A DNA stretch of 52,435 nt from Candidatus Doudnabacteria bacterium (GTDB taxonomy: Bacteria; Patescibacteriota; Doudnabacteria; UBA920; O2-02-FULL-48-8), in assembly GCA_016182875.1 (NCBI GenBank), contig JACPFQ010000002.1, positions 1-52,435 of the forward strand. Reading direction: 5' to 3'. Of this stretch, positions 1 through 52,435 are shown piece after piece; within the stretch, counting starts at the first letter, position 1; every line of letters starts with the position of its first letter. The translations under genes and the position numbers were made by a program. The notes beneath the pieces are model-generated. The model was not told the DNA's origin, did no database searches, and worked only from the letters and a program-made list of their open reading frames with translations.

Positions 1-142
1 ACGGCTACACTTACAACCCGCTGGACTTTTTATAAGACAATAGGGGAGAACTAACACCAAAACCCCGCCTTAAGGCGGGGTTTTGGTGTTAGTTCTCCCC
101 TATTGTCTTATAAAAAGTCCAGCGGGTTGTAAGTGTAGCCGT
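1..142. repeat. Perfect 142-bp palindrome at the window edge
   Basis: Bases 1-71 are the exact reverse complement of 72-142. The centre (between 71 and 72) is an ordinary intrinsic-terminator hairpin. The arms run far beyond it, into the last codons of the M23 peptidase gene, so bases 1-35 are a plus-strand copy of that gene's 3' end. A natural terminator does not copy coding sequence. The likeliest explanation is a fold-back at a contig end; a hairpin chromosome end is a remote alternative. Confidence 0.9.
57..87 (-). terminator. Intrinsic terminator of the M23 peptidase gene
   Basis: A 9-bp G+C-rich stem (CCCCGCCTT/AAGGCGGGG) flanked by A and T runs lies about 20 nt after the stop codon of the minus-strand M23 gene. 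It is also the centre of the edge palindrome. Confidence 0.75.
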
Positions 143-1409
143 AGGGCACCCGGTAGCTGCCAAAGATCTTGGTGAACTGTCCCTCGGCAACGTCGTAGCC
201 TTCCGCGTCAAACACGGTAAAGTGAAGATGATATCCGCGATGAGATCCGTAAAGCAGTCTCGTGGTGTTTCCCGTATTTCCCTCAAAGCCGACCAAATCA
301 CCCTGCTTTACCTCTTGCCCAGGATGGGCCTTGAAGCTGCTCAAATGGGCGTATAAAGTAATCAGCGCCCGGCCGCCGGCAATGTTGTTGTGCTTTATGG
401 CAATCCAGTTGCCGTAAGCGCCCTGGCCGGTTCCTGAGTCGAGCACCGTCCCATCCGCCGCGGCATAAATCGGAGTGCCGGCGGGACCGGCGATATCCAG
501 CCCATTATGAAAATTGTAGCCCAAACTGGTAAAGCCCGTATTGCCGTATCCCTGCGTCAGTATGCCATCCATGGGCCAAGCTAGCAAACCTTTTCTCGCC
601 GGCAGCCTCCTATTGCCGAGTTTTTTTCTTATTTCGACCTCGAGGTTGTATATTTCCTTGGAAATCTCTTCTTCCAGTCCTTCCTGTTCGGCCAGCAGTC
701 TTTGATAAATCTTTTCCTGCCCGCGCGTGTCATCCAGTATCTGCTGCTTGGCGCTTCTTTGTCCCTGCAAACCGCTTTTCGCAGTGTCCAGCTGGCCGAG
801 CAGGGCATCAAGCGTGGCTTTTTGCTTCTTCAGGTCGCGCTGCTTCTGCTCAAGTTCGATTTTCAATTGTTTGATTTCGGTCAAAATCTCGCTCGTCTTA
901 TCCTGGATGTTGCTGGAGTATTGCAGCTGGTCGATAAAATCCGTAAGATTATTGTTTTCCAAGGCAATCTCAAGCGGAGACATTTCCTGCATTTCGTTGA
1001 TTTGCCGGATAAGCTGGACCAGGTTTTCCTTTTGCTCGACAATCTCGGCCTCGGTGCGGATAATGGTTTCCGTGACTTCGGCGATATCGAGATTGGTGGC
1101 GTCGATTTTCGCTTCGGTCGATTCGATCTGCGCCTCGGTTTCGGCAATTTCCAGATTGACCAGGGCAATCTGGTTCTTAAGCGAATTGGCAAGCGCCTTT
1201 CTTTCCTTTATCTCTTGCTGCAAACCGTCAATTTTTTTGTTGATGTCATCAAGCCGCTTTTGCTTCTCCTGCTTAAGCTTCTGCAGTTCATCGACGTTCT
1301 GGCCGGCAACGGGAGCGTTGGAATAAAAACCAAACCCGAGCATTAGGACTAATGCGGCTGAGGTGATTATTTTCTTGTTATTTGGTTTCAGTTGAGTGCC
1401 AATTCTCAT
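108..1409 (-). CDS. EnvC-like murein hydrolase activator / M23 peptidase
   Basis: Predicted exported protein of 433 aa. An N-terminal hydrophobic segment (about residues 13-35) is followed by a long Glu/Lys/Gln-rich coiled coil (about 37-270) and a C-terminal LytM/M23 domain. The latter shows the family pattern: an HNGLDIAGPAGTPIYA stretch with H and D ligands, then an HLHF motif near the end. EnvC/NlpD-type proteins of this build activate or act as peptidoglycan amidases or endopeptidases during cell separation. The ATG at 1409 is preferred over one 36 nt upstream: a TTGCTC-17-TATAAT promoter (1417-1445) puts the transcription start at or 1 nt before it, so the mRNA would be leaderless. The promoter lies inside the 3' end of the upstream gene. 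Confidence 0.9.
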   Translation of the reverse strand: MRIGTQLKPNNKKIITSAALVLMLGFGFYSNAPVAGQNVDELQKLKQEKQKRLDDINKKIDGLQQEIKERKALANSLKNQIALVNLEIAETEAQIESTEAKIDATNLDIAEVTETIIRTEAEIVEQKENLVQLIRQINEMQEMSPLEIALENNNLTDFIDQLQYSSNIQDKTSEILTEIKQLKIELEQKQRDLKKQKATLDALLGQLDTAKSGLQGQRSAKQQILDDTRGQEKIYQRLLAEQEGLEEEISKEIYNLEVEIRKKLGNRRLPARKGLLAWPMDGILTQGYGNTGFTSLGYNFHNGLDIAGPAGTPIYAAADGTVLDSGTGQGAYGNWIAIKHNNIAGGRALITLYAHLSSFKAHPGQEVKQGDLVGFEGNTGNTTRLLYGSHRGYHLHFTVFDAEGYDVAEGQFTKIFGSYRVPYGYTYNPLDFL

Positions 1410-1416
1410 TACCAAT

Positions 1417-1445
1417 ATTATATCACGTTTCAAACATTTGAGCAA
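1417..1445 (-). promoter_or_regulatory. Sigma-70-type promoter giving a leaderless mRNA (M23 gene)
   Basis: The -35 TTGCTC (1445-1440) and -10 TATAAT (1422-1417) are 17 nt apart. Seven nucleotides separate the -10 from the ATG at 1409, so +1 falls at about 1409-1410. Confidence 0.65.
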
Positions 1446-1980
1446 GGCGTTTTTGGGTCATCCGCCCACGCTCCGCATCGCTCGCAGGCTTATTATCCTG
1501 CCACTCCGAAGCATAGGAATATTTTTCGCTGACTTTTATATTCTGGCCTTTTCGAATGGATGAAATGACATAAACCATGTCCTGAGGCCTAAGGCGGCGC
1601 ATGATTGCTCCCAAAATTCGTGCATCAGAAGGGTTTACCACCCCTAAGTGGCCCTCTATGATATTATTGTCAAATCTGTTCATAATCGATCTCTCGCTCG
1701 GCTTTTTCTCGCCAGGGGGCGCGTTCGGCGGCGTAAAAATCGCGGCGTCATCGCGGTTAACTATACTGTGCAGGACAGCCAAATCGACAGCGTCCTTGAA
1801 ATCGTACAGAACTATCCCCTGCTCAGTTTCCAATTTCCTGCGCATCTGCATAAATTCGGGGTCATTGCGGCTTTCGTAATCGACCGAAATACGCTGAGAT
1901 TCCAAAAGCATCTTCGCTTGCTCGCGGGCGAGGCTCTTTTCAACCGGATATCCAAATTCGGGCCGATGCACTTCTGCCAT
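1423..1980 (-). CDS. Hypothetical protein, 185 aa
   Basis: Not recognised. It is a soluble, charged protein without signal peptide or membrane segment. The N-terminal half is helix-rich, followed by a Pro-rich patch (about 82-95) and a region beginning RSIMNRFDNNIIEGHLGVV. The C-terminus is Lys/Arg-rich. Its ATG overlaps the gltX stop by one base (TAATG), so it is translationally coupled to gltX. The promoter of the M23 gene lies in its last codons. Function unknown. Confidence 0.75.
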   Translation of the reverse strand: MAEVHRPEFGYPVEKSLAREQAKMLLESQRISVDYESRNDPEFMQMRRKLETEQGIVLYDFKDAVDLAVLHSIVNRDDAAIFTPPNAPPGEKKPSERSIMNRFDNNIIEGHLGVVNPSDARILGAIMRRLRPQDMVYVISSIRKGQNIKVSEKYSYASEWQDNKPASDAERGRMTQKRLAQMFET

Positions 1981-3476
1981 TAAAATAAAAGTTCCATGGC
2001 TTTGTTAATTCTTTTCAAAATTATTTCCTTGCCATCCGGCAGGACCGCCAGCGCATCCATGACCTCAAAGGGTCCAGGGCTGGCCTCGAGGCCGGTTAGA
2101 GCCGCTCTCAGCGGCCAAAGCACTTCCCCGGTTTTAAGATTGTTTTGCGCAATCCAGTCCTTGATTTTCCTTTCAAGGACCTCTTTGCTGAAACCTGTTG
2201 AGTCGAGTGTTTGTAGAAATTGAGATAGAGCTTGGAGATTCTTTAGAATAACTTGTTTATCGGCATTTTTCCAAATCAAAAGCGGAGCATCATATTGCGG
2301 GTCAGCAAAGAAATAGCCGACTCTCTCCCCTACCTCGGATAGTTTCTTGAGCCGTTCTTGCTCAAGCAGCAAAATTTTTTCAAAAAATTGTTTCGGGTAT
2401 TTTTCAATATTTACTCCAGCTTTGACCAAATACGGCACGCATCTTGCGAACAACTCTTCAATCTTCATTCTGCGCAAGTACATGCCGTTGAGCCAATCAA
2501 GCTTGTCGAGGTCAAAAACCGAGCCAGCCTTATTGAGCTTGTCCAGAGAAAATTGCGCGACCAGCTCGCGCAGGTTGAAAATCTCTTCCGATGTCTTCGG
2601 GTTCCAGCCAAGCAGGGCCACAAAGTTAAGCAGAGCTTCGGGCAAATACCCCTTTTCCAAAAAATCCCTGACTGCAACCGCTCCTTCCCTCTTTGAAAGC
2701 TTTTTCCTCGATTTGTTCAGGAGCAGCGGCAGATGAACAAACTGCGGCGATTCCCAGCCGAACGCCGAATACAGCAAAATATGCTTCGGGGTCGAAGGAA
2801 TCCATTCCTCGCCTCGAATGACGTGGGAAATTTTCATTAAATAGTCATCCACGACCACTGACAAATGATAAGTTGGAAATCCGTTTGACTTAAGAAGAAT
2901 TTGGTCGTCGATGTCATTGCTGGAAACTTCTATTTCCCCATGCACGGCATCGGTAAACCTGATTTTTTTATCTGAGGGCACATTGAGGCGAACGACATGG
3001 GGCTCTCCCTTCTGTAATTTTTGTGTCACTTCTTCCGAGGAAAGGCTGAGGCAATGCTTGTCGTACTTAGGCGGCAGTTTTTCCGCCTGCTGCTGCTTGC
3101 GCAGTTCTTCCAGGCGCTGCGCCGTGCAGAAGCAATAGTAAGCCGCCTTCTTGGCTATTAATTCCTCGGCATGTTTTTTATAAATATCGAGCCGCTTTGA
3201 TTGCAAATACGGGCCATACTCGCCGCGCTCCTTGACACCGTTGTCCCAATAAAAACCCTCATCCGGGGTGAGCCCAAAGTCAGTCAGAGTTTGCACGATA
3301 TTCTCCAGAGCGCCGGGCACAGTGCGCTCCTGATCCGTGTCTTCGAGCCGCAGGATAAATTTGCCATTGTTTTTTCGCGCCCAGAGGAACTCGTACAGCG
3401 CAGTCCGAAGCCCGCCGACATGCAAAAATCCCGTAGGGCTAGGAGCAAACCTTGTTCTTACTTCTTGTTTTTCCAT
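1980..3476 (-). CDS. gltX: Glutamyl-tRNA synthetase (GluRS)
   Basis: Class I aminoacyl-tRNA synthetase, 498 aa, charging tRNA-Glu. The HIGH-equivalent is HVGG in PSPTGFLHVGGLRTALYEF at the N-terminus, and the KMSKS-equivalent is KLSKREGAV near residue 255. A CFC pair and a YDKHC segment about 25 residues later fit the zinc site of many GluRS. Length is normal for the family. The start overlaps the end of the WecG-type gene by 19 nt and the stop overlaps the next gene by 1 nt, so it sits in an operon. The window has a tRNA-Gln, but no gatCAB or glnS is present here to show how Gln-tRNA is made. Confidence 0.98.
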   Translation of the reverse strand: MEKQEVRTRFAPSPTGFLHVGGLRTALYEFLWARKNNGKFILRLEDTDQERTVPGALENIVQTLTDFGLTPDEGFYWDNGVKERGEYGPYLQSKRLDIYKKHAEELIAKKAAYYCFCTAQRLEELRKQQQAEKLPPKYDKHCLSLSSEEVTQKLQKGEPHVVRLNVPSDKKIRFTDAVHGEIEVSSNDIDDQILLKSNGFPTYHLSVVVDDYLMKISHVIRGEEWIPSTPKHILLYSAFGWESPQFVHLPLLLNKSRKKLSKREGAVAVRDFLEKGYLPEALLNFVALLGWNPKTSEEIFNLRELVAQFSLDKLNKAGSVFDLDKLDWLNGMYLRRMKIEELFARCVPYLVKAGVNIEKYPKQFFEKILLLEQERLKKLSEVGERVGYFFADPQYDAPLLIWKNADKQVILKNLQALSQFLQTLDSTGFSKEVLERKIKDWIAQNNLKTGEVLWPLRAALTGLEASPGPFEVMDALAVLPDGKEIILKRINKAMELLF

Positions 3477-4243
3477 TTATAAACCTTCCAAATGAACACC
3501 GGCACGGCATTCCACATTCTCGGCAGCCGCCACGGCTGGGTGATAAGCCGCCAAAGCCATTCCAGGCCCAAATTATGCATGAGTCCGGGCGCCATTAGCC
3601 TTTTGCCGGCGATATAATCGAATGTGCCGCCTAAGCCAACAGCTGCTTTCACATTAAGCCTGGCCAGAGTTTCCGAAAGCCACATTTCTTGCTCGGGAGG
3701 GGAATAAGCTATCAACAGTATATCAGAGTTGCTGGCGGCTATCTCCCCTGCCAACTGGTCGTCAAAAACATTGCCGGAGACGATCAAATTGATTTTCAAA
3801 TCCGGGAACTTGCTTTTAAGTTGGTTTGCAGCCAAGGCGGAAACGCTGACCCTTCCCCCAACCAGCGCAAGCGAATAATTTTTTTCGGACGCCAGCCTGG
3901 CGATGTCCCAGATGAGTTCACTGCCCCTTACCTGCTCTTTGATAACCGAGCGAATGTAGATTGGATTAAAAACAATTGCCAGAAGACTGGTCAGCAGGTA
4001 ATGCCCTGCGGATGATAGATACTTTGCGGCCCAAAGAATGCCTATACCATCAGGCAAAGATAAATCTGCCTTGTTTAAAGCATCTTTATACTTCTCGTTT
4101 GTCTGGGCAAAAACGATTAATTCCGAATATGGCGTGACGAGGTAGTGCGGCTGCCCTGATTTCACAAACTCGTCGATCTTGTTGATAGTTTCTGTTTTTG
4201 AGATATTATCCACTAAAACGCCAGCGATATCTATTTTGGTCAT
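3458..4243 (-). CDS. WecG/TagA/CpsF-family glycosyltransferase
   Basis: 261 aa, matching the GT26 family that transfers N-acetylmannosaminuronate or N-acetylmannosamine from UDP-sugar to undecaprenyl-PP-GlcNAc in envelope polysaccharide or teichoic-acid synthesis. The signature run is visible: a TPYSELIVFAQ strand, an Asn/Asp segment ADLSLPDGIGILWA, then PPEQEMW and GLGGTFDYIAGKR. The C-terminus LEWLWRL is typical. It probably works on the inner membrane face. The true acceptor in this organism is unknown. It overlaps gltX by 19 nt. Confidence 0.93.
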   Translation of the reverse strand: MTKIDIAGVLVDNISKTETINKIDEFVKSGQPHYLVTPYSELIVFAQTNEKYKDALNKADLSLPDGIGILWAAKYLSSAGHYLLTSLLAIVFNPIYIRSVIKEQVRGSELIWDIARLASEKNYSLALVGGRVSVSALAANQLKSKFPDLKINLIVSGNVFDDQLAGEIAASNSDILLIAYSPPEQEMWLSETLARLNVKAAVGLGGTFDYIAGKRLMAPGLMHNLGLEWLWRLITQPWRLPRMWNAVPVFIWKVYKWKNKK

Positions 4244-4283
4244 AATTCTTAAGTTAAAATAAGTTAAAATACGTTAAAGTATT
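4240..4283. repeat. Short AT-rich repeat of a GTTAAAATA unit
   Basis: Three to four imperfect copies of a 10-nt AAGTTAAAATA-like unit are followed by its inverted copy, between the ThpR stop and the WecG start. It may form a weak hairpin. Similar AT-rich micro-repeats occur elsewhere in the window. Confidence 0.5.
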
Positions 4284-4820
4284 TTAACTTTTAGCTAACC
4301 CTATTTCGAGGATCGGGTAATAATGGGGGTGGTGTAAGAGCAACCTGCTTTCGTACAGAATTACTCTATCTGCGGTAAAATTCAGATGCTGGAGCTCGTC
4401 GTGGGGAAAGTTTTCAATTCTCCTTTGAGGATTCATCACATGATCCATATGCAGGTTAGCAAGCTTAACGTGAGGATAATATGTCCTCTCCTGAAATCGG
4501 AAACCGTCAGATTCGAACACGGCTTGCATGCTGGATTGCAATTCGGCGAGCGCTTCATTTGATTTCAATGCCAGGTGAATCTGCTGGTGAAATTTGACCA
4601 AGCGATCAAAAGCGATGGAAAACTTATTTTTCTCTTTCGCGGCTTCAGGAAAAATCATTTTCACCCTTTCAACTTCCATATCAGTCAGCTCACCAAAAAA
4701 ATTAAGGGTAATGTGAAGGTTCGTAGTATTAACGTAAGCTATTGGCAGGCGGTTTTTGGTGATTTCGCCGACTTTTTTCTTGACTTCGTCCGGCAATGGA
4801 ATGGCAGTGAAAACTCTCAA
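4284..4820 (-). CDS. thpR: RNA 2',3'-cyclic phosphodiesterase (2'-5' RNA ligase family)
   Basis: 178 aa member of the 2H phosphoesterase superfamily. The two catalytic HxT/HxK-type motifs are visible as HITLNFFGEL (about residue 37) and HVKLANL (about 119). The N-terminus MRVFTAIPLP matches the family start, which supports the TTG start codon at 4820. Family members hydrolyse 2',3'-cyclic phosphate RNA ends; the in vivo role is usually unclear. It precedes the WecG gene in the same direction with a 40-nt repeat-filled gap. Confidence 0.9.
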   Translation of the reverse strand: MRVFTAIPLPDEVKKKVGEITKNRLPIAYVNTTNLHITLNFFGELTDMEVERVKMIFPEAAKEKNKFSIAFDRLVKFHQQIHLALKSNEALAELQSSMQAVFESDGFRFQERTYYPHVKLANLHMDHVMNPQRRIENFPHDELQHLNFTADRVILYESRLLLHHPHYYPILEIGLAKS

Positions 4821-4861
4821 GAGTTTAGAAATTAGATATTAGATATTAGAAATTTGGGCAC

Positions 4862-4890
4862 TTCAAATTATAGCATAAACCTGTTAAACT
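4862..4890 (+). promoter_or_regulatory. Promoter of the def/fmt operon, near-leaderless
   Basis: TTCAAA (4862-4867), a 17-nt spacer ending in TGT (extended -10), and TAAACT (4885-4890). Expected +1 is about 4897, two bases before the ATG at 4899, and there is no Shine-Dalgarno. Confidence 0.5.
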
Positions 4891-4898
4891 AGTGACGC

Positions 4899-5141
4899 AT
4901 GAAAATACAAAAAACTTACAAAAAATCCCCTTATCTCCACTCTGCCGCCCACGTGCTGGCGGATGAACTGTCAGTCAAACTCAACGACAAAAAGCATTTC
5001 GGATTTTACCTCAAGATGGCGCTTACACATGACCACGGTTTGCTGCGCGGAATTGCGGGTCAGGTTTTGGAAAGTAGTACTACCAAAAAGCCGGGAGCGC
5101 TGTTCGCTTATTTACTTAAGAAATCCAAAAATGATACTTGA
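4899..5141 (+). CDS. Small hypothetical protein, 80 aa
   Basis: Basic 80-aa protein, not recognised. It has a helical HSAAHVLADELSVKL segment followed by FYLKMALTHDHGLLRGIAGQV. Its stop lies 11 nt inside the def coding region, so the two are translationally coupled. As first gene of the def-fmt-ATPase operon behind a good promoter it is very probably real. Confidence 0.75.
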   Translation: MKIQKTYKKSPYLHSAAHVLADELSVKLNDKKHFGFYLKMALTHDHGLLRGIAGQVLESSTTKKPGALFAYLLKKSKNDT

Positions 5142-5625
5142 AATCGTCACTGTTCCCAATCCGATACTGGAGCAAAAAACCAAACCGGTCGAAAAACTCG
5201 ATCGGACAATTTTAAATTTGGCAAAAAATATGGTCGAGACCTGCCGCAACGCCCAAGGCATCGGTTTGGCCGCACCGCAAGTCGGAAAATCAATAAGGCT
5301 GTGCATCATCAATCTGGAGCACATGGGCATTCCGCCTTTTGTACTGGTAAATCCGAAAATCACTAACAGGTCATGGAAGAAAGTTGAGATGGAAGAAGGT
5401 TGTCTTTCGATTCCCGGAATCTACGGCATCGTCAAACGACCGGAAAGGATAAAGGTCAAAGCCTTAAATCTCGAAGGAAAAGAGAACGAACTCGAAGCTG
5501 ACGGCCTGCTGGCGCGTGTGATTCAGCACGAAGTTGATCACCTTGACGGCATTTTGATTACCTCAAAACTAATCCGCAGGACCGATGGCACCGAAAGTAA
5601 GGATAGAAAACAGCTCAAGGAATGA
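5131..5625 (+). CDS. def: Peptide deformylase
   Basis: 164-aa iron/zinc hydrolase that removes the formyl group from nascent protein N-termini. All three motifs are present: GIGLAAPQVG (motif I), EEGCLSIPG (motif II, metal-ligand Cys) and QHEVDHLDG (motif III, two His ligands and catalytic Glu). The ATG at 5131 (MILEIVTVPNPIL) is chosen over an upstream in-frame ATG because MILEIVTVP is the usual family N-terminus. It overlaps the upstream gene by 11 nt and fmt by 4 nt (ATGA), so formylation and deformylation genes are coupled. Confidence 0.97.
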   Translation: MILEIVTVPNPILEQKTKPVEKLDRTILNLAKNMVETCRNAQGIGLAAPQVGKSIRLCIINLEHMGIPPFVLVNPKITNRSWKKVEMEEGCLSIPGIYGIVKRPERIKVKALNLEGKENELEADGLLARVIQHEVDHLDGILITSKLIRRTDGTESKDRKQLKE

Positions 5626-6545
5626 AAATCATCTTTGCAGGCACAACTGAATTTGGAATTCCCACTTTGGAGAAACTATTAACTCTCAACTATCAACTAT
5701 TAACTGTTATTACCCAGCCAGACAAGCCAGTTGGCCGCAAAAAGCCTCTCACTCCCACGCCAATCAAACTTTGGGCGGAAAAAAATGGCATTCCTGTCCT
5801 GCAGCCAGAAAAAATTCGAAATTCGAAATTCGAAATTCGAAATTTGGACCCGGACCTGATGCTGGTCGCAGCTTATGGACAAATTATTCCTGAGGAAATA
5901 CTTAATATACCCAAATACGGCTCCATAAACATTCACGGCTCACTTCTCCCCAAGTACCGCGGCCCGACCCCGATTCAGGCAGCCATACTAAACGGCGATG
6001 ATGCCACGGGAGTAACACTCATGCTTATGGTCGAGCGTCTAGATGAAGGTCCGGTGATTGCCTCGAATGAAGTGAAAATCAAACGGCACGAAACTTTTCC
6101 ACAACTCTATGGCCGCCTATCATTAACCGCATCCGAACTCGTTGCAAAAACCCTGCCCGCATGGTTCGCAAAAAAAATTACGCCTCAACCCCAGGATAAC
6201 TCTCAGGCTGCCTATACTGGGTTTTTTGATGTTAAGTCAGGCCGAATTGACTGGACCAAAAGCGCTTCTGAGATCGACAGAAAAATCAGGGCGTTAAACC
6301 CCGAACCCGGCACCTGGACAACACTGAATAATAAATCTGTTAAAATATTAGAAGCGGAAGAAATACCGGACGAGGAGCTTATCGGACTGGCAGGCAAAAT
6401 CAGCGCCCGAAACAAACAACTTGTCGTAAAATGCCAGACTAACAGCCTAAAAATTACGAAGCTTCAGCCGGAAGGCAAAAAAATCATGCCTGGCGCGGAC
6501 TTTGCAAACGGCTTGAAAGACAAACAAAACAATATTTTTATCTAG
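5622..6545 (+). CDS. fmt: Methionyl-tRNA formyltransferase
   Basis: 307 aa; formylates Met-tRNAfMet with 10-formyl-THF. The motif SLLPKYRGPTPIQ and the nearby Asn-His-Asp catalytic region (NIHGSLLP, then the LDEGPV stretch) identify it. Two micro-repeats are read in frame: an AACTATTAA-type unit at about 5671-5707 and a TTCGAAA-type unit at 5811-5845, the latter encoding KIRNSKFEIRNLD. They look like expansions of low-complexity DNA tolerated in surface loops. Stop (6545) and the ATPase start (6546) are directly adjacent. Confidence 0.97.
   Translation: MKIIFAGTTEFGIPTLEKLLTLNYQLLTVITQPDKPVGRKKPLTPTPIKLWAEKNGIPVLQPEKIRNSKFEIRNLDPDLMLVAAYGQIIPEEILNIPKYGSINIHGSLLPKYRGPTPIQAAILNGDDATGVTLMLMVERLDEGPVIASNEVKIKRHETFPQLYGRLSLTASELVAKTLPAWFAKKITPQPQDNSQAAYTGFFDVKSGRIDWTKSASEIDRKIRALNPEPGTWTTLNNKSVKILEAEEIPDEELIGLAGKISARNKQLVVKCQTNSLKITKLQPEGKKIMPGADFANGLKDKQNNIFI
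5811..5845. repeat. TTCGAAA-type tandem micro-repeat inside fmt
   Basis: About four units of AAATTCG follow one another; the unit contains the palindrome TTCGAA. It is in frame and changes fmt by roughly a dozen residues. Confidence 0.8.
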
Positions 6546-8999
6546 ATGAATGAAGGACTAAGCACAACTGAGGCCAAAAAACTGCTCCATGAATTGGGCC
6601 CCAATAGGCTTTCCGACGGCTCCCAATTCAGCTTCTACGGACTGCTATTTTCAGAGGTTTTTAGTTTCTTAAACATCCTCCTGATATTGGCCGGTTTTGT
6701 TGCGCTCGCCATCAAGGATATACTCGATGCGATTTTGATATTCGCAATTGTGCTGTTAAACAGCATGATGTCGTTTTGGCAGGAATACAAAGCCGAGCGG
6801 ACATTGGAAGAGCTCAAAAACTTAACTTACTCATACGTCAGAGTGATTAGAAACGGAAAGGCCGTGCCGCTCAACAGCGAGGAGTTGGTGCCAGGTGACA
6901 TCGTTTATCTGGAAATCGGCGACAAAGTTCCGGCGGACGGCTTGGTGCTTGAATCTCTTAATCTGGAAGTAAACGAATCGGCTCTGACCGGCGAGGCGCT
7001 GCCCGTATACAAGCTGCCTTCGGATATCGAGAAAAATCAGGTTTTCGGGGGGACTTTGGTTGTGGCCGGGCACGGTAAAATCAAAATCAGCGCCACGGGT
7101 ACCCAAACCAGATTCGGCCGCATTGCGCAAACCCTCGAATCAATGAGGGAAACCGAAACTCCGCTGCAGCTGCAGATCAAACATTTAACTTTAAACGTCG
7201 CCTTAATTGCCATTGTGGCCAGCGTTCTAATTTATATCACGGGCATTTCCCTGGGACATAAGCAAATCGACATGTTTTTGGTGGGGGTCAGCACTGCGGT
7301 TGCGGCTATTCCTGAGGGCTTGCCGGCGATAATCCTGATAACGCTGGCGGTGGGCGTCAAGCGAATGGCGCTGCGCAAAGCGGTCGTGCGAAAAATGGTC
7401 GCGGTGGAGGCGCTCGGCTCAATCAACGTCATAGCAACGGACAAAACCGGAACGTTGACGAGCGGCGAGATGAAAGTTCAGAAGCTGTGGTTTGATGGAA
7501 AACTGCTCGGTCCGGAAGAATTCAAGCACACCCTCAAGTCCAACGCCGCGGCAAATAAATTATTGGATGCCCTCATCTTTCCCACCACAGCCAGCCTTGC
7601 GTATAAATTTGACCACGGCACCAAGGCGGTACTCGGCGACTCGACTGAAGGAGCGCTCCTGATACTCGCGCAATCGCTGGGCATCAATTACGAAGTCCAT
7701 AAACAGCAGGCCAAATTGGTGGAAGAGTTCGGCTTTGACCAAAAACGAAAAACCATGAGCGTTATTGTGGAGCGCGACAACGGGCTGGAGGCCTTTATTA
7801 AGGCTTCTCCGGAATATACCGTCCAGTACTCCACGAGAATTCTCCAGGATGGAAAAATCAGGATTCTGAACGAGAACGATAAGCAGCAGCTGACCAAACA
7901 ATTCGAAAATCTTGGAAAAAACGGATACCGTATTTTGGGATTCGCTTATCGAAACAACATAAACCGGAGCCCCCGCTACGTCAGGGCCGAGGTTGAATCC
8001 GACCTGGTTTTCCTGGGTTTCGCCTGTATTTCCGATCCTATCCGGCCGGAAGCAGTGGAAGCCATCAGGCTCGCGTCAAAAGCGGGAATAAGAACCATTA
8101 TGGTTACCGGCGACAATCAGCTCACAGCCATGTCAGTTGCCCGCCAGCTGGGGCTTGCTGCCGAGGGAGATGAAGTCATAACCGGACAAGACCTGGAAAA
8201 AATCAGCGATGAGGAACTGCAGTCAGTCATCTGGAAAGTCAAGATTTTTGCCAGGACGAATCCCGAAGACAAGCTAAGGATCGTTAAAGCGCTTCAAACC
8301 GCAGGCGCCGCCGTGGCCGTGACCGGAGACGGCGTCAATGACGCCTTGGCGCTTAAGCAGGCCGAAATCGGAGTTGCCATGGGCAAAAAAGGAACCGACG
8401 TCGCCAAAGAGGCTGCCGACATAGTTATTACCGACGATAATTATTCAAGCATTGTCAGGGCTGTTGAAGAAGGCCGCACCATCTATGACAATGTCCTGAA
8501 ATCGATCCGCTATTTGATTTCGACCAACATTTCCGAGCTCGCCACCATTCTTATGGCTCTGCTTATAGGCTTGCCTCTGCCGCTGGTGCCGGCTCAGATT
8601 TTATGGATAAATTTAATTTCCGACGGCCTGCCGGCGATAGCGCTTGCGTTGGACCCAAAAGATCCGGACGCCATGCGCCGCCCTCCGAGAAGCAAGGAGC
8701 ATCGCCTGCTCGACTTGGCTTCATTTGCTCTGCTGCTTTTATACGGACTGATAATAGCGGTCATTGCGCTGGCCGCATACTGGCAAATCCTAAAGACCAC
8801 CGGAAATGTGGTGCTGGCCCGAACGTGGACCTTTACTATTCTCATTCTCTTACAGCTGCTGATGGCCTTCATCATCCGCCGCAATTCCCACACCAACTAC
8901 AAGCTGATTCTGGCCGCAGTTTTTACGGTTGGCATTCAATTCCTGATTCTCATCAACCCAATCTTCTATCCCCTGTTCAAGATTCAAAAGCCATGGTAG
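6546..8999 (+). CDS. P-type (P2A, Ca2+-ATPase-like) cation-transporting ATPase
   Basis: 817-aa membrane pump. Order of motifs: actuator TGEALP (about 148), PEGLPAI in TM4, phosphorylated Asp299 in DKTGTLT, a nucleotide-binding domain, TGDGVND hinge, then C-terminal TM segments. The SERCA-type ion residues can be matched: Glu in PEGLP (TM4), Asn and Glu in TNISELA (TM5), Asn and Asp in WINLISDGLP (TM6, with Ser for Thr). The LDPKDPDAMRRPPR tail is typical of bacterial Ca2+-ATPases. Ca2+ export is therefore likely; Mn2+ is an alternative. It is last in the def-fmt operon and followed by a terminator. Confidence 0.94.
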   Translation: MNEGLSTTEAKKLLHELGPNRLSDGSQFSFYGLLFSEVFSFLNILLILAGFVALAIKDILDAILIFAIVLLNSMMSFWQEYKAERTLEELKNLTYSYVRVIRNGKAVPLNSEELVPGDIVYLEIGDKVPADGLVLESLNLEVNESALTGEALPVYKLPSDIEKNQVFGGTLVVAGHGKIKISATGTQTRFGRIAQTLESMRETETPLQLQIKHLTLNVALIAIVASVLIYITGISLGHKQIDMFLVGVSTAVAAIPEGLPAIILITLAVGVKRMALRKAVVRKMVAVEALGSINVIATDKTGTLTSGEMKVQKLWFDGKLLGPEEFKHTLKSNAAANKLLDALIFPTTASLAYKFDHGTKAVLGDSTEGALLILAQSLGINYEVHKQQAKLVEEFGFDQKRKTMSVIVERDNGLEAFIKASPEYTVQYSTRILQDGKIRILNENDKQQLTKQFENLGKNGYRILGFAYRNNINRSPRYVRAEVESDLVFLGFACISDPIRPEAVEAIRLASKAGIRTIMVTGDNQLTAMSVARQLGLAAEGDEVITGQDLEKISDEELQSVIWKVKIFARTNPEDKLRIVKALQTAGAAVAVTGDGVNDALALKQAEIGVAMGKKGTDVAKEAADIVITDDNYSSIVRAVEEGRTIYDNVLKSIRYLISTNISELATILMALLIGLPLPLVPAQILWINLISDGLPAIALALDPKDPDAMRRPPRSKEHRLLDLASFALLLLYGLIIAVIALAAYWQILKTTGNVVLARTWTFTILILLQLLMAFIIRRNSHTNYKLILAAVFTVGIQFLILINPIFYPLFKIQKPW

Positions 9000-9000
9000 A

Positions 9001-9031
9001 AAAAACCCCCGCAACGCGGGGGTTAAATTTT
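9001..9031 (+). terminator. Intrinsic terminator after the P-type ATPase
   Basis: CCCCCGC-aac-GCGGGGG stem (9006-9022) two bases beyond the stop region, flanked by A5 upstream and a T-rich tract downstream. It may work in both directions. Confidence 0.8.
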
Positions 9032-9060
9032 GATTTTTGACTTTTGAATTTTGAATTTGC
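9026..9060. repeat. AT-rich dispersed micro-repeat (TTTTGACTTTTGAATT type)
   Basis: A low-complexity run built from TTTGA/TTTGAAT units between convergent genes. A close relative lies in frame inside mnmA (24236-24297). Confidence 0.6.
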
Positions 9061-9062
9061 AA

Positions 9063-9473
9063 TCACATTTGCCCGCCCATTCCAGCCGAACTGCCCATGC
9101 TCATCGAGCCTTTGCCCCATGAAGCATAAAGCGCCCAAGCGCCTACCACGAGGTGAAGAAGTGAATCAGCAGGGTTCTCGAGGTTTGCTCCCAAGAAGCT
9201 GGTCGAGATTAAGAGGCTGTAAAGTCCTATCAAAACTCCGACTACGCCCAAAACCATGACGAGCGGCCTTTGAGCCGGGGCTGGGAAGGTATATGCCGCC
9301 ACGAGGCCGACAACGCCGAGCACCAAGTGCGCCCAGTTTTCGCCGTTATCAAACCACCATGCCTTTCCGAAAATGCTTTGCTCTGCAGTCGGTCCGATAA
9401 CGCCAAAGAAACCCAAAAGCCCTACGAGAACAAGCACTGCTCCCCCGACCACTAAAAATTGCTTAGGATTCAA
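9063..9473 (-). CDS. DUF4383-like small membrane protein
   Basis: 136 aa with four hydrophobic segments (about 6-25, 45-65, 70-90, 105-122) and a Gly/Met/Ser-rich tail (MSMGSSAGMGGQM). The NWAHLVLGVVGL and NPADSLLHLVVGAWAL stretches resemble the DUF4383 family of bacterial membrane proteins of unknown function. Start is TTG at 9473, supported by a strong AAGGGGGTGA site 6-8 nt upstream, the same leader sequence as before the EF-Tu-like gene at 20033. A monocistronic unit. Confidence 0.75.
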   Translation of the reverse strand: MNPKQFLVVGGAVLVLVGLLGFFGVIGPTAEQSIFGKAWWFDNGENWAHLVLGVVGLVAAYTFPAPAQRPLVMVLGVVGVLIGLYSLLISTSFLGANLENPADSLLHLVVGAWALYASWGKGSMSMGSSAGMGGQM

Positions 9474-9629
9474 TTTGTTTCACCCCCTTCCAGCATTGTC
9501 TATCTATTACTACTTTTGCTTGGGTTTATTTTAGAATAGGGCTGCTTTTTAGGCAAAAAAGTTATCAACAGCAGAGTTCGTAAAGTACTAAGTTAAAAGT
9601 TCTAAGTTTAGACTTTATGAACTTAGAAC

Positions 9630-10841
9630 TCAGAACTTAGAACTAATCTTATAAATCACTCCAGCTTTGTCGTCAGAAACATATAAATCTCCGTCATGAA
9701 AAACGGCGTCTACCGGGCGGCCGAGGGCAGTTCCTCCTTGCAGCCATCCGGTGATAAAATCCTCAATGCCTTGATAATTTCCTTCATCGTCGAATTTAAT
9801 TCGAACGAGCTTATAGCCTGTCGGCGTTGAGCGATTCCACGAGCCGTGAAAAGCTACTATCAAGTCGTTCTCCCAATCATTCGGTCCAAATCCTTTGGGT
9901 ACAAATGCCAGACCTAATGGAGCGGAATGCGCCTGCATTTCGACGTGAGCGGGAGCTTTGCCGCCGCACTCTTTGCCAAACGGGTCGGGAGTGTTTTTGC
10001 CGTAACACGTCGGCCAGCCATAATCCCTACCCTCTTCGATTATGTTGATTTCTTCCGGCGGGATATCGTCGCCGAGTAAATCGCGGCCCATGTCGGTCCC
10101 CCACATTCTGCCATCTTTGTCCCAGGTGAAAAAAACCGTATTGCGCAGTCCCTTGGCGAAAAGTTTGAAGTCCGAACCGTCGGAATTCATGGAATAAATC
10201 GCAGCTCGTCTGGAATCGGATTCGTTGCATACATTGCAAGATGATCCTATGGATACAAAAAGTTTATCCGGTCTAAGATCGGGGTTGAAAATATCTCGGT
10301 CCCTTGGTTCAAACCCTATCGTTCTAGTAAAATGCCCTCCGCCTTCCGTCGGTAGGTCAGCGATCTTTGTCAATTTACTGTTATCCCAAAATATAGAACC
10401 TCGGGATATTTTGTTCTCTTCCGCGATATAGATAACATTATCATCACCGTTTATCTGAAATGTCAATCCATGCGGTTTACTAAGACTGGCATAAATATCT
10501 TTCTGGCTTACCAAATTCCCATCACGGTCCTTTTGTACTTCTGTTACTATTCCCTGCTGGGTGCGACTTACCCATAAATCTCCTGTGCCATCAAAAGCTA
10601 GGACGCGCGCTCCTGAGAGATTCTCGGCGAAAATTTCGATGGAAAACCCGTCTGGCAATTTAAGTGGCATGCCGGTTTTGTTCTCGCCGGGCTTGGGAAT
10701 AAGCTCAGCAATATCCTGCTTGGGCTCATTGATCGCCGGTCCCACCCCCCTCAAGTTTTTCCAGTAAAAATTAATGCCCCAAATCAAAACAAGCCCTAAG
10801 ATTACGAGTACTACATTACGATATAGTATTTTAGTATTCAT
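9630..10841 (-). CDS. Glucose/sorbosone dehydrogenase-like (GSDH) protein
   Basis: 403 aa with one N-terminal membrane anchor (about 6-26) and a periplasm-side six-bladed beta-propeller of the PQQ-dependent sugar dehydrogenase type. Supporting blocks are LPDGFSIEIFAENLSGARVLAF, the FTRTIGF segment, SCNVCNESDSRRAAIY (a CxxC not universal in the family), GRDYGWPTCYG and HGSWNRSTPTGYKLV. Whether PQQ is bound is unknown and no pqq genes are in view. The ATG at 10841 overlaps the stop of the MBL gene (ATGA), which decides the start over an upstream TTG. Confidence 0.88.
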   Translation of the reverse strand: MNTKILYRNVVLVILGLVLIWGINFYWKNLRGVGPAINEPKQDIAELIPKPGENKTGMPLKLPDGFSIEIFAENLSGARVLAFDGTGDLWVSRTQQGIVTEVQKDRDGNLVSQKDIYASLSKPHGLTFQINGDDNVIYIAEENKISRGSIFWDNSKLTKIADLPTEGGGHFTRTIGFEPRDRDIFNPDLRPDKLFVSIGSSCNVCNESDSRRAAIYSMNSDGSDFKLFAKGLRNTVFFTWDKDGRMWGTDMGRDLLGDDIPPEEINIIEEGRDYGWPTCYGKNTPDPFGKECGGKAPAHVEMQAHSAPLGLAFVPKGFGPNDWENDLIVAFHGSWNRSTPTGYKLVRIKFDDEGNYQGIEDFITGWLQGGTALGRPVDAVFHDGDLYVSDDKAGVIYKISSKF

Positions 10842-11479
10842 ATTTCGAGCCAATTTTGTTCCCGCAGATCATTGAACTCAATCCCAACCTTAGGTAGCAA
10901 CATTTTCGGCAGAGCATGATGTCCGGTGAACATATTTATGTTAATCATGGCATCGTGGACCGGGAACGCGATCTTCGGCTTGATTTCCTTGGCATAATCA
11001 AGTGATTCAGAAATTTTGAGCCAGGGACCGGCCACTGGCAGGGCTAAAATTTCGACGTCTTTTTTTGGATTAAAAAGGTTGTCTCCGGGGTAGAAGAATC
11101 TGTCGCCAATCATAAACCCGGTATTTTGCACCTGCCCATATTCCTCGTAAATAACCGCATGCTTTTCGCCACGCCCTTCCAGGTTGATTCCCTTGAACTT
11201 ATCAGCCTGTCCATGCTCCAAAAGCCGGAAGCTTACACCTGATTCTGACAAAATTCTCCCCACCGCGCTATTGGTCCAAATTACAGCATCAGGACTGTTT
11301 TGCAAAATCATCTTGACCGAATCAATGTGCAAATGGTCAGGATGCTCATGGGTAATCAAAATTAGGTCGATATTTTTGACCTCGTTCTGAGCCGTACTCC
11401 AAGCGCCCGGGTCAGTAAGAATCCTGACCCCATTCTCTTCGATAAGCAAACAGCAGTGCCCAAGTTTGGTTATTCTCAT
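10838..11479 (-). CDS. MBL-fold metal-dependent hydrolase (UlaG-like)
   Basis: 213 aa metallo-beta-lactamase-fold hydrolase. The metal motif is THEHPDHLHID (HxHxDH), preceded by the N-terminal ITKLGHCCLLIEENGVRILTDP typical of the UlaG/L-ascorbate-6-P-lactonase-like group; later ligands are the Asp in FYPGDNLF and His in FPVHDAMI. Substrate cannot be assigned. It lies 4 nt after the pterin dehydratase gene and overlaps the GSDH gene by 4 nt. Confidence 0.9.
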   Translation of the reverse strand: MRITKLGHCCLLIEENGVRILTDPGAWSTAQNEVKNIDLILITHEHPDHLHIDSVKMILQNSPDAVIWTNSAVGRILSESGVSFRLLEHGQADKFKGINLEGRGEKHAVIYEEYGQVQNTGFMIGDRFFYPGDNLFNPKKDVEILALPVAGPWLKISESLDYAKEIKPKIAFPVHDAMININMFTGHHALPKMLLPKVGIEFNDLREQNWLEI

Positions 11480-11483
11480 GGAT

Positions 11484-11810
11484 TTATTCTAACATATCGA
11501 TTTTAGCGGCAAGAATGAAGTCATTCTCGGAAAGCCCGCCTATGGCATGGGTCCAAAGCTCGACTTTGACCCGGCTGTAAGCAACGAACATGTCCGGATG
11601 ATGCCCCTCTTCCTGGGCGAGCAGAGCGACCTTGTTTACAAATCCCATGGTCTCCACGAAATTTTTGAACTTGAACTCCTTCCAGATTTTTTTGTCGTCA
11701 CTGTACCAGGACTTAACCTGGGTTAAGTATTTTTTGACCTCATCCGGCGCCATGGGCGGCATGCCAGATTCGCACGGCACGCATTTACGATGCGTTAGTT
11801 TGGTATTCAT
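11484..11810 (-). CDS. 4a-hydroxytetrahydrobiopterin dehydratase (PCD/DCoH family)
   Basis: 108 aa, whole-length match to the pterin-4a-carbinolamine dehydratase fold. Signature EGHHPDMFVAYSRVKVELWTH contains the catalytic His pair, followed by the conserved GGLSENDFILAAKID end. No aromatic amino-acid hydroxylase is nearby, so the real substrate may be another pterin (for example in molybdopterin metabolism, as proposed for other bacteria). First gene downstream of a structured intergenic element (11827-11944), whose edge is 16 nt from the ATG; no Shine-Dalgarno is visible. Confidence 0.93.
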   Translation of the reverse strand: MNTKLTHRKCVPCESGMPPMAPDEVKKYLTQVKSWYSDDKKIWKEFKFKNFVETMGFVNKVALLAQEEGHHPDMFVAYSRVKVELWTHAIGGLSENDFILAAKIDMLE

Positions 11811-11826
11811 AAAAATTCATGGGCGA

Positions 11827-11944
11827 GGACTAGTCGCAAAAACCAGCTTTCGCAGGGCCGCTCATCGGCCCGAGAACGCAGGTCGCAAAATTTGTGGCTT
11901 GATGCCCAAATTTTGACGACCGGTAGTTTTTGCCGATCTAGTCC
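11827..11944 (-). ncRNA. Structured intergenic element, copy 1 of 3
   Basis: Outer stem GGACTAG/CTAGTCC plus a CGCAAAAAC/GTTTTTGC continuation, enclosing two hairpins: GGGCCG-CTCAT-CGGCCC, and a longer one closing GGTCG/CGACC over CAAAATTT/AAATTTTG. The core (TTCGCAG, GAACGCAGGTCGCAAAAT, TTTTGACGACCGGTAG) recurs at 18620-18752 and 44370-44465. In minus-strand sense it begins 3 nt after the ABC permease stop and ends 16 nt before the next ATG. It could be a structured RNA or a mobile palindrome. Confidence 0.7.
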
Positions 11945-11947
11945 GAG

Positions 11948-12730
11948 CTAATAAGTATTAATTAAGCCTCTGTCGAGTGCTTTTCTGAAACTGCTTCTAA
12001 TATATACTATCGACAAGCTAAGATAAAACAAATTCAAAAGCAAGCTGATCCAAAATTTGTTCGGATCAAAATGCCCAGTATGAATAACCTCCCGCAAGCC
12101 TTCAAAAACATAACTCGTCGGAAGAATCGCGGCAACCTTTTGCGCCCACACCGGCAGAAAAGTCACTGGATAGTAAATGGCCGAAAAAGGGGCAAACAGC
12201 GACGTGAAGGTCCAAGCCATAAACTGAATTTTGGTCCCGTACCGGAAAACTATCCCGGCAATGAAAAATCCCATGAACCAGCCAGTCAGCATAAGCGAAA
12301 AGATGAACGGAATAAGATAAAAGCCATAGCTGAACACGGCTATTTTATACAAAAACAATGCGACCAAGCCAGTGAAAACGAAACCCAACAAGCCCTTGAT
12401 AATCCCGTTGACGACCACCGCAATCAGCCATTCGCTAAGCCTAAGCGGAGAAACAAAAATATTCACCAAGTTATGGCTCCAATATTCTTCCAGCAGGTTG
12501 ACCGAGACTTCGCCCTGAGTTCTGAAAATAATATGGTAAAAAATGATTCCCGAAATAATGATATTAATAATCAGCAAGTTGCCGGCCAAGCCCTCGACGT
12601 ACAAACCAGTCAACCCCCAAACAAACAAGTCAATCGTCGGCCAGTAGAAAGTGTCTGCGGCCCGGTCCGGGTTTCGAAACAATAGATAACTATAGCGCAA
12701 GATTATCGCGTAAACTCTCGACCAGCTCAT
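11948..12730 (-). CDS. ABC-2 type transporter permease
   Basis: 260 aa with about six membrane segments, starting RVYAIILRYSYLLFRNPDRAADTFYWPTID and with a central conserved stretch around MAWTFTSLFAPFSAIYYPVTFLP, both typical of ABC-2 (drug/polysaccharide/daunorubicin-type) permeases. The ATG overlaps the stop of the ATPase gene by 4 nt, so the two form one exporter. Substrate unknown. Confidence 0.92.
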   Translation of the reverse strand: MSWSRVYAIILRYSYLLFRNPDRAADTFYWPTIDLFVWGLTGLYVEGLAGNLLIINIIISGIIFYHIIFRTQGEVSVNLLEEYWSHNLVNIFVSPLRLSEWLIAVVVNGIIKGLLGFVFTGLVALFLYKIAVFSYGFYLIPFIFSLMLTGWFMGFFIAGIVFRYGTKIQFMAWTFTSLFAPFSAIYYPVTFLPVWAQKVAAILPTSYVFEGLREVIHTGHFDPNKFWISLLLNLFYLSLSIVYIRSSFRKALDRGLINTY

Positions 12731-13647
12731 TCCTTGCCTCCTTTTGCCTTCTCCAAGAAGAAATCCTCCAGCGACGGCCGCTCAATGCTGATCTCGTCAT
12801 AGCTGATTCCGGATTCGCTTAGATTCTTCAAAAACGCGGGAATTTCTCTTTCTTTTATATCAATGATAACGTAGCGGCCGTCCTGCGTGTACGTCAATCC
12901 ATTCGCTTTACAGTACTCAAATAGTCTCGGCTGGATTGCAGTTACAACCAGCAGGCGCACATGCGAGATTTCAATTGTCTTCGCCAAATTCTCCGGGGTG
13001 TCGTCGGCGATTATTCTGCCGCGGTTGATGAAAACCACCCGATCGCAAAGCTCTTCGACTTCGGCCATATTATGGGACGTAATGATGATGGAAATCTGAA
13101 ATTGCTTGCGCTCGTTGGCCAAAAATTCCCTGATGTAGGCCGCGACTTCCGGATCCAGAGAAGCCGTGGGCTCGTCCAATAACAAAACTTTGGGGAAATT
13201 TATAAGGGCCTTGGCAATGTTCAGCCTGGTTGTCTGCCCCGCGGAAAGATGCCGAACTTCCTTGTTCAAAAGCGCTTCCAGCTGAAACGTCTTTACGATT
13301 TTATCAATTCGCGATTTTCTGTCATCTATCCGATAAAGATACGAAATAAAATTCAAGTTCTGTTTAACGGTCAAAAGCCAGGGCAGTTTGGTGTAGGCTG
13401 AGGAGAAATTCAGCTGTTCCAAAATCTCCGAGCGGTGTTTGTGAAAATCCCTACCAAAGTAGCTGACGCTTCCGCTCGTGGCCGTGGTCAGCCCCAACAA
13501 CATCTGGAGGGTGGTGGTTTTGCCCGCGCCGTTGGGTCCGAGCAAACCCAAAATTTCCCCTTCTTTGAGCTCGAAGGAGATATTGTCGACGGCCGTAAAT
13601 CTGCCGAATTTCTTCGTTAGATTTTTTACTTCCAAGATGTAATTCAT
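12727..13647 (-). CDS. ABC transporter ATP-binding protein
   Basis: 306 aa. Walker A GPNGAGKTT (about 38-46), signature LSAGQTTRLNIAKAL (variant of LSGGQ), Walker B VLLLDEPTASLDP, switch His in ITSHNM. The C-terminal 80-residue extension (YVIIDIKEREIPAFL) is of the DrrA/CcmA-like type. It pairs with the permease immediately downstream (4-nt overlap) and is itself coupled by 4 nt to acyP upstream. Confidence 0.96.
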   Translation of the reverse strand: MNYILEVKNLTKKFGRFTAVDNISFELKEGEILGLLGPNGAGKTTTLQMLLGLTTATSGSVSYFGRDFHKHRSEILEQLNFSSAYTKLPWLLTVKQNLNFISYLYRIDDRKSRIDKIVKTFQLEALLNKEVRHLSAGQTTRLNIAKALINFPKVLLLDEPTASLDPEVAAYIREFLANERKQFQISIIITSHNMAEVEELCDRVVFINRGRIIADDTPENLAKTIEISHVRLLVVTAIQPRLFEYCKANGLTYTQDGRYVIIDIKEREIPAFLKNLSESGISYDEISIERPSLEDFFLEKAKGGKE

Positions 13648-13913
13648 GCTCTCTGGAAATCATTATACCCTTTTAGCTCCCGCTCCGAAACCTCGACTCT
13701 ATCAACGCGGGCATGCTTCGGCCCAACCCGGCACCATTCCACGAATCGATCTAAGGCTTCATCGCTTCCTTCCGCTTCGATAAAAACCGTGCCGTCCGAT
13801 TCATTGCGGGCAAAGCCGGTTACTCCAAGCTCTGAGGCTTTTTCCCTGGCATACAGCCTGAAATTCACCCCAACCACATCGCCAAAAATTCTAATGTTAT
13901 AATGTTTAAGCAT
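13644..13913 (-). CDS. acyP: Acylphosphatase
   Basis: 89 aa, normal for the family, hydrolysing acyl phosphates. The substrate-loop Arg is in VVGVNFRLYAR (usual consensus VQGVGFR) and the catalytic Asn in FARNESDGTVFIEAEG. Both key residues are present although the loop differs from consensus (VG for QG, N for G). Start ATG 13913-13911 directly abuts the ATG of the divergent gene at 13914. Its own promoter must lie inside that gene; none is clear. Confidence 0.92.
   Translation of the reverse strand: MLKHYNIRIFGDVVGVNFRLYAREKASELGVTGFARNESDGTVFIEAEGSDEALDRFVEWCRVGPKHARVDRVEVSERELKGYNDFQRA
13895..13903 (+). promoter_or_regulatory. Extended -10 promoter inside acyP, leaderless
   Basis: TG-T-TATAAT (13895-13903), ten bases upstream of the ATG at 13914. 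Expected +1 is about 13910. The -35 region is poor, as usual for extended -10 promoters. It lies entirely in acyP coding sequence. Confidence 0.5.
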
Positions 13914-15638
13914 ATGCCAAAAAAATATCTAATCGCCATCTTAATTATCGTAGGCTTTCTGCTTTTTGCCAATACCTTCAATAACCAAATGTTTTGGGAC
14001 GACGACGACATCATTCTCAAAAACCAGTTCGTCCATAATTTTGAACTTACAAAATTCTTCACCGAAAACCAGATTGCCGGCTCCGGCCTGGTAAGCAACT
14101 ACTGGCGGCCGTTCATGCTGTCCGTGTTTTCTATAGAGTGGCAAATCTGGAAGGACTGGCCGCCAGGTTATCACTTCGTCAATACGAGTTTGCACATCGC
14201 CAATGCTATTTTGCTCTTTTTTATCCTAAGAAAACTGTTGGCCTCGGTAGAGATTGCTTCGTCGCTACGCTCCTCGCAAATGCGCAATAACGCATCTGCG
14301 AGCGAAGCGAAGCAGTCTATTTCTAAGCTACTAGCTTTTCTTACAAGTCTTGTTTTTCTTATCCACCCCCTGCAAACCGAGGCTGTGGCCTATGTTTCGG
14401 GTCTGGCTGATCCCCTTTCTACATTCTTTATTCTCTTAGGAATACTCTTCTATCTCAAATTCAGAGGTACCTATTTTAGCCATGGCTACTTTAGGTACCG
14501 ATATTACTGGTTAACGATTGGTTGCTATATTGCCGCTGTTTTGTCGAAGGATACGGCCGTCATCATGCCGGCCATGTTAGCGATTACTGATTACTTCTAC
14601 CTTAAGGAGCAATCAATTAAAGCTAGGGTTTGGAAAGTCTTGAAATCCATATGGCCATTCTTTGCTTTGGCCGGCCTTTACTTGATACTGCGGGCCACAA
14701 CCCTAAATTTTAACAACACGTTCAATGTTTACGGAGAAGAAAATGCTTTCACCGAAAGTTTTGGAATTAGGCTGCTGACATTCTTTCGAGCCATGATCCT
14801 ATACATGCAGCTTCTGTTTTGGCCCCGCAGCCTGCATATGGAGCGGACTTTCGATATTCCTCACAGCCTGCTTATTCCTGACGTGCTATTCGGAGGGTTT
14901 GCAGCGATAGCTTTGCTGGCCGCAGCTTTCGCAACGGTCAAAAAATATCCAATTGTCAGCTTCGGGATTCTTTGGTTCTTTGCCCGGCTGTTTCCCAATT
15001 CCAACCTGCTGTTTCCCAACAGCGGCCTTATCTACGAACATTGGATGTACGTGCCGATGATCGGGATTTTTCTAGTTGTGATTTGGTTACTGCTAGAATT
15101 GACGCAAAAATTTAATGATAAAATAAAAAATTCGACTCTAGCTCAGTACGATTACATAAAAATATCGGTCGCTATTTTTATGTTATATCTAATTCCTTTG
15201 TCTGCAAAAACAATTTTCCGCAACAACGATTGGGACAACCCCATCAGATTCTACAACCAAACCCTGCGATACGCGCCGGGCAGTTATCGCGCCATTAACA
15301 ATTTGGGAATGGCCTATGCTGACGGCAAACAACATGACAAAGCAATCGAAGCTTACGAAAGGGCTATCGCGGTTGATCCAAATAACGCCGTAGCTCATCA
15401 CAATCTCGGCAACAGCTATAAGGAGCTTGGAAAGCTCGACTTAGCCGTTGAGCATTTCGAAAAGGCCATAAGCAAGGATTCGGATTTTCTTTTCTCGTAT
15501 AACGCCCTGCTTTCGTTCTACTTAAGCCAAAAGGACTATCAATCAGCTATTGAAGTTCTTGAACGCCTTAAACACAAAAATCCTAATGACCAAACTCTAG
15601 ATAAATTAATAGAACAGTTCAAAAGCCTCCGAAGATAA
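13914..15638 (+). CDS. TMTC/DUF1736-like multi-pass membrane protein with C-terminal TPRs
   Basis: 574 aa. N-terminal part has about ten membrane segments with the motif set of GT-C-type O-mannosyltransferase-like proteins: FWDDDDIILKNQFV (paired acidic residues), NYWRPFMLSVF, GYHFVNTSLHIANAILLF. The last about 140 residues contain tetratricopeptide repeats (NLGMAYADGKQHDKAIEAYERA, HNLGNSYKELGKLDLAVEHF). Likely membrane glycosyltransferase acting on exported protein; the donor is unknown. A 72-nt palindromic element (14251-14322) is inserted in frame between two membrane segments. ATG 13914 is preferred to one 12 nt upstream because of the -10 position. Confidence 0.85.
   Translation: MPKKYLIAILIIVGFLLFANTFNNQMFWDDDDIILKNQFVHNFELTKFFTENQIAGSGLVSNYWRPFMLSVFSIEWQIWKDWPPGYHFVNTSLHIANAILLFFILRKLLASVEIASSLRSSQMRNNASASEAKQSISKLLAFLTSLVFLIHPLQTEAVAYVSGLADPLSTFFILLGILFYLKFRGTYFSHGYFRYRYYWLTIGCYIAAVLSKDTAVIMPAMLAITDYFYLKEQSIKARVWKVLKSIWPFFALAGLYLILRATTLNFNNTFNVYGEENAFTESFGIRLLTFFRAMILYMQLLFWPRSLHMERTFDIPHSLLIPDVLFGGFAAIALLAAAFATVKKYPIVSFGILWFFARLFPNSNLLFPNSGLIYEHWMYVPMIGIFLVVIWLLLELTQKFNDKIKNSTLAQYDYIKISVAIFMLYLIPLSAKTIFRNNDWDNPIRFYNQTLRYAPGSYRAINNLGMAYADGKQHDKAIEAYERAIAVDPNNAVAHHNLGNSYKELGKLDLAVEHFEKAISKDSDFLFSYNALLSFYLSQKDYQSAIEVLERLKHKNPNDQTLDKLIEQFKSLRR
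14251..14322. repeat. Family A palindrome inserted in frame in the TMTC-like gene
   Basis: Arms AGATTGCTTCG (5') and CGAAGCAGTCT (3'), with inner arms CGCTCCTCGCAAATGCG and CGCATCTGCGAGCG. It adds about 24 residues (EIASSLRSSQMR...). Relatives: 16099-16245, 20844-20910, 37462-37525. Confidence 0.85.
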
Positions 15639-15657
15639 CCGGAAGCTTTTATCTTTA

Positions 15658-16089
15658 CTATTTCCAAAGAGCCAGTATCACGCCAAACACCAGCAGCTGC
15701 AGAAGATTGTAAGCGTTGTTGAAGCACCAAAGCTTCCAGGACTTTCCTTCCCACAACACGCTCCCCAGCGTCACCGGAGCTACAAACCCGAGCCAGTTCC
15801 AGAATCCGGTTTGCAAACCGGCCGAAACGCCTTCAGTTTTTAAATAGCTCTGCGCAAAAACTAAGGCATGCGCCAGGACATACGCCATAACCAGCGAACC
15901 GATGAAGGAAATGACGTAACCCTTGGTCGCTTCCTTTTTCATGGCTTCTTTCCTGGCTGTATCGTTTGGGTCCATACCCATCATGCGCATCCAGGTTTTG
16001 CCAAACAGCGCCCCGTACCAAACAAACCCCAAAACCATGCTGGCGATTCCGCAAACCAGCACAGCCCAATAATTGATAGGAACTTGCAT
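15658..16089 (-). CDS. DUF1761 domain membrane protein
   Basis: 143 aa, four hydrophobic segments. The N-terminal NYWAVLVCGIASMVLGFVWYG and GKTWMRMMG stretches and the C-terminal FNNAYNLLQLLVFGVILALW match DUF1761, a membrane family of unknown function. The ATG at 16089 follows a GGGGAAAA site; the longer in-frame start would read through a dispersed repeat and is rejected. Confidence 0.85.
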   Translation of the reverse strand: MQVPINYWAVLVCGIASMVLGFVWYGALFGKTWMRMMGMDPNDTARKEAMKKEATKGYVISFIGSLVMAYVLAHALVFAQSYLKTEGVSAGLQTGFWNWLGFVAPVTLGSVLWEGKSWKLWCFNNAYNLLQLLVFGVILALWK

Positions 16090-16098
16090 AATTTTCCC

Positions 16099-16245
16099 CG
16101 AGATAGATTGCTTCGTCCCCCGGATCGGAGTCCGGGGCTCTCGCAAATGCGAATGGGTTTGTAGCCTGCCGATTCATCGGCTGATAAATCAGCGAGCTAC
16201 TCGCAAATTCGCATCTGCGAGCCGCGTAGCGGCGCGGCAGTCTAT
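16099..16245. repeat. Composite palindrome: family A with nested family D
   Basis: Outer family A arms (AGATTGCTTCGTC, CTCGCAAATGCG and partners CGCATCTGCGAG, GGCAGTCTA) enclose a CCCCGGA-hairpin and a family D unit (16171-16210) that starts GTAGCCTGCCGATTCATCGG and closes with GAGCTAC. Family D, a GTAG tetranucleotide followed by a hairpin, has the build of REP sequences; further copies are near 41229-41312. Confidence 0.75.
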
Positions 16246-16394
16246 TAATTGCCTTTATTTGTTTTTACGGGTTCGTGGGAGTTATCCTCGCACGCGCACT
16301 CAACCAGTGGCTGGCCCTGCAAGCTGCAGCCTTCGGTGCCGCAGTTCTTGGCTGTCTCCGACACTCCCCCGCAAACCGGACAAACGTAATGCAT
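16245..16394 (-). CDS. Zinc-ribbon microprotein, 49 aa
   Basis: The reading frame begins MHYVCPVCGG and contains CPVC, CGTEGC and CAC pairs, giving a plausible treble-clef or zinc-ribbon. It ends EPVKTNKGN, and the stop lies directly at the edge of the composite palindrome. No strong Shine-Dalgarno (AGGATG about 13 nt upstream). Cys spacing argues for a real gene; function unknown. Confidence 0.65.
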   Translation of the reverse strand: MHYVCPVCGGVSETAKNCGTEGCSLQGQPLVECACEDNSHEPVKTNKGN

Positions 16395-16401
16395 AAGTTT
16401 T

Positions 16402-16475
16402 GTGTCATCCTGAACTTGATTCAGGATCTAGAACTAAAGCTTGAACTGGATTCCGGATCGATGTCCGGAATGACA
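16402..16475. repeat. Dispersed palindrome, family E
   Basis: Inverted repeat with outer TGTCAT/ATGACA and inner segments TCCGGAT...ATGTCCGGA and TGATTCAGGATC. It fills the gap between the SIMPL stop and the microprotein start. Confidence 0.65.
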
Positions 16476-16485
16476 GTAAGACTTT

Positions 16486-17256
16486 TTATTTTATCTCAAA
16501 CACTACCGTTATTGACGCTGTAATATCCTGGCTTCCCTGCTCAACCTGGGGCGCTCCGCCGCGTCCACCCAAGTCAGGCGCTGCCATGCCTTTTTCGTAC
16601 ATCATGGGAATAGGCGTTGCATAGCTTCCCTCGGAAATGCTCACGACCTTGCCCAGGCGCAGGCCCGCTTCCGCAGCCAGCTCAACTGCTTTTTCTTTGG
16701 CTTTGGCAATCGCCTGCTTCCTGGCCTGCTGGCGCAGGTTGTCGGCGTCATCGAACGTAAAGTAGACCCCGCCGATTTCATTGGCTCCGTTGTTGGTTGC
16801 GCCGACCAAAATATTGCTGACTTTTTCCGTAGAATTTTCAATACCCCGCACCTTAACCGTGACAGTTTGGTTGGCCTGATAGCCCGTAATCTTATTCGTG
16901 CCTTCTCGGTAATCGTACGTCGGGTAAATGGAAAACTGCGAAGTGGCGATGTCTTTTTTATCCACCCCTTGTTTTTTTACGAAATCAATTATCTGATTTA
17001 TTTTCTTGCTGCTCTCGTCTTCCACGAATTTAGCCGTAGAGCCGGTGGTAAGTACCCCCACATTAATCACGGCCAGGTCCGGCACAGCCGCGACTTTTCC
17101 TTCGGCCGAAATCGAAATTGTATTCTCCGGTTTCTTGGGGCTGATGGTTTTTGCGACCGTGTAGATTTTTTCGACAACCAGCAAAACCACGAACGCCGCC
17201 AATGCCCCGGCGAGCAGAACTACGAGCCACTTTGGCAAATTGTATTTTGTTTCCAT
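16486..17256 (-). CDS. SIMPL (DUF541/YggE-like) domain protein
   Basis: 256 aa; one N-terminal membrane anchor (about 9-30), then an extracytoplasmic SIMPL domain: ISISAEGKVAAVPDLAVINVGV, IDFVKKQGVDKKDIATSQFSIYP, GYQANQTVTVKVR and the helical AREQAIAKAKEKA-like segment. Family members such as YggE are linked to oxidative stress, mechanism unclear. A Gly-rich loop (PDLGGRGGAP) precedes the last strand. Upstream is an unusual structured leader (17316-17690). Confidence 0.9.
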   Translation of the reverse strand: METKYNLPKWLVVLLAGALAAFVVLLVVEKIYTVAKTISPKKPENTISISAEGKVAAVPDLAVINVGVLTTGSTAKFVEDESSKKINQIIDFVKKQGVDKKDIATSQFSIYPTYDYREGTNKITGYQANQTVTVKVRGIENSTEKVSNILVGATNNGANEIGGVYFTFDDADNLRQQARKQAIAKAKEKAVELAAEAGLRLGKVVSISEGSYATPIPMMYEKGMAAPDLGGRGGAPQVEQGSQDITASITVVFEIK

Positions 17257-17315
17257 TTATTGGTAAATTCGTAAATTAGTACTTCGTAAAATTCAGGAAG
17301 AAAAATGGCCTCCTA

Positions 17316-17690
17316 AAAAAGTCGGGAAGCCAGCGGTGGGGGAAATGAGCCAGACACGCCTGGGTCGAACAACGTTGTGGTACAGCCAGATGCGGCCGAC
17401 CCACGTCCCCCTCCCGACTGGGGTAGGCATTGCGCCTACCTACGGCAACACAAACTCCTACGCCTTCTTCAGCGCCTAGTTGGTGTTGTTGTTGCCGTTG
17501 TTGGTCGTGTTCTGCATCGCGATGCTCCTTCTGTGTACTTTCGTGTACGCCGGTTATCCGCCCGGCGCGTGAGGGCCCACGTCAGGATGAAATCTTGCCA
17601 CAATGGCAAAATAAAAAGCGGTCTGATTCGTCGACCTCCTTTCTGTTGCTTTTGCCACTGCAACTCAAACCTCAACCGGACAATGGCCTA
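17316..17690 (-). promoter_or_regulatory. Structured leader with Asn-rich mini-ORF and terminator (possible attenuator)
   Basis: Read on the minus strand this GC-rich stretch holds a TTGCCA/TGGCAA hairpin (17594-17609), a CGCCGG/CCGGCG hairpin, an AAGGAG site, a 13-codon ORF (17517-17476), a GTAGGC/GCCTAC hairpin, and finally GTCGGGA paired with TCCCGAC followed by T6 (17316-17420), an intrinsic terminator 60 nt before the SIMPL start. A leader peptide followed by a terminator is the layout of amino-acid attenuators. An alternative TTG-start frame (28 codons, containing FCHCGK) precedes it. Confidence 0.45.
17476..17517 (-). CDS. Putative 13-aa Asn/Thr-rich peptide
   Basis: ATG at 17517 with AAGGAG eight bases upstream encodes MQNTTNNGNNNTN and stops with TAG. 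Seven of the 13 residues are Asn. The strong ribosome site and skewed composition suggest a translated leader peptide rather than a stable protein. It could also be chance in GC-rich DNA. Confidence 0.35.
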   Translation of the reverse strand: MQNTTNNGNNNTN

Positions 17691-17779
17691 CTAATAGTGT
17701 GAAATATTTATTTGCTCCCGTCAAGCACAGTTATTAACATTCTTTGCCTATCATAGAATTTAAGCGATAGGCCGCAATT

Positions 17780-17895
17780 CTTCCCCTCCTAGGATAGGAG
17801 GGGGCAGGGGAGGTACGGTTAAAGCCCTAACTTTCTACCAGTCCCCGACGGCTGGTGAGGTAGAGAATTTCTCTTAGTCTCCCCTATTCTAGGGG
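17780..17895. repeat. Dispersed repeat family F, copy 1
   Basis: Contains CCCCTCCT-AGGAT-AGGAGGGG, a CTACCAG...CTGGTGAGGTAG unit and a CTCCCCTATTCTAGGGGAG hairpin. A related copy in opposite orientation lies at 38820-38945. The following 17895-17930 carries a degenerate piece of the structured element core (AGAGAACGGGTAGTTTTTGC). No gene is seen between 17700 and 17950. Confidence 0.7.
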
Positions 17896-17953
17896 AGAAA
17901 TCCTGGCGCTTGCGACAAGAGAACGGGTAGTTTTTGCGGCTATGCCCGATCGA

Positions 17954-17994
17954 CAAAAAACGAGCAACCAATCAACGAAATGGTGCTCGTTTTT
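17954..17994 (-). terminator. Terminator of the 63-aa gene unit
   Basis: AACGAGCA paired with TGCTCGTT over a 21-nt loop, with a run of T on the minus-strand 3' side. The interval 17995-18183, between the 63-aa gene stop and this terminator, is a GC-rich untranslated stretch with hairpins (for example GAGGGTC/GACCCTC and CTTGCCCACTTGGCAAG) and no convincing ORF. Confidence 0.7.
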
Positions 17995-18183
17995 GAATGA
18001 GCGGAGGGTCAGCGCCGATGCCGACCCTCCCCTGATGTCGCTTGCCCCCTTACAAGCGGTGATGGGGTACTTGCCGATTTGCGGATTTGAGGTGGACTTG
18101 TACCGCCCTTGCCGCTGCCAGCTTGCCCACTTGGCAACTCAACAGCCGGGCGGATGGGCCCTTCCCTCACGAGTCCACACAGC

Positions 18184-18375
18184 TCAATCCGTCGTCCTCC
18201 CTTCGTCTGCGTCAGGCGAAGCATCTTCATCTGACGAGTCTGGATCGACGCCCGCGAGAACGGGCTCATCGGAGTTGTCAAATTCAGCTCTGCGGTCACC
18301 TCGCTTGTCGTTACCGCTTCTTCGCGGAGACCGAGCGGTTCTCGTACTCGCCCGCGTTCGCTTGGACGTCGGCAT
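18184..18375 (-). CDS. Small charged orphan protein, 63 aa
   Basis: Arg/Ser-rich N-terminal half (MPTSKRTRASTRTARSPRRS) and acidic C-terminal half (GVDPDSSDEDASPDADEG), probably disordered. Strong evidence of expression: TTGAAC-17-TATTGT promoter (18429-18401), GGAAGGAGG site 6 nt before the ATG, and a downstream terminator. GC-rich codons differ from most neighbours; shares this build with the orphan genes at 23046, 37753, 41469-42927 and 47570. Function unknown. Confidence 0.7.
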   Translation of the reverse strand: MPTSKRTRASTRTARSPRRSGNDKRGDRRAEFDNSDEPVLAGVDPDSSDEDASPDADEGRTTD

Positions 18376-18400
18376 GTGGGGCCTCCTTCCGTATGCCAAA

Positions 18401-18429
18401 ACAATATCAAAAGATTAGAGCCTGTTCAA
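18401..18429 (-). promoter_or_regulatory. Promoter of the 63-aa orphan gene
   Basis: TTGAAC (18429-18424), 17-nt spacer ending in TGA (extended -10), TATTGT (18406-18401). Confidence 0.6.
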
Positions 18430-18464
18430 GCTCCATTCTTAACTTAAAAATTCGCACAAACTAT

Positions 18465-18539
18465 TTAATCAAAAAGGCTTGTGGGCGGATATTTCTCCTG
18501 TATCCAATCCCGAATCTTCTCTTTGGAAGATTTTGGCAT
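18465..18539 (-). CDS. Possible 24-aa peptide
   Basis: ATG at 18539 preceded by GAAAGGGG at 5-nt spacing; the frame reads MPKSSKEKIRDWIQEKYPPT and four more residues. It may be an amphipathic helical peptide or a chance ORF. The rest of 18376-18620 shows only the promoter of the 63-aa gene. Confidence 0.3.
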   Translation of the reverse strand: MPKSSKEKIRDWIQEKYPPTSLFD

Positions 18540-18619
18540 AAAACCCCTTTCTCTCGCAAGAGGTTACATATTTATTATCTTCTATCGAAAGTTCCGTAAA
18601 GTGGTTACTATAAAGACCC

Positions 18620-18752
18620 GTGAGTGAAGGCGCATCCGAAAAACTAGCTTTCGCAGATCGGCTCATCCGATCGAGAACGCAGGTCGCAAAATTTGCGGCT
18701 TCCATGCCCAAATTTTGACGACCGGTAGTTTTTCGGGATGTGCCAAACTCAC
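18620..18752 (-). ncRNA. Structured intergenic element, copy 2 of 3
   Basis: Long outer stem (GTGAGT/ACTCAC, GGC/GCC, CATCCGAAAAACT with AGTTTTTCGGGATG), then hairpins GATCGG-CTCAT-CCGATC and GGTCG/CGACC over AAAATTT/AAATTTT. Core letters match copies 1 and 3 while the outer stem and first hairpin differ by paired changes. The outermost stem overlaps the stop codon of the DUF6496 gene. Confidence 0.7.
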
Positions 18753-18943
18753 TTTCTCCGTTTCTTAGGAGGTGGTGGAACTTTTGCTCCCTTTTTGCGG
18801 GCTTCGGACAGGCCGATCGCTATGGCCTGCTTTCGGCTTCTGACTTTCTTGCCGCTGCGGCCGCTTGTAAGTTGGCCACGCTTCATCTTGTGCATGGCCC
18901 GCTCCACTGTCTTGCCCGCTTTTTTCCCGTACCTTCTCGCCAT
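18749..18943 (-). CDS. DUF6496-type small basic protein
   Basis: 64 aa, very Lys/Arg-rich, with VERAMHKMKRGQLTSGRSGKK and SRKQAIAIGLSEARKKGAK, the conserved pattern of the DUF6496 family of small basic proteins. Nucleic-acid binding is a guess from charge. The ATG at 18943 with an AGAAGG site is preferred over an upstream extension that reads through hydrophobic non-family sequence. Confidence 0.8.
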   Translation of the reverse strand: MARRYGKKAGKTVERAMHKMKRGQLTSGRSGKKVRSRKQAIAIGLSEARKKGAKVPPPPKKRRK

Positions 18944-19032
18944 AAACTTGCCTTCTGAAAATGTTATACACAGATATAGCATAAATATAGTAAAGCAGCC
19001 GGCCGGCATCAATTAGTCAATATCACAAGTAA

Positions 19033-19057
19033 TAAAAAAGCCCGCAACCGGGTTTTC
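19033..19057 (-). terminator. Terminator downstream of tRNA-Gln
   Basis: ACCCG-gttg-CGGGC stem followed by T6 on the minus strand. Confidence 0.65.
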
Positions 19058-19058
19058 T

Positions 19059-19230
19059 GGCTGGGGAGGTAGGATTCTTCAGCGCTCGCTGAGGCTCGCG
19101 CGGACTGGGTTGCGCCGGAAGCTACGTTTGCTCGCTTTCGTCGATCATTCGGCAGCGTCGCCCACCGACTTGCCTCACTTCAACCCGTTCGAATCCTACG
19201 TTTATGTTCTTGGCTGGGGAGGTAGGATTC
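19059..19230. repeat. Duplicated tRNA-Gln 3' end flanking a palindromic stretch
   Basis: TGGCTGGGGAGGTAGGATTC occurs at 19211-19230 (the 3' end of the tRNA gene) and again exactly at 19059-19078. An inverted piece (GAATCCTAC) lies at about 19190-19198. The 130-nt insert between is GC-rich and forms a large imperfect hairpin. This resembles an att-site duplication or repeat insertion at a tRNA end. Confidence 0.7.
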
Positions 19231-19285
19231 GAACCTACGGATGACGGATTCAGAGTCCGTTGCCTTACCGCTTGGCTACTCCCCA
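19211..19285 (-). tRNA. tRNA-Gln (anticodon CTG)
   Basis: 75 nt with encoded CCA. The acceptor TGGGGAG pairs with CTCCCCA; the anticodon stem ACGGA/TCCGT closes loop CTCTGAA (anticodon CTG); the T-arm is GTAGG-TTCGAAT-CCTAC. Confidence 0.95.
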
Positions 19286-19327
19286 AATCAGCTCATATTC
19301 TAACTTTTTTTGATATTTGTTTCAAGC

Positions 19328-19936
19328 CTAGAATCCCAAAACCTCATTTACAAAAATCACTCTTAACCGTCCCTTGGCAACCTCGCGGTTGATAATCAAA
19401 AGCTTGCTCACGAAACTGCCGGTGGTGATATTGTAAGCCTTGTTGGCGCGTACTGATTCGAGCGGCAAAACATACTCATAGATACGCTTAGTCCCATCAT
19501 CCACGTCAGACACCAATTTCTGGCCGCCCACTACCCAAATCACATGGTCAGCGCCGTTGGCGTAGGCCGGAAGCTGGCTGCCGGTATTGGAAGCTATCAT
19601 GAGCTTGCCGTCCACGGTTGCGGCATGCACCGAGCCTATTGCCCACTCTGGAGCCGCGCCCAATTGTTTTTTCGCCCGCGCGTCCAGCTGCGGAAATTTG
19701 GCGCGGGCCGGACTGTATTTACCCGAGTCATTCAGTTCTTTATCAATGCCAAGCGTGCTCAAAGTCACTGAGGTCATGGTCATGACTTCAGCGCCCGCAG
19801 GGATCAATGCCAAAACGCGGCTTTTGGCTTCCGCTCCGGTCTCCACCGTCTCGGCTTCGATGCCGTTGGCCTTGAGCGCTTCAATGGCTTTTTGAATATC
19901 CCCTTTCGAGGCAAGTTGCGAATAGTCTTTGAGCAT
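19328..19936 (-). CDS. LUD-domain protein (LutC-like)
   Basis: 202 aa. The LUD (DUF162) fold of lactate-utilisation proteins is suggested by ALKANGIEAETVETGAEAKS, the GAEVMTMTSVTL segment, ASNTGSQLPAYANGADHVIWVVG and the RIYEYVLPLESVRA region. No lutA/lutB neighbours, so a lactate role is not supported here. A TATAAT lies 8 nt before the ATG (19945-19950), again implying an almost leaderless mRNA, but the -35 is weak. Confidence 0.82.
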   Translation of the reverse strand: MLKDYSQLASKGDIQKAIEALKANGIEAETVETGAEAKSRVLALIPAGAEVMTMTSVTLSTLGIDKELNDSGKYSPARAKFPQLDARAKKQLGAAPEWAIGSVHAATVDGKLMIASNTGSQLPAYANGADHVIWVVGGQKLVSDVDDGTKRIYEYVLPLESVRANKAYNITTGSFVSKLLIINREVAKGRLRVIFVNEVLGF

Positions 19937-20032
19937 AGCTATTAATTATATTAACCTATTTTCGGGATTTGTACAAAATCTAATTTCCCAGTAAGCTTAA
20001 GCCAAAGAACTTGTTATAAGGGGGTGAGACAA

Positions 20033-20287
20033 ATGGCAGAAGAAAAACCAATCGGCAAAGTGGTCCACTACTACGACAAGGCCATGGTGGCGATTATCGA
20101 ATTAACCGCCCCGCTTAAAGTCGGGCAGACCATCCACTTCAAGGGCGGCGAAGATGACGTCACCCAAGTCGTCAACCAAATGCAGTTTGACCGCGCCGAC
20201 ATTCAGGAAGGTGTGGCGGGCCAGCGAGTGGGAGTGAAAGTGGACCAAAAAGTCCGCGACACGGACCAGGTATTTTTGGCGGAATAA
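20033..20287 (+). CDS. EF-Tu domain II-like small protein
   Basis: 84 aa. PIGKVVHYYDKAMVAIIELTAPLKVGQTIHF followed by the DRADIQEGVAGQRVGVKVDQKVR stretch matches the beta-barrel domain 2 of elongation-factor-like proteins, as a free-standing domain. Such stand-alone proteins are annotated 'translation elongation factor-like'; role unknown. AAGGGGGTGA 6-8 nt upstream fixes the ATG at 20033 over a GTG at 20024. Two bases separate it from ybaB. Confidence 0.85.
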   Translation: MAEEKPIGKVVHYYDKAMVAIIELTAPLKVGQTIHFKGGEDDVTQVVNQMQFDRADIQEGVAGQRVGVKVDQKVRDTDQVFLAE

Positions 20288-20289
20288 AG

Positions 20290-20559
20290 ATGTTTGATCA
20301 ACTTAAAGATTTATACAATTTAAGAAAGCAGGCTGATGAGATGCAGAGGCAGCTGGCGCAAGAACTCGTCACTGGCAAGTCAGTGGACGGGACCTTTACC
20401 GTGACTTTGAATGGAAACCATGAGTTGGTAGAAGTGAATGTTTCGCCGGACATAGACCTCAACCAGCCGGAGATTGCCAAGAATATCAAACAGGCGTTTG
20501 ATGACGCCCAGGAACAGCTTAAGCACCTTTTGAGTAAAAAATTCCAGGGAATGATGTAA
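20290..20559 (+). CDS. YbaB/EbfC family nucleoid-associated protein
   Basis: 89 aa, a little shorter than typical. N-terminal helix LYNLRKQADEMQRQLAQE, central sheet GTFTVTLNGNHELVEVNVSPDIDL and C-terminal helix AFDDAQEQLKHLLSKK fit the dimeric tweezers fold that binds DNA. dnaX/recR, the usual neighbours, are not present here. Confidence 0.9.
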   Translation: MFDQLKDLYNLRKQADEMQRQLAQELVTGKSVDGTFTVTLNGNHELVEVNVSPDIDLNQPEIAKNIKQAFDDAQEQLKHLLSKKFQGMM

Positions 20560-20570
20560 CCCCCTTTCCC

Positions 20571-20764
20571 ATTCCCGCGGAAGCGGGAATCTTGCTAAGA
20601 TCCCCGATTACTAGTCCTAATCCTCGCCTCGGGGATGGTTAAAAGGAGTTTGGTGAATAATCACGTCTTTGGGCTTAAGCGAGGAGCTTTTACGTCAAAG
20701 GTCACCTTTAACGTAAAGGAAACCCTTACCGAAAAGGTGACCTTTGAGGAAGAAGGGCTCCTCT
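20571..20764 (+). ncRNA. Structured region with alternative pairings between ybaB and hppA
   Basis: ATTCCCGC/GCGGGAAT hairpin (20571-20590), ATCCCCGA/TCGGGGAT stem (20600-20636) whose loop TCCTCGC can pair with GCGAGGA (20679-20685), and a competing GAGGAGC/GCTCCTC stem (20681-20687 with 20757-20763) enclosing CAAAGGTCACCTTT and AAAGGTGACCTTTG (20696-20709, 20733-20746). The last pair resembles the REP sequence of the transposase at 24666. It may be a BIME-like repeat or a regulatory RNA. No ORF is seen. Confidence 0.5.
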
Positions 20765-20777
20765 CTAAAAAGCGAAG

Positions 20778-20806
20778 TTGAAAATTGCTCAGGGTTTGGT
20801 TATAAT
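20778..20806 (+). promoter_or_regulatory. Promoter of hppA
   Basis: TTGAAA (20778-20783), 17-nt spacer, TATAAT (20801-20806). Expected +1 near 20813, giving a leader of about 113 nt that contains a family A palindrome. Confidence 0.75.
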
Positions 20807-20843
20807 GCTAGAGCTTTTGAAGCTTTTTTAATTTGTAAATAAC

Positions 20844-20910
20844 GTCATCGCGAGCGAAGCGTGGCGATCTCTTCCAGAGATTGCTTCGTCGTTTTACTTC
20901 TCGCAATGAC
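20844..20910. repeat. Family A palindrome in the hppA leader
   Basis: GTCATCGCGAG...CTCGCAATGAC outer arms with GATCTC/GAGATTGC inside. It lies between the promoter and the AAAGGA site, so the mRNA leader would fold into a long hairpin. Confidence 0.8.
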
Positions 20911-20925
20911 ACAAAAGGACAATAT

Positions 20926-22950
20926 ATGCTTACTGAGTCCAGTATTACAGGGTTCGCGATTGTTGCAGGGATTGCCGCAATTGTTTACGGCATTGTCCTT
21001 GCCCGCACGGTTTTGCGGAAACCTTCCGGAGATGAAAAAATGCGCTCCATTGCGGCCGCCATCCAGGAAGGCGCTAATGCTTTTTTGGCCCGCCAATACA
21101 AAACCGTGGCCGCGGTGGCCGTGGTGCTTGCCATTTTGATTTATTATTTCTTTGGCCTCCAGACTGCGGCAGGATTTCTTATCGGCGCTATTTCCTCAGC
21201 GCTCGCCGGATTTGCCGGCATGTATGTCGCGGTAAGAGCCAATATCAGAACTGCCGAAGCCGCAAAAAAGGGTTTGGCCCCGGCTTTTTCTCTGGCATTC
21301 AAGGGCGGCGCGGTCACTGGCCTATTCGTGGTTGGTTTGGGGCTTCTGGCCGTGACTTTGTTCTTCGTCTGGACTGGCCGCGAAATCGCCCCGCTAATCG
21401 GACTCGGATTCGGCGCCAGCTTGATTTCGGTCTTTGCCCGCCTGGGCGGCGGCATCTTCACCAAAGGCGCGGATGTCGGCGCTGATTTGGTCGGCAAAAT
21501 CGAAGCCGGCATTCCGGAAGATGACCCTAGAAACCCGGCCGTGATTGCAGACAACGTCGGCGACAACGTCGGGGATGACGCGGGCATGGCCGCTGATCTT
21601 TTTGAAACTTACGCTGTCACCATCATTGCGGCCATGATATTGGGTAGCATTTTGTTCGAAGGAAATGAAATATTTGTTCTTTATCCTCTTGCTTTAGGCG
21701 GTATTTCCATTTTCGCCTCAATCATCGGCAGTTTCTTTGTCCGCTTGGTGGGCAAAGGAATAATGACTGCTCTATACAAAGGCCTGATAGTTTCAGGCAT
21801 ATTGGCGGCGCTTGGGTTCTACTGGGTTACGCAAAGTTTATTCATCCCGTTCTTCAGCCGTGGCCTGTTCCTCTCAACGCTTGTCGGTTTGGCAGTCACC
21901 GCGTTAATGGTGGTTATTACCGAATATTACACCTCAAAGAAATTTAAACCGGTGCAGTCAATCGCCCAGGCGTCAACAACCGGACACGGCACCAACATCA
22001 TTACCGGCCTGGCCGTCTCCATGCAGTCGACCGCTCTTCCCGTGCTGGCAATTATCGGCGGGGTGCTCCTCTCCTACCATCTCGGGGGAATTTACGGCTC
22101 GGCCATCGCTGTCGTATCCATGCTTTCCATGGCTGGCATCATCGTGGCCATCGATGCCTTTGGTCCGATCACGGACAACGCCGGTGGCATTGCCGAAATG
22201 TCCGGTTTGCCGCAGTCGGTGCGGGAATCAACTGATGCTTTGGATGCCGTAGGTAACACTACCAAAGCAGTAACCAAAGGCTATGCCATTGCCTCAGCCG
22301 GTCTTGCCGCAGTCGTACTCTTTGCGTCCTATACAGAAGAACTTAAAAGACTGGGTCAGAACCTGACCTTTGACCTTTCTGACGTGCAAGTGCTCGCCGG
22401 GCTGGTAATAGGCGGCCTACTCCCCTACTTGTTCAGCTCAATCGCGATGCAGGCCGTGGGCAAAGCCGGGCATGCTGTGGTGGAAGAAGTGCGAAGGCAG
22501 TTCAAAGAAATTCCCGGCATCATGGAAGGAACCGGCAAGCCTGATTACGGCCGCGCCGTGGACATCGTCACCAAAGCCGCAATCAAAGAAATGGTTATCC
22601 CAGCTTTGCTTCCTGTGGTGGTTCCGATTTTGGTGGCCGTGATCCCATTCCTCGGACTCAAGGCTTTGGCATTCCTCGGACTCAAGGCTTTGGGTGGAGT
22701 GCTTGTCGGCTCCATCGTCACCGGATTATTCGTAGCCATTTCCATGACTTCAGGCGGGGCGGCCTGGGACAATGCCAAAAAATTCATCGAAGAAGGCAAC
22801 TATGGCGGCAAGAAATCATTTGCGCACCAAGCGGCAATCACGGGTGATACGGTGGGCGACCCTTATAAAGACACGGCAGGCCCAGCCATCAACCCGATGA
22901 TTAAGATTATAAACATAGTAGCCCTGCTGATCATCGGACTACTGGTCTAA
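20926..22950 (+). CDS. hppA: K+-independent membrane-bound H+-pyrophosphatase
   Basis: 674 aa with about 16 membrane helices; couples PPi hydrolysis to proton export. The PPi/Mg site [35 protein letters not shown] is intact (about residues 180-214). Lys in GNTTKA (about residue 447), where K+-dependent enzymes have Ala, marks the K+-independent subtype. ATG 20926 with AAAGGA upstream is chosen over a TTG located in the palindrome. A 24-nt tandem duplication (about 22652-22699) doubles an FLGLKAL stretch in a late helix. Followed by a terminator. Confidence 0.97.
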
Positions 22951-22963
22951 TCACAAAAAGTAA

Positions 22964-22993
22964 AACGCCTCAGGGTCTTGAGACGTTTTATAA
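22964..22993 (+). terminator. Terminator of hppA overlapping the next promoter
   Basis: AAAACG(c)CTCA/TTGAG(a)CGTTTT hairpin. The TTGAG of its 3' arm is also the -35 of the next gene. Confidence 0.65.
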
Positions 22994-23006
22994 TTTCTAC
23001 TATAAT
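22978..23006 (+). promoter_or_regulatory. Promoter of the GC-rich orphan gene at 23046
   Basis: TTGAGA (22978-22983), 17-nt spacer, TATAAT (23001-23006); expected +1 near 23013. Confidence 0.7.
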
Positions 23007-23045
23007 TATCGCATCGTTTTTATTCCGCCGCCCGAGGAGGACACA

Positions 23046-23492
23046 ATGAAACAACGGCTCGCAATGAGTCAGAACCAGCAGCAAAGGCCAGTGCTGGCCC
23101 TCGACTGCGAACTCGACATCGAACCGCGTCCAGGGACGCGACGAACGCTCAAGCTCGATGAGATGGACTCTCAAGGCGCTCTCCGCCCCGTCATCATCAT
23201 GGAGAGCCCGCATTCGATCAGAACCATCCGATTCGACGAGGGATTCGACCCGACTGAGTTTTTCAAGGAAGATCGGGGTCAATCACTCGCCGGGTTCTAC
23301 GAGAAGGCGGGTGTCTGGTTTGAGCGCGAGGACCTGGAAGAGGGGCTGGTTCATGTCATCGTGCACCACGGCCGGCAGTTCGTCGACCAGCTGGTCACAA
23401 AAAAACAACTCGCTCCGTTCTTCAAGTTCTTCATCTGCGAAGATGACGAGCCCGATGCGGACGAAATCCTACTCGAAGAATCCTTCGCCTAA
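23046..23492 (+). CDS. GC-rich orphan protein, 148 aa
   Basis: Not recognised. Soluble acidic protein with RTIRFDEGFDPTEFFKED, ERED(L)EEGLVHVIVHHGRQFV and a C-terminal acidic tail (EDDEPDADEILLEE). No transmembrane segment. Third codon positions are mostly C/G, unlike hppA or mnmA beside it. Has a complete private expression unit: promoter, GAGGAGG site 6 nt before ATG, terminator. A second ATG 21 nt downstream is possible. Confidence 0.8.
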   Translation: MKQRLAMSQNQQQRPVLALDCELDIEPRPGTRRTLKLDEMDSQGALRPVIIMESPHSIRTIRFDEGFDPTEFFKEDRGQSLAGFYEKAGVWFEREDLEEGLVHVIVHHGRQFVDQLVTKKQLAPFFKFFICEDDEPDADEILLEESFA

Positions 23493-23493
23493 T

Positions 23494-23566
23494 GAGCGAA
23501 CGCTTCGAGTTCTTTTTTTTCCGACGCTCGGCGAAGCCGAGGTCGGAACTCCGACCGAAGCGTCGG
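23494..23566. terminator. Terminator plus three-way-junction palindrome
   Basis: A GAAC/GTTC hairpin with T8 (23499-23520) ends the orphan gene. Directly after it 23521-23566 is a compact perfect junction: CCGACGCT/AGCGTCGG closing two hairpins CGGC-GAA-GCCG and GGTCGG-AACT-CCGACC. It sits between convergent stops (mnmA ends at 23569). Confidence 0.7.
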
Positions 23567-23568
23567 AG

Positions 23569-24669
23569 TTACTCTACTTTATCAATTATCCCGCCGCCAA
23601 GTAATTCTTCGTCTTGATAAATCACAGCTGCCTGACCCGGCGTAATTGCCCTTTGCGGCTGATCAAATATTATTCGCAGTTTGTCATTGTCATCGTCATT
23701 GTCAATAGTCGCATCAAAATCCGGATGATGATAGCGAATAGACACACCCGCGTTCAAAGGGAACTTAGGAGCTTTGTCAGTCCACGAAACATCCGTGACT
23801 GTGAATTCTTTCTTCCAAAGCTTGGGGTCATTCTGGTCATTGGTCACCAATAGCCGGTTTGAGTCAAAATCCTTACTCGCCACATAATATGGCCCGCTTC
23901 CGCCAATACCGATGCCCTCGCGCTGGCCAATCGTGTAGTATGGCAACCCCTGATGCATTCCCAGAATCTGGCCCGAAGTGGTGACTACTTCCCCCGCTTC
24001 GGCTTTGATTTTTTCCTTGAGAAACTCGCGGACGTTGATTTTGCCGATAAAGCAAATCCCCTGCGAATCTTTTTTGGCATGATTAGGCAGGCCAAACTCT
24101 TTCGCCATTTCTCTCACTTCTGACTTCTTATATTCGCCGATCGGAAACAAGACCTTGGAAAGCTGTTCCTGCTTCAGAGTATACAAAAAGTAACTCTGGT
24201 CTTTCGCCGGATCTGCTCCTTTCAGTAATCGGTATGATATTTTGACTTTTAAATTGTCATTTTGACTTTTGATTTTTGACTTTTGAATTCTAGCGTAGTG
24301 CCCCGTAGCAACAAAATTCGCGCCCAAAGACAAAGCTTTGTCCAAAAAAAACTTGAACTTAATCTCGCTGTTGCACATCACATCCGGGTTTGGCGTCCTA
24401 CCCGCCTTGTATTCCCGCAAAAAATACTCGACAACCTTTTCGTAATATTCTTTTTCGAAGTTCCAGACGTAGAAGGGTATATCCAAAAGCTTGGCCACCT
24501 TGCGGGCGTCCTCGGCATCTTCGGCCCAAGTGCAGCCATAATGCCCAAAGTCCTCGCTCCAGTTCTTCATAAACACGCCAATAACGTCAAAACCTTGCTT
24601 TGCAAGCATTGCCGCGCTGACCGAGGAATCCACTCCTCCGCTCATGCCGACAACAACTTTTCTCTTCAT
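23569..24669 (-). CDS. mnmA: tRNA-specific 2-thiouridylase
   Basis: 366 aa; ATP-dependent thiolation of U34 in tRNA-Lys/Glu/Gln. The PP-loop SGGVDSS is at residues 10-16, and the catalytic Cys pair is in NPDVMCN (about 100) and QGICFIG (about 205). Between about residues 125 and 145 an AT-rich micro-repeat adds RIQKSKIKSQNDNLKVKISY, a surface-loop expansion. The ATG overlaps the TGA of the upstream transposase gene (ATGA), so its original upstream region has probably been replaced by that insertion. Confidence 0.97.
   Translation of the reverse strand: MKRKVVVGMSGGVDSSVSAAMLAKQGFDVIGVFMKNWSEDFGHYGCTWAEDAEDARKVAKLLDIPFYVWNFEKEYYEKVVEYFLREYKAGRTPNPDVMCNSEIKFKFFLDKALSLGANFVATGHYARIQKSKIKSQNDNLKVKISYRLLKGADPAKDQSYFLYTLKQEQLSKVLFPIGEYKKSEVREMAKEFGLPNHAKKDSQGICFIGKINVREFLKEKIKAEAGEVVTTSGQILGMHQGLPYYTIGQREGIGIGGSGPYYVASKDFDSNRLLVTNDQNDPKLWKKEFTVTDVSWTDKAPKFPLNAGVSIRYHHPDFDATIDNDDDNDKLRIIFDQPQRAITPGQAAVIYQDEELLGGGIIDKVE
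24236..24297. repeat. AT-rich micro-repeat in frame in mnmA
   Basis: Several TTTTGACTTTTGA-type units in a row, the same type as 9026-9060. Read in frame. Confidence 0.75.
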
Positions 24670-25310
24670 GCAAAGGGCACCTTTGCAACTGAGTCTATTA
24701 GCATAGAATCGAGTTCTTTTCTTAGTTTAATTGCATCTAAACTCTGGGTCGTAAATTTAGGAAATTCTTGGATCGTTTTAAATTGATTCAATATTATATC
24801 GCTTTCACATGAAATATAACCATCCTTTTTTAAATAAAACATATAACTGCTCCAGGGATAGGTTTCAGGAGTCTTAGAAATGCCTGCGACTGTGGGATTT
24901 TGATGGATGTATGCGGAGAGCCAAAGTAGATAAGAGTCGTCATCAATTAAAACTTGTTTAAATTGATCTTGAAATACGTGACCAACGCGATCATATTTCT
25001 TGTTAAAATATTTTGAATAACTAGAACATAATTTCAAAATAAGCTTACTTGTCGGAATGTTACCATTTTGCTTAATCAAAATATGAAAATGATTTGGCAT
25101 TAAACAATACGCAATTAGTGAGAAGGTATTTGCCGGCAATTTTCTTATTCTTGATGTTGGATTGTCTTCTGGGTATAAATTTTGTCTTAGACGAAGTAAG
25201 AAGAATTTATAATCCTCTGGGTCAATAAAAATATTATTTTTGGCATTGCCCCTATTATAAATATGATAATACGCTCCAGCACCAAATTCTTTGTAATCAC
25301 GAATACCCAT
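24666..25310 (-). CDS. REP-associated tyrosine transposase (RAYT, Y1/HUH family)
   Basis: 214-aa single-strand DNA transposase-like protein. The HUH motif is NHFHILI (about residue 73), preceded by YHIYNRGNAKNNIF and followed by the presumed catalytic Tyr in YSKYFNKKYDRVGHVFQ. RAYTs are usually single copy and act on REP palindromes. Here 19-bp direct repeats CAAAGGGCACCTTTGCAAC flank the unit (24671-24689 and 25346-25364), with an extra inverted copy at 25325-25341. The last six codons and TGA are made by the repeat. It sits between the nucleotidyltransferase and mnmA in an otherwise coupled operon. Confidence 0.92.
   Translation of the reverse strand: MGIRDYKEFGAGAYYHIYNRGNAKNNIFIDPEDYKFFLLRLRQNLYPEDNPTSRIRKLPANTFSLIAYCLMPNHFHILIKQNGNIPTSKLILKLCSSYSKYFNKKYDRVGHVFQDQFKQVLIDDDSYLLWLSAYIHQNPTVAGISKTPETYPWSSYMFYLKKDGYISCESDIILNQFKTIQEFPKFTTQSLDAIKLRKELDSMLIDSVAKVPFA
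24669..24687. repeat. REP-like palindrome, mnmA side
   Basis: TGCAAAGG-GCA-CCTTTGCA. Encodes the transposase C-terminus and touches the mnmA ATG. Confidence 0.85.
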
Positions 25311-25324
25311 ATATTTACTCTATA

Positions 25325-25362
25325 TGCAAAGGTGCCCTTTGTCAACAAAGGGCACCTTTGCA
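25325..25362. repeat. REP-like double palindrome, upstream of the RAYT
   Basis: Perfect 17-bp arms TGCAAAGGTGCCCTTTG and its complement around a TCAA loop; two REP units head to head. Confidence 0.9.
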
Positions 25363-25368
25363 ACCTCA

Positions 25369-26106
25369 CTACTCTACAAATTGCTCGGCTTGTTGCAGGT
25401 CCCTGAGAGTATTGATACCAAAAATCTCTTCAGGCTTTATCTCTAATGTATTTATTTTTACCTCCTGTCTGACCGCTGTTGCAACCAGATCAGTTAGGTA
25501 TTTTTCAGGATGTGAATTATTAAGTGCGCTATCGATATTTTTCCAAAGCCATTGCGTATTAAATATATAAATTCCAGGATTTACTTCGGTAATTGTCTTC
25601 TCGGCGTCGGTCAAATGAGCTAATTCAGTAATCTTCACAATGTAGCCTTTTTCACGAATAATGCGCGCAAAATTTGAAAAAATATGATATGGTTCCTCGA
25701 AACTTTTCACGTCTGCAGTAAACATAGTAAATTTCGACTTTGTATCTAAATGATATTTGATAAGTCTACGCAAACTTTCAACTTTTATTAATGGCATATC
25801 ACCATAAAGCACCAAAACATTGTCAGTAGTCACGTAATCCTTTGCAACTGCCACAGCGTGAGCAGTCCCTAGTTGTTCCTTCTGCTCGATATAAAGGTAT
25901 TTATCACCTAAATGTTGCTTCACCAGGTCAGCTTTGAATCCGACGACAATCACCGCAGGCAGCTCCAACCCAAGCTTATCAACTTCAATAAGCAAGTGAG
26001 AAATCAGGGACCTGCCGTTGAGTTCTACCAGCACTTTCGGCAGTTCCGGATGGCCCATGCGCGTACCCTTGCCGGCGGCCAAAATTACGACCTGGACATT
26101 ATTCAT
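25369..26106 (-). CDS. Nucleotidyltransferase (GlmU N-terminal-like)
   Basis: 245 aa, only the pyrophosphorylase domain: LAAGKGTRMG near the N-terminus, PKVLVELNGRSLI, EQLGTAHAV, VLYGDMPLI. Full GlmU has an extra left-handed beta-helix acetyltransferase domain, absent here. Likely makes a UDP-sugar such as UDP-GlcNAc from the hexosamine phosphate. Neighbouring glmS and yvcK support this. The ATG 26106 overlaps the GNAT stop by 4 nt, which fixes the start over an upstream extension. Confidence 0.88.
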   Translation of the reverse strand: MNNVQVVILAAGKGTRMGHPELPKVLVELNGRSLISHLLIEVDKLGLELPAVIVVGFKADLVKQHLGDKYLYIEQKEQLGTAHAVAVAKDYVTTDNVLVLYGDMPLIKVESLRRLIKYHLDTKSKFTMFTADVKSFEEPYHIFSNFARIIREKGYIVKITELAHLTDAEKTITEVNPGIYIFNTQWLWKNIDSALNNSHPEKYLTDLVATAVRQEVKINTLEIKPEEIFGINTLRDLQQAEQFVE

Positions 26107-26435
26107 AAATCGATTCGAAATTCCGAGCCCCACTTGGCGAAGCCCAGCCGTTCATAAAAAGCATGCAGTCTTGAGTTAGAATCTCTGCTGGTCAAAATCA
26201 ATTTATAGCATCCCTGAGCTTTTGCTTCCGCGATTGCTTTTTTAACCAGTTCTGACCCGATTCCGCGCTTCCGGTAGTCCTCTTCGACATAGAGGTCCTC
26301 CAAAAGACCAAACGGCTCTTTGTGGAGATCGTTTCTTAAAATATATAGGTACTGTCTGCCGACCTGTTTGCCGTCTTCGTGAGCAGTGATTTTCAACGCA
26401 TAGCTGTCTCTTACGATTGATGTATTAAGTTCCAT
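26103..26435 (-). CDS. GNAT-family N-acetyltransferase
   Basis: 110 aa; acetyl-CoA motif RKRGIGSELVKKAIAEAK preceded by LLEDLYVEEDY and followed by HAFYERLGF. Overlaps yvcK by 25 nt and the nucleotidyltransferase by 4 nt. Because the latter lacks GlmU's acetyltransferase domain, a role in acetylating glucosamine-phosphate is conceivable but only inferred. Confidence 0.9.
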   Translation of the reverse strand: MELNTSIVRDSYALKITAHEDGKQVGRQYLYILRNDLHKEPFGLLEDLYVEEDYRKRGIGSELVKKAIAEAKAQGCYKLILTSRDSNSRLHAFYERLGFAKWGSEFRIDL

Positions 26436-27394
26436 ATGAGCTTGGCGGTTTTGGAAGCATCATGCCGGAGCAGGCTTCTGTTTAATTTATCAGCGGTTTT
26501 TTTCTTGTAAATAACCTGAGAAACAAGTTTGGCTTGATGCGCCTTGACGCCCAACCTTTCCATTTGCTTAACATCCGGTTCCACGAACTTTGCGTTTTCT
26601 TTTTTATATGCCAAAATCGATTTGCTCGAAGGCTTTTGATTATTGACGATGGCATAATTAAGCTTAGCAACACCGAGATATTTTTGCAGATTTCTGGCAA
26701 AATCAGAGGCCTTAAAGCCGTCGGTTTGTCCGGCTTTGGTCATGATATTGGTGATTAATATTTTTTTGGCTCTCGATTTTCCTAAAGCCTCTCTGATTCC
26801 TTTTACCAGCAAATTCGGAACGATACTGGTGTATAAGTCGCCCGGACCAAACACTATTGCGTCGGCCTCTTGCAAGGCAGCCATGGCTTTGGGGTTTGCT
26901 GAAGTATTTGGTTTTAATTGTAAGCTTTTGATTCTTGAGCGTCTGAAATGCGGCTGATCGATGTTATGTTCTCCGACAACTCTTTTGCCGCTTTCCAAAT
27001 AAGCTATGAGCAAGCCTGGCTTGAGTGATGCCGGCAAAACTGAACCGCGGACATTAAGCAGTTTTGCCGCCAAGTCCACTGCTGTCTCAATGTTACCAGT
27101 AGTTTTTTCCAACGCCGCCAGGATAATATTGCCGACCGTATGGCCTTTCAGGGATCCTTTTTCAAAGCGGTAAGAAAAAAGCTCGGTCATTTGCTTGTCA
27201 GTATAGGAAAGTCCGACCAGACACTGCCGCAGATCACCAGGCGGAAAAATGCCCAAGTCCCTTCGCAATACCCCGGTAGAACCGCCATCATCCGCGCTCG
27301 AGACAATCACGGTATTATTGGAAGGGTATTTGCGCAGACCGCTAAGCAGAGTAAACGTTCCGGTTCCTCCACCGATTATCACTATGTTCTTCAT
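26411..27394 (-). CDS. yvcK: YvcK/CofD-like UDP-sugar-binding protein
   Basis: 327 aa. N-terminal IIGGGTGTFTLLSGLRKYP, VSSADDGGSTGVLRRDLG, PPGDLRQCLVGL and DAIVFGPGDLYTSI are the YvcK/CofD signature. In Bacillus YvcK binds UDP-GlcNAc and links carbon metabolism to cell-wall synthesis, consistent with glmS and a GlmU-like gene in this operon. Overlaps kbl by 4 nt. Confidence 0.93.
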   Translation of the reverse strand: MKNIVIIGGGTGTFTLLSGLRKYPSNNTVIVSSADDGGSTGVLRRDLGIFPPGDLRQCLVGLSYTDKQMTELFSYRFEKGSLKGHTVGNIILAALEKTTGNIETAVDLAAKLLNVRGSVLPASLKPGLLIAYLESGKRVVGEHNIDQPHFRRSRIKSLQLKPNTSANPKAMAALQEADAIVFGPGDLYTSIVPNLLVKGIREALGKSRAKKILITNIMTKAGQTDGFKASDFARNLQKYLGVAKLNYAIVNNQKPSSKSILAYKKENAKFVEPDVKQMERLGVKAHQAKLVSQVIYKKKTADKLNRSLLRHDASKTAKLIWNLIHQS

Positions 27395-28563
27395 GTGTGT
27401 TTGACCTTTTCAAATGCTCTCAATGCCTTGTCCATTTGTTCCTTGGTGTGAGCTGCGGATATCTGCACACGGATTCTGGCCTTGCCCTTGGGCACCACAG
27501 GGTAAGTAAATCCGCGGACATAAATGCCTTCCCCAAAAAGTGCGGCTGCCATTTCGCTGGCCCGTTTTTCTTCCATAAGCATTACAGGAGTGATTGGGTG
27601 TTTGCCGTCGCCGCCCAAGGTAAATCCCAGTTTTTCCATGCCTGACCTAAAGTAGTCAGTGTTGTCTTTCAATTGCTGTTTGAGCTTGGTGAATTTTGCG
27701 TCGAAGTTTTGCAAAACGTACAAGGCCGCGTTGGCTATAACCGGAGCAAGGCTATTGCTGAACAAGGCCGTGCGCGAGCGCTGATGGAGCACTTGGATGA
27801 TTTCCTTTCGCCCTGCGGTAAAGCCGCCTCCGGCCCCGCCCAGCGCTTTGCCAAATGTCGAAGTCACAATATCCACCCTGTCCATTAACCCCTCGACAGT
27901 GCCTCGCCCTTTTTTTCCCAAAACTCCGGACGCGTGCGAGCCGTCGACCATGACCATTGCATTATATTTCTCGGCCAAGTCGCAAATTTGTCCAAGCTTC
28001 GCCGTGTCGCCATCCATGCTGAATACTCCGTCAGTGGCAATCAGTTTCCGTCGTTTGTCCGAAGCCAACTCAAGCTGGCCTGCCAGATCCTCCATATCCG
28101 AATGCTTGTAGCGAAACCTTTCGGCTTTACAAAGTCTAATGCCGTCAATGATGCTGGCATGATTGAGTTCGTCGGAAAAAACAGCATCACCCTCCTTCAA
28201 GATCGTTTCGAACAGGCCGGTATTGGCGTCAAAGCAGGAAGTGTAGGTGATGGCTTCTTCGGTTCCGAAAAATTTGCAAATTTCTTTTTCCAGGTCTATG
28301 TGAATTGTCGAGGTGCCGACGATGAATCTAACGCTTGCTTCGCCAAAACCATGCTTGTCTATCCCTTCTTTAGCGGCGCGAGCAAGCTCTTCGGATCCCG
28401 CAAGTCCTAAGTAATTATTCGCGCAAAAGTTAAGCAAGGCCTTGCCGCCGATCTTTACCTCGGTCCCTTGCTTGCCTTCCAAAACCCCGACATCCTTCCA
28501 CATCCCGCTGTCTTTGATTTCCTTAAGCTCTTCTTGAAATTGTTGCTGATAGTTGTTAAACAT
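27391..28563 (-). CDS. kbl: Glycine C-acetyltransferase (2-amino-3-ketobutyrate CoA ligase)
   Basis: 390 aa PLP enzyme of the alpha-oxoamine synthase family. FCANNYLGLAG, DELNHASIIDG, DGSHASGVLG and the PLP-Lys in TFGKALGGAGGG are visible. Converts 2-amino-3-ketobutyrate and CoA to glycine and acetyl-CoA; the dehydrogenase gene two positions upstream supplies the substrate if it is a threonine dehydrogenase. Confidence 0.95.
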   Translation of the reverse strand: MFNNYQQQFQEELKEIKDSGMWKDVGVLEGKQGTEVKIGGKALLNFCANNYLGLAGSEELARAAKEGIDKHGFGEASVRFIVGTSTIHIDLEKEICKFFGTEEAITYTSCFDANTGLFETILKEGDAVFSDELNHASIIDGIRLCKAERFRYKHSDMEDLAGQLELASDKRRKLIATDGVFSMDGDTAKLGQICDLAEKYNAMVMVDGSHASGVLGKKGRGTVEGLMDRVDIVTSTFGKALGGAGGGFTAGRKEIIQVLHQRSRTALFSNSLAPVIANAALYVLQNFDAKFTKLKQQLKDNTDYFRSGMEKLGFTLGGDGKHPITPVMLMEEKRASEMAAALFGEGIYVRGFTYPVVPKGKARIRVQISAAHTKEQMDKALRAFEKVKHT

Positions 28564-28572
28564 AAAAATAAA

Positions 28573-29217
28573 TTATTTTTTCTTAAAAATCACCCACCAT
28601 CTTGCCCAAACTTTGCCATTCCTATTTTCCAAGATTTCTTTCGGCTCCCCCTCTATCTCAAAATCGTTTTGTCGAGCCAATTCCTGTAATTCTTCTAAGG
28701 TAAAGTAGTGCTGTATACCTCTTTTATCGCCTTCGGTATCGACAGCGGTATATCCATAATCAGCAACTTGCTGCCGCGGACTCATTGTGTCTTTGACCGA
28801 GCGGCCTTGAAAAACAAAAATAGAATCCGGCTTCAAGACCCTGGCGGCTTCTGAAAAAGATTTTTGAATATCCACCCACATGTTGTGATGAATAGCGCCT
28901 ATGCTGACAGCGGAGTCAAAACTCCCATCCTCGAATGGAAGTTGTGAAGAAATTCCTTGCCGGAGGTCAGCCTGAACTCCGGCTGCCCGCGCTCCCTTGA
29001 GCATCTCTTCGGAAATGTCGATGCCCACGACTTGCTTGCCTTTGTCCTCCAAAAATTTTGTGTATCTTCCCTTACCGCATCCTATATCTACAACTTTATT
29101 GCCAAATCGGCTTTCATTTTGTTGATATAAATCAAAAAATTCCGGGCGCTCGGAAGCGTTCCACGCGTCGGCACGGGCGTTCCAGTCACGTTTGATTTGA
29201 TCGTGGTAGTCTGACAT
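28573..29217 (-). CDS. Class I SAM-dependent methyltransferase
   Basis: 214 aa. SAM-binding motif VVDIGCGKGRYTKFLE, acidic motif VVGIDISEEML, and FDSAVSIGAIHH motif IV. Substrate unknown; the domain resembles UbiE/small-molecule methyltransferases. Located between kbl (9-nt gap) and the dehydrogenase gene (3-nt gap). Confidence 0.9.
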   Translation of the reverse strand: MSDYHDQIKRDWNARADAWNASERPEFFDLYQQNESRFGNKVVDIGCGKGRYTKFLEDKGKQVVGIDISEEMLKGARAAGVQADLRQGISSQLPFEDGSFDSAVSIGAIHHNMWVDIQKSFSEAARVLKPDSIFVFQGRSVKDTMSPRQQVADYGYTAVDTEGDKRGIQHYFTLEELQELARQNDFEIEGEPKEILENRNGKVWARWWVIFKKK

Positions 29218-29220
29218 AAA

Positions 29221-30348
29221 TTAAAATTGGATTAAAAATTTCGGGTGCTTAGCCATCATATCTTCAAATCTCTCTTTAGTATACTCGGAAATAGGCAAAA
29301 TTGTCCCCTCGCCCCTGTTCAGTATGATGTTGAACAGCTTTTCCTGAACGCCGTTGCTTGCGTCTTCCATGAGCGTCCTGGTAGTTTCCCAAGTCTTCCA
29401 GACTTGCCTGCCAGCCACGCAATGCATGGTCATACCTTTCATGACCAATTTATTATAGTCTTCATCAAGCACAAATTGACCGTTTTTAAACCCAAATAAT
29501 ATCACGTTACCTCCTCTGCGTACGGCCGCAATAGTGTTGTTCACTGAGCTGTTAAAGCCGGCCATCTCAAAAGCAACATCAAAACCCACACCTTCGGTAA
29601 TATTTTTAAGCTCCCTGATAATCTCCGCGTCGTGTTCGTAAGGCTGATTTTTTTGCGACGGTTTTAAGGGAATGACATAATCTATGCCTGATTTGCCCGC
29701 CATCTCTCGTGCAATGGGATTGGGCTCGATACCAATGATGCTTTTCGCCCCCAAACCCTTGACTACAATGGTCAAGAACATTCCGATCGGCCCAAGGCCA
29801 AAGATCGCCACTGTCTTGCCGCGGACATCGACTTTTGAGGCGGCATGTACGGCGTTGCCGAACGGCTCCTGCATGGCCGCTACCTCTGGGCGGATCTTGG
29901 AAGTATCTGTCTTCCAAACAATGTGCGCGGGCACCATGGCGTATTCCGCAAACCCGCCGTCATGGGAAATTCCTAGAATCTTTTCATTAGTGCAGACTTC
30001 CTTCTGACCGTGCAAGCACTGATAGCAATGGTTGCAGACCACATGCGACTCGCATGAGACAAAATCGCCGGGTTCGAGGTTTTTGACTTTTGGCCCAACT
30101 TTTTTCACCTCGCCAAAAAATTCATGACCGATTATGCGATATGGCTTTTTTTCGGCGCTTATAGAATCCAAAATCTGATTTTTGAAAGCCTGGCGGTACC
30201 AAATCCCCTTATCCGTGCCGCAGACACCGGCGTAATGAACTTTGATGATGACGTCATCCCCTTTGGTAATTACCGGCTCAGGAACTTCGGCTTTCTCAAA
30301 GCCAGTCTTACCCTCCCAATCTTTTATTCTGAGTATTAGAGCTTGCAT
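29221..30348 (-). CDS. Zinc-dependent dehydrogenase, probably L-threonine 3-dehydrogenase
   Basis: 375 aa MDR family. Catalytic zinc Cys in GVCGTDKG and His-Glu in GHEF; structural-zinc CNHCYQC...C cluster (about residues 97-111); NAD-binding VAIFGLGPIGMFLTIVV. The neighbour kbl makes threonine dehydrogenase the best call; sorbitol/glucose dehydrogenase cannot be excluded from sequence alone. ATG 30348 is 1 nt after the glmS stop; the upstream extension is rejected. Confidence 0.85.
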   Translation of the reverse strand: MQALILRIKDWEGKTGFEKAEVPEPVITKGDDVIIKVHYAGVCGTDKGIWYRQAFKNQILDSISAEKKPYRIIGHEFFGEVKKVGPKVKNLEPGDFVSCESHVVCNHCYQCLHGQKEVCTNEKILGISHDGGFAEYAMVPAHIVWKTDTSKIRPEVAAMQEPFGNAVHAASKVDVRGKTVAIFGLGPIGMFLTIVVKGLGAKSIIGIEPNPIAREMAGKSGIDYVIPLKPSQKNQPYEHDAEIIRELKNITEGVGFDVAFEMAGFNSSVNNTIAAVRRGGNVILFGFKNGQFVLDEDYNKLVMKGMTMHCVAGRQVWKTWETTRTLMEDASNGVQEKLFNIILNRGEGTILPISEYTKERFEDMMAKHPKFLIQF

Positions 30349-30349
30349 T

Positions 30350-32173
30350 TTATTCGACTGTGACGCTTTTGGCCAGATTGCGGGGGCGATCGACATCCCT
30401 TTCCAAGGCAACCGCAATATGATAGGCAAACAGCTGCAGGGGTATCGTGTTCAGCAAAGGTTCCAGCAATTCCATGGTTTTGGGAACGTAGATGATATCA
30501 TCAGCAACCTCACTGGCTTCAGTGTCTTGCTCGGTAGCGATAATTAAAGTGCGTGCGCCGCGAGCCCGAACTTCCGCGATGCTGTTCTTCATTTTTTCAT
30601 AAAGTTGATTTTTAGTTAAGATGGCCACTACCGGCACGTCCTTGGAAACCAAAGCTAACGGCCCATGCTTCATCTCTCCGCCCGCAAAGCCTTCGCAGTG
30701 AATGTAAGAAATTTCCTTAAGCTTCAATGCCCCTTCAAGAGCGACTGGATAATTAACCCCGCGGCCCATGAAAAGAATATTGCGGTATTTCTTGTACTGC
30801 TTCGCTACATTTTTTATTTCATCATTCTGTTTTAAAATCTCGTTCATTTTTTCGGGAATTTCCAGCAGCGATTGCAATATTCTCTGGCCCGTGGCCAAGG
30901 AAGTATGCTTAAGCCTGCCAAACTGCAATGCATAAAGCAGTAAAACCGCGATCATATTCGTGTACGCTTTCGTGGAAGCCACCGCCAACTCAGCTCCCGC
31001 GTGGATGTAAGTGCCGGCGCCGGCTTCTCTGGCTATGGTGGAGCCGACGACATTTACGATGCCCCGCACAATCGCACCCTTCCTTTTCGCTTCACGCAAT
31101 GCCATTAAAGTATCAGCAGTTTCTCCGGACTGCGAAAGCAACAGAACCAATGTGGACTTGTCGACCACCGGATCTCTGTAGCGAAACTCGGAGGAAAAAT
31201 CCACTTCCGTAGGCAGATTGGCCAGGCGCTCAAAAGCGTACTTGCCTACCAGTCCGGCATAGCGCGCCGTGCCTTCGGCGATAATCATTACCCTGTTTAC
31301 AGAGCGCATTTGCTCCTCTGTCATATTTAGGCCGCCGATTTTTGCCGTACCTTCCTTCATATCCATGCGGCCGCGGAGGGCGTCCTCAAAAACTATAGGC
31401 TGGTCAAATATCTCCTTAAGCATAAAATGCTCAAACCCGCCTTTCTGCGCCGATTCTTTACCCCAATCTATTTGCATTACATTCTTTTCCACTGCTTCAT
31501 TTTTCAAATTGACAATCTTGAAACCAGACTGCTCAATGGTCGCCACTTCACCGTCTTTTAGAAACTGAACCATTCTGGTATAAGGAGTAAAAGCAGTGAT
31601 ATCGCTGGCGACAAATTGCTCAAGGTCCGACATGCCGATGCATAGGGGGCTTCCTAAACGGGCCGCGACCAGTCGATCTGGATGATCGGCATGCATAACC
31701 AAAATGCCGTAAGTGCCGCGCACCTTAAGCAAGGATTTTATGACGGCTTCGGTCAGATCTCCGTCATAATTTTCGTATATAAGCTGGGCCAAAACTTCAG
31801 TATCGGTCTCTGACTCAAATTTGACTCCCCGCATGACCAGCCGTTCTTTCAGCTCGCGATAATTTTCGATAATGCCGTTGTGGACAATGGCCAGCTTGCC
31901 TGCCACGACATGGGGATGCGCGTTAAACTCCGTAACGCCTCCATGCGTTGCCCAGCGAGTATGGGCAACGCCCACTCTGCCAGGCAAATTCTTGCCTTCG
32001 ATTTTTTTTTCAAGCTTTTCCACCTTACCAACTTCTCTAACACGATTTATTCGTCCATCGTTAAGCACCGCAACACCAGCGCTGTCATAGCCGCGGTATT
32101 CCAAATCTCTCAATCCTTGCAGAAGGATTGGTAAAGCTTGTTGCTTACCGACATATCCGATAATGCCACACAT
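30350..32173 (-). CDS. glmS: Glutamine-fructose-6-phosphate aminotransferase
   Basis: 607 aa, full length. Catalytic Cys2 (MCGIIGYVG), glutaminase motifs HTRWATHGG and HNGIIENY, two SIS domains, and the C-terminal LAKSVTVE. Makes glucosamine-6-phosphate for peptidoglycan and other amino sugars. No glmS ribozyme is seen: only 3 nt separate it from the regulator gene upstream. Confidence 0.98.
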   Translation of the reverse strand: MCGIIGYVGKQQALPILLQGLRDLEYRGYDSAGVAVLNDGRINRVREVGKVEKLEKKIEGKNLPGRVGVAHTRWATHGGVTEFNAHPHVVAGKLAIVHNGIIENYRELKERLVMRGVKFESETDTEVLAQLIYENYDGDLTEAVIKSLLKVRGTYGILVMHADHPDRLVAARLGSPLCIGMSDLEQFVASDITAFTPYTRMVQFLKDGEVATIEQSGFKIVNLKNEAVEKNVMQIDWGKESAQKGGFEHFMLKEIFDQPIVFEDALRGRMDMKEGTAKIGGLNMTEEQMRSVNRVMIIAEGTARYAGLVGKYAFERLANLPTEVDFSSEFRYRDPVVDKSTLVLLLSQSGETADTLMALREAKRKGAIVRGIVNVVGSTIAREAGAGTYIHAGAELAVASTKAYTNMIAVLLLYALQFGRLKHTSLATGQRILQSLLEIPEKMNEILKQNDEIKNVAKQYKKYRNILFMGRGVNYPVALEGALKLKEISYIHCEGFAGGEMKHGPLALVSKDVPVVAILTKNQLYEKMKNSIAEVRARGARTLIIATEQDTEASEVADDIIYVPKTMELLEPLLNTIPLQLFAYHIAVALERDVDRPRNLAKSVTVE

Positions 32174-32176
32174 AGT

Positions 32177-32923
32177 TTAAAGTTTGCTCCAGTTAAATTC
32201 AAAAATCATTTTCTGGGTTTCATAAATTTCCAGGTTTGAGATGATGATGCCGACAGGATTATCGCTGTTGTCCATGCTGATGTGCGCGACCTTGCCGCCG
32301 TAAATCAATTCATAAGTCGCCTTGAGATCTTTTTTGCTCGTCGGCATCCATTTTCTTTCATCAAGGCCGACCAGATGCCCGCCCTCGCTCAACGAAATCG
32401 TTTTGACCGAAATTTCTTGCTTGATTCTGCGCTTGCTGAAATCCGGCATGGCTTCATAAACGTTTTTGCGAATGCCGGCTGAGGAATACGCATAATAAAT
32501 CTTATCATCGCTTTTTTCCAGAGTCTGCAGGACATCCTCAAGAATCATTCGAATACCTTCCGGCCCTTCGTAAAATCTGGCTACCGGCTTGCCCCCTCTT
32601 TTCTCGAACATCAACTTAAGTTCAGCCAAGCCGTCCTGTGCCGACTGTTTGAGGCTTTCCAGCTGGTCTTGCTTCTGCTTAATAAGGTTTATAATTTTCT
32701 CAGGTTGAGAAGCGACGAAGTATTGATGCGTTGATTTATCCAAATAATTAACCAGGCCTTCCTCGAGAAGCTTTTTGAGTGCGTCATAAGTGGTTCCGCG
32801 GTTGATTCTGGCATGGGTTGCCACGTTTCGCACGGGCGAAGGCCCGAGTTCAATCAAGGACAAATACACCGCGATTTCTTTGTCAGATAAGCCTATTTCT
32901 TTAAGCAATGCCTCGGTTTGCAT
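32177..32923 (-). CDS. TrmB-family transcriptional regulator
   Basis: 248 aa. N-terminal winged helix (EIGLSDKEIAVYLSLIELG, then RINRGTTYDALKKLLEEGLV), a coiled segment, and a C-terminal domain with KTISL...GHLVGLDERKWMP. TrmB-like proteins sense sugars. First gene of the glmS operon, so it may control amino-sugar supply. The ATG at 32923 is preferred to two upstream ATGs because TTGACA-17-TAGAAT (32962-32934) puts +1 within about 4 nt of it. Confidence 0.88.
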   Translation of the reverse strand: MQTEALLKEIGLSDKEIAVYLSLIELGPSPVRNVATHARINRGTTYDALKKLLEEGLVNYLDKSTHQYFVASQPEKIINLIKQKQDQLESLKQSAQDGLAELKLMFEKRGGKPVARFYEGPEGIRMILEDVLQTLEKSDDKIYYAYSSAGIRKNVYEAMPDFSKRRIKQEISVKTISLSEGGHLVGLDERKWMPTSKKDLKATYELIYGGKVAHISMDNSDNPVGIIISNLEIYETQKMIFEFNWSKL

Positions 32924-32933
32924 GAGTATTAAT

Positions 32934-32962
32934 ATTCTATTCTTCATGCTTACATTTGTCAA
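32934..32962 (-). promoter_or_regulatory. Promoter of the TrmB-glmS operon, leaderless
   Basis: TTGACA (32962-32957), 17-nt spacer, TAGAAT (32939-32934); ATG 10 nt after the -10. Confidence 0.7.
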
Positions 32963-33047
32963 TTCTATTTCTACAACTATTCATAAAATGCGGAATATCC
33001 CAATTTAAACTAGATATTTCTTGTCAGTAATCGTTTGACAAACTAAA

Positions 33048-33074
33048 AAGCCCAGCTCTTGACGAACTGGGCTT
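33048..33074 (-). terminator. Terminator of the coupling-ATPase operon
   Basis: AAGCCCAG/CTGGGCTT stem, 11-nt loop, T-rich 3' side on the minus strand. Confidence 0.8.
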
Positions 33075-33089
33075 GTCCACAAAATGTTA

Positions 33090-34877
33090 TCAAAACTTCA
33101 CGGTGTCGCCGGGGTTAAGAGTACTGGCTTTGGGCTCAGCTGGTTTTGGTTTAGGTTCTTCCGGCTTTTTGGATTCTAATGTGCTGACAGCTTTCTGCGC
33201 TTCTTCTTCAACTTTCTGCTGGGTCATTTTATTTATAGTCTCCCAAACGGGATTTTCCTGTTTTTTGCCCTCGGTTCTGCGGGGTTGGTCGCCCGCTCTT
33301 CTGCCCGGGTTTTGCGGCCGCTGCTCTTTTCTCCTGTCTTCGCGCTTTTCTTCCCGCCCATCTCCCTCGCCTCGCTCGACGCGAGTCGAAGCGGGGATGG
33401 GCGAGGCTCGCCCCGATGAAATCGGGGCGGCGAACTTAGCCTTCCGGTCAACTTTGGGGGCCAAAGGCGCTGTAGCTCTGATTTCAGAGGCCGGGCCGGT
33501 AGTTACCCGCTCGCGGTATCTCAACTCACCCTGCAAATCTTCCTGCTCCACCGCTTTGCTTTCTATCATGGCAACCTCGGCGTGAAATTCCGCTCCCATC
33601 CATTTGTTGATTTTTTCCTCTATCACGCTCCTGTCGTTTGCATAGCGCTCCCTCGAAACCTTGATGACCTTGTCTTCATTTTGGGTTGGGACCGAAATCG
33701 GCGGCAGGGTCGTGGCGGAAAAAGGATTGGAAGACACGCCGTTAATCATCAGCTTGAGAAGAATATTATACTTGGGCAGGTTCAGAAGGTCGTTGGGCGT
33801 GAAGGTTGGCTCAAACTCCGTTTCCAAATACTCCGCATCGTCGGCACCCACGCGGAAACAAATCATGGTTCCGACGTTCCCGAAGATAGCGTCGCGCACT
33901 ATCGTATTTCTGTCGGAAACCAGCTGGTTGATGTATTGATGAGCCACGATTAGGTTGAGCCGGTACTTTCTGGCTTCGGACAGAATATTGGCAAACGATG
34001 TGGTGGCGAAATTCTGGAATTCGTCGACATAAAGATAGAAATCCTCTCTCTCCTCTTCCGGAATATCCACGCGGCTCATGGCGGCCAGCTGCAGTTTGGT
34101 AATCAGCATCGCGCCCAGGAGCGCGGAATTATCCTCCCCGATCCGGCCTTTGGAAAGATTAATCAGAAAGATTTTTTTGTTGTCCATGATATCGCGAAGG
34201 TCAATGGTGCTTTTGGTCTGGCCCACGATATTGCGAATTATGGCCGAAGACAAAAACTGCCCGACTTTGTTCTGGATTGGCGCTATGGCTTCGTTTCGGA
34301 ATTTGTCGTTGTAGTTCGCAAACTCATCCACCCAGAACGAGCGCACCACCGGATCCTTGATGTTATCAACTATTTTCTTGCGGTAGGTTCTGTTGACCAG
34401 CATGCGGGCTATTCCAAGCAGAGTGTTTCCAGGGGAATCAAGCAGGGCAAGAATAGTATTGTTGAGGATATACTCCATCCTCGCGCTCCAAACTCCTGCC
34501 CAAATTTTGGTAAAGACGCCCATCAAGCCCGAGGCCACCAAGTGCTTGTATTTGGGGTCCACGGCCTCAAGAGGATTGAAGGCTATCGGATAATCGATGT
34601 CCGCGGGGTTGAAATAAACAACGTCGTTGACCCGGTTTGAGGGGATGTAGTCGAGTATTCGCTCGACAGAATCGCCGTGCGGATCCACAAAGGCAACTCC
34701 GTGGCCGCTTTGAATATCCTGCACGACCATATTCTCTATCATGGTCGTCTTGCCCATGCCGGTTTTACCAATCACATACACATGCCTTCTGCGGTCATCG
34801 CGGCGGATGCCGAAAGGCACTTCGCGATTGCGGAAGTTGGTTTTGGCGAACAAAGTTATGTCGTTGTCTGAGTTCAT
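33090..34877 (-). CDS. TraG/VirD4-VirB4-like coupling ATPase
   Basis: 595 aa. Walker A VIGKTGMGKTT (about residues 35-45), FVDPHGD, Walker B FYLYVDEFQNFAT, then a conserved ARKYRLNLIVAHQYINQL. No membrane segment of its own. The C-terminal about 150 residues are a disordered Pro/Arg/Lys/Glu tail. A G+C-rich palindrome pair (33366-33435) is inserted there in frame. Common in Patescibacteria next to a membrane partner like the gene upstream; it may move DNA or protein, but no relaxase or pilus gene is in view. Confidence 0.88.
   Translation of the reverse strand: MNSDNDITLFAKTNFRNREVPFGIRRDDRRRHVYVIGKTGMGKTTMIENMVVQDIQSGHGVAFVDPHGDSVERILDYIPSNRVNDVVYFNPADIDYPIAFNPLEAVDPKYKHLVASGLMGVFTKIWAGVWSARMEYILNNTILALLDSPGNTLLGIARMLVNRTYRKKIVDNIKDPVVRSFWVDEFANYNDKFRNEAIAPIQNKVGQFLSSAIIRNIVGQTKSTIDLRDIMDNKKIFLINLSKGRIGEDNSALLGAMLITKLQLAAMSRVDIPEEEREDFYLYVDEFQNFATTSFANILSEARKYRLNLIVAHQYINQLVSDRNTIVRDAIFGNVGTMICFRVGADDAEYLETEFEPTFTPNDLLNLPKYNILLKLMINGVSSNPFSATTLPPISVPTQNEDKVIKVSRERYANDRSVIEEKINKWMGAEFHAEVAMIESKAVEQEDLQGELRYRERVTTGPASEIRATAPLAPKVDRKAKFAAPISSGRASPIPASTRVERGEGDGREEKREDRRKEQRPQNPGRRAGDQPRRTEGKKQENPVWETINKMTQQKVEEEAQKAVSTLESKKPEEPKPKPAEPKASTLNPGDTVKF
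33366..33435. repeat. In-frame double palindrome in the coupling ATPase gene
   Basis: CTCGC/GCGAG and CGCTCGAC/GTCGAAGCG hairpin followed by CCCCGAT-GAA-ATCGGGG. Adds about 23 residues in the disordered tail. Confidence 0.75.
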
Positions 34878-34883
34878 ATTGTT

Positions 34884-34954
34884 TTAAAGTTTAAAGGTTA
34901 TAAAAGTTAAAAGAGGCATAAACTTTCTAACCTTACAACTTTTTAACATTCTAA
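34884..34954. repeat. AT-rich micro-repeat between the coupling ATPase and its partner
   Basis: Repeated TTTAAAG/TTAAAAG/CTTTCTAACC-like units separating two genes of one operon; no gene. Confidence 0.5.
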
Positions 34955-36280
34955 CTAACCTACTGGCAGATCCGGAGGTGGGGCTGCTTTGACCGCTCCG
35001 ACTCTTTCTAACTGGGATACCCTGACGTTGGGCGCAACTGGGAAGTGGAAAATCGAGGCCAGCTCCTCCGTGTTTAAATACGTCTCCCCGCTTCCTTGCC
35101 AAATTTTCCTGCCAATAAAATAATGCCACATGTGCCGCATCCTCGTAAGCTTCCTTTGCCGCATGATCGGAGCCTCAAGCTTTTTAGAGACATAGTAATG
35201 AAGGTCAGTCCAAGTGTGCCCGGTATCGGGCTTAAGCCCGTTCATATTAATGTCGTCAAATCCCCGAAACGCGCCGACTAATTCCGGCGACCGGCGCCGC
35301 CTGTTGAATCTGTCCTTGGGCGCTAGATAAAGCAGCCTGATTTTAACCTCAAAAGTCAGCTTGCTCAAACCGTGCTCAATCGCGGCGATTACCTGCTTCT
35401 CGACATCGCTTTTGTGCAGCATCAGCGTCGGCGGCTCCTCTTTTATTTTTGTCGGGGCTTTCTGCTCGGCCTCGGGGTTGATGCCCATCAAATCGCGGAC
35501 AATAATGTCCATGAAAACTCTCGGAATTTCCATTATAATATCGAACAGCCCGGCAGAATTCTTTTTGGGCACGCCTTTCAGCTCATCTAACAGATGCTGG
35601 ACATGATCCTTCCAATCGTTGCCGATTGCCCGGATGACTAGCTGGTAAGCCATCAATTCGTAAGGCTCGATATTGCTCATGACTTCGATAATATTGGCCA
35701 CCGGATCGACGAAGGTTTTTTGCTCCGGATGCTCAAACTCGGTAAAGACTCGAATCGGATAAGCGTTGGCGTTCCTCTTGTTCAGCTGCGTGCCCCAAAA
35801 ATCAAAGTCGACTTTGTCGGGATAAAATTCATGCGGCATGTTTCTCATATAGTCTTCCACTTCCTTAATTTCCGCTTTCGGGTATTGCGCGAATATCGCG
35901 CTCTCCAGCAGATCCCTGTATCTTTCTGCGACTCGAAAAATATACGAGACTTTGCCGCCAAGGCTGACTATTTCACAGCTTATGTGAAGATTCATCTTCC
36001 CGCTCAAAACTTCTCCCCAGGTCAGGCTCGGTCTCATGGCGTGCAGGGCTGTGAAAACCTGCTCCATGGCCTTCGGCGAGCGCTCACTCAGCTCTTCTAT
36101 GCTGACCTCCAAGAAAATCCACTTGATCTTGGCCATAAACTTATTCTGATTCCTCAATACTGTCAGCTTCCACCACATCCAAACAAGCAGGCAGACCAGG
36201 GCTAAAAAAAATATCCACCCAAACCCGCCGCTTACCAAGGAATCTATAATGGCGAAGAGGTCCTTAAACGCCGAAATCAT
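34955..36280 (-). CDS. Membrane-anchored partner of the coupling ATPase
   Basis: 441 aa, one N-terminal membrane helix (about 19-40), then a long cytoplasmic part without a recognised fold. Blocks: VSIEELSERSPKAMEQVFTA, ISLGGKVSYIFRV-like strand, EYFLNTEEL-like end (TYLNTEELASIFHFP), the last being reminiscent of N-terminal parts of fused coupling ATPases. Its constant pairing with the ATPase suggests a membrane docking subunit. Overlaps the sigma4/HARE gene by 4 nt. Confidence 0.75.
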   Translation of the reverse strand: MISAFKDLFAIIDSLVSGGFGWIFFLALVCLLVWMWWKLTVLRNQNKFMAKIKWIFLEVSIEELSERSPKAMEQVFTALHAMRPSLTWGEVLSGKMNLHISCEIVSLGGKVSYIFRVAERYRDLLESAIFAQYPKAEIKEVEDYMRNMPHEFYPDKVDFDFWGTQLNKRNANAYPIRVFTEFEHPEQKTFVDPVANIIEVMSNIEPYELMAYQLVIRAIGNDWKDHVQHLLDELKGVPKKNSAGLFDIIMEIPRVFMDIIVRDLMGINPEAEQKAPTKIKEEPPTLMLHKSDVEKQVIAAIEHGLSKLTFEVKIRLLYLAPKDRFNRRRRSPELVGAFRGFDDINMNGLKPDTGHTWTDLHYYVSKKLEAPIMRQRKLTRMRHMWHYFIGRKIWQGSGETYLNTEELASIFHFPVAPNVRVSQLERVGAVKAAPPPDLPVG

Positions 36281-37404
36281 TGAGCCGTTTGGGTTAATAC
36301 GTACTTATCCTTGCCCACTTTTTGGAAATATTTCTTATTGGAAAGCCCGACCAGTATCGTATTGCGCTTCACCATCCGGCGCTTGAAAACCTCTGTTATG
36401 ATTTCCTCCCGCGACAGCGGCCGGCCGGCTTGAGCAATCACCTCCCGAATCACGTCCGCGACAACCCCTTTTTTGTAGCCCCATTCGACGAGCGCATAAA
36501 TTCCGCGGCCGATCAAGACAAACCGGTCGTCCTTAATCAACTCGTTGTGCACGGTTTCCTGATAAGCGGTGCGGCTGTCAAATTTGCTGTCATTGATAAG
36601 CTTGGTGATCGCCGAATAATGCTCGGGCTTGCCGTGATGCTTAAGCACGAGATACGCTTTGTCTCCGACGTCGCGGGGTTTGACTTCCGACCAGTCCTTC
36701 AACCCGATTTCATTGAATGGGTTGATTTGAATCGCTTTGGATAAATTAAGATAACTTTTTGTCACCTTGTCGGTCAGTTCAAATTGGTGTTGCTTGTAAT
36801 AATCGGTTTCTTTGAATTTGGCGTAAAATTCATCCTGCGGCATCACCCGGCCGGCATTTTTCAGCAGTTCCATGAACTGGGCGATGACCTCGTCGAGTTT
36901 TTGGGAATTGAACCCGACCACGCGCCAAGCCTCGTAATAATTCTGGTTTTCGCGTTCATAACTGAACTGCCCGCCGACATGCAGTAAAAACTTCACCGCC
37001 CTGGATTCTCTCTGTTCAGCTTTGCCAGGCAGCAGGGTCTGAATCAAAAACTCCTCGGAAATAATATTGCCATGCTCGGCGATAGTGTCAAAAATCAACT
37101 GCAGGGCGCTGACCAGCTCCGCAGGCTTTTTCTTTAGCAGGACAGCCAAGGAATCTTTTTCAATCTGGCGCACCCGTTCGCGCGTAAGATTATACTGCTT
37201 ACCGATGGCTTCCAGCGTGCTGATTTCGGCATTTTCCAAACCAAACCTGGCGGTCACAATCAGCCGCTCCCTGTCTTTAAGAGTCGTAAGTAGCCTAGAA
37301 ACCAAACTCGCCGGTTCAAAAGTTGAAAGGTGGCTTTGAGTTTGCGAGCCGATTATTGTATCCAAAATGTTGGATGGCAAAACTTGGTCTTGTTTATCGT
37401 CCAT
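36277..37404 (-). CDS. Sigma-70 region 4 / HARE-HTH regulator
   Basis: 375 aa. N-terminal sigma region 4 helix-turn-helix (TLEAIGKQYNLTRERVRQIEKD, about residues 60-82), middle region unknown, C-terminal HARE-HTH-like module (AYLVLKHHGKPEHYSAITKLI, then LIGRGIYALVEWGYKKG) as in RNA polymerase delta. It lacks sigma region 2 and so is not a complete sigma factor; it may act as an RNA-polymerase-associated regulator. First gene of the ATPase operon. The start at 37404 is set by TTGACA-17-TATACT (37448-37420), about 9 nt leader. Confidence 0.85.
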   Translation of the reverse strand: MDDKQDQVLPSNILDTIIGSQTQSHLSTFEPASLVSRLLTTLKDRERLIVTARFGLENAEISTLEAIGKQYNLTRERVRQIEKDSLAVLLKKKPAELVSALQLIFDTIAEHGNIISEEFLIQTLLPGKAEQRESRAVKFLLHVGGQFSYERENQNYYEAWRVVGFNSQKLDEVIAQFMELLKNAGRVMPQDEFYAKFKETDYYKQHQFELTDKVTKSYLNLSKAIQINPFNEIGLKDWSEVKPRDVGDKAYLVLKHHGKPEHYSAITKLINDSKFDSRTAYQETVHNELIKDDRFVLIGRGIYALVEWGYKKGVVADVIREVIAQAGRPLSREEIITEVFKRRMVKRNTILVGLSNKKYFQKVGKDKYVLTQTAQ

Positions 37405-37419
37405 AATTAAAGTAAATAT

Positions 37420-37448
37420 AGTATAGCACAAAGTTTGATTTCTGTCAA
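37420..37448 (-). promoter_or_regulatory. Promoter of the sigma4/HARE operon
   Basis: TTGACA (37448-37443), 17 nt, TATACT (37425-37420). Confidence 0.75.
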
Positions 37449-37461
37449 CTTTTGTGCCTAA

Positions 37462-37525
37462 CTAAGCCAAGCGCATTTGCGAGGAGGCCAGAACCGAGCA
37501 TTAATCTCGGCTGGCCGACGAAGCA
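37462..37525. repeat. Family A palindrome with a nested hairpin
   Basis: GCGCATTTGCGAGGA and CGACGAAGCAATCT arms with inner GGCCAG/CTGGCC. Confidence 0.75.
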
Positions 37526-37653
37526 ATCTAATCTAAAATTTATACCGCTGATTTATCAGCTTCTGTCCCCAATACTGCAATACGTTCCCGTATTGCAGTA
37601 TGCCTATACTTATACCTATACGCATATTTTGTAATCGCAAAATTTACGCAAAT

Positions 37654-37745
37654 AAAAAAACTTGGATGATCTTCGGATGGCTGTCCTGCCGATGTTCCCG
37701 ATTTTATCGGGAGCGAAGGCAGAACAGCCCCAAGAAACAATCCAA
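37654..37745 (-). terminator. Long terminator hairpin of the 180-aa orphan gene
   Basis: CTTGGAT/ATCCAAG outer stem followed by T7 on the minus strand, with inner GGCTGTTCTGCC/GGCAGGACAGCC and TCCCGAT/ATCGGGA stems. It looks like a palindromic repeat that became a terminator. Confidence 0.75.
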
Positions 37746-37752
37746 GCGCTCA

Positions 37753-38295
37753 TCAGAGACGGAGGAGACGGAGCCGGTGGAAAACATCCCACGGCAACTG
37801 GTCGTCGGGAACTTCATCAATGGGCATGAAGCTCCAGGAGCCGCCGACACGCCTGTGAATGCCTCGCTGGTCGTCGTGATCGACGTGGAGGAACTCGCAC
37901 ACGTTGCGGTCATCCTCGTAGCGGAACCAGACATGGCGGCGCGCTGAGGTCGGCGTAGACAGAAACTGCCAACGTGGCTGTTCGGCCAATTGTGTGAACC
38001 GAAACCGTATTCCCCGCGGAAGCTCGGAAACCTTGAGCCGGTCGTCCGAGCCGAATATGAGCAGGTTTCTCCCCCACGGGTCGGGCTCACGTACACCCGC
38101 TGCCGGCGGATATGCTCTTCGAAACCCGAGCTCGCCGAGAATTCTGTCCATTTCTTTCTTGCTCGCGCACATGTGCGTGAACTCGATGTCATCGCCGGGC
38201 TTGAGCTCGATCTCTACGCCGGTTTCCGGGTCGATGACGGCAGGGTCTCCCGCGTACCGAACCATGTACTCTCTGCCTCTTTGCGGACGATTCAT
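37753..38295 (-). CDS. GC-rich orphan protein, 180 aa
   Basis: Not recognised. Soluble; begins MNRPQRGREYMVRYAGDPAV, with a GVEIELKPGDDIEFTHMCAS segment and later WGRNLLIFGSDDRLKVSELP and HVWFRYEDDRNVCEFLHVDHDD. Beta-rich pattern. AAGGAGGAGG site 6 nt before ATG; possible TTGACC-19-TATGAT promoter (38361-38331), spacing long; terminator present. Same composition class as the genes at 23046 and 41469-42927. Confidence 0.78.
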   Translation of the reverse strand: MNRPQRGREYMVRYAGDPAVIDPETGVEIELKPGDDIEFTHMCASKKEMDRILGELGFRRAYPPAAGVREPDPWGRNLLIFGSDDRLKVSELPRGIRFRFTQLAEQPRWQFLSTPTSARRHVWFRYEDDRNVCEFLHVDHDDQRGIHRRVGGSWSFMPIDEVPDDQLPWDVFHRLRLLRL

Positions 38296-38565
38296 GACAG
38301 CCTCCTCCTTTCGGCTTTTCAGAGTTCAATATCATAGCACTACTCAGTTGCCCGGTCAACAGCTAGTGGGAGCTAATGACTATTCCCATTTTTGTACATC
38401 TGAGGGGTTAAGTTAGTCTACAAAGGTTGGGAATTCCCAGGTTTCGTAGACAAGTTTCTCACTCGACATAAATTTAGCGATCGCTATTTTTATGTCACTC
38501 GGACTATTCGCCTACTCGTGGTGAGCTTGCCAAACGAAGATATAATCTGAAATAATTATACTGAT

Positions 38566-38772
38566 ATGAAAACACGCTCAGAGCAACCTCGGTTTGATTT
38601 CGAAGAAGAGAAGCCAAAGAGGCAGAATTTAAACTTGTCGCAGGAATACCGCAAAGCAATAGAAAGCGGACAGGGCTGGTGTTCACATTGCCAAGAGCCG
38701 CTTGGTCAGGGCGATAGTGACTGTTTTATGTGCAATCGACAACGGACGAAACAAGAGAAATCAAAAGGCTGA
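38566..38772 (+). CDS. Zinc-ribbon small protein, 68 aa
   Basis: Basic 68-aa protein with CSHCQEPL...CFMC (two CxxC pairs 14 residues apart) forming a probable zinc ribbon. N-terminal half Arg/Glu/Lys-rich and likely flexible. A TATAAT at 38541-38546 gives a leader of about 13 nt without Shine-Dalgarno. Function unknown. Confidence 0.65.
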   Translation: MKTRSEQPRFDFEEEKPKRQNLNLSQEYRKAIESGQGWCSHCQEPLGQGDSDCFMCNRQRTKQEKSKG

Positions 38773-38819
38773 AGTCTAAAATTTCTGCTTGGACCGTACC
38801 TCCCCGCTTTGCCTAAATC

Positions 38820-38945
38820 TAAAGTTCCCCTCCTATCCTAGGAGGGGAAAAACTGCGGCTTATCGCTTGAGGCAAGGCCTTAGGGTTCCTCCCCTGAAAG
38901 AAACCCCCTACCTCACTGGCCGCCGGGGGCTGGAGGCTAGGAAGG
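38820..38945. repeat. Dispersed repeat family F, copy 2 (inverted relative to copy 1)
   Basis: CCCCTCCTATCCTAGGAGGGG hairpin, then CTACCTCACTGGCCGCCGGG, which matches the reverse complement of the corresponding unit at 17840-17870. Confidence 0.7.
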
Positions 38946-38967
38946 GTAAATTCAAGATATAAACAAA

Positions 38968-38992
38968 AAACCCGGCAGGCCCGGGTGTTTTT
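38968..38992. terminator. Bidirectional terminator at the secF end
   Basis: ACCCGG-caggc-CCGGGT hairpin with A6 upstream and T6 downstream, serving secF on the minus strand and possibly the plus-strand zinc-ribbon gene. Confidence 0.75.
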
Positions 38993-39888
38993 TAAGCTCG
39001 GCTGCGGCTCCAATTATGCCAGACTAAGAGCAGCGGCGAGGCGATGAAAATCGAAGAATAAGTACCGGCCGTGATTCCAATCAATAAAGCCAAAACAAAA
39101 TAGCGGATCGTTTCGCCGCCGAAAAGTATAAGCGCCAAAAGCACGAATATGACAGTCATGGAAGTATTGATCGAGCGGACCAGAGTCTGGTTGATGCTGT
39201 TGTTGATGATTTCGGACAATTCCAAGCCGGCGCTTATTCGCAAGTTCTCGCGAATCCGGTCAAAGACAACTATCGTGTCGTGCACCGAGAAGCCCAAGAC
39301 CGTAAGCAGGGCCGTGACAAACAAGCTGTCAATTTCAATGTTATAAAAATGCCCAAGCAAGGCAAAGACGCCGACAACGATAAGCAAGTCATGAATCAAG
39401 GCGACAATAGCGGCCACACCGAATTTCCAACTTGAGACTGGCTTGGAAACTTTTCTGAAAGCATAGGCAATATAGAGAATAATGCCGAGCGAAACCAAAA
39501 TTAGCTGGACGACAGCCTTGGAGCGCAGTTCTTTGCCGATCACCGGGCCAATGGACGTAAACTGCTCTTCCTGAATTCCCTGATATTTATCAATCAGCGC
39601 GTTAAGCAGCTGGTCGTGTTCTTCTTTTTCTTGCGGACCGGTTCGTATAATCACTGACTGCTCCCCCGCCGGCTGGACGACGGCATCATGGAAGCCAGCC
39701 TCAATCAACACCGCTCTCACTTCCGATGCCGCAGGCACGGTGTCGGGAAATCTAACTTGGGTCAAAGTCCCGCCTCTAAAATCAATGCCGAAATTAAGAC
39801 CGTAAACAATCAGCGCGATAATCCCAATGAGGGCAAATACCCCTGAAACCCCAAACCAGAATTTATAATGTTTGATAATATTAAGCAT
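38992..39888 (-). CDS. secF: Protein translocase subunit SecF
   Basis: 298 aa, six membrane helices. IDFRGGTLTQVRF after TM1 and DTIVVFDRIRENLR in the second half are the SecF signatures. Works with SecD to drive late translocation with the proton gradient. The ATG at 39888 lies 8 nt inside secD, so the two are coupled. Confidence 0.97.
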   Translation of the reverse strand: MLNIIKHYKFWFGVSGVFALIGIIALIVYGLNFGIDFRGGTLTQVRFPDTVPAASEVRAVLIEAGFHDAVVQPAGEQSVIIRTGPQEKEEHDQLLNALIDKYQGIQEEQFTSIGPVIGKELRSKAVVQLILVSLGIILYIAYAFRKVSKPVSSWKFGVAAIVALIHDLLIVVGVFALLGHFYNIEIDSLFVTALLTVLGFSVHDTIVVFDRIRENLRISAGLELSEIINNSINQTLVRSINTSMTVIFVLLALILFGGETIRYFVLALLIGITAGTYSSIFIASPLLLVWHNWSRSRA

Positions 39889-41233
39889 GCTTTGCTTCCT
39901 CCGACATTCTCGGTACGCCATAGAGCCAGTGATGAACCAAAATATTATGGCCCACTAAGAGCCTCAAAAACGTTCTGGTAACCGTGATGGCCGTAAACAT
40001 TGAAATAAGAATGCCGATGCTCAAAGTGATGGCAAACCCGCGGATGATGCTCGTGCCAAAGTATGCCAGGATGAAAGTCGTAATCAAACTCGAAAAGTTG
40101 GAATCCCGCACCGAAAGCCAGGCGCGCTTAAAGCCCTCTTCTACAGCCTGCTCTAGTGTCCGGCCTCTTCTCAGTTCCTCTTTCATGCGCTCAAAAATCA
40201 AAATATTCGCGTCCACTGCCATGCCGATAGACAAAATAAATCCGGCGATGCCCGCCAAGGTCAGGGTAATACCCATGAGCTTGAACATAGCCAAGCTTAT
40301 GAGAGCGTAAACCGTCAAAGCAATAACAGCCAAAAGTCCAGGCAGGCGGTAGTAAATAATCATAAACAGCGCGATTACGGCAAATCCAATGAGCCCGGCC
40401 GCAACACTTTTTCTAACTGAGCTTAGACCCAAAGTTGCGCCGACGTTTTGCTGCTCGATGAGCTTGATGGGTACGGGCAGGGCTCCGGAATTAAGCCGGG
40501 TCACTAATTCCTTGGCCTGCTGGACGCTGAACTGGCCAGTGATTATAGCCCGCCCATTGTTTATCGGCTCGTTGACGACTGGTGCTGACAAGAGCTGGCC
40601 GTCCAGGAATATTCCCACCCTTTTGTTGATGTTTCTGGTGGTAATGTCGGAAAACTTTTTGGTGCCTTCGGCATCGAATTGCAAGGCGATGGTGGGAGCG
40701 CCGGTGCGCTGGTCAAACTCAAGGCTCGCCCGTTCCAGCTCTTTGCCGGTAAGTCCGGTGTGAATGAAGATCTGATTCTCATCTATGATTATTTCGCCTT
40801 TTTCATTGGGAGTTACTTCAGGAGGATTGGGATTCTCTTCCTTGAATTCCAAAAACGGCGTTTGGCCAATCAGTTTAATGGCTTCGTTGATATCCTTAAC
40901 GCCCGGCAGTTCCACAATGATTCGATTGCTGCCGGAGACCTGCACTACTGGTTCGGAGACTCCAAAAGCGTTGACGCGCCGCTCAATCACGTCGCGGGCC
41001 GAATTCATGGCGTCGGAGCGGGCGCCTTGCTCAATATCCTTAAGGTCTCCTTCGTAAACCAAATGCGTGCCGCCCTGCAAGTCCAATCCCAGGTTCAGCT
41101 TGAACTGTTTTTCGAAATTAATTTTGAGCGGCTTAAGACTGACTTTGCCGCCCTTGGGCCAGACAATATAAAAGCTTGCTGCGGCAAGCAATAAAATGAA
41201 TATAAATTTAATGTATAATCCTTTGCGCCTCAT
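39881..41233 (-). CDS. secD: Protein translocase subunit SecD
   Basis: 450 aa, six membrane helices with a shortened extracytoplasmic P1 region. GLDLQGGTHLVYE, ERRVNAFGVSEPVVQ, RIIVELPGV and DANILIFERMKEELRRGRT confirm it. Upstream is a terminator and a pair of family D palindromes; no clear promoter is seen. Confidence 0.97.
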   Translation of the reverse strand: MRRKGLYIKFIFILLLAAASFYIVWPKGGKVSLKPLKINFEKQFKLNLGLDLQGGTHLVYEGDLKDIEQGARSDAMNSARDVIERRVNAFGVSEPVVQVSGSNRIIVELPGVKDINEAIKLIGQTPFLEFKEENPNPPEVTPNEKGEIIIDENQIFIHTGLTGKELERASLEFDQRTGAPTIALQFDAEGTKKFSDITTRNINKRVGIFLDGQLLSAPVVNEPINNGRAIITGQFSVQQAKELVTRLNSGALPVPIKLIEQQNVGATLGLSSVRKSVAAGLIGFAVIALFMIIYYRLPGLLAVIALTVYALISLAMFKLMGITLTLAGIAGFILSIGMAVDANILIFERMKEELRRGRTLEQAVEEGFKRAWLSVRDSNFSSLITTFILAYFGTSIIRGFAITLSIGILISMFTAITVTRTFLRLLVGHNILVHHWLYGVPRMSEEAKHA

Positions 41234-41312
41234 GAGTCTGTAGCCTGCCGATTTACGTGTCCTGTCGAATGACAGGATTGGCTCTTGTAGCCAGCCGATT
41301 CATCGGCTATCC
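41229..41312. repeat. Family D (GTAG-type) palindromes upstream of secD
   Basis: Two units start GTAGCCTGCCGATT and GTAGCCAGCCGATTCATCGG, separated by a TGTCCTGTC...GACAGGA hairpin, ending TCCAGGACA. Confidence 0.7.
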
Positions 41313-41319
41313 AGGACAT

Positions 41320-41339
41320 AAAAAAGAGGTTCTTACCTC
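41320..41339 (-). terminator. Terminator between the small-gene cluster and secD
   Basis: GAGGT-aaga-ACCTC stem followed by T6 on the minus strand. Confidence 0.65.
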
Positions 41340-41386
41340 AGAGAAAATTATAGCAAAAATCTCAAAAATTGCAACAAAAGTAAGCC

Positions 41387-41422
41387 TGTTAACAATTTAG
41401 GCGATAGCAGAAATTGTTAACA
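41387..41422. promoter_or_regulatory. 12-bp inverted repeat, operator-like
   Basis: TGTTAACAATTT and AAATTGTTAACA, perfectly paired, 12-nt spacer. Could be a protein-binding site or a weak hairpin. Confidence 0.45.
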
Positions 41423-41435
41423 AAAATAAACTTGG

Positions 41436-41460
41436 GCTGCACAATCGCTGCGCAGCCTTC
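41436..41460 (-). terminator. Terminator of the orphan small-gene cluster
   Basis: GGCTGCGCA-gcgat-TGTGCAGCC stem followed by a T-rich tract on the minus strand. Confidence 0.75.
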
Positions 41461-41468
41461 CCACAGGA

Positions 41469-41849
41469 TCACCATTCGTAGCCGGTGGCACTCCCTGGCG
41501 GTCCCTCGTACTCCTTGCATTCAGTATCGTTCGACAGTTCAGCGTACGTTCCCTTCTTCCAGCACCACCAACAACGGTACTCCTCGTCTTTTCGAGGTTC
41601 GTCGCTGATTTTGAGCCAAACGATATGGGGTCCGATCTCTAACTTTTTCTCTTGCTCTGACATTGTTCGCTCCTTTCCTGCGACGCCCAGCATCAACTTG
41701 CCTGATCCGACGGCAATGGGTACCAGTTGCTTGCGCTCGACCATCTGGCGAACCACGTCAATCCGAGTGCCTGTGGCGCGACTATGCGCCTCGATCGCTG
41801 CGCTCAGTTCTGCTTCCGAGATATCGCTGAGAATTTTTACCCTTTCCAT
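41469..41849 (-). CDS. GC-rich orphan protein, 126 aa, with internal in-frame start
   Basis: Not recognised. First half (MERVKILSDISEAELSAAIE...) is helical; second half, from an internal ATG (41660 region, MSEQEKKLEIGPHIVWLKIS), has a CWWC pair. The outer ATG has GAGGAGG upstream; the internal ATG has its own AAAGGAG site 6 nt upstream. Two nested products (126 and about 64 aa) are therefore possible. Confidence 0.72.
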   Translation of the reverse strand: MERVKILSDISEAELSAAIEAHSRATGTRIDVVRQMVERKQLVPIAVGSGKLMLGVAGKERTMSEQEKKLEIGPHIVWLKISDEPRKDEEYRCWWCWKKGTYAELSNDTECKEYEGPPGSATGYEW

Positions 41850-41858
41850 CGAGCCTCC

Positions 41859-42149
41859 TCAAACGACATCGTCGTAACCTTCCGGTTCCACGCCGTGCTT
41901 GCGGCAGAGTCCGCGAAACTCTTCGCCCATCCACGCGGCATCGAGGTTCGGATTAGGACGCTGCGGGTAAGGCCCGTCCTGTCTTCTGGTCGGCATGTCC
42001 TTGCTGTGCGAGAAGTGAATGGAGCCGCCTTTCCGTTTGCTCCAGTCACAGCCAGTCCGGACGGAAATTTCCAATTTCGCGTCTGGTGAAGTTTCGTAGA
42101 TTTCTTTCACTAGCGCGAACAGCTGATCCAGAGTGATTTGGCTGTACAT
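41859..42149 (-). CDS. GC-rich orphan protein, 96 aa
   Basis: Not recognised; begins MYSQITLDQLFALVKEIYET, then LEISVRTGCDWSKRKGG and a C-terminal GLCRKHGVEPEGYDDVV. The ATG at 42149 is 4 nt after the stop of the 52-aa gene. A longer in-frame start would overlap that gene completely and is rejected. Confidence 0.72.
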   Translation of the reverse strand: MYSQITLDQLFALVKEIYETSPDAKLEISVRTGCDWSKRKGGSIHFSHSKDMPTRRQDGPYPQRPNPNLDAAWMGEEFRGLCRKHGVEPEGYDDVV

Positions 42150-42153
42150 GTTT

Positions 42154-42312
42154 TCACCACTCCGTTCGTTGACTGTGGCAAAACGGACAGCTGTAGTAAG
42201 GGCAGCGAAATACTTCTCGAGGATGGTCCTTCGCATCCTTTAGCTGACGCTTCAGTTCCCTGACTTTCCTCCGCAGCTTTCTGGCATCTTCCCGCAGTCT
42301 CTTGAGTGTCAT
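42154..42312 (-). CDS. Coiled-coil zinc-finger microprotein, 52 aa
   Basis: Starts MTLKRLREDARKLRRKVREL (basic coiled coil), ends with CPYYSCPFCHSQ, a possible zinc knuckle. AAGGAG site 6 nt before ATG. Fits exactly between two cluster genes, which supports it despite its size. Confidence 0.68.
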   Translation of the reverse strand: MTLKRLREDARKLRRKVRELKRQLKDAKDHPREVFRCPYYSCPFCHSQRTEW

Positions 42313-42375
42313 TTACATCTCCTTGCGAAAGGGGGCGGGAGTGGGTCAGGCTCCCCGGATTTAACGACCCCTGTT

Positions 42376-42927
42376 CTACCAACAGCCTGATACCATTCGA
42401 ACCATTGAAGGATCGGCCGCGTCGCGGACGTAGTCTACTACATCGAATCCGTCGCCTTGCCGGATGCGCGGGTGCACGAATCCAACCACGAACAGTTCCT
42501 TGCCAGGATCAGCGTAGAACGCGTGGATCTCGCAGGACTCAACATCGAACACTTCACCGGCGACATGCGGCTCTTCATGCATCGGTGTTGCTTCCAGAAC
42601 CCCGACCGGCTGAAGTCCGAGCTCAACTCCGCCGTCAGGCTCTGGAAAACCGTGCTTGAGTCCCAGCACCAAGAAGGTGCTGTGGCCGCGCAAGTGCGCG
42701 TGGACGTCGGTTCTTCCCCTTGCCCGCATGAGGACAAGCTCGCAGTCCTCAGGTGGAAGGCCGCGCGGCTCGACGATCCGCCGCACGGCCTCCAGCGGGA
42801 ACCAACCGATGCGGAAGCCAAGCAGGTCCTGGATATCGACGAGACCTGAAAACGGATCCGGGCTCGGTGTGATCGAAGCGGCGACTTCGTTCACAATCGA
42901 TGAACGAATTGCCTGATTCAAAACCAT
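42376..42927 (-). CDS. GC-rich orphan protein, 183 aa (cupin-like pattern)
   Basis: HAHLRGHSTFLVLG followed by EATPMHEEPHVAGEVFDV and EIHAFYADPGKELFVVGFVHP gives the His/Glu spacing of cupin beta-barrels, but I cannot confirm the fold. GGAGGAG site fixes the ATG at 42927. First gene of the cluster, 250 nt after a strong promoter (43180-43208) with a terminator-like hairpin between. Confidence 0.7.
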   Translation of the reverse strand: MVLNQAIRSSIVNEVAASITPSPDPFSGLVDIQDLLGFRIGWFPLEAVRRIVEPRGLPPEDCELVLMRARGRTDVHAHLRGHSTFLVLGLKHGFPEPDGGVELGLQPVGVLEATPMHEEPHVAGEVFDVESCEIHAFYADPGKELFVVGFVHPRIRQGDGFDVVDYVRDAADPSMVRMVSGCW

Positions 42928-43039
42928 GGAACTCCTCCAATTCATAAAGCTGCAGCCAGCACGCTACAGCGGTTGTTTAGGGTTTTTGTGCTGGCCACCC
43001 GGGGCTAAGCTTCTCCCCGGGCGAACAAAACAAAAACAC

Positions 43040-43175
43040 CTTCGGCAAAAGTCCGAAGGTGTTGGAATTAAAAGTTAAATTACACCAGGTCTAAACGGAC
43101 TTTGCCAGAAAGCAAAGCCCAGTTCCAAGCGGCTGAAATTTCTTTATTGATTACGATATATATCATAACTTAATA
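43040..43175 (-). ncRNA. Candidate small RNA or attenuated leader of the orphan cluster
   Basis: From the promoter at 43208-43180 the minus strand gives a GGGCTTTGC/GCAAAGTCC hairpin and then ACACCTTCGG/CCGAAGGTGT followed by a T-rich tract, i.e. a transcript of about 130 nt ending at 43040. Upstream GGTGT can compete for ACACC, an antiterminator-like option. Beyond the terminator the leader continues with GCCCGGGG/CCCCGGGT and CCAGCAC/GTGCTGG hairpins to the first gene. Confidence 0.5.
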
Positions 43176-43179
43176 TTAT

Positions 43180-43208
43180 AATATCTCATCAAAGCGCGAT
43201 TGTCAATA
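43180..43208 (-). promoter_or_regulatory. Promoter of the orphan cluster
   Basis: TTGACA (43208-43203), 17 nt, TATTAT (43185-43180; an overlapping TATAAT gives spacing 20). The -35 overlaps the stop codon of the preceding gene. Confidence 0.7.
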
Positions 43209-44354
43209 AACCACGCGCGAGCGGCAGTCAGCTCGGAACGGCTCCGGGATTTTGGCGCAGGTGGCCAGGAATGTTTCGCCTTTCTGAAGCAGAGCCAGGT
43301 CCACAAAAATACCGTTGTAGCAATACTGCTGGTAATCAGCGTCAATGAACTTGCAGAATCTTATTGCCGAGTCAAACTCCCCTTTTTCATTGATGTAATC
43401 CCTGACTGCGCCAAAATAGCAATTGTTTCTAGCATCCTCGCTGCCCCCGTACAAGCACAGCCGTTTGCTTTCCTGGTCATTACGCAAGGTGGAGCCGGCG
43501 ACATCCCGCCCCATGCTCTGGTAGCAAAGATGCCGAAAGTCCGCCTCAGCCTTGTCGCACCACTTGAAGCCCTGCTCAAAATTCCAGCCGTTGAGCTTGA
43601 GAATCATGGAGCTTGAGAGGAAATAGCAACTACTTTTGTACTGCCGTTCTACGATATCGCAAGGGTAAAGCGGGTTCTCCGGCTTGGTGTATTTGGATTT
43701 ATGGCCGGTTTTTTCTTCGGTAGTGATGTTTTCCATGAATGCGCCGGTATAGCAAATTTCGCGGGCCGCGTATTCGGGGTCCAGAATGTCGCAGTCTTTG
43801 ACCGACTGCGGCACTTCGTCATCCCGGAACTGCATAATTCCATGCCCTAGGCCATGCGTGCACTGAAACCAGTTGAAATAATTCTCCTTGGGACTGCCGC
43901 AAACCTTCGCCACTCCTTCTTCATAGCTCGGAGCCGTGGCCAAATATTCTTCCAGCAAGCCGTGATAATAACCGGAATGACAGACCGGCAAGTACTCGGG
44001 TGAGGCCTTGGGGACGCTTCCGTAAACATGCAGAGCAATGTTGCCGACAATGTGCGAAAGCGGATGACAATTGCTTTTGGCATAACCCCCTAAATTTTGA
44101 AGGTCATCCAGAAGAATGAGCGTTTTCTTGCCCCCGTTTTGCTTCATGTAAACTTCAAACGCAGCTTTGTAGCAACCGGTCTTTTCTTTTGGCTGGGGCT
44201 TAGCTTCGCAGTCGGAATGAATGACGGCGGCTGAAGCGACGTTGGGAGCAAGAGCAGTGCTGCCTGGTTCAGTACTTCGGCTATTCCAAAGTAAAAAACC
44301 AAGCGCCGCGATTCCCACGAAGGCAATAATTTTTTTTATCATCGAGTTATTCAT
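43203..44354 (-). CDS. Exported Cys/His-rich repeat protein, 383 aa
   Basis: N-terminal hydrophobic anchor (about 7-25), then repeated units each carrying a Cys followed by an aromatic/Gly patch: CHPLSHIVG, CHSGYYHGLLE, CTHGLGHGIM, CYTGAFMEN, CYFLSS, CYQSMGRDVAG, CYFGAVRDYI, CYNGIFVDLA. The first three units hold paired His that could bind metal or haem; the rest look like disulphide-linked helical repeats. No family recognised. Start is ATG 44354; no Shine-Dalgarno. The structured element copy 3 ends 15 nt upstream. Confidence 0.8.
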   Translation of the reverse strand: MNNSMIKKIIAFVGIAALGFLLWNSRSTEPGSTALAPNVASAAVIHSDCEAKPQPKEKTGCYKAAFEVYMKQNGGKKTLILLDDLQNLGGYAKSNCHPLSHIVGNIALHVYGSVPKASPEYLPVCHSGYYHGLLEEYLATAPSYEEGVAKVCGSPKENYFNWFQCTHGLGHGIMQFRDDEVPQSVKDCDILDPEYAAREICYTGAFMENITTEEKTGHKSKYTKPENPLYPCDIVERQYKSSCYFLSSSMILKLNGWNFEQGFKWCDKAEADFRHLCYQSMGRDVAGSTLRNDQESKRLCLYGGSEDARNNCYFGAVRDYINEKGEFDSAIRFCKFIDADYQQYCYNGIFVDLALLQKGETFLATCAKIPEPFRADCRSRVVY

Positions 44355-44369
44355 ACTTATTTTTAGCGA

Positions 44370-44465
44370 GGTACTTTGCAAAACTAGCTTGCGCAGCGCG
44401 ACGGCGCGAGCACGCAGGTCGCAAAATCAGCAGATTTTGACGACCGGTAGTTTTGCAAATGTACC
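44370..44465 (-). ncRNA. Structured intergenic element, copy 3 of 3
   Basis: Outer GGTAC/GTACC with TTGCAAAACTA/TAGTTTTGCAAA, a short CGCG-type hairpin, and GGTCG/CGACC over CAAAATC/GATTTTG. Core matches copies 1 and 2. In minus-strand sense it begins 8 nt after the PLD stop and ends 15 nt before the next ATG. Confidence 0.7.
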
Positions 44466-44473
44466 GAGCGACC

Positions 44474-45571
44474 TCACATGAAGTTGTGCGCCGGCCAGGT
44501 CAACAGCTCCAGAAACTTCTGCTTGAGCGGCCGCTTGACCCATTCAAACAGTTTGATTTCCTTGGCCATCTGTAAGTCAGACAAAAATTGCTGTTTTAAT
44601 CGAGCGTTGAATTCCAAGCTGCTGCTTATGATGTTCGCTTCATAGCAAAACCAGAAGCTCAAATTGTCGAGGTTGGCGCTGCCGACCGTGCCCCACCTGC
44701 CGTCGACGACGCCGGTTTTGGCATGAAGTAAACTGCCCTGGTATCTGAAAATCCGAATCCCCGCTGCAAGCGCCAATCCGAAGTAAGAAGCGGCTGCCAT
44801 ATCAAGCGACAAATGGTCAGAGGTCACGGGCACGAGCAGTCGCACATCCACTCCTCTTTTGGCAGCCTTTCGCAGTGATGAAAAAAACCGCAAGTCCGGC
44901 ACGAAGTAGGGTGTGGTCAGGTAAATATAATTTTTTGCATTCCTTACGGCTTGAATGAATGCATCACGCAAATATCGCTTGCGGTACTTAAACGACCGGA
45001 AGGTTCGCAAATAAGGCGAGCTTGCCAAAAATTTAAATTCTGAGAAGTTCGAATTAAGGTTCTGAATGACCGTGAACCGCCTCTTCCTGGCGATTTCCAG
45101 CATTCGCGCAAACACCCGTTCCATCTCATGGACTATCGGTCCGGTAACCCGAACATTTGTATCGCGCCAGGTGCTCATCGCACCGCTAATACCTAAGCCT
45201 CCAGTATGCCCAATTTTCCCATCGACTACGAGGATTTTTTTATGGTCGCGGAAAAACCAGGAAGTAAAGTTATGAAGCCGCCAGGGACTTATGGGATTGA
45301 AGAAGAAAACCTGGATCCCGGCTTCAGAGAGGGTCCGTGCGACATCGGAGCTGTAAAAGTCCCTGCTCCCGACCGTATCGAGAATCATCCGCACGCGCAC
45401 CCCGTCTTTGGCCTTTCTTAAGAACAAGTCAACAAATTTTTTCCCGATCTCGTCAAAATGAAAGATATACTGGTCCAAGTCAATCGAGCCTGCGGCATTT
45501 TGGCAGTCCGAAAACATCGCTTCCAGGGCAGACGGCGCGTCCGTATAAAATTGCCAAGTGGTTTCGCTCAT
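44474..45571 (-). CDS. Phospholipase D-like / cardiolipin synthase-like protein
   Basis: 365 aa with two HKD motifs: HKKILVVDGKIGHTGG (about residue 135) and HAKTGVVDGRWGTVGSAN (about 285). Lacks the N-terminal membrane helices of ClsA, so resembles ClsB/YbhO-like enzymes. Probably phosphatidyl transfer at the membrane. Preceded by the cytidylyltransferase gene (5-nt gap). Confidence 0.92.
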   Translation of the reverse strand: MSETTWQFYTDAPSALEAMFSDCQNAAGSIDLDQYIFHFDEIGKKFVDLFLRKAKDGVRVRMILDTVGSRDFYSSDVARTLSEAGIQVFFFNPISPWRLHNFTSWFFRDHKKILVVDGKIGHTGGLGISGAMSTWRDTNVRVTGPIVHEMERVFARMLEIARKRRFTVIQNLNSNFSEFKFLASSPYLRTFRSFKYRKRYLRDAFIQAVRNAKNYIYLTTPYFVPDLRFFSSLRKAAKRGVDVRLLVPVTSDHLSLDMAAASYFGLALAAGIRIFRYQGSLLHAKTGVVDGRWGTVGSANLDNLSFWFCYEANIISSSLEFNARLKQQFLSDLQMAKEIKLFEWVKRPLKQKFLELLTWPAHNFM

Positions 45572-45576
45572 TTCTT

Positions 45577-46086
45577 TTACCTTTTCCCTTTTACCTTCAC
45601 TGAGACTTTCCGGGGCGCTTTATCCGCCGCCTGTCTCACTAGCTCGGAACTCGATTGAATCTTGCCGCCATGCCCGACATTGAAAATCATTTTTATGCCT
45701 AATTTTTTACAGGTCTGTATATCAGTGTAGAGCGAAGATTTTGGGTTGGCCGCATCCTTTTCATTTCTGTCGCCTCCGTTTGCGAAAATATCCGGTTTTA
45801 ATTCTCTCAATTCTTTCGAAACGCTCATATCTTTTGCGTTTGGCTGATGATTGGTGATCACAACATGGTCGACATACTTAATCGCTTTAATCACTTCCTT
45901 GCGCTCCCGCTCGTTCATAAACACGTAGCCCTTCTTCTTAAGAACCCAATTATCGTTGTTAAGAATCACCACCAATTCGTCACCCAATTTCTTGGCATCA
46001 TGAAAAAGCCGGATATGTCCGGGATGAAGCGGGTCAAATCCCCCGCTTACCGCCACCACTACCTTTTTTTCTTTTTGTTCGGTCAT
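45577..46086 (-). CDS. Cytidylyltransferase-like nucleotidyltransferase
   Basis: 169 aa; GGFDPLHPGHIRLF nucleotide motif and the later VISHQ-type segment (VVITNHQPNAKDMSVSKEL), ending with an IFANGGDRN motif. Close to TagD/RfaE-C type enzymes activating glycerol-phosphate or heptose. A 50-residue in-frame extension is read through a palindrome and is rejected in favour of ATG 46086. Confidence 0.88.
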   Translation of the reverse strand: MTEQKEKKVVVAVSGGFDPLHPGHIRLFHDAKKLGDELVVILNNDNWVLKKKGYVFMNERERKEVIKAIKYVDHVVITNHQPNAKDMSVSKELRELKPDIFANGGDRNEKDAANPKSSLYTDIQTCKKLGIKMIFNVGHGGKIQSSSELVRQAADKAPRKVSVKVKGKR

Positions 46087-46107
46087 GTGACTTATTTTAG
46101 CATGAAA

Positions 46108-46195
46108 GCGCGACGGGTGGCACGATTTGGGGACCCCAACAGCGCGCAACGAAGTGAGCACTGGCGGGGTAAATCGTGACAGGACCCGTCGCCTA
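46108..46195. repeat. Large palindromic element between the cytidylyltransferase and M15 genes
   Basis: GCGACGGG/CCCGTCGC outer stem and CACGATTT/AAATCGTG inner stem enclosing GACCCC/GGGGT. Its outer edge touches the M15 stop. Confidence 0.75.
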
Positions 46196-46753
46196 TGAGC
46201 TAAACTCCCAGTGCCACCACTCCGGAGGATACGCATGCCACCCGGCTGATAACATGACCTTTTTAAGCAGTCTGCGATTGGCCCAGGCCTGCTTCTGCCA
46301 CTGATTCAAATTGATAAACTCTTCGTAATAATCAAGCGCGGATTCAACAGTGAGGTTATCATGGTCAGTCCCCATATAGAGCTCGCGGCCCTTGCCGTCG
46401 ACAATGGTTAAATCCACTGCTCCGCCATTGCGGTGAGTATCCAGACGTTGAACTTTTTTGTAAGGCTTGGCGGCGTAGGTGTAAACCAAGCTATCAATTC
46501 TCTTGGCCGAAAGCCTGGGATACATCAGTTGAAAGCGCTTGCGGAAACTGCTGATTATTTCGAGCTGAGTTTTTCTGCTCCGCTTCATATCCCAAATTTT
46601 GAAATTATATCCTTTGGGCAAAAATTTTCTGGCCGCAACTAACGCCTTCACCGCCGACTCGCGGCCGCAAATCACTGGTGAATGATGCCACCCGAAGAAG
46701 TAATATCTCGGCTCGGTCGCAAAGCCATATTTCTTTACATCAAGAAATTTCAT
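46193..46753 (-). CDS. D-alanyl-D-alanine dipeptidase-like (M15D) peptidase
   Basis: 186 aa. Zinc site: HRNGGAVDLTIVD (SxHxxGxAxD-like, Ser replaced by Thr in DTHRNGGAVD) and EWWHWEF with the catalytic Glu and His. VanX/DdpX-like proteins hydrolyse D-Ala-D-Ala; no signal peptide here, so cytoplasmic. May recycle cell-wall dipeptide. Confidence 0.9.
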   Translation of the reverse strand: MKFLDVKKYGFATEPRYYFFGWHHSPVICGRESAVKALVAARKFLPKGYNFKIWDMKRSRKTQLEIISSFRKRFQLMYPRLSAKRIDSLVYTYAAKPYKKVQRLDTHRNGGAVDLTIVDGKGRELYMGTDHDNLTVESALDYYEEFINLNQWQKQAWANRRLLKKVMLSAGWHAYPPEWWHWEFSS

Positions 46754-46853
46754 CCCGTTTAGAAATTTCTGGCGCCAAAATTAAATAGCGCGTTAATTTT
46801 AAAATCAGCCATTGATAAAGTCCTATTTATAACTGTTAAATTTCTAACGGGAT
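46745..46853. repeat. Inverted repeat around the M15 gene 5' end
   Basis: CCCGTTTAGAAATTT and AAATTTCTAACGGG arms about 75 nt apart with AAAATTAA/TTAATTTT inside. Overlaps the first codons of the M15 gene. Confidence 0.6.
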
Positions 46854-47423
46854 TCATTGAACCTCTGCAATTAATTTTTTAGTCAAGTCTTTTGGCAGAC
46901 CCATGACACTATCCAATGTACCTTCTATATGGTCCACAAAAGGCGCAAATTCAGGACGTTCAACACCAAGGCCGCCGGCATGCTCAAACGTTTTGCCGCT
47001 TTTGATAAAATCGCGGATGGTCGATTCACCGAATGGCCGCTTGAAAAAAACAGTAGCTTTATCTATGCCCGAGGCCCTTTTGCCTGTTTGCAAGTTGGTA
47101 ACCACCACCGCAGTTACGCCTCCGACTGGCTTTCCCTGATACCCTCGCAGCGTAGTAAACGCTTCCTCTTCGGATCGTGGCTTCTCCAAAACCTCGCCTT
47201 CAAAAACCACAGCCAGGTCGGCGGTGATCAACAAGCCTTCAGTTCCCAACCTAGGAACCAAAGCATCTGCCTTCGCATTTGCAATAGCCAAAACCATTTG
47301 GCTTGGATCGTCATGCCTAATCGCCTTTTCATCAATATCAGCCGCTATAATCTCAAACTCATAGCCCATTTCTCGCAGAATATCCTGTCTTCTTTTTGAC
47401 GCTGAACCCAGAATTATCTTCAT
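46854..47423 (-). CDS. maf: Maf-family nucleoside triphosphate pyrophosphatase
   Basis: 189 aa; SASKRRQDILREMG replaces the usual SASPRR, then EKAIR and the GLLITADLAVVFEGEVLEKP segment. Hydrolyses non-canonical NTPs. GAAAGGTACT precedes the ATG. Ends 23 nt before the repeat upstream of the M15 gene. Confidence 0.92.
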   Translation of the reverse strand: MKIILGSASKRRQDILREMGYEFEIIAADIDEKAIRHDDPSQMVLAIANAKADALVPRLGTEGLLITADLAVVFEGEVLEKPRSEEEAFTTLRGYQGKPVGGVTAVVVTNLQTGKRASGIDKATVFFKRPFGESTIRDFIKSGKTFEHAGGLGVERPEFAPFVDHIEGTLDSVMGLPKDLTKKLIAEVQ

Positions 47424-47505
47424 AGTACCTTTCGTACGAATAACCCCATCTAACTTACAATAGCACGCGCTTCAGTTTTTTAAAATCATTCATAAAATTT
47501 CTTTA

Positions 47506-47542
47506 AAATAGAAGGGTGGAAGCAAAAAGGGATTGGTTCCAC
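47506..47542 (-). terminator. Terminator of the 102-aa orphan gene
   Basis: GGGTGGAA/TTCCACCC 8-bp stem, 15-nt loop, followed by a T-rich stretch on the minus strand. Confidence 0.75.
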
Positions 47543-47569
47543 CCCTGAATTCGTGCGGAGTTGAGCACG

Positions 47570-47878
47570 CTACTTACCCTGCTCATTGTCGTCCTTGACC
47601 CTTGTAGGGTCAATGCCCATCGCGCGAAGGCCACGGCAGTCATTTGCCGTGAATTCGTACCTCTTGCCTGCGGGCAACTGGCGATTTGGGTTCGTGATCA
47701 TCGGCACGCGGCCTTGCTTGCGAGAGGCGAACCCGACCACAGCTTCTAACGTCAGGCGCATCTCGTAGCCCGATTCGCGGGCTTTGGCCCTAACAGCTTC
47801 GACCGTCGGGTCTTCGGCGACCACAGCCGCGATAGCGTCAGCAAGCTCCTTGGCGAATTTATTAACCCAATCCTCCAT
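47570..47878 (-). CDS. GC-rich orphan protein, 102 aa
   Basis: Not recognised; begins MEDWVNKFAKELADAIAAVV (helical), later RQLPAGKRYEFTANDCRGLR and a charged C-terminus. GGGAGGACACC site before the ATG, TTGACA-17-TAAGCT promoter (47946-47918), downstream terminator. Same class as the other orphan units. Confidence 0.75.
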   Translation of the reverse strand: MEDWVNKFAKELADAIAAVVAEDPTVEAVRAKARESGYEMRLTLEAVVGFASRKQGRVPMITNPNRQLPAGKRYEFTANDCRGLRAMGIDPTRVKDDNEQGK

Positions 47879-47917
47879 GGTGTCCTCCCGTACGAACGAC
47901 TTGCTTTACCTATCAAT

Positions 47918-47946
47918 AGCTTAGTTTTCCTAAAAATAAATGTCAA
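47918..47946 (-). promoter_or_regulatory. Promoter of the 102-aa orphan gene
   Basis: TTGACA (47946-47941), 17 nt, TAAGCT (47923-47918). The -35 covers the stop codon of the GT2 gene. Confidence 0.55.
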
Positions 47947-48779
47947 AAATCTTTGAAATAGTACATTTGATACGGCGGGATTGCTCCCTTTTCGAAATCA
48001 TCGGCAAGCTTATTCCACTTATTGACTCGCTCGGGGTACCAGGTCTGTCCCTGCATCAACTTATCATTTTTATGTTTCTGGTAAATATATTCAAAAAGTT
48101 TAGCCCATTCCCTGTACGTAGAGTTGGAAACCAGACCGTCGGTCCCGAATCTCTGATGGTAATCATAAAGCACCACAGGGACGTACAAAAAATTTTCTGG
48201 ATAGCGGTTGCCAAGAGTAAGAAAAAACTCCCAATCTTCCATTTTGTGCATGTTAGCGTTAAACCTAACGCCATCGTCTATTACCTTTCTCGAATGAAAT
48301 GCGCCGGTGGTATCCGTGTGAAGCTTGCGATGAAAGATATCCTGAACTGTTATTTTTTCCGAAAGTTCAGCCGACTGATCTATGCTTTTTACCAGCTTGC
48401 CGTTTTGATATAGCTCCAGAATCCGAGTTCCCCGAGGAAAGCCCCAGACTGTGTTCGGATTCCGCTCAAGCCAGCTAAGCACAGTCTCCAAATAAGCCGG
48501 CCTCAGTGTATTGTCGCTGTCCAAATATGCAATCCAATCTCCTTGGGCATGCTGCAGGGCGCTGTTCCTGGCCACAACCTGGTTTTGGTGTTCTTGAAAG
48601 CGGTATTTGATTCTCGAATCGGCAAACTTTTCAACCACTTCTTTAGTATTATCCGTCGAACCGTCATCGATAATTATCAGTTCCCAGTTGGAATAAGTTT
48701 GGGCCAGAACGCTTTTAATCGCCTCGCCCAATATGTAGGCGCGATTGTAGGTTGGAGTGATAATTGAAACTAAGTTCAT
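47943..48779 (-). CDS. Family 2 glycosyltransferase
   Basis: 278 aa GT-A fold. SIITPTYNRAYILGEAIKSVLAQT, IIIDDGSTDNTKEVV and AYLDSDNTLRPAYL (the DxD-equivalent DSD). Soluble, no membrane helix. Transfers an unknown sugar. The start overlaps the NUDIX stop by 4 nt. Confidence 0.94.
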   Translation of the reverse strand: MNLVSIITPTYNRAYILGEAIKSVLAQTYSNWELIIIDDGSTDNTKEVVEKFADSRIKYRFQEHQNQVVARNSALQHAQGDWIAYLDSDNTLRPAYLETVLSWLERNPNTVWGFPRGTRILELYQNGKLVKSIDQSAELSEKITVQDIFHRKLHTDTTGAFHSRKVIDDGVRFNANMHKMEDWEFFLTLGNRYPENFLYVPVVLYDYHQRFGTDGLVSNSTYREWAKLFEYIYQKHKNDKLMQGQTWYPERVNKWNKLADDFEKGAIPPYQMYYFKDF

Positions 48780-49204
48780 TTGAAGTTGGCTTTAATTATT
48801 TCGGAAAGCCCAGGGATAAGATTGGTCATATTAAGAGCCTCTTCGGGTGCAAACCATTTGAAATCAGAATGCTCTTCGGAGTTGGGCTTGACTTTAGGCA
48901 CCTGGTCGAACTCAATTTTAAACACGCAGTAACCGTAATCAGCTTCGGGATATCTCACATAATATCTGCCTATCTCAATCAGTTGTCCGCCATCCAAACC
49001 TGTTTCTTCCTTAAGCTCTCGAATCGCGGCTTGCAAAAAGTCCTCGCCTGGGTCTACTCCACCGCCAGGCAAAGCCCAAGTATTGGGGTAATCTTCAGGG
49101 TCGTTGCGCAAGACCAGCAGTAGTTTGCCGTCGCATTGCACCAAAATACCGACTGCATCGAATTTCTTATTGAAATTTTCAATTGGCTCGGCTGAAATTA
49201 TCAT
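48776..49204 (-). CDS. NUDIX hydrolase
   Basis: 142 aa. Full Nudix box GGGVDPGEDFLQAAIRELKEETGL (all Glu residues present). Probably hydrolyses a nucleoside diphosphate derivative. Overlaps the GT2 gene by 4 nt, is 6 nt from the ICMT-like gene. Confidence 0.95.
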   Translation of the reverse strand: MIISAEPIENFNKKFDAVGILVQCDGKLLLVLRNDPEDYPNTWALPGGGVDPGEDFLQAAIRELKEETGLDGGQLIEIGRYYVRYPEADYGYCVFKIEFDQVPKVKPNSEEHSDFKWFAPEEALNMTNLIPGLSEIIKANFK

Positions 49205-49210
49205 AAGACT

Positions 49211-49636
49211 TTAGAACCAGGTCTGTTTCCTGTAGTCAAGATAGGCTTGCCCGAATTTTTCTATAAGTAATTGCTCTTCCCTGCGCGCGCGATAAATTTC
49301 CACTAGAAGCAACCCAATCCAAAAAGCGTAAAAGTAAATATTATTCAGCATGAGCGCTATCCCCAAGAAAGCCAGCGTGGAAAAAACATAGATAGGATGC
49401 CGGATTTTGGAATAAAGGCCTCGTGTGATTAATCCTTTTGCTTCGGGCCAGAAGCTGAACGATGTCCCCAACTGAATTCTTGCCAAGGCCCAGAGAACCA
49501 AAGAAGGTATCGTTACCACCAAACCAAGCACATGCAAAATATCCCGATTGGCTTCCTTTAGAGTGACTACCAAAAGTATTCCAATCAAAATAAAATCAAT
49601 ATAGATGTCAGATAAAAAAGTTAAAAAATTCTTCAT
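49211..49636 (-). CDS. ICMT/PEMT-like membrane methyltransferase
   Basis: 141 aa, three to four membrane helices. RGLYSKIRHPIYVFSTLAFLG and the C-terminal EEQLLIEKFGQAYLDYRKQ are the isoprenylcysteine-carboxyl-methyltransferase/phospholipid-methyltransferase pattern. Substrate uncertain. Overlaps the HAD gene by 4 nt. Confidence 0.9.
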   Translation of the reverse strand: MKNFLTFLSDIYIDFILIGILLVVTLKEANRDILHVLGLVVTIPSLVLWALARIQLGTSFSFWPEAKGLITRGLYSKIRHPIYVFSTLAFLGIALMLNNIYFYAFWIGLLLVEIYRARREEQLLIEKFGQAYLDYRKQTWF

Positions 49637-50282
49637 ATAAGCACCCTAGCTATGACAGCGGGCGGTTCCTGAGGTGACTTGGCAATCGCATCAGGCCCAG
49701 CCGCCTTAATCAGGCTTTCGTACTGGTACCCCCAGGCACAGCCAATAGTTTTGACTCCGGCCCGCCTGCCGCCTATGACCTCGTCAGATGTGTCGCCGGT
49801 ATAAATGACATTTTCAGGTTTCAGGTTCCAAGTTCGAAGCACGGACAATACGTATTCGGGGTCTGTTTTGTCCAGATTGCCGACTTCCACGTCTCCGGCG
49901 ATGCCCTTGAAATATTTTATGACGTCATGACTCTGGAAGGTCTTCTTTATCAGCTCATTGGAATTGCTCGACAACATATATAAGCCGTAATCTTTCGACA
50001 ATGACTCTATAACTTCCTTCATGCCATCGAAAAACGGGGGCAAGGGGTCTTTTTGCGCGAGCTGGCGCCAGAACTCGCCTGCTTCTTCCACTTTATCAGC
50101 CGGAATACCGAGAACTTCGGTATAAAAAATTCTCCAAACGCCGGTAGCGTTGCTGCGCACCACATCTGCAGTGACGTCCATGCCATTGCCATAAGCCTTG
50201 GCATTATGATCCCACCGCGCAATAGACTGCTCGATCGAATCCGCCACCACCCCATCAAAATCCAGCAATACCGCTTTTTTCA

Positions 50283-50283
<1 letters not shown>
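49633..50283 (-). CDS. HAD-family hydrolase (phosphoglycolate phosphatase-like)
   Basis: 216 aa. DFDGVVADS (motif I, DxD), LSSNSNELI (motif II Ser/Asn), and YTGDTSDEVIGGRRAGV (motif IV). The ATG at 50283 shares one base with the secA stop (TGATG), which decides the start. Substrate not assignable. Confidence 0.92.

Positions 50284-52435
<2,152 letters not shown>

Follow-up and report, generated by a model that had tools for sequence, protein, structure and literature searches.

Stop-codon-abutting palindromes with a three-way-junction fold in Candidatus Doudnabacteria and other Patescibacteria: an apparently unreported family of small, probably mobile elements

We analyzed a 52,435-nt stretch of a Candidatus Doudnabacteria contig (hereafter the window) and found that three structured repeats in it belong to a family, apparently not reported before, of what seem to be small mobile hairpins in Ca. 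Doudnabacteria and other Patescibacteria, and not an ordinary RNA of gene control. With moderate confidence, we interpret these repeats as non-autonomous, REP/RPE-like mobile palindromic DNA elements of Patescibacteria with a three-way-junction fold. This interpretation draws on their dispersal, the turnover of their sites and one empty site, subfamily swaps, nested and modular copies, and a copy lying in frame in mnmA. It draws also on a 38:9 wobble asymmetry, a lack of promoter or U-tract enrichment, a predominance of two-sided stem changes and a low share of G-U pairs, and on the patchy recurrence of the element in eight other families of the phylum. A literature search, which covered part of the literature, returned no earlier description of these repeats.

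An earlier note on this DNA had reported three copies with a common core, and all three are present in the same orientation (Table 1), with boundaries, here those of a covariance model, that fall a few bases from the ones first given. The note's account of their extent and number held only in part: the three copies are real, but the GCGAG and CGAGC ends are conserved as well, and confident copies in the genome number at least 14. None of 200 dinucleotide shuffles matched the fold energy of any window copy. As the note had described, each copy lies close to a stop codon: copy 1 shares one base with the upstream TAG (11948-11950), the TGA of the 64-aa DUF6496 gene on the minus strand comes directly after copy 2, and a TGA at 44474-44476 lies 4 nt from copy 3. 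The next minus-strand ATG follows 12 nt past copy 1 (11810) and 11 nt past copy 3 (44354), and reading the sequence of these two intervals revealed no Shine-Dalgarno-like sequence, again in agreement with the note.

Table 1. Element copies in the window and the genes that adjoin them. Fold z-scores are against dinucleotide shuffles.
Feature	Position	Strand	Details
Element copy 1 (subfamily 1)	11823..11948	+	Model R1 120.7 bits; fold z -7.5 RNA, -8.5 DNA
Copy 1 stems	P1 ~11827-11844 with 11925-11944; P2 ~11846-11878; P3 ~11880-11921		
Copy 1 termini			GCGAG and CGAGC with tandem G-A
Element copy 2 (subfamily 1)	18624..18748	+	Model R1 120.4 bits; fold z -8.2 RNA, -8.0 DNA
Copy 2 outer arms GTGAG/CTCAC	18620-18624 and 18748-18752		Reach into the DUF6496 stop codon
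Element copy 3 (subfamily 1)	44366..44469	+	Model R1 103.3 bits; fold z -7.0 RNA, -7.5 DNA
Copy 3 arms			P2 short, loop GACG; P3 short, loop CAGCAG
ABC-2 type transporter membrane protein, 260 aa	11948..12730	-	Stop abuts copy 1; Pfam PF01061 E 7.9e-10
Pterin-4a-carbinolamine dehydratase	11484..11810	-	Same-strand gene downstream of copy 1; Pfam PF01329 E 9.3e-33
DUF6496 protein, 64 aa	18749..18943	-	Stop abuts copy 2; Pfam PF20106 E 1.5e-24
Phospholipase-D-like protein, 365 aa	44474..45571	-	Stop 4 nt from copy 3; Pfam PF13091 E 3.1e-38

The window contains several other repeats. A perfect 71-nt inverted repeat with no spacer occupies the contig start (1-142) and looks like an assembly fold-back at the contig end. 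A 20-nt exact direct repeat (19058-19077 and 19211-19230), one copy of which forms the 3' end of a tRNA-Gln gene (19211-19285, minus strand), resembles an integration attachment-site scar. A pair of long inverted repeats 21 kb apart (17762-17803/38827-38868 and 17807-17834/38778-38805; 42 nt, 93%) belongs to a different repeat family, and a further two-copy family lies at 14249-14321 and 20838-20906 (GCGAGCGAAGCG... and AGAGATTGCTTCGTCG...).

Each copy of the element, roughly 95-145 bp in size, forms a three-way junction made of a long P1 stem, a P2 stem with an internal GCA/GA loop, and a P3 stem. The GCGAG and CGAGC ends can pair through a G-C and a C-G pair followed by tandem G-A/A-G, a terminal motif retained in 98 of 112 copies, and tandem G-A motifs are also found in P2. 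The bases flanking the ends are an A before and a G after in 67 copies. Of about 102 copies scored, only 38 have an internal GGTAG at the P3/P1 junction, where it lies in a stem. The paired stem differences that the earlier note had pointed out are borne out by the nine copies first found in the source genome, in which 19 of 46 pairs show two-sided changes and 45 alignment cells are changed on both sides, versus 15.4 when shuffled (none of 500 shuffles reached the observed value). Across 54 diverse copies, we detected two-sided changes at 45 of 46 pairs and 622 two-sided cells, versus 160 when shuffled and at most 107 in slid controls; this alignment was fitted to the structure, a bias in its favor, and unfitted alignments of nine and eight copies agree with it. 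Comparison of the closest copy pairs revealed 107 two-sided stem changes versus 23 one-sided G-U and 36 one-sided mismatch changes, and G-U pairs make up 2.4% of standard pairs, versus 4.8% for tRNAs in the same loci. The scarcity of G-U pairs and the dominance of two-sided changes suggest a DNA-level process or the exchange of stems as blocks, and not stepwise compensation in an RNA. The covariation is as strong as in the structured RNA families of Rfam, yet Rfam 15 gave no match to the window at the gathering threshold and nothing credible at relaxed thresholds, in keeping with the note's statement that no named family fits.

The note had also proposed building a covariance model and searching related genomes. 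A model built from nine copies (R1) detects 14 confident copies in the 0.79 Mb source genome, and copies are present in all 14 genomes of the family, at 1-17 per genome; R1 gave no hits in the 46 genomes that represented other families within the order and phylum. We recognized a second subfamily at orthologous sites, with the core GAAT / CTTAG / CCGTC, and a model of it (R2) found no subfamily 2 outside the family in the same genome sample. A broad model (R3), run on 380 genomes chosen to sample the phylum evenly, identified relatives in eight further Patescibacteria families, three of which have multiple copies; these copy numbers are lower bounds because the search used strict filters. The two weakest of these families (G119 and G371) reach an E-value of only ~1e-4 per genome. 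The locus L241 has an element match at 1316-1213. Among public contigs, the core pattern matches two, both from one Candidatus Doudnabacteria genome. Phage and plasmid records contained no match and IMG/VR contained none by exact pattern, and on these grounds we rejected carriage by phages or plasmids.

Which strand is constrained can be read from the P1 stem. Along the GCGAG-to-CGAGC strand, P1 contains 38 isolated G-T pairs and 9 isolated A-C mismatches (p 2.5e-5, an optimistic value because the counts are drawn from related copies), an asymmetry indicating that the strand with protected pairing is the one lying opposite the mRNA of the upstream gene. As indirect evidence on transcription, a promoter scan gave no promoter-like enrichment upstream of the elements, and T runs after them are in no clear excess (7 vs 5.7 and 8 vs 5.6 in the two directions); these results led us to reject a sigma-70-like promoter or intrinsic terminator of the element's own. 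The earlier note had favored a functional RNA, and a structured RNA made from the GCGAG-to-CGAGC strand, acting in trans or antisense at gene 3' ends and with its copies kept in concert, would fit the extreme covariation, the conserved non-canonical G-A motifs, the GACG loop of P2 and CAGCAG loop of P3 that recur across families of the phylum, the singling out of one strand by the wobble asymmetry, and the several sites common to genomes G000 and G001. Core conservation and covariation stand from that proposal, but nothing shows RNA as the working form: most copies have the marked strand antisense to the gene they abut, the promoter-like enrichment and U-tract are both absent, the G-U share is low, and sites vary between genera along with copy number. 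We regard a functional RNA as rather unlikely.

The position of the elements is strongly biased with respect to gene ends. In simple ORF calls, whose cut-off missed short genes (the gene at copy 2 among them), 61 copies are flanked on the 3' side by an antisense gene, and in 42 of these the element's 3' end lies within 6 nt of the stop codon, when uniform placement within the same gaps predicts 11.6. Where the other side leaves 40 nt or more free, 26 of 43 lie within 6 nt (2.1 expected). No bias is seen in the mirror arrangement (4 of 40 copies, 5.5 expected). The 3' ends of tRNAs lie ~6 nt from the element. The abutted genes include fusA, tuf, rplC, groEL, map and ribonucleotide reductase; fusA, tuf, rplC, groEL and tRNAs are usually highly expressed. 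The earlier note had stated that a lack of covariation above background in an enlarged alignment, or random placement relative to stop codons, would argue for a passive repeat; the covariation we observe is far above background, and the placement is non-random.

The close abutment to stop codons and tRNA 3' ends, and the presence of ribosomal and translation operons among the genes concerned, could reflect an element that acts after the stop codon in the gene's own mRNA or tRNA transcript, as a 3' barrier, processing site or terminator, much as some REPs stabilize upstream mRNA. We consider this improbable. In the very copies that abut an antisense gene, P1 contains 25 G-T pairs vs 7 A-C mismatches, and pairing is therefore selected on the other strand; moreover, the reverse complement is not followed by a U-tract, many copies lie between co-directional genes, and the orthologous genes of sister genera manage without the element. 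At three ribonucleotide reductase 3' ends (L147, L100 and L127, in G000, G006 and G010), the terminal codons pair with an inverted copy beyond the element, with compensated differences across the three genera. Outer arms derived from the gene lengthen the stem in 8 copies, these reductase ends among them, versus 1.0 expected at the chosen score, and we rejected such extension as a general feature since it is genuine at few sites only.

Occupancy of individual sites changes between genomes. The map site is unoccupied in the same-genus genome G001, and this single empty site differs by point changes, with no clean target-site duplication. In the str-S10 operon, compared across 12 genomes, occupancy differs among genera: G006-G009 and G012 have a copy at the fusA 3' end, G000 and G001 alone carry copies at the tuf and rplC ends, and none was detected anywhere in this region in G002-G005 and G011. 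The rplC, tuf and ribonucleotide reductase sites carry subfamily 1 in G000 and subfamily 2 in G001, with an equal stop-side junction at rplC and differences of several bases at tuf and nrdJ, and the site of window copy 2 has an orthologous copy in G001 with a different P1. Five of six examined G000 sites are also filled in G001, one of them by a degenerate chimera, and this sharing could mean a conserved function and counts against mobility.

The relationships among copies show further exchange. For 53 of 112 copies the nearest neighbor is another copy from the same genome (10.2 expected), and copies are homogenized within genomes. L098:2431 and L103:2430 have an identical core and unrelated P1 stems, a pattern indicating that copies can exchange stems as modules, and at L098:2431, L103 and L109 newer copies adjoin the 3' half of older ones. 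In a genome of another Patescibacteria family (G204; L240, 1501-1635), the reverse complement of the element lies in frame inside mnmA, a single case and no general habit. Separately, the copies at L058:2536-2631 and L059:2413-2508 and at the G001 site orthologous to copy 1 are chimeras that carry a longer GC-rich repeat (GGCGACGGGTG...GGGGACCCC...) in place of P3, and a CGACGGGT/ACCCGTCG motif flanks further copies in this genus.

Integron attC sites are folded single-strand sites positioned just after a stop codon, with the active strand opposite the gene. That the elements are attC-like sites for site-specific recombination of a folded single strand, at which resident elements are exchanged at fixed places, is very unlikely: the shared position and strand, the strand-specific fold, and the different subfamilies held at G000 and G001 gene ends with an equal rplC junction are in its favor, but the elements form no cassette arrays, end in GCGAG/CGAGC without the conserved RYYYAAC/GTTRRRY boxes, adopt another fold, and have tuf and nrdJ junctions that differ by several bases.

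A mobile palindrome, which the earlier note had named as its main alternative, fits better, with the addition of a conserved three-way-junction core. Among known palindromic repeats, REPs are simple hairpins of 20-40 bp that end in a GTAG or CGTC tag left unpaired, and RPEs (Rickettsia palindromic elements) are ~100-150 bp palindromic repeats of reduced genomes that sometimes lie in frame within genes. REPs are palindromes dispersed outside genes; they adjoin or overlap the ends of ORFs and can provide the stop codon, and the RPE of R. conorii is reported to have a terminal CGTC (PMC3733652). REPs are recognized strand-specifically as folded single-stranded DNA and conserve their stem mismatches, and integron sites are grouped with such folded-strand substrates (PMC8266576). 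Our element is REP-like as a dispersed extragenic palindrome with strand-specific fold features, but it differs in its size, its three-way junction and its tandem G-A ends, and we rejected strict REP membership because it lacks the terminal GTAG/CGTC tag. It shares with RPEs the ability to lie in frame in a protein gene, and differs in ending without CGTC and in its antisense bias toward stop codons. A classical MITE would have terminal inverted repeats that match the ends of a transposase gene, and a target-site duplication; we found no parent transposon, and the single empty site shows no clear duplication.

The window contains a lone IS200-like Y1 transposase gene (24666-25310, minus strand; PF01797 E 3.5e-10). 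Y1 transposases of this family are encoded in 7 of the 14 family genomes, including the source genome; PF01797 was not found in the copy-rich G001 and G006, and five other Y1 loci have no element nearby. REPs are associated with Y1 tyrosine transposases (TnpA-REP, or RAYT). Because only half of the family genomes here encode a Y1 transposase, we rejected the IS200-like transposase as an obligatory partner, as we did a reverse transcriptase, present in 5 of 14. These frequencies and the lack of a clean target-site duplication count against mobility. The same is true of strand orientation in the one-contig genome G005: the folded strand is on the inferred leading-strand template in 10 of 10 copies, a result that is suggestive only, coming from the genome less two sampled stretches and with an origin inferred from skew. 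IS608 uses a lagging-strand-template mechanism, and the G005 orientation is opposite to what an IS608-like process predicts.

If the elements are mobile palindromes, the folded strand would be recognized as single-stranded DNA by a trans-acting enzyme, which would copy or move it with a preference for the 3' ends of genes, including fusA, tuf, rplC, groEL and tRNAs. Copies that spare genes would persist, and so would settle between a stop codon and the next gene. More tentatively, folded-strand elements of this kind, serving mobility or recombination, may form a class across Patescibacteria that has not been described before; it would be marked by tandem sheared G-A pairs that close a three-way junction, specific antisense integration at gene 3' ends, subfamily replacement at the same sites, and a putative enzyme.

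The genomes of Patescibacteria are very small, and few mobile elements are known from them. If our interpretation is true, folded elements that lodge at stop codons in core operons throughout the phylum would be a new player in Patescibacteria genome evolution. With the protected strand antisense to the neighboring mRNA, they would also make it unusually easy to tell selection on a palindrome at the RNA level from selection at the DNA level.
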